DNA of 19,188 bases, taken from an uncultured Bacteroidales bacterium (GTDB lineage: Bacteria > Bacteroidota > Bacteroidia > Bacteroidales > Lentimicrobiaceae). Below, piece after piece: positions 1 through 19,188 of this stretch (positions are counted from its first letter, which is position 1; the number at the start of each line of letters is the position of its first letter). Made by a program: the position numbers and the translations under genes. Location of the stretch: NCBI GenBank assembly GCA_937864935.1, contig CALMDN010000522.1, positions 1-19,188 on the forward strand, given 5' to 3'. Below the pieces are notes generated by a model. That model was not told where the DNA came from. It did not search any database and worked only from the letters and a program-made list of their open reading frames with translations.

Positions 1-359
1 AAGCGTTCTTCTTCTCTTTTTTTGTCAAGAGCAGCTCTTTCAGCTGAAATTTTTGCTTCAGCCTGAGATATAAGATCATTAATTTCGGCATTGTCAAGAT
101 TCATTCTTTTAACTGAGGCCAGTTTAAACTCTTTTTCTTCCAGTGTCATCCTGCCTTCGTCGTTGATAATTGCCAGCAAGTCAGCTTTAGCTTTAGCTGT
201 TTTATCTGCCAGCTCTTGCTCAGCCTTCTTTTTTGCCAGCTTTTTCTGACTATTACAGGAACTCAAACCAGTTCCCAAAGAAACAACCAGCAGCATCATC
301 ACTGCAAATTTTAACCTGCCTTGAATACAAGCTAAATTTCCGAACCTAATTTTCATCAT
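1..359 (-). CDS. Lipoprotein, N-terminal part (runs off the left edge)
   Basis: The minus frame is open from ATG 359 to the window edge, giving 119 codons with no stop. Residues 17-34 form a hydrophobic signal that ends in a lipobox, LSSC, with the lipidated cysteine at residue 35. The mature protein would therefore be anchored in a membrane. What follows is highly charged and rich in K, E and A (starting NSQKKLAKKK), and is predicted to be helical or coiled-coil. A second ATG at 356 directly follows the first, so the exact start is open by one residue. I do not recognise the family, and the C-terminal domain that would decide it lies outside the window. A possible promoter lies at 478-485. 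The reading frame and the signal are seen directly; envelope location is inferred from the lipobox. Confidence 0.8.
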   Translation of the reverse strand, partial: MMKIRFGNLACIQGRLKFAVMMLLVVSLGTGLSSCNSQKKLAKKKAEQELADKTAKAKADLLAIINDEGRMTLEEKEFKLASVKRMNLDNAEINDLISQAEAKISAERAALDKKREEER

Positions 360-477
360 AATTGTGGAGATTATTTTGATTAATAACTGCAAATCTTATC
401 AAAAAGTGTGATAAAACCTGAAATAAGAAAAATATGTCATAAAAACATTATGCGTTCAACACATATAATGCTTTTTA

Positions 478-485
478 CAAAAGTA
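478..485 (-). promoter_or_regulatory. Possible -7 element for the lipoprotein gene
   Basis: Read on the minus strand this is TACTTTTG, which fits the Bacteroidetes -7 consensus TAnnTTTG. No good TTTG lies 19 bp upstream, and the implied leader of over 100 nt is long, so the call is weak. Confidence 0.25.
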
Positions 486-570
486 AAGCATTCAAACAAA
501 TAATTCAGAAATCATTTAATGTTAAATGGCAGTCAACAGAGTACTATTTTCCATCAGCGAAATTCACTTA

Positions 571-597
571 TTTAAATTGTAATGGTTGCAATTTAAA
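571..597. repeat. Perfect 9-bp inverted repeat in an AT-rich spacer
   Basis: The arms are TTTAAATTG (571-579) and CAATTTAAA (589-597), separated by 9 bases. There is no T-tract directly after either side, so it is not a clear terminator. It could be an operator-like site or a chance AT-rich palindrome. Confidence 0.6.
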
Positions 598-660
598 GTT
601 CGTACCAAATAGCTTTACCTATCAAACAGGAATTGAATCGTCCAACAGTAATTGGTAAAA

Positions 661-701
661 TTAAAAAAGGCAATTCCCACATCCTTGAGAATCACCTTTT
701 T
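661..701 (-). terminator. Intrinsic terminator downstream of tRNA-Leu
   Basis: On the minus strand, 13-base arms at 701-689 and 676-664 pair over their full length, with two G-T wobbles, around a 12-base loop. The 3' arm ends in a run of T. The hairpin begins 13 bases after the tRNA-Leu 3' end, where a terminator for that tRNA is expected. Confidence 0.65.
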
Positions 702-714
702 ATGTTAATCAACG

Positions 715-798
715 TACCCGAGGCCGGACTCGAACCGGCACGGCCGCGATGGCCAAAGGATTTTAAGTCCTTCGTGTCTACCATTCCACCACTCGGGC
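715..798 (-). tRNA. tRNA-Leu (anticodon TAA)
   Basis: The minus strand folds as an 84-nt class II tRNA. The acceptor arm GCCCGAG (5' end at 798) pairs with CTCGGGT, leaving discriminator A at 715. The anticodon loop is CTTAAAA between AGGA and TCCT, giving TAA for Leu UUA codons. A long variable arm (TGGCCATCGCGGCCG region) and a T-arm with GGTTCGAGTCC follow. The 3' CCA is not encoded; the genome reads CGT after the discriminator, so CCA must be added by the nucleotidyltransferase. It lies 42 bp downstream of tRNA-Gly on the same strand, with a terminator-like hairpin between them. A short open frame across it on the plus strand is not a gene. Confidence 0.97.
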
Positions 799-813
799 AA
801 CCTTACAATGCAT

Positions 814-836
814 AAAAAAACCCCGGCTATCCGGGG
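814..836 (-). terminator. Terminator-like hairpin between the two tRNA genes
   Basis: The palindrome CCCCGG-CTAT-CCGGGG (821-836) is followed on the minus strand by seven T residues (820-814). It begins 4 bases after the tRNA-Gly 3' end, so it most simply ends the tRNA-Gly transcript. It may be leaky, because no strong separate promoter is visible for tRNA-Leu. Confidence 0.75.
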
Positions 837-840
837 TTCG

Positions 841-913
841 AGCGAAAGACGGGACTCGAACCCGCGACCCTGACCTTGGCAAGGTCATGCTCTACCAACT
901 GAGCTACTTTCGC
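841..913 (-). tRNA. tRNA-Gly (anticodon GCC)
   Basis: The minus strand folds as a 73-nt tRNA. The acceptor arm GCGAAAG (5' end at 913) pairs with CTTTCGC, and the discriminator is T, as is usual for bacterial tRNA-Gly. The D-arm contains AGCTCAGTTGGTAGAGC. The anticodon loop is TTGCCAA closed by TGACC/GGTCA, giving GCC, which reads GGC and GGU. The T-arm contains GGGTTCGAGTCCC. CCA is not encoded. A consensus promoter lies just upstream (931-961) and a hairpin with a T-run just downstream, so it looks like a complete transcription unit. Confidence 0.98.
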
Positions 914-930
914 TTATTGTTTAGCGGCTG

Positions 931-961
931 CAAATATACAACCTGAATTCAAATCGCCAAA
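931..961 (-). promoter_or_regulatory. Bacteroidetes-type promoter for tRNA-Gly
   Basis: On the minus strand, TTTG (961-958), a spacer of exactly 19 bp and TATATTTG (938-931) match the primary-sigma consensus TTTG-N19-TAnnTTTG described for Bacteroides. Transcription would start around 925, about a dozen bases before the mature tRNA. The element sits between the end of mutS and the tRNA. Confidence 0.8.
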
Positions 962-966
962 CAAAT

Positions 967-3606
967 TTACGATTTTTTTAAAAGTTTTTTTATTTCGTTG
1001 AGCTTCATCAGGGCTTCAACCGGGGTAAGTGTATTAATATCAGTATCCAGTATGTCTTCCCTTATCTGCTCCAGCAAAGGGTCGTTGAGCTGAATAAAAC
1101 TGAGCTGAAACGGATCGCCGGCAGATTTCCCCGGTTTCCGCTTCGATGCGCTGCCCTGCAACTGTCCGCCGCCATGCGACTTCTCAAGGGTGGCCAGCAG
1201 TTCGTTAGCCCTTTCAAGCAGTGATTGCGGCATTCCGGCCATCCTTGCCACGTGGATCCCGAAACTGTGTTCGCTTCCTCCCGGTTCAAGCTTGCGCATG
1301 AAAATAACCCTTTTGCCTGCCTCCTTAACCGAAATGTGGAAATTCCTGATCCGTGGCATCATCGATGCCATTTCATTCAGCTCGTGGTAGTGGGTAGCGA
1401 ACAATACCTTGGGCCGGAACAGCGGGTGCTGATGCAGAAACTCGGCGATGGCCCAGGCAATGCTGATCCCGTCATAGGTGCTTGTTCCCCTACCGATTTC
1501 ATCCAGCAGTATGAGGCTCCTGTTGCTGATGTTGTTGAGAATACTGGCTGTTTCGTTCATCTCCACCATAAAGGTTGATTCGCCCGATGAGATGTTGTCT
1601 GATGCTCCGACCCTTGTGAAGATTTTATCAACCAGCCCGATCTCGGCTGAATCGGCCGGAACAAAACATCCCGTCTGGGCCATGAGCACGATGAGGGCAG
1701 TCTGTCTAAGCAGGGCAGATTTTCCCGACATGTTGGGACCGGTAATGATGATGATCTGCTGCTGCTGATCATCCAGAAACACATCGTTGGTGATGTACGC
1801 CTCCCCTGCCGGCAGGTTCTTCTCAATTACCGGATGCCTTCCGCTTTTGATGCTCAGTGCGTATCCATCGTTGATTTGCGGACGGGTATATTTGTTCTGC
1901 AATGCAACGGCAGCGAACGACAGGAGACAATCGAGCCTGGCAACGATCAGGGCGTTGGCCTGTACTGCCGAAATATAATCATTCAGACTGAGAACCAGAT
2001 CATTGTAGAGTGTAGTCTAGATCTCCAGCATGCGTTCTTCTGCATTGAGAATCTTCTCCTCGTAGGTTTTCAGTTCAGGAGTAATGTATCTTTCACAGTT
2101 TACGAGGGTTTGTTTGCGGTCCCACTCCGGAGGAACTTTATCCTTATGGGTATTGGTAACCTCCAGGTAATAACCGAATACATTGTTGTAGGCTATTTTG
2201 AGTGAGGGGATTCCCGTGCGTTCCGACTCACGCTGCTGCAGCCTGATCAGGTAGTCCTTGCCAGAGTGGGCGAGTTCACGGATTTCGTCAAGCTCAGCCG
2301 AGATACCAGCTGCTATCACGTTGCCTTTATTTACAGCGACGGGAGGATCGGGATGAATCTGCTGCTCAATCTTACCGGTCATGAGTGTACAGGGATTCAG
2401 CTGATCGCCCATCTGCTGCATGGAAGCAACGCCTGAAGCAAAACACAGCTCTCTGATCGGCACCATGGCCTGCAAAGCCCTTTTCAGCTGAACCAGTTCC
2501 CTTGGGTTAATTCTGCCGGTTGCAACCTTGGAGATGATGCGTTCCAGGTCACCGATCATCCTGATCTGTTGTCTGAGCAATTCCGCAGCATCCTGATGAG
2601 TAACAAAATACTCCACCACATCAAGGCGTTCATTTACAGGAAGCCGGTCTTTCAGCGGCATGATCAGCCAGCGGCGCATCATGCGCGAGCCCATCGGAGA
2701 GATGGTTTTATCGAGCACTCCGATCAGGGTAGAGGCCTCATCGTTGGCCGACCCCAGAATTTCAAGATTGCGGATGGTGAATTTATCCAACCAGACATGG
2801 TGGTCCTCTTCGATACGGGAAAGCTGACAGATGTGCCCAACTTTATCATGTTGTGTTTCAGCGAGATAATGCAATGCAGCCCCCGCTGCTATGATGCCGT
2901 TGGTCATTTCGCTTACCCCGAACCCTTTCAGTGATGCTGTGTTGAAGTGCCTGAGCAGCAGTTCCTGACCAAAGTCGATGGTAAAAACCCAATCTTCGAA
3001 GGTGTTTATGTAAAATTTTTCTCCGAAAAGGCCCTGAAACTCCCCCCTTTTCGATTTCTGAATGATAATTTCGCTGGGGCGGAAGGTTTGCAGCAGTTTG
3101 TCGATATAATCGTTTGAGCCCTGGGCAACCAGGAATTCACCCGTAGAGATATCCAGGAAGGCGATACCGCTTGATTTGGGCAACAGGTGCACACTGGCCA
3201 GAAAATTGTTCTGCTTGTTTTCAAGCACTTTATCGTTGTACGAAACACCAGGGGTTACCAGTTCTGTAACGCCTCGCTTAACGATTTTTTTTGTAAGCTT
3301 CGGATCCTCAAGCTGATCGCAGATCGCTACCCTGTGACCAGCCCTGACCAGTTTGGGAAGGTAGGTATCAAGCGCATGGTGAGGAAATCCGGCCAGTTCA
3401 ACATATGCAGCTGCCCCGTTGGCCCTGCGGGTAAGAACAATGCCGAGTATCTCAGAGGTAGAAACAGCATCCTGACCGAAGGTTTCATAGAAATCCCCAA
3501 CCCTGAAAAGCAAAAGTGCATCAGGATATTTTGCCTTTATTGCATTGTATTGCTTCATTAGGGGTGTTTCGGCAATTTCACCCTTTTCTTTGACCTGCTT
3601 ACTCAT
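967..3606 (-). pseudogene. mutS: DNA mismatch repair protein MutS, interrupted by one in-frame TAG
   Basis: The full frame is 880 codons from ATG 3606 to TAA 967-969, a normal MutS length, with one internal TAG at codon 530. The N-terminal part has the mismatch-binding FYE motif (residues 39-41), the connector and core domains, and the conserved stretch [18 protein letters not shown]. After the TAG the same frame continues with [14 protein letters not shown] and RLDCLLSF. It then has the ATPase: Walker A GPNMSGKS (623-630), Walker B ending LLDE (702-703), ATHYHEL, and the helix-turn-helix tail [10 protein letters not shown]. MutS recognises mismatches and recruits MutL. The TAG would give a 529-residue product ending in the clamp/lever region, without the ATPase or dimer interface. 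No in-frame ATG occurs after the stop until Walker A itself, so a restart could not yield an intact ATPase. The family usually has an acidic residue at this point, so GAG to TAG is the simplest origin. A sequence error is the alternative. Confidence 0.93.
2017..2019 (-). other. mutS: Premature TAG codon inside mutS
   Basis: Codons before it read GAA CGC ATG CTG GAG ATC; codons after it read ACT ACA CTC TAC AAT. Both sides are recognisable MutS sequence in the same frame, so this is a substitution and not a frameshift. TAG acts as a real stop elsewhere in the window (7064-7066, directly followed by TAA), which argues against genome-wide amber recoding. Confidence 0.95.
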
Positions 3607-3625
3607 CGTTTCGTCCGGAAAACAA

Positions 3626-3659
3626 CAAAAATAGACAGTTTCGCCCGAATTTCCGCAAA
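3626..3659 (-). promoter_or_regulatory. Probable promoter for mutS
   Basis: On the minus strand, TATTTTTG (3633-3626) matches the -7 consensus. A TTTG (3659-3656) lies 22 bp upstream of it, a little longer than the ideal 19. The leader would be about 14 nt. Confidence 0.45.
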
Positions 3660-3681
3660 AAACCAGTTAATGCTACTTTAT

Positions 3682-3689
3682 TACATTTG
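3682..3689 (+). promoter_or_regulatory. Possible -7 element for the RNA methyltransferase gene
   Basis: TACATTTG fits TAnnTTTG and lies 15 bp before the ATG. No TTTG is found about 19 bp upstream, and the leader would be very short. Confidence 0.35.
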
Positions 3690-3704
3690 CAGAAATTTTG
3701 AAAG

Positions 3705-4259
3705 ATGAAAAAACTGCAAACCGATGAGATAATCAGAATGAGCGTTGCTGAGTTCAGGGAAGCTGAAAAGATTCCGGTAGTCGTGGTACTTGACAATATC
3801 CGGAGTCAACACAACATCGGTTCGGTTTTCAGAACTGCAGATGCATTCCGAATTGAGGCAGTGCACCTCTGCGGGATTACGGCGATGCCTCCCAGCAGGG
3901 AAATTCAGAAAACCGCCCTTGGAGCCACGGAGTCGGTGGAATGGAAATACTTTGATTCAACCATTCAGTCGGTCAGTAAGCTCAGGGAGGCCGGATACCA
4001 TATTGTGTCCATCGAGCAGGCCAGCGGGAGCATCATGGTGCAGGATTTTACACCCGAAAAGGGAAAATACGCCCTTGTTTTGGGAAACGAAGTGCATGGG
4101 ATAGACGATGATGTAATCAATTTGTCAGATATATGCCTTGAGATACCGCAGGCAGGCACCAAACATTCACTGAATATTGCAGTTGCTGCCGGCATTGTCC
4201 TGTGGGAATTTTTCGGGAAGCTGAATGGTTTTAAGATGTCAGGGGAGAATCCTGATTAA
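3705..4259 (+). CDS. SpoU/TrmH-family RNA 2'-O-methyltransferase
   Basis: This is a 184-residue SPOUT-class enzyme that would transfer a methyl group from S-adenosylmethionine to a ribose 2'-OH in tRNA or rRNA. All three family motifs are present: motif 1 NIRSQHNIGSVFRT (31-43), motif 2 LVLGNEVHGI (124-133), and motif 3 IPQAGTKHSLNIAVA (147-161). The length matches a bare SpoU catalytic domain without an added RNA-binding domain, as in TrmL-sized members. The start ATG 3705 gives MKKLQTDEI. It is divergently oriented to mutS with about 100 bp between them, and the next gene downstream is 329 bp away, so it is probably a single-gene unit. The substrate cannot be told from sequence, so no symbol is given. 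Confidence 0.93.
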   Translation: MKKLQTDEIIRMSVAEFREAEKIPVVVVLDNIRSQHNIGSVFRTADAFRIEAVHLCGITAMPPSREIQKTALGATESVEWKYFDSTIQSVSKLREAGYHIVSIEQASGSIMVQDFTPEKGKYALVLGNEVHGIDDDVINLSDICLEIPQAGTKHSLNIAVAAGIVLWEFFGKLNGFKMSGENPD

Positions 4260-4588
4260 AAAGTGCTATCTATCTGTTTTTTATATCTTTAACAGGTATA
4301 AAAAATTTTACATCGCCTGTAATTGTTACCTATTGGTAAAAAAAGGATTAACTCTGTGGAAGAATCATGGCTTGATTTTAAACAAAGCTATATAATGCCG
4401 TGTTTATAGGACTGGAAAAAAATTAAGCACTTGTTCTTTTTGGTGAGTAAAAAAAATCACTTATTTGGCATTTTAGGGTATTTTTGTTTGAAAACAACCA
4501 AAACTGCCCTATATTTGTCGATTCTTTGCAATGACTGTAAATCACCGAAAATAAACAATTTAAAATTGATAACACTAAAATCAAAATT
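4260..4588. other. AT-rich intergenic region with the OmpA-like gene promoter
   Basis: No gene is seen here. The region is AT-rich and contains the strong promoter at 4487-4517 and a leader of roughly 65 nt. There is a small hairpin TTACC-TATT-GGTAA (4326-4339) followed by A residues, which is not a terminator for the upstream gene. No clear terminator for the methyltransferase is visible. Confidence 0.7.
4487..4517 (+). promoter_or_regulatory. Consensus Bacteroidetes promoter for the OmpA-like gene
   Basis: TTTG (4487-4490), a spacer of exactly 19 bp, and TATATTTG (4510-4517) give a perfect match to TTTG-N19-TAnnTTTG. Transcription would start near 4522, leaving a 5' leader of about 65 nt before ATG 4589. 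A perfect match fits strong expression. Confidence 0.85.
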
Positions 4589-7066
4589 ATGAAAAAGTTA
4601 AGCTACAAATCGATTCTGTTGCTTCTCATTCTGATGTTCGGAGTTTCTCCGGTTTTTGTTTCCGCGCAGGACTCCGGCAAAGAAACCAAAGCTGCAAAAT
4701 CAACATTTGACAAGCATTTTTTCCTTCAGGCAAGTGGTGGAGTTTCGCAGTTTTTCGGCGATCTTAATGAAAATGCCCTGTTTAATGAAAGAACCAATTT
4801 CTTTTATGGCTTTGGTGCTGGTTATCAATTCAGCCCTGTTTTCGGAGTCCGTGGATTATTCAACAACGGATGGGTAGTCAGTACAAGAGAATCAACCGTC
4901 CTAAACGATAACCTCAGGATGTCGTCGAGTGTCTGGGATGGTCAGCTGAATCTTACAGCCAGCCTGACCAATCTTTTGTTCGGATACAGGCCTGAACGTT
5001 TCCTCAACTTCTACGTATTTTCAGGAGCTTCCTTCAGCAATTACGCTTCAGTTCTTTACAGAACCAATGGCACCGATGACTTCAATGATGATCAGGTAAT
5101 TGACCGTAACGGTCCGTTTGCTCCGGCTCCTTTTGACCAGGATGCTTATACAGCTATCGGTGTTCCTGTTGGTGCCGGTCTGAATTTCCGTCTGGCTGAA
5201 AAATGGGACCTCAACCTGGAATACAATGAGCGTTTCATCTTCAAAGATGATCTTGATCTGCTCGAATCAAATTCCAAAAACGATGCATACTCTACCCTGA
5301 TGCTGGGGGTTACTTATAAATTCAAACCGAGTGCCAACCTCAAATCAATGGAAAAGAATTACGGTCTGGTTAAATACGAAACCACCCCGGATCCTCTGGT
5401 AAAAGTCGGCGACACAGTCTGTGTAAATGTTAAGGTTATTTTCCCCGAGAAATATTTCGCCAAGAAGGCTGCCATGAACTTCCAGCCCGAAATCAAATAC
5501 GCCGGTACAACCCGCAAACTCAAAGCAGTTAATTTCCAGGGCGAGCAGGTTAACGGTGACGGCATTGTAATCAATTACAAAACCGGAGGTACCTATACTT
5601 ATGTTGATTGCATTCCTTACGAACCGGGCATGAATGCTTCTGATCTGGTTGTATCACCTTCACTTTACGAACCCAAGGAAGCTGTTGTACTCAATGCAAC
5701 TCCTGAGCAGATCGGTGCCAAATACAAAGTGATCGATTTACCTGAGCGTAAACTTGCAGACGGTGTCATCATCACCGGAACCAGAATTTTCCACGATGAG
5801 GACCTCATTGTTGCCGATCACGGTTATGTTAAAGAAACCATCATCAGCAAGGATGCAAAGATTTACTTCAAGGTAAACATGCATGACCTCAACTGGAACC
5901 TCCCGCTCAACCGCACCAACATGGTTCAGCAGAAACTCGACGAACTGGCCGGCTTCATCAAAATGGGCTATACCATCCGCGATATTGACATCAATGCATG
6001 GGCATCACCGGAAGGTGAAGAAAGCTACAACCAGGGACTGTCAGAGCGTCGTGCAATGGCCGGTAAGAAACAGGTTGTTGATATGTTCAAGAAAATGGCC
6101 AAAGGAAAGAATCCGGTCATCAACATTCCGGATCCGGAAGCTACCATCAAATTCAACTCCTATGCCAATGGTGAAGACTGGAACGGATTTATGCAGGCTG
6201 TTGAAGGTTCGAACCTGGCCGACAAACGCATCATCATGAATGTGGTTAATTCACAGAGCGATGTTTCAAAACGTGAGCAGGAAATCCGCAACATGGCAAT
6301 CGTTTACAAGGAAATTGAAGATGACATTCTTCCTCCGCTCCGCCGCGTTGAAATCAAAGTAAACTGCTTTGAACCCAAGAAAACCGATGCAGAAATTTCA
6401 TCTCTTGCAGTGAGCGATCCTTCGAAGCTCACCGAAGCTGAAATCCTCTATGCTGCTACCCTTACCGAAGATATGAATACCAGAATGAAGATCTATCAGA
6501 ACGCTGCCACCCAGTTTGCCAACAGCTACAAAGCCAACAACAACCTGGCCGTTTGTGAACTCCGCAACGGAAAACTCGGCGAAGCTGCTTCACACCTGGC
6601 CAAAGCTGATCAGGTTGAGCCCAACAACAAAGCTGTTGTGAACAACCTCGGAGCCCTCGCTTCAAAGAAAGGTGACTACAAAAATGCAGCTGCACAGTAT
6701 GCCAAAGCCAAAACCCTGGGTGCTGACGTAAGCTACAACATGGGAATCACTGAGCTTGCCGCCAACAAATACGACAAGGCCCTCAGCTCATTCGGAAGCA
6801 AGAAATGCAACAGCAATGTAGCTCTTGCTCAGATCATGACAGGTAAGTATTCAGAAGCTTCTAACTCACTGAAGTGTGCTCCTGAATCAGGCCACAACTA
6901 TTACCTGCTTGCTGTAGCCGCTGCCCGCAATGCCGACGAAAAAGGCATGCTCGACAACCTCACCAAGGCATTTGAAAAAGACCCGGCCCTCAAAGCCCAG
7001 GCTGCTGAAGACAGGGAATTTATCAAATACTTCAAGAACGCTGCTTTCACAGCACTTGTAAAGTAG
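4589..7066 (+). CDS. Outer-membrane protein: N-terminal barrel, OmpA-like domain, TPR tail
   Basis: This 825-residue protein has a signal peptide (cleavage likely after VSA, residue 26). Residues about 40-247 are rich in alternating aromatic/polar strands and end VTYKFKP, consistent with an outer-membrane beta-barrel. Two or more beta-rich domains follow (about 260-420). Residues about 424-596 hold a divergent OmpA-C-like module, with IDINAWASPEGEESYNQGLS and the ERRA signature (487-490); such domains bind peptidoglycan. Residues about 610-815 are helical TPR-like repeats (for example NNLAVCELRNGKLGEAA and NNLGALASKKGDYKNAA). The likely role is anchoring the outer membrane to the wall and scaffolding partners. 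Codon choice is strongly biased (AAC, ATC, CTC, GAA), and with its perfect promoter and strong terminator it is probably abundant. It ends in tandem stops TAG TAA. The architecture recalls PorE or other OmpA/TPR gliding and secretion proteins, but I cannot assign it to one of them. Confidence 0.85.
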   Translation: MKKLSYKSILLLLILMFGVSPVFVSAQDSGKETKAAKSTFDKHFFLQASGGVSQFFGDLNENALFNERTNFFYGFGAGYQFSPVFGVRGLFNNGWVVSTRESTVLNDNLRMSSSVWDGQLNLTASLTNLLFGYRPERFLNFYVFSGASFSNYASVLYRTNGTDDFNDDQVIDRNGPFAPAPFDQDAYTAIGVPVGAGLNFRLAEKWDLNLEYNERFIFKDDLDLLESNSKNDAYSTLMLGVTYKFKPSANLKSMEKNYGLVKYETTPDPLVKVGDTVCVNVKVIFPEKYFAKKAAMNFQPEIKYAGTTRKLKAVNFQGEQVNGDGIVINYKTGGTYTYVDCIPYEPGMNASDLVVSPSLYEPKEAVVLNATPEQIGAKYKVIDLPERKLADGVIITGTRIFHDEDLIVADHGYVKETIISKDAKIYFKVNMHDLNWNLPLNRTNMVQQKLDELAGFIKMGYTIRDIDINAWASPEGEESYNQGLSERRAMAGKKQVVDMFKKMAKGKNPVINIPDPEATIKFNSYANGEDWNGFMQAVEGSNLADKRIIMNVVNSQSDVSKREQEIRNMAIVYKEIEDDILPPLRRVEIKVNCFEPKKTDAEISSLAVSDPSKLTEAEILYAATLTEDMNTRMKIYQNAATQFANSYKANNNLAVCELRNGKLGEAASHLAKADQVEPNNKAVVNNLGALASKKGDYKNAAAQYAKAKTLGADVSYNMGITELAANKYDKALSSFGSKKCNSNVALAQIMTGKYSEASNSLKCAPESGHNYYLLAVAAARNADEKGMLDNLTKAFEKDPALKAQAAEDREFIKYFKNAAFTALVK

Positions 7067-7084
7067 TAAGCAGAACAGATACAG

Positions 7085-7124
7085 AATAAAAGAGGCTGCC
7101 ATCAGGCAGCCTCTTTTATTTTGC
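7085..7124 (+). terminator. Strong bidirectional intrinsic terminator
   Basis: Perfect 16-bp arms (7085-7100 and 7105-7120) enclose the loop ATCA; the core is AGAGGCTGCC/GGCAGCCTCT. The plus side ends TTTTATTTT and the minus side TTTTATT. It lies 18 bp after the stop of the OmpA-like gene. Confidence 0.93.
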
Positions 7125-7563
7125 AGCACACAAAAGCCGGAAATTTATAGCAACTCAAGATGACCGGACAATATAAATTACATCGCTGAGAAGAGGGAAA
7201 AACGATTGAATAATATCCTGCCTGCTTACAAAAGTACCTTGTATGAGCGGCTGCTTTGAACAAAATGATAAAAAAACAAACAGCTTATGCAGTTCTGCTG
7301 GCAACATGCAGGCAGCAATGGTAACATTGGAAGCATGCGGATTGTAGTCAGGGTTCGCACCCTGCCCGCTGGTCTGCAGATACAATCAAGTGTGGACGCG
7401 AGAGGCATCCGGCAGACAGGTTCTCTCGTTTTTGTTTTGTAATAGCGGTACCTGCTGATTTATCGGTGGATACCCGGGCAGTCCCGGAGCATAACAATAA
7501 AGCCAGACAGCATTCTTTACCGAATGGCATAAACAATCACTATATCAGAAGATTGCAACCTGT
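7125..7563. other. GC-richer gene-free spacer, possibly with a structured RNA
   Basis: No open frame here looks real. Unlike the other spacers in the window, roughly 7210-7500 is not AT-rich and is dense in complementary segments. CTGCCTGC (7218-7225) pairs with GCAGGCAG (7308-7315). CAGGG/CCCTG (7349-7353, 7360-7364) is nested in GCGG/CCGC (7337-7340, 7366-7369). GTCTGC (7372-7377) pairs with GCAGAC (7412-7417). CCGGG-CAGT-CCCGG lies at 7474-7487. It could be an RNA gene, a long 3' region, or decayed coding sequence. I do not recognise a known RNA family. Confidence 0.4.
7399..7438 (+). terminator. Possible intrinsic terminator inside the spacer
   Basis: CGAGAG (7399-7404) and CTCTCG (7423-7428) form a stem with an 18-base loop, followed by TTTTTGTTTT on the plus strand. 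No plus-strand gene precedes it after the terminator at 7085-7120, so if real it would end a non-coding RNA. Confidence 0.35.
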
Positions 7564-9117
7564 TTATCTGAAAGCAAGCTTATTGATGTAGAAAACGTTC
7601 TTGTTGTTTCTCTCACTCTGGTAACTGTTGCGGAGGTTCTGATATCCGAAAACGAGGAAATAATTGCCATACCAGAACATCATCTGGCTGTTGGAATCGG
7701 TGTATATTTTGTCGCGTGATCCGAGCGGGGCTATATCGGCATAATCAATGCTGCTCTGCTCACCGCCCTGACCAAGGGTTCTGGAAGCTATTCGGGCATC
7801 GTAGGGGTACGATAACACCAATCCTTCGGTATCTTCCCAGGCCAGCACCTTTTCTCTGATATCCTGGGTCAGCATGTTGCGTAATTCAAAATCGGCGTTC
7901 CATTTCATGCTGCCGGTTGAATCAAATCCTGAAATAAAGGTGGTCAGATAGCGGTAACCTTCGAAAACCGAATAGGTTGATGGATAGGGCCTGCCATAAT
8001 AGTCGTAAACCATGGTGGTCACAGTTCTGTATTCCGGATAAAAGGCTTCGGCAATAAAAACGTATTCGTTCTTCCACCTGAAGACATCATGCGTTATCAG
8101 GTCATGATCAATCGAAAGGTCCTTCTGGGATCTTTCAGCCTTGTTGGTTCCGCGGCGGATAGTCAGGTCGGAAGGACGGCGCAGGTAGCGGTAGAAATTC
8201 TGGAAATCGGTAAATTCGTAAAACTGGTTGTTTATTTCCACATTGTTTTTGATCAGAACGGAGAAAAAGCCGGTAGAAGACACCCCAAGGGATTCCGTTC
8301 CGTTAATCATTCTTGTACGTGTGTTGTGTCCGAATGAACCGATTACCAGGTCGGTGGTTGCATCCACGGGATAGGAGAACGCAGTATTTATAAGGTTGTT
8401 GTCGCCAAACCTGCTAAGTTTCAGTTCACTGATTTTCTGTCCGTTTTCATGGGTTTTGACCAGATAATACTCTCGTTTTCGTGCCGAACCGGTTGTCCGG
8501 AGGATAGCGGAAACAATTCCGGATGCTTCGTCAAGGTTGAGGGATTCAATAACAACATTTCCCTGTATGTTCTGTTCTGTGGAGGAAACCAGGCCTGACT
8601 GAAGATTGTAGACGATCAGCATTGACTGGTCGTCGCGGGTATTGAGTCCGGCGACTGCTATCCGCTCCGAAATATCAAACTGCGAGAATTCTGATTTCGA
8701 CGGAATATTAAAACCAACAATTCTATGGGATGAATCTGCAACATTGACATCTGCAATCCGTAGATTCTCTGACAATTCACCCTTGGGTGAATACCAGAAT
8801 CCGATCATGTGATTTCCGGCATAAAGTGCTTCGGCAAGCACAAATCCCCGGGGAAGTGGAATGGACTTCCTCCAGATTTCTTTCAGACTCCGGTCGAGGA
8901 AAGCAGCAATCCAGAGCATATTTCCCCGTTCATCAGTTTCGGAGCTCAGGTAGATCACCATTACACCATTGCTGCTGCAAGGAACTACTTTATATATCTC
9001 AGTATCGTCTTTCACAGGAATTTCCAGTCTTACCGGACGGTTGTTCTGCGCCATGGTTTGCATCAATCCGGAAACTGGCAACAGGAAAAGAAGCAGTATA
9101 TAAAGTCTGAGCGTCAT
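7564..9117 (-). CDS. Secreted protein of unknown function
   Basis: This 517-residue protein starts at ATG 9117 with a signal peptide (hydrophobic residues about 5-20, likely cleavage after TMA near residue 23), so it is exported. I do not recognise the family. The rest is beta-rich, with repeating strand-turn patterns such as NMLWIAAFLDRSLKEIW, MLIVYNLQSG and YYLVKTHENGQKI that resemble a beta-propeller of a cell-surface or periplasmic protein. It has one cysteine in the mature part and no evident catalytic motif, lipobox or C-terminal sorting domain. It sits 129 bp downstream of dnaK on the same strand, behind a probable dnaK terminator, so it probably has its own promoter. The gene and export signal are well supported; function is unknown. 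Confidence 0.8.
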   Translation of the reverse strand: MTLRLYILLLFLLPVSGLMQTMAQNNRPVRLEIPVKDDTEIYKVVPCSSNGVMVIYLSSETDERGNMLWIAAFLDRSLKEIWRKSIPLPRGFVLAEALYAGNHMIGFWYSPKGELSENLRIADVNVADSSHRIVGFNIPSKSEFSQFDISERIAVAGLNTRDDQSMLIVYNLQSGLVSSTEQNIQGNVVIESLNLDEASGIVSAILRTTGSARKREYYLVKTHENGQKISELKLSRFGDNNLINTAFSYPVDATTDLVIGSFGHNTRTRMINGTESLGVSSTGFFSVLIKNNVEINNQFYEFTDFQNFYRYLRRPSDLTIRRGTNKAERSQKDLSIDHDLITHDVFRWKNEYVFIAEAFYPEYRTVTTMVYDYYGRPYPSTYSVFEGYRYLTTFISGFDSTGSMKWNADFELRNMLTQDIREKVLAWEDTEGLVLSYPYDARIASRTLGQGGEQSSIDYADIAPLGSRDKIYTDSNSQMMFWYGNYFLVFGYQNLRNSYQSERNNKNVFYINKLAFR

Positions 9118-9173
9118 ACAGCGGTTCAGTGTGGATGTAAAGTTACAAATTTCAGCAACAGCTTACAGCCATA

Positions 9174-9204
9174 AAATACGGGAGGCAAGCTTGCGCCTGC
9201 CTCC
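9174..9204 (-). terminator. Probable terminator of dnaK
   Basis: On the minus strand, GGAGGCAGGC and GCTTGCCTCC pair over 10 bp (one G-T) around a GCAA tetraloop (stem 9204-9181), followed by CGTATTTTA. The T-tract is offset by three bases, so efficiency is uncertain. It begins 42 bp after the dnaK stop. Confidence 0.55.
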
Positions 9205-9246
9205 TGCTGCAAATTTCATGCTGAAAAAATGCCGGAATTCTGAAAA

Positions 9247-11166
9247 TTACTTAACTTCTTCGAAATCGACATCAGTTACTTCCTGATCAGGTGATTTTTT
9301 CCCGGTTCCGGCATCACCGGCAGGACCTTCCTGCGGTCCGGGTCCCGGCTGCCCCTCCTGATTCTGCGTAGCTTTGTACATCTCCTCACTGGCAGCCTGC
9401 CAAGCGGTATTGAGGGCTGCGAGTGAAGCATCAATTCCGGCAAAGTTACGGTTCTTGTGGGCTTCCTTCAGATCGTTCAGGGCGCTTTCAATCGGAGCCT
9501 TCTTTTCTGCAGGCAGTTTGTCGCCAAACTCCTTGAGCTGCTTTTCTGTCTGGAAAATCATGGCGTCGGCGCTGTTGACTTTATCAACTTCTTCTTTCGC
9601 CTTGCGGTCGTTCTCAGCATTGGCCTCGGCTTCTTCCTTCATCCGTTTGATTTCGGCTTCTGAGAGTCCTGAAGATGCTTCGATGCGTATCTGCTGTGAT
9701 TTTCCTGTGCCCTTGTCTTTGGCTGATACATTGAGAATTCCATTGGCATCGATGTCGAAGGTGACCTCGATCTGCGGGATACCGCGTGGTGCAGGGGGAA
9801 TCCCGTCAAGATGGAAACGTCCGATGCTTTTGTTGTCGCGGGCCATTGGCCTCTCACCCTGAAGCACATGGATTTCAACCGAAGGCTGGCTGTCGCTGGC
9901 TGTTGAGAATACTTCTGACTTGCGGGTAGGAATGGTTGTGTTCGACTCAATGAGTTTGGTCATAACGCCACCCAGGGTTTCAATACCCAATGAGAGCGGT
10001 GTTACGTCGAGCAGCAGCACATCCTTCACTTCTCCGGTAAGCACACCTCCCTGAATAGCAGCTCCGATGGCGACAACCTCGTCAGGGTTAACACCCTTTG
10101 AAGGTACTTTTCCGAAGAAATCCTCCACCACTTTCTGGATTGCGGGAATTCTTGTTGACCCACCCACCAGAATTACTTCATCGATATCGGAAACAGAAAG
10201 CCCGGCGTCTTTGAGTGCCTGTTTACAGGGCTCAATGGTTGCACGGATCAGCGAATCGTTGAGTTGCTCGAATTTTGCCCTTGAAAGTGTGCGCACAAGG
10301 TGCTTCGGGATTCCGTCAACCGGCATAATGTATGGCAGGTTGATCTCGGTTGAGGTAGAACTTGAAAGCTCAATTTTTGCCTTTTCGGCTGCTTCCTTCA
10401 GGCGCTGCAATGCCATGGGATCCTTACGGAGGTCGATCCCTTCATCGTTTTTGAATTCGTCGGCCAGCCAGTCGATGATCTTGTGATCGAAATCGTCACC
10501 ACCGAGGTGGGTATCCCCATTGGTCGATTTCACCTCGAATACACCTTCTCCGAGTTCAAGAATGGATATATCAAAAGTTCCGCCCCCAAGATCGAAAACG
10601 GCAACCTTCAGGTCGTGACTTTTCTTGTCGAGGCCATAGGCAAGCGCTGCTGCCGTTGGCTCATTGATAATACGTTTTACCGTGAGACCGGCAATCTCTC
10701 CGGCCTCTTTGGTTGCCTGACGCTGTGAATCGCTGAAGTATGCAGGCACGGTAATAACCGCTTCTGTAACTGTCTGACCAAGATAGTCTTCGGCAGTTTT
10801 CTTCATCTTCTGGAGCACCATGGCTGAAATTTCCTGGGGAGTATAGAGACGGTCGTCCACCTTTACCCGCGAAGTGTTGTTGTCGCCCTTGACAACCTTG
10901 TAAGGCACCCTGCCGGTTTCCTTGGTCACCCTGTCAAAAGTCTCACCCATAAACCTCTTGATCGAGAATATGGTCCTTTCGGGATTGGTTATGGCCTGAC
11001 GCTTGGCAGGATCGCCTACCTTGCGCTCTCCGTTGTCAGTAAATGCTACGATGGAAGGAGTCGTGCGACGGCCTTCACTGTTGGGAATCACTACAGGTTC
11101 ATTACCCTCCATTACGGCCACACAAGAGTTGGTAGTTCCCAGATCAATTCCAATTATTTTTCCCAT
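9247..11166 (-). CDS. dnaK: Molecular chaperone DnaK (Hsp70)
   Basis: DnaK is the ATP-driven cytoplasmic chaperone that works with DnaJ and GrpE. The 639-residue product has the Hsp70 nucleotide-binding signatures: GIDLGTTNS (6-14), FDLGGGTFD (191-199) and VGGSTRIP (334-341). The interdomain linker is [11 protein letters not shown] (382-392), followed by the substrate-binding domain, the helical lid, and a G/P/Q-rich tail ending DVDFEEVK. I chose ATG 11166 ([10 protein letters not shown]) because the phosphate loop must lie close to the N-terminus. The frame extends 22 codons further to 11232, but that part has no Hsp70 similarity. No CIRCE element was found upstream, and neither grpE nor dnaJ is adjacent. 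The gene is intact. Confidence 0.98.
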
Positions 11167-11345
11167 CTGTATCGGATTTAAATTTTTGTTTCTTAGCCGC
11201 AGTTTGTCAAGGACTATGCCAATGAATGCCATCAGGCGGCTGAGCAGTGAATAAAAAATCGGAGTGATGTATTTATGTTACAATATATCAGCTATTTACA
11301 AAAGATTATCATTTACTTCCACCTGTGCATTCGTCTTGAATGGCA

Positions 11346-11374
11346 TAAAAAAATCTGACGAAATGTCAGATTTT
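11346..11374 (-). terminator. Intrinsic terminator of the 11401-12420 lipoprotein gene
   Basis: Arms at 11374-11365 and 11359-11350 pair perfectly over 10 bp (core AATCTGAC/GTCAGATT) around a 5-base loop. On the minus strand it is followed by a run of T. It begins 26 bp after the stop codon. Confidence 0.8.
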
Positions 11375-11400
11375 CAGAAATTATCGAGGATGTGATTTTC

Positions 11401-12420
11401 TTAGTTACCGATTCTGTCGACAAATTTTATGTCTTCGGCAATCAGGCGCTCTTCGGTTCTTGTCCCGATTGGTACAGACAGCGTTTTGGTATACCTGCAT
11501 GAGAAGAGTCCATATCCGTTCTGAATATTGGTGTATTCTGCCTTTTCCTGCAGCAGGTCGGAGGAAGGCTCATTCACTTCCATGTAAGTGTTCAGTTCAT
11601 CACCGGCTACGGCAAACCTGAATTCAGCCCTGTCGATCAGCCGTGAGGTAACTGAATTTTCGCGGTCGTCTTTGTAAGGGATCAGGCTTTTGCAGATGGG
11701 ATATAGATTCTGGGGGTCGTAGAGTATTTCAAGCAATTCGCTTTCAACAATGCTGCTGGCTTTCACAGAGCTGAAGTCCCAGTCGATGTAGCGGGGAATG
11801 GTATCATACAGGTTGAACACCTCATCAAACCAGATGCGGATGGTAACGTTGTACCTTCGCCCATCGATGGCAGAATACCATTTGATGCGCTGGTTGTTCT
11901 CACTGATAAACTCAATTTTGGTGACACCCGGATTGGGGGTATCGATCGAGAAATCTTTCACGAGCGGCGTCTGTGCCTTTACCACCTTGCCGGTGAGCTT
12001 GTTTCTGATCTCGAGGTGATAGGTGTATTGTTTTTCATTGATGTCGGAAGGAATTTTGAAAGCTGCCTTATAAACCACCTGCTGCGGATAGTAAAACACA
12101 CCGGGTTCCTTGTTATAAACGGTGGTAGTATCGCACTGGAAAGTACGGGTGCTTCCTGTGATGGATTTTTCAACGAGTGTTACTTCAATGTTGGTGCCAT
12201 AGGAACTGGAATCGGCAATCTGGGCATAGGTATAGGCATTCCCGTCACCCAGAAATGCTTTGTTGATTTTTATGTAGTGTACCGAATCATTCTGGCTGAT
12301 AAGCCCGTAAACCACGGTAATGTCTTTCCATTCAGCAGTAACATCGATATCGGTTTCGCATGAAGCAAGGAAAGAAGCAACACCCAGGAGAATGAAAGCC
12401 CGCACAAGAAATGTTTTCAT
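11401..12420 (-). CDS. Lipoprotein of unknown function (possibly DUF4249-like)
   Basis: This 339-residue protein starts at ATG 12420. It has a type II signal peptide with lipobox LASC (lipidated Cys21), so it should be attached to a membrane, in Bacteroidota often the outer membrane. The opening of the mature part (ETDIDVTAEWKDITVVYGL) and the beta-rich body with many D/N-containing turns resemble the immunoglobulin-like lipoproteins annotated as DUF4249 or relatives. I cannot confirm that assignment by eye. No catalytic motif is visible. It is flanked by its own terminator downstream and a possible -7 element upstream, and is divergent from panB, so it looks like a single-gene unit between dnaK and panB. 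Confidence 0.82.
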   Translation of the reverse strand: MKTFLVRAFILLGVASFLASCETDIDVTAEWKDITVVYGLISQNDSVHYIKINKAFLGDGNAYTYAQIADSSSYGTNIEVTLVEKSITGSTRTFQCDTTTVYNKEPGVFYYPQQVVYKAAFKIPSDINEKQYTYHLEIRNKLTGKVVKAQTPLVKDFSIDTPNPGVTKIEFISENNQRIKWYSAIDGRRYNVTIRIWFDEVFNLYDTIPRYIDWDFSSVKASSIVESELLEILYDPQNLYPICKSLIPYKDDRENSVTSRLIDRAEFRFAVAGDELNTYMEVNEPSSDLLQEKAEYTNIQNGYGLFSCRYTKTLSVPIGTRTEERLIAEDIKFVDRIGN

Positions 12421-12454
12421 AGTTCAAAAGAGATTGGCAGTAACTAAAGGCAAA

Positions 12455-12462
12455 CAAAATTA
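12455..12462 (-). promoter_or_regulatory. Possible -7 element for the lipoprotein gene
   Basis: On the minus strand this reads TAATTTTG, fitting TAnnTTTG, about 35 bp before ATG 12420. No TTTG lies at the ideal spacing upstream. Confidence 0.4.
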
Positions 12463-12539
12463 CACATAATAAGTCAACCTGAGGAGGGTAATACAAAAAA
12501 CTTGCTTTGATTGCTCACAGATGATGCCGGCTGCTGAAT

Positions 12540-12568
12540 CTTGCCAAGTACAATAATATGTATCTTTG
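12540..12568 (+). promoter_or_regulatory. Probable promoter for panB
   Basis: TATCTTTG (12561-12568) matches the -7 consensus, with CTTG (12540-12543) 17 bp upstream as a weaker -33 element. Its position overlaps the more upstream in-frame ATG 12558, which supports translation starting at 12621. Confidence 0.55.
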
Positions 12569-12620
12569 CCGCTCATTGCAAAATCAGTTTGCGACACAAT
12601 TTAAACCCAAAACAATCCCT

Positions 12621-13448
12621 ATGGAGCCGAATGTTTCGAAGTTCGCCAACGTAAACAAGGTCACCACCCATGTTTTACAGGAAATGAAACTCAAAAATGA
12701 GAAAATCGCCATGCTTACAGCCTACGATTTCTCCATGGCCCGGTTGCTTGACAAAGCCGGGATTGATGTGATCCTTGTCGGTGACTCTGCCTCGAATGTG
12801 ATGGCAGGCCATACTTCTACCCTGCCGATCACCCTGAATGAAATGATTTACCATGCAACTTCGGTGATCAGGGGTGTAAAACGCGCGCTGGTGATCGCCG
12901 ATATGCCTTTCGGGACCTATCAGGGAAATTCAAAAGAGGCATTGAGTTCGGCCATACGCATCATGAAAGAATCGGGTGCAGATGCAGTTAAAATGGAAGG
13001 CGGAAGGGAGATTCTTGAGTCGGTCGACCGCATCCTTTCGGCAGGAATCCCGGTAATGGGACATCTTGGGCTCACCCCGCAATCAATTCACAAGTTCGGC
13101 ACTTATGTTGTCAGAGCTACCGAAGAAAATGAAGCCCGCAAACTGGTTGAAGATGCCCATCTGCTCGAAAAAGCCGGCTGCTTCGGGTTGGTTCTTGAAA
13201 AAATCCCGGCAAAACTGGCAGCAGAGGTCAGCCGGAGTATCAGAATTCCCGTAATCGGTATTGGTGCCGGTCCCGGTGTTGACGGTCAGGTATTGGTGTT
13301 GCACGATATGCTGGGAATTACCCAGGAATTTTCCCCCAGGTTTCTCAGAAGGTATCACAACCTGAGTGAGGAGATTCAGGGATCAGTAAGATCATACATC
13401 AGGGATGTTAAAACCCTTGATTTCCCCAACGAAAGGGAGCAGTATTAA
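12621..13448 (+). CDS. panB: 3-methyl-2-oxobutanoate hydroxymethyltransferase
   Basis: PanB makes ketopantoate from 2-oxoisovalerate and 5,10-methylenetetrahydrofolate, the first committed step of pantothenate (coenzyme A) synthesis in the cytoplasm. The 275-residue product covers the whole TIM-barrel family. The metal-binding acidic residues lie in LVGDS (Asp55), IADMPFG (Asp94) and KMEGG (Glu126). The catalytic Glu193 is in VLEKIP, and GHLGLTPQ and [15 protein letters not shown] are conserved. I chose ATG 12621 ([10 protein letters not shown]) over the in-frame ATG 12558, because the earlier one would fall on the promoter -7 element and adds 21 residues without similarity. The next gene follows after 98 bp with no clear terminator, so co-transcription is plausible. 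No other pan gene is in view. Confidence 0.97.
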
Positions 13449-13546
13449 CGGAAAACTGCCTGACAGCAGGAAACCCTTTCCATGGTTTCAGCTTGGTCAG
13501 ATTCAGGGTATCGGACCACTACCCTGCAGTTATGCACGAATTCGGA

Positions 13547-14239
13547 ATGAATACACATCCAGCTGTACTATACGAAGACAATCACCTGCTTGTAGTCAAC
13601 AAACAGGCCGGTGAGATTGTGCAGGGCGACCGTACGGGTGACGAGCCGATGACCGGAATGCTGAAGTCCTATTTAAAGAACCGTTACAACAAACCTGGAG
13701 AGGTCTTTCTCGGACTGGTGCACCGCCTCGACCGGCCGGTGAGCGGAGCGGTAATTTTTGCAAAGACCTCGAAAGCCCTCACACGGATGACAGCAATGGT
13801 AAAAGATCGCAGCATTGCCAAAACCTATTGGGCAGTGGTGGATGCTTGTCCTGTTCCTGAATCCGCATTGCTGGTTCATTTTCTGAAGAAGAATGAATCG
13901 CTCAACAAATCATTCGTAGTGAAAGAGGGCACCGCCGGGGCCAAAAGGGCAGAGCTTGCCTACCGGCTGCTTGCCTCCGGAAAAACCCTGTTCCTGCTTG
14001 AAATTGACCTGCATACCGGACGTCACCACCAGATCAGGGCCCAGCTGGCAGCCCTGGGATGCCACATCAACGGGGATTTAAAATACGGCGCCCGCCGTTC
14101 CAACCCCGATGGCTCGATCAGCCTTCATGCCCGTTACCTCGAGTTCATCCATCCTGTATCCAGGGAGCTTATCCGGATTACAGCCCCCTTGCCGGAAAGA
14201 CCTGAATGGCATATCTTTGATACTGAAAAGCAACCGTGA
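13547..14239 (+). CDS. RluA-type RNA pseudouridine synthase
   Basis: This 230-residue enzyme would convert specific uridines in rRNA or tRNA to pseudouridine. The catalytic motif HRLDRPVSG carries Asp62, and the family signatures LYEDNHLLVVNKQAG (8-22), TGRHHQIRAQLA (157-168) and GDLKYG are all present. There is no N-terminal S4 domain, so it is a short RluA-class protein (RluC/RluD-like core only). I chose ATG 13547, which places LYEDNHL 8 residues from the start as in relatives. ATG 13532 and a TTG at 13493 are in frame upstream and cannot be excluded. It lies between panB and the large peptidase gene on the same strand. The target site cannot be told from sequence. Confidence 0.92.
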   Translation: MNTHPAVLYEDNHLLVVNKQAGEIVQGDRTGDEPMTGMLKSYLKNRYNKPGEVFLGLVHRLDRPVSGAVIFAKTSKALTRMTAMVKDRSIAKTYWAVVDACPVPESALLVHFLKKNESLNKSFVVKEGTAGAKRAELAYRLLASGKTLFLLEIDLHTGRHHQIRAQLAALGCHINGDLKYGARRSNPDGSISLHARYLEFIHPVSRELIRITAPLPERPEWHIFDTEKQP

Positions 14240-14286
14240 ACATTCCCATCAGTACCGGTGTTACACGTAACCACACACAATAAACC

Positions 14287-17097
14287 GTGAAGAAAACCCT
14301 GCTTCTTTCCTTTTCATTGCTGTTCCTTCTTAGCTTTAGTGTCAGTGGTCAGTTCTACAGCATCGGTCAATCCAGGGCCGTATTGAAGTGGGAGAGAATT
14401 GAGAACGGGTATTTCAGTGTAGTATATCCGGCCGGACATCAGGCGAAAGCAGAAGAAGTGCTGAACGGTTTTACCCTGGCGGCTGAAGAGGTCTCCCGCA
14501 GCCTTGGGGTAAAGCCTCCCGTTGTTCCCCTTGTGCTGCATACCGGCAGCGCCATCTCCAACGCCTATGCTATCTGGGCTCCGAAACGCATTGAGCTGCT
14601 CAGCACCCCGCCCCAGGATTCCTACGCCCAACCCTGGATTCAGCAACTGGCCCTCCACGAATATCGGCATGCTGTGCAGCTATCTTCCCTGAACAGGGGT
14701 GTTACCCGTTTTGCAGGATTCCTTTTCGGACAGCAGGTTGCCGGTGTTTCTGCAGGCCTCTTTGTACCTAAATGGTTTCTTGAAGGTGATGCTGTCGTTT
14801 CAGAGACCTCGCATGGCTATTCGGGAAGGGGAAGAAACCCGGCGTTTCACCGTCCGTGGGTAGCCCAGCTTGCTGAAAAAGGAGCGTACAGCTTTCCCAA
14901 AGCTACCCTTGGATCATACCGTGATTTCGTCCCGGATGTATACACTACCGGTTATCAGATAGTTGCCACATCAAGAATGAAATACGGGCCCGGGCTCTGG
15001 GAAAATGCCATGAAAACCTCAGCCTTGAAACCCTGGCTGATTTCCCCTTTTAACAAGGGACTGAAGAGCGTATCCGGATTGAATAAAAAAGGCCTCTACC
15101 TGGAAGCAGTTGACTACCAGAACAAACAAACAGCCTCCGTTACGCAGGGTACAGGCCATAGAGTAATCCCAGCTGCAACAAAAAATCAGTATGTAAATTA
15201 CCTGAATCCGCAAAGAATAAACGATTCTGTGGTGGTTGCCCTTAAAAAGTCGCTTGGCAAACCTCCGTTGATTGTCGCTGTGAATGAAAATGGCCGAGAA
15301 AAGATACTCTGCACCCCAGGAATTATCCTTGACGAGCATATCTCTGCCGGAAACGGGCTGGTGGCATGGGCTGAATACCGGCCCCACATCCGTTGGGAGA
15401 CTGAAAACTACACAGAAATAGTGATTTACAGGGTTTCCGATGCAAGGATCCGGCGCCTTCCGCTGAAAGGCAGATTTTATGCTCCGGAAATCAGTCCCGA
15501 CGGTAAGCAGATAGCAGCCATTGAATACGATAAAGCAGGAAATTGCCGGATCATTGTTATCATGGAGGATTCTCTGCGCCATTATCCGGTACCCGTTGGT
15601 ATGCACGCTTCCACACCGGCCTGGTCTGCCGATCAGCGATCACTGGCAATGGTAATCCTTTCAGACAAAGGAAAATCCCTTGCCCTGCTCAGTCTGGGAG
15701 ATGGCAGTTTCGGCTTCCTTACCCCTTTCTCTTACAGGGAAATCAGCAATCCGGTATTCAACGGGGATGAGATCATCTACACAGAAACGTTTGAAGAGAA
15801 GAGTCAGCTTTTTTCACTTAACATAACTACAGGGAACAAACAGAGAATCACCGATGTCAGGTTCGGTGCAGATTATCCTTCTGTCCACAACCGGCAAATT
15901 CTCTTCAATGACTACACAGCCAACGGATTCCGCATCGGCATGGTGAATCCTGACACCCTGACAATGTTATCGGTGAGTGAAAACAGAAACAGCTGGGAAC
16001 TGGCAGAAGCGATGTCGGCCCAGGAAACAAGGCTTGATTTCAGCCGGTTGACCTCCGATACCGCTGTTAAACCGATGCCTTACAAAGAATGGAAGCACCT
16101 GTTCGGCATTCACAGCTGGGCACCGCTATACATTGATATTGGCGGGGAAACCGCCCGGCCCGGAGTTTCGGTTATGAGCCAGAACCTTCTGAGTACCCTG
16201 TTCATCACAGCAGGCTATGACTACAACCTGCAGGAAGAAACCGGCATGTGGAAGGCTGACGTCTCGTGGAAGGGCTGGTATCCCGAGTTCAGGGCGGTGG
16301 TTTCTCAGGGAAAAAGGGCTGCTACGGCCCTCAACAGCGAGGATCAGCCGGAACGGTTTACCTGGAATGAGACCAACCTTGACGCCGGCATCACCCAAAA
16401 CCTGAACCTTTCAAGGGGGGCATATACCGCAGGCATGTCAGGGAATGCTGATTTCAATTTCAGCAGGATTTCCCATGACCAATCCACCCCCGGTGACTTT
16501 ACCAGTGGTGATCTGACCGGATTGAGTTACCGGACCTCAGGGTATATCTATAAAAGACAGGCCTACCGCGACCTGGCACCCGGATTGGGAGTAAACATGG
16601 AGCTCCGCTTCCGGCACACCCCGTTCGGTCAGATTAAAGCCGGCGAAATCGTTGCTGCTCAGACGATGATATACCTTCCCGGACTGGCAGCCAATCATTC
16701 CATTTCCCTGTATGGAGGAATTCAGTTTTCCGATCCCGGCAAATACCGCTTTTCCAACCTTGTCAGCACCAGCAGGGGCTACTCTACAGAGATCAGAGGC
16801 AACGAAATACTGAGCTTCAAATTCGCGTACCGCTTTCCTCTGCTTTACCCTGACCTGGCCCTGGGGGGACTTTTTTACCTGAAAAGAATCCGAACAGGGT
16901 TGTTTTACGACTACACCATTGCAAAAAATCCTGATCCGCAGTCAGTTTATACTTCCTCAGGACTCGACATGGTTGGGGATTTTCATCTTTTCGGGCTCAG
17001 TATACCGGTGAGCGCGGGAATCAGAACCCTGTATACAGGCCTTGACGGTAAAGTAAGTACCAGTCTGCTCTTCTCGGTAAATTTTTATGATTACTGA
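14287..17097 (+). CDS. Secreted HExxH metallopeptidase-like protein with TolB-like propeller and C-terminal barrel
   Basis: This 936-residue protein starts at GTG 14287, 47 bp after the pseudouridine synthase gene, and has a signal peptide (about 1-21). Residues 122-128 read ALHEYRH, an HExxH zinc site, and WFLEGDA (163-169) offers Glu166 as the third ligand, as in gluzincin (peptidase MA-like) enzymes. Residues about 290-560 show repeated strand patterns such as YAPEISPDGKQIAAIEYD and STPAWSADQRSLAMV, typical of TolB/PD40 propeller blades. From about 605 the protein is beta-rich with amphipathic strands (LFITAGYDYNL, SFKFAYRFPLLYPDLALGG) and ends in an aromatic residue (NFYDY), consistent with an outer-membrane barrel. 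I infer an outer-membrane protease or processing factor; the substrate is unknown. The zinc motif is seen directly; the propeller and barrel are by pattern. Confidence 0.82.
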   Translation: MKKTLLLSFSLLFLLSFSVSGQFYSIGQSRAVLKWERIENGYFSVVYPAGHQAKAEEVLNGFTLAAEEVSRSLGVKPPVVPLVLHTGSAISNAYAIWAPKRIELLSTPPQDSYAQPWIQQLALHEYRHAVQLSSLNRGVTRFAGFLFGQQVAGVSAGLFVPKWFLEGDAVVSETSHGYSGRGRNPAFHRPWVAQLAEKGAYSFPKATLGSYRDFVPDVYTTGYQIVATSRMKYGPGLWENAMKTSALKPWLISPFNKGLKSVSGLNKKGLYLEAVDYQNKQTASVTQGTGHRVIPAATKNQYVNYLNPQRINDSVVVALKKSLGKPPLIVAVNENGREKILCTPGIILDEHISAGNGLVAWAEYRPHIRWETENYTEIVIYRVSDARIRRLPLKGRFYAPEISPDGKQIAAIEYDKAGNCRIIVIMEDSLRHYPVPVGMHASTPAWSADQRSLAMVILSDKGKSLALLSLGDGSFGFLTPFSYREISNPVFNGDEIIYTETFEEKSQLFSLNITTGNKQRITDVRFGADYPSVHNRQILFNDYTANGFRIGMVNPDTLTMLSVSENRNSWELAEAMSAQETRLDFSRLTSDTAVKPMPYKEWKHLFGIHSWAPLYIDIGGETARPGVSVMSQNLLSTLFITAGYDYNLQEETGMWKADVSWKGWYPEFRAVVSQGKRAATALNSEDQPERFTWNETNLDAGITQNLNLSRGAYTAGMSGNADFNFSRISHDQSTPGDFTSGDLTGLSYRTSGYIYKRQAYRDLAPGLGVNMELRFRHTPFGQIKAGEIVAAQTMIYLPGLAANHSISLYGGIQFSDPGKYRFSNLVSTSRGYSTEIRGNEILSFKFAYRFPLLYPDLALGGLFYLKRIRTGLFYDYTIAKNPDPQSVYTSSGLDMVGDFHLFGLSIPVSAGIRTLYTGLDGKVSTSLLFSVNFYDY

Positions 17098-17326
17098 ACC
17101 ATGGAGGCTGCAGAATATGTTTTATTCCTATTTTAGTACGGATTAAATGCCTGGATTCGAAGAGGCGCTGTTAAAGCTCATGCTGTCGGATTCCTTCGAC
17201 GGACCCGAAGGTGGCTGACAATGGTGGACTCCTTTTTACTATTCCACCGGCAGATGATAACAACGCATTGAATTTTAAGAATTGGTGATTTCCACCTTAA
17301 CCTGCAGGATACCAATACGACTGGAT
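17098..17326. other. Intergenic spacer without a recognised gene
   Basis: No credible open frame is seen. A hairpin CCTTCG/CGAAGG (17193-17198, 17206-17211) has no adjacent T-run, so it is not a clear terminator for the peptidase gene. A frame open from TTG 17282 belongs to the next gene, but its first 15 codons look non-coding. Confidence 0.6.
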
Positions 17327-17683
17327 ATGAGGTTTGTTTCCCGGATTTTGCTTGGAACTGCCGTTGTACTTGTTACAGCCTACATCCTTCCGGGAATCAG
17401 CACGGATACATTCCTCCCCGTGCTTGCATCAGCCTTGATGATTTCGTTGTTCAATACTTTTGTCAGACCACTGATTTTACTGATGAAAATCCCTTTAAAC
17501 CTGATCACTTTTGGACTGGTACTGTTTGCTCTGAATACCGGTATCATTCTGCTGGTCTCATTATTTCTCAGAGGATTTCATGTTTCAGGAATACTCATCA
17601 CGCTCTTGTTCAGCACGATAATTTCAGCCATCGTGGTTGTCATGGAATCCATGTCCGCCTCAGATTCAGGAAGCAGGACATGA
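17327..17683 (+). CDS. Four-helix membrane protein of the PF04020 (phage holin 4-like) family
   Basis: This 118-residue protein has four hydrophobic segments (about 5-22, 28-45, 53-80, 86-107). It shows the family's typical features: LGTAVVLVTAYILPGI near the start, and NTFVRPLILLMKIPLNLITFGLVL in the middle. Despite the family name, members are common chromosomal inner-membrane proteins of unknown role, and there is no lysis gene nearby. I chose ATG 17327 over the upstream TTG 17282, because it gives the usual length near 115 residues and places the first helix at the N-terminus. It lies 65 bp before the NimA-like gene on the same strand. Confidence 0.85.
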   Translation: MRFVSRILLGTAVVLVTAYILPGISTDTFLPVLASALMISLFNTFVRPLILLMKIPLNLITFGLVLFALNTGIILLVSLFLRGFHVSGILITLLFSTIISAIVVVMESMSASDSGSRT

Positions 17684-17748
17684 TAACACCGGTGGTAAAC
17701 CGCATAGTAAACTTTTAATGAACTATAAAATACAGTAAAGTCTCTGTT

Positions 17749-18213
17749 ATGAAAGCGAGAATGATAACCCTCCCGGAAGCAATTGAAGAAATTGTCAGAT
17801 CGTGTGAAGTTTGCAGTGTTGGGATGGTTGACGAAAAAAACCTGCCATACACCCTGCCATTCAATTTCGGGTTTGAAAACAACACCGTTTATCTGCATTC
17901 AGCACCGGTTGGAAAAAAGATCGGGGTACTAAGAAACAATCCCCATGTATGCATTGCCTTCAGCACTGCCCATCAGTTGTACAAGCAGTCACCAGAAGTT
18001 GCCTGCAGCTACGGAATGCGGTACAAGAGTGTACTTGTCTTCGGGAAGGTTGAGTTTATTGAGGATCAGGCCGAAAAAATCCGTGTTCTGAACATCATCA
18101 TGAAGCAATACACACAACGTGATGATTTCAGTTACAGCGACCCTTCGGTAAAGAATGTGGCTGTGTTGAGGGTAGTAACCGACCGCATTGAAGCCAAGGC
18201 TTTTGGTTATTGA
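17749..18213 (+). CDS. NimA-like flavoprotein (pyridoxamine 5'-phosphate oxidase family)
   Basis: This 154-residue protein has the split-barrel flavin-binding fold. Residues 22-50 (CSVGMVDEKNLPYTLPFNFG through VYLHSAPVGKK) match the family core, including the conserved His50 followed by the phosphate-binding stretch VGKKI. SYGMRYKSVLVFGKVEFIED (87-106) and the C-terminal VAVLRVVTDRIEAKAFGY are also typical. Relatives include nitroimidazole reductases (Nim), but most members are uncharacterised flavin- or heme-linked reductases, so no resistance role should be assumed. ATG 17749 is the only good start. It runs toward the PAP2 gene, ending 19 bp from it, and no terminator is visible between the two. 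Confidence 0.9.
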   Translation: MKARMITLPEAIEEIVRSCEVCSVGMVDEKNLPYTLPFNFGFENNTVYLHSAPVGKKIGVLRNNPHVCIAFSTAHQLYKQSPEVACSYGMRYKSVLVFGKVEFIEDQAEKIRVLNIIMKQYTQRDDFSYSDPSVKNVAVLRVVTDRIEAKAFGY

Positions 18214-18232
18214 TCAGATGACGCAGGGCTGT

Positions 18233-18829
18233 TTATCTGGTGCCTGGCCTCCCGTTCCGGACTCTGTTGAGCAGATTCTGGTGCACTGACTGCCATAGCC
18301 TGAACACAACATATCCGATAAGGGCGCCGACAACGAAACCAACCAGTACATCACCGGGGAAGTGGACACCCAGATAAATTCTGCTGTATGAAACCAGCAC
18401 TGAACAAAGGATGAGGGCAGGCAGCAGCCATCGCAACTGTGATCTCAGTGCCATCCCTGTAAAAATGGCTACTCCCGCGGTATTGCAGGCATGAGAAGAG
18501 ACAAATCCATATCTGCCACCACAATGACCGTTAAGGGTTCTTACCAGCCCCTCCAGACCAGGGTCGTGGCAGGGACGCAGCCGATGGAAGACATTTTTAA
18601 ACAGCTGAACCGAAACCTGGTCTGTTAGAGAAACCAGCAGCACAACGGCAACAATCACCAGCCACCACTGGCTTTTGTTCAGCCTGATCATCCGGTATAA
18701 AAGCCACAGGTAAAGCGGAATCCAGATCAGTTTGTCGCTGAGCCAGAACATTACAAAATCGAAAAAAGCCGAATGCATCCCGTTGAGGGCGAGAAACAGT
18801 TGCTGATCAGCTTTTATAATCGCATCCAT
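18233..18829 (-). CDS. PAP2-family membrane phosphatase
   Basis: This 198-residue polytopic membrane protein carries all three PAP2 motifs: K78 with RP at 85-86 (KNVFHRLRP), SSH (111-113), and SR (149-150) with His156 and Asp160 (SRIYLGVHFPGD). Family members remove phosphate from lipid phosphates or pyrophosphates. In this size class undecaprenyl pyrophosphate or a phosphatidylglycerol-phosphate-like lipid is a common substrate, acting on the outer side of the inner membrane. About five or six hydrophobic helices are visible. The start ATG 18829 lies 6 bp after the obg stop, so the two are almost surely one transcript. The actual substrate cannot be told from sequence. Confidence 0.93.
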   Translation of the reverse strand: MDAIIKADQQLFLALNGMHSAFFDFVMFWLSDKLIWIPLYLWLLYRMIRLNKSQWWLVIVAVVLLVSLTDQVSVQLFKNVFHRLRPCHDPGLEGLVRTLNGHCGGRYGFVSSHACNTAGVAIFTGMALRSQLRWLLPALILCSVLVSYSRIYLGVHFPGDVLVGFVVGALIGYVVFRLWQSVHQNLLNRVRNGRPGTR

Positions 18830-18835
18830 AAAGGA

Positions 18836-19188
18836 TTAAAAATTAAGGGGATGCAGCGATTCCCAGATTTTGTCTTTGAGTTCCGGAATACCCTGACCCG
18901 ACAAGGCAGAGATAAATACCACGGGCAGGTCGGGCAGTTTTCTTTTCTTCAGTTTTTTCAACCCTTCGCTGTCGAGCAGGTCGCACTTGGTGATGGCCAG
19001 CACCCTTGCCTTGTCGAGCAATTCGGGGTTGAACTGTTCCAGTTCGTTCAGCAGGATCCTGAATTCCTTGATGATGCTTGGTGAGTTGGCAGGAATCATA
19101 AACAGCAGGGAGGAGTTTCGCTCGATGTGCCTGAGGAAGCGGAGTCCGAGGCCGCGGCCTTCGGATGCGCCTTCAATGATCCCGGGGA
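18836..19188 (-). CDS. obg: GTPase Obg/CgtA, C-terminal part (cut by the right edge)
   Basis: The minus frame is open from the window edge to TAA 18836-18838. The first residues visible are PGIIEGASEGRGLGLRF, the end of the G3 (DxPG) motif and switch II of Obg. TKCD (G4) and SALSGQG (G5) follow. Obg is a ribosome-associated GTPase involved in 50S assembly and growth control. The protein ends shortly after the G domain (ESLHPLNF), so it lacks the long C-terminal domain of some Obg proteins, which is normal in this phylum. The glycine-rich N-terminal Obg domain and the P-loop lie beyond the window. The PAP2 gene follows after 6 bp. Confidence 0.96.
   Translation of the reverse strand, partial: PGIIEGASEGRGLGLRFLRHIERNSSLLFMIPANSPSIIKEFRILLNELEQFNPELLDKARVLAITKCDLLDSEGLKKLKKRKLPDLPVVFISALSGQGIPELKDKIWESLHPLNF

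Follow-up and report, generated by a model that had tools for sequence, protein, structure and literature searches.

A single in-frame TAG at codon 530 of mutS in an uncultured Bacteroidales genome: a recent null allele or a one-base sequence error

Mutators that lack MutS are already well known, and a real allele of the kind described here would add a case rather than a principle. The Elizabethkingia anophelis isolate CSID 3015183688 is reported as a mutS hypermutator, its change standing among nonsense transversions such as GAA to TAA and GAG to TAG (PMC5458099). This is the closest precedent seen; it comes from the same phylum, Bacteroidota, and concerns the same sort of mutS nonsense transversion. 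It is, however, an isolated strain in which a long branch and the mutation spectrum were seen in a mutY-defective background (PMC5458099), whereas here the evidence is sequence, and mutY is uninterrupted.

Mismatch repair genes can also be interrupted reversibly. Two further reports describe such an interruption of Vibrio mutS by a mobile element (PMC5296598) and of Streptococcus mutL by SpyCI (PMC3430984). The present locus is likewise an interrupted repair gene, but it holds no insert and its frame is collinear with those of relatives; the switching found in the Vibrio and SpyCI cases is impossible for a point change such as this one. Among the titles listed, none names this lineage. The MutS1 family (TIGR01070 / NF003810) is marked by domains I to V with Walker A and B motifs, and these are likewise encoded here in an 879-codon frame, which differs in being interrupted by one TAG at codon 530.

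The mutS frame and its stop codon

The stretch of DNA analysed, called the window below, is 19,188 nucleotides long and corresponds to C522, one of the 589 contigs of G000, an assembly of metagenome type with 3,003,338 bases that is 72.5% complete and 3.32% contaminated. Rfam recognised only two tRNAs over the window. The features of its mutS locus are as follows.

967..3606, minus strand: mutS, 879 codons plus TAA, broken at codon 530 (TIGR01070, 890.3 bits for the whole frame)
2020..3606, minus strand: open reading frame of 529 aa with MutS domains I to IV (Pfam) and GDFYETF at residues 37-43
2017..2019, minus strand: in-frame TAG, codon 530; GAA or GAG in relatives (frame translation and comparison of loci)
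967..2016, minus strand: 349 codons plus TAA after the stop, with the remainder of the lever, the domain V ATPase and the C-terminal tail
967..1902, minus strand: possible restart reading frame of 311 aa from the TTG at codon 569

The minus-strand frame from 3606 to 967 contains exactly two stops in its 880 codons, the TAG at codon 530 and the terminal TAA at codon 880, which confirms the claim of the first-pass annotation that a single TAG splits a full-length MutS frame. Pfam MutS_I, II, III and IV were all matched by the 529-aa reading frame, and MutS_V was matched over its entire 188-position profile by the part after the stop. On TIGR01070 (840 positions) the two parts covered positions 2-507 and 511-840, nearly without gaps. 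As these matches are almost contiguous, only the stop parts the two halves, and the further claim that the halves are conserved, in frame and free of other damage was borne out.

The whole frame, in which the stop was read through by the search program, scored 890.3 bits against the TIGR01070 cut-off of 641.7; at the DNA level, all five MutS domains are present in one frame above the family cut-off. The 529-aa product alone scored 481.2 bits with TIGR01070, which is below that cut-off, and 554.7 bits with NF003810, which is above the cut-off of 480. The TAG leaves the MutS1 gene without an uninterrupted open frame and, assuming normal termination, the domain V ATPase is separated from the mismatch-binding domain I and the two do not occur in one polypeptide. 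With MutS_IV extending to residue 525 and MutS_V starting only at residue 619, the stop falls between the clamp and the ATPase; the 529-aa product stops short of MutS_V and was rightly described as lacking the ATPase.

In an alignment, codon 530 corresponded to position 524 of the E. coli MutS chain 7ai5_A, and the region around it belongs to the lever stretch of MutS. GDFYETF (37-43) is the mismatch-binding motif, GPNMSGKS (623-630) is Walker A and ILLDEIGRG (699-707) is a further ATPase motif. A run of eight T on the plus strand (eight A in the coding strand) lies at 3285-3292 inside mutS, near codon 106; it is in frame here and is a natural slippage site. Repeat-driven slippage or misassembly at the stop itself was considered and rejected, since two short imperfect direct repeats and no inverted repeats were found within 1850-2200.

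Codon 530 in relatives and constraint on the gene

Glutamate was present at codon 530 in all 119 homologous proteins compared (the best 120 listed of 8000 scored, less the window's own), and a glutamate codon was present in all 127 related mutS loci fetched, which comprise 17 of the same genus and wider sets of 30 and 80 (the latter being the best 80 of 589 candidates), with at least five species counted twice. Full matches were obtained in 18 genomes of the genus, with GAA in 11, GAG in 6 and TAG only in the window; a 19th, G015, has a 3' mutS fragment only. The 30 and 80 further loci always showed GAA or GAG, and the matched stretch was free of stops. A mutS1 above the cut-off was detected in 57 of 60 genomes, and a stop was found only in the window's and in none of the 56 others. 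In 393 genomes sampled from the order, no mutS stop was seen among the best-scoring matches listed, which did not include the window's own. The nearest genome, G011, has a MutS that is 97% identical in a collinear region, with GAG at codon 530. The comparison of sister strains for GAG against TAG, which the first-pass annotation had suggested, has now been made, and gave GAG in G011 and glutamate in every relative examined.

A still closer protein was found in P0002, a full-length MutS of 879 aa that represents a cluster of 7 sequences and differs from the window frame at only 4 of 879 residues (343, 413, 530 and 588). So small a difference indicates that an intact allele exists close by, and the strain that carries P0002 probably belongs to the same population or to a very near one. 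At residue 413 the window has the common I (118/119 homologs) and P0002 is the odd one, while the window's L343 is shared by 6/119 homologs and its S588 by 3/119. The recurrence of L343 and S588 suggests that the contig reads like a real strain and not like a noisy consensus. The 936-aa gene of the window was tried as a second marker on the P0002 contig, and its best match of 93% made it of no use.

The 529-aa form (P0001) was represented among the best 120 of 8000 scored by one sequence on one contig, which is the window itself. When the 349-aa downstream part served as the query, the best match was 83% identical (best 120 of 8000 scored); the window's own fragment was not among the matches, so that this search is uninformative on split copies. 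Four other proteins (P0175, P0128, P0172 and P0230) are MutS fragments, 348-572 aa long and with the ATPase domain retained, on contigs ranging from 87 to 616 kb; they may represent broken mutS genes, indel errors or genes at contig ends in other assemblies. The named close homologs are labelled 'Bacteroidales bacterium' and 'Bacteroidetes bacterium', and those further off 'Lentimicrobium sp.', Lentimicrobium being within Bacteroidales.

Comparison with G011 over 880 codons, including the stop, gave 263 synonymous and 25 nonsynonymous codon differences. These were polarised with two outgroups, G017 and G009, with the stop excluded. In codons 531-879, the window lineage carried 3 nonsynonymous and 31 synonymous changes and the G011 lineage also 3 and 31, with 6 and 35 assigned to neither; in codons 1-529, the counts were 2 and 43 for the window lineage, 4 and 54 for G011, and 6 and 69 for neither. 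Relaxed selection after the stop was rejected, as equal post-stop counts in the window and G011 leave no relaxed constraint visible. The pattern suggests that mutS was working until very recently, or is working still. The earlier view that the change is recent is thus supported by the purifying selection that extends past the stop and by the near-identical intact P0002. Polarised fourfold sites in mutS showed 4 transitions and 7 transversions on the window lineage and 8 and 9 on that of G011, changes which are too few and too old to show an excess of transitions.

These counts also bear on whether the lineage has lost mismatch repair and keeps mutS only as an old pseudogene. This could account for the fact that no mutL was found in the G000 assembly, where two weak matches fell under the cut-off, although 17 of 18 further genomes in the genus carry the gene. 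However, 263 synonymous against 25 nonsynonymous differences show no decay, there is no post-stop excess on the window lineage, and the absence of mutL fits a completeness of 72.5%, the sole other genome without mutL being 78% complete. Incompleteness of the assembly is most likely the reason for the missing mutL, and we regard the old pseudogene as extremely unlikely.

The proposed loss of repair presupposes that no intact mutS of the same subfamily exists elsewhere in the genome. A profile search found no second mutS1, but the assembly is 72.5% complete; by that estimate 27.5% of the genome lies outside it, and the result is not final. The other two PF00488 matches were rejected as mutS1, one being a MutS2 (812 aa, above its own cut-off) and the other a MutS-related protein of 598 aa that fell under every mutS cut-off. 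The latter, at L140:4307-6100 (contig C556), has a C-terminal MutS_V-type ATPase, and open frames of about 600 aa matching in the same way were observed in a number of relatives. The mutY gene is uninterrupted (model positions 2-269 of 277), by which a broken mutY, as in Elizabethkingia, was rejected as the source of a transversion.

Reading through or restarting at the stop

Conservation and constraint on both halves are also what would be expected of a gene that is read through, with UAG reassigned or suppressed by a tRNA and full-length MutS still made. Several observations speak against this. TAG closes 34 of the 167 long frames (at least 200 codons, ending within the contig) in a sample of 80 contigs, mutS included, and it also ends the 825-aa gene at 4589-7066 of the window. 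No CUA anticodon was present among the 18 tRNA genes found, which are an incomplete set, and the plain glutamate codon in the relatives examined gives no history of use. Inside the genes of the 80-contig sample no further TAG was recognised, and the signature of UAG reassignment, in which TAG is absent as a terminator and frequent inside genes, was not seen. We therefore consider TAG to be an ordinary stop here and reassignment unlikely, and the likelihood that the stop is bypassed by either route is very low.

Downstream of the stop, no ATG occurs in the frame until codon 626, within GPNMSGKS (623-630). The earlier statement that no ATG allows a restart before Walker A stands as worded, but TTG at codon 569 and GTG at codon 609 precede that ATG and could serve as alternative starts. 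Restart at either of them is possible and might retain the ATPase domain, and the restarted fragment would be without the mismatch-binding domain. The TTG is not conserved, the sister G011 having ATA. It could be imagined that the 529-aa piece assembles into a split but working MutS with a second piece, restarted at TTG 569 or GTG 609, since both codons lie upstream of the ATPase domain. Against this, the break falls between the clamp and the ATPase, one of the two starts is the unconserved TTG, and a stop at codon 530 occurs in none of the relatives examined; a working split protein is hardly credible.

Assembly quality and the reality of the allele

Other interrupted genes were sought in 80 contigs (387,249 bases), namely the window plus 79 contigs (368,061 bases) taken from the 588 others. 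A join was counted when a single stop separated two same-frame open stretches, each of 50 codons or more, with coding-like codon use on both sides. The scan detects single stops only, frameshifts being invisible to it, and its sensitivity, estimated on the training frames themselves, was 0.55 with the strict score and 0.68 with the looser one. There were 459 same-frame single-stop joins in the 80 contigs, and the mutS join ranked first, with the highest coding score on both sides. Under the looser score there were 45 joins, 22 of which had a start codon no more than 10 codons past the stop and were taken as gene ends, unchecked individually. Eighteen of the remaining 23 lay beneath a longer open frame, leaving five including mutS. 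Two of these, L171 and L170, resemble ordinary gene ends, and the other two, L160 and L147, are situated opposite gene-like open frames. No second stop-interrupted gene was recognised in the 80 contigs, at a sensitivity of about 0.6 and for stops only. It suggested that a grossly faulty assembly is unlikely, the result excluding a high error rate but not a single wrong base.

Within the window, 12 of the 13 other frames end where the aligned G011 frame ends, and the 13th (3-392) runs off the window. Among the 13 window frames with comparable ends, the G011 frame runs on only at mutS, by 350 codons. The open state of the frames was the criterion of their selection, so that 13 other genes free of stops are no test, while the comparison of ends with G011 is one. 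Differences in length from G011 were found in the poorly alignable frame 3-392, in the 825-aa gene (three bases), and in dnaK and panB (one base each). In dnaK and panB the frames were probably called too long at the 5' end and contain the indels there, because the match starts only at residue 16. The 936-aa protein at 14287-17097 is fast-changing, with 149 nonsynonymous codon differences from G011 in 937 codons, and a 50% identical relative in Lentimicrobium saccharophilum carries the name 'peptidase MA superfamily'.

A sequence or assembly error, which the first-pass annotation also named, would mean either that one base is wrong because the contig is thinly covered, or that the assembler chose a minority variant or a damaged molecule, in an organism whose mutS is intact. 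In keeping with this, the 529-aa form was seen on a single contig while the near-identical intact protein stands for seven sequences, and the assembly is fragmented and incomplete (589 contigs, 72.5%). Of the 7902 possible single substitutions in the reading frame, 285 (3.6%) create a stop, so that a single error of this sort, in one genome and in a conserved gene, is unremarkable and would be picked out on a first reading. G>T changes from oxidised guanine are a known sequencing artefact (PMC12390751, PMC8748355). On the other side, no second stop-interrupted gene was recognised in the 79 other contigs, in 368,061 bases and at a sensitivity of 0.55-0.68. We give an error of this kind a probability a little short of even.

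The other main reading, for which we see an even chance, is that one strain of an uncultured Bacteroidales species recently acquired a natural null allele of mutS. It would have arisen by a single base change in the glutamate codon at position 530; as the sister species has GAG, a G:C to T:A transversion is the simplest change that gives TAG. Translation would stop just past the clamp domain, and the product would be without the ATPase and the C-terminal parts. MutS dimerises through its C-terminal parts. The truncated protein would be expected to form no ATP-driven sliding clamp and to recruit no MutL, and the strain would become a mismatch-repair-deficient mutator. Three points here are inferred, that the base is real, that the protein is inactive and that the strain is a mutator, the last from known MutS biology. 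Accumulated damage of the mismatch-repair type was not found in the window, and a very recent loss would leave none.

Taken together, a real null allele and a one-base consensus error appear about equally likely, and all the remaining readings are improbable even when combined; these probabilities are judgements and were not computed. That a MutS-null mutator dominated the sample and was caught soon after the mutation, with intact alleles persisting in close relatives, is a tentative picture which we put below even odds.

If the TAG is an error, the locus shows that a repair gene found broken in a metagenome-assembled genome is, without reads, no proof of a mutator. If the base is real, the reads of the sample could show the loss of mutS in an uncultured bacterium through the mutation spectrum, homopolymer indels and the allele frequency. 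Should the null allele be true, it would mean that a hypermutator rose in a natural community to an abundance sufficient for assembly.
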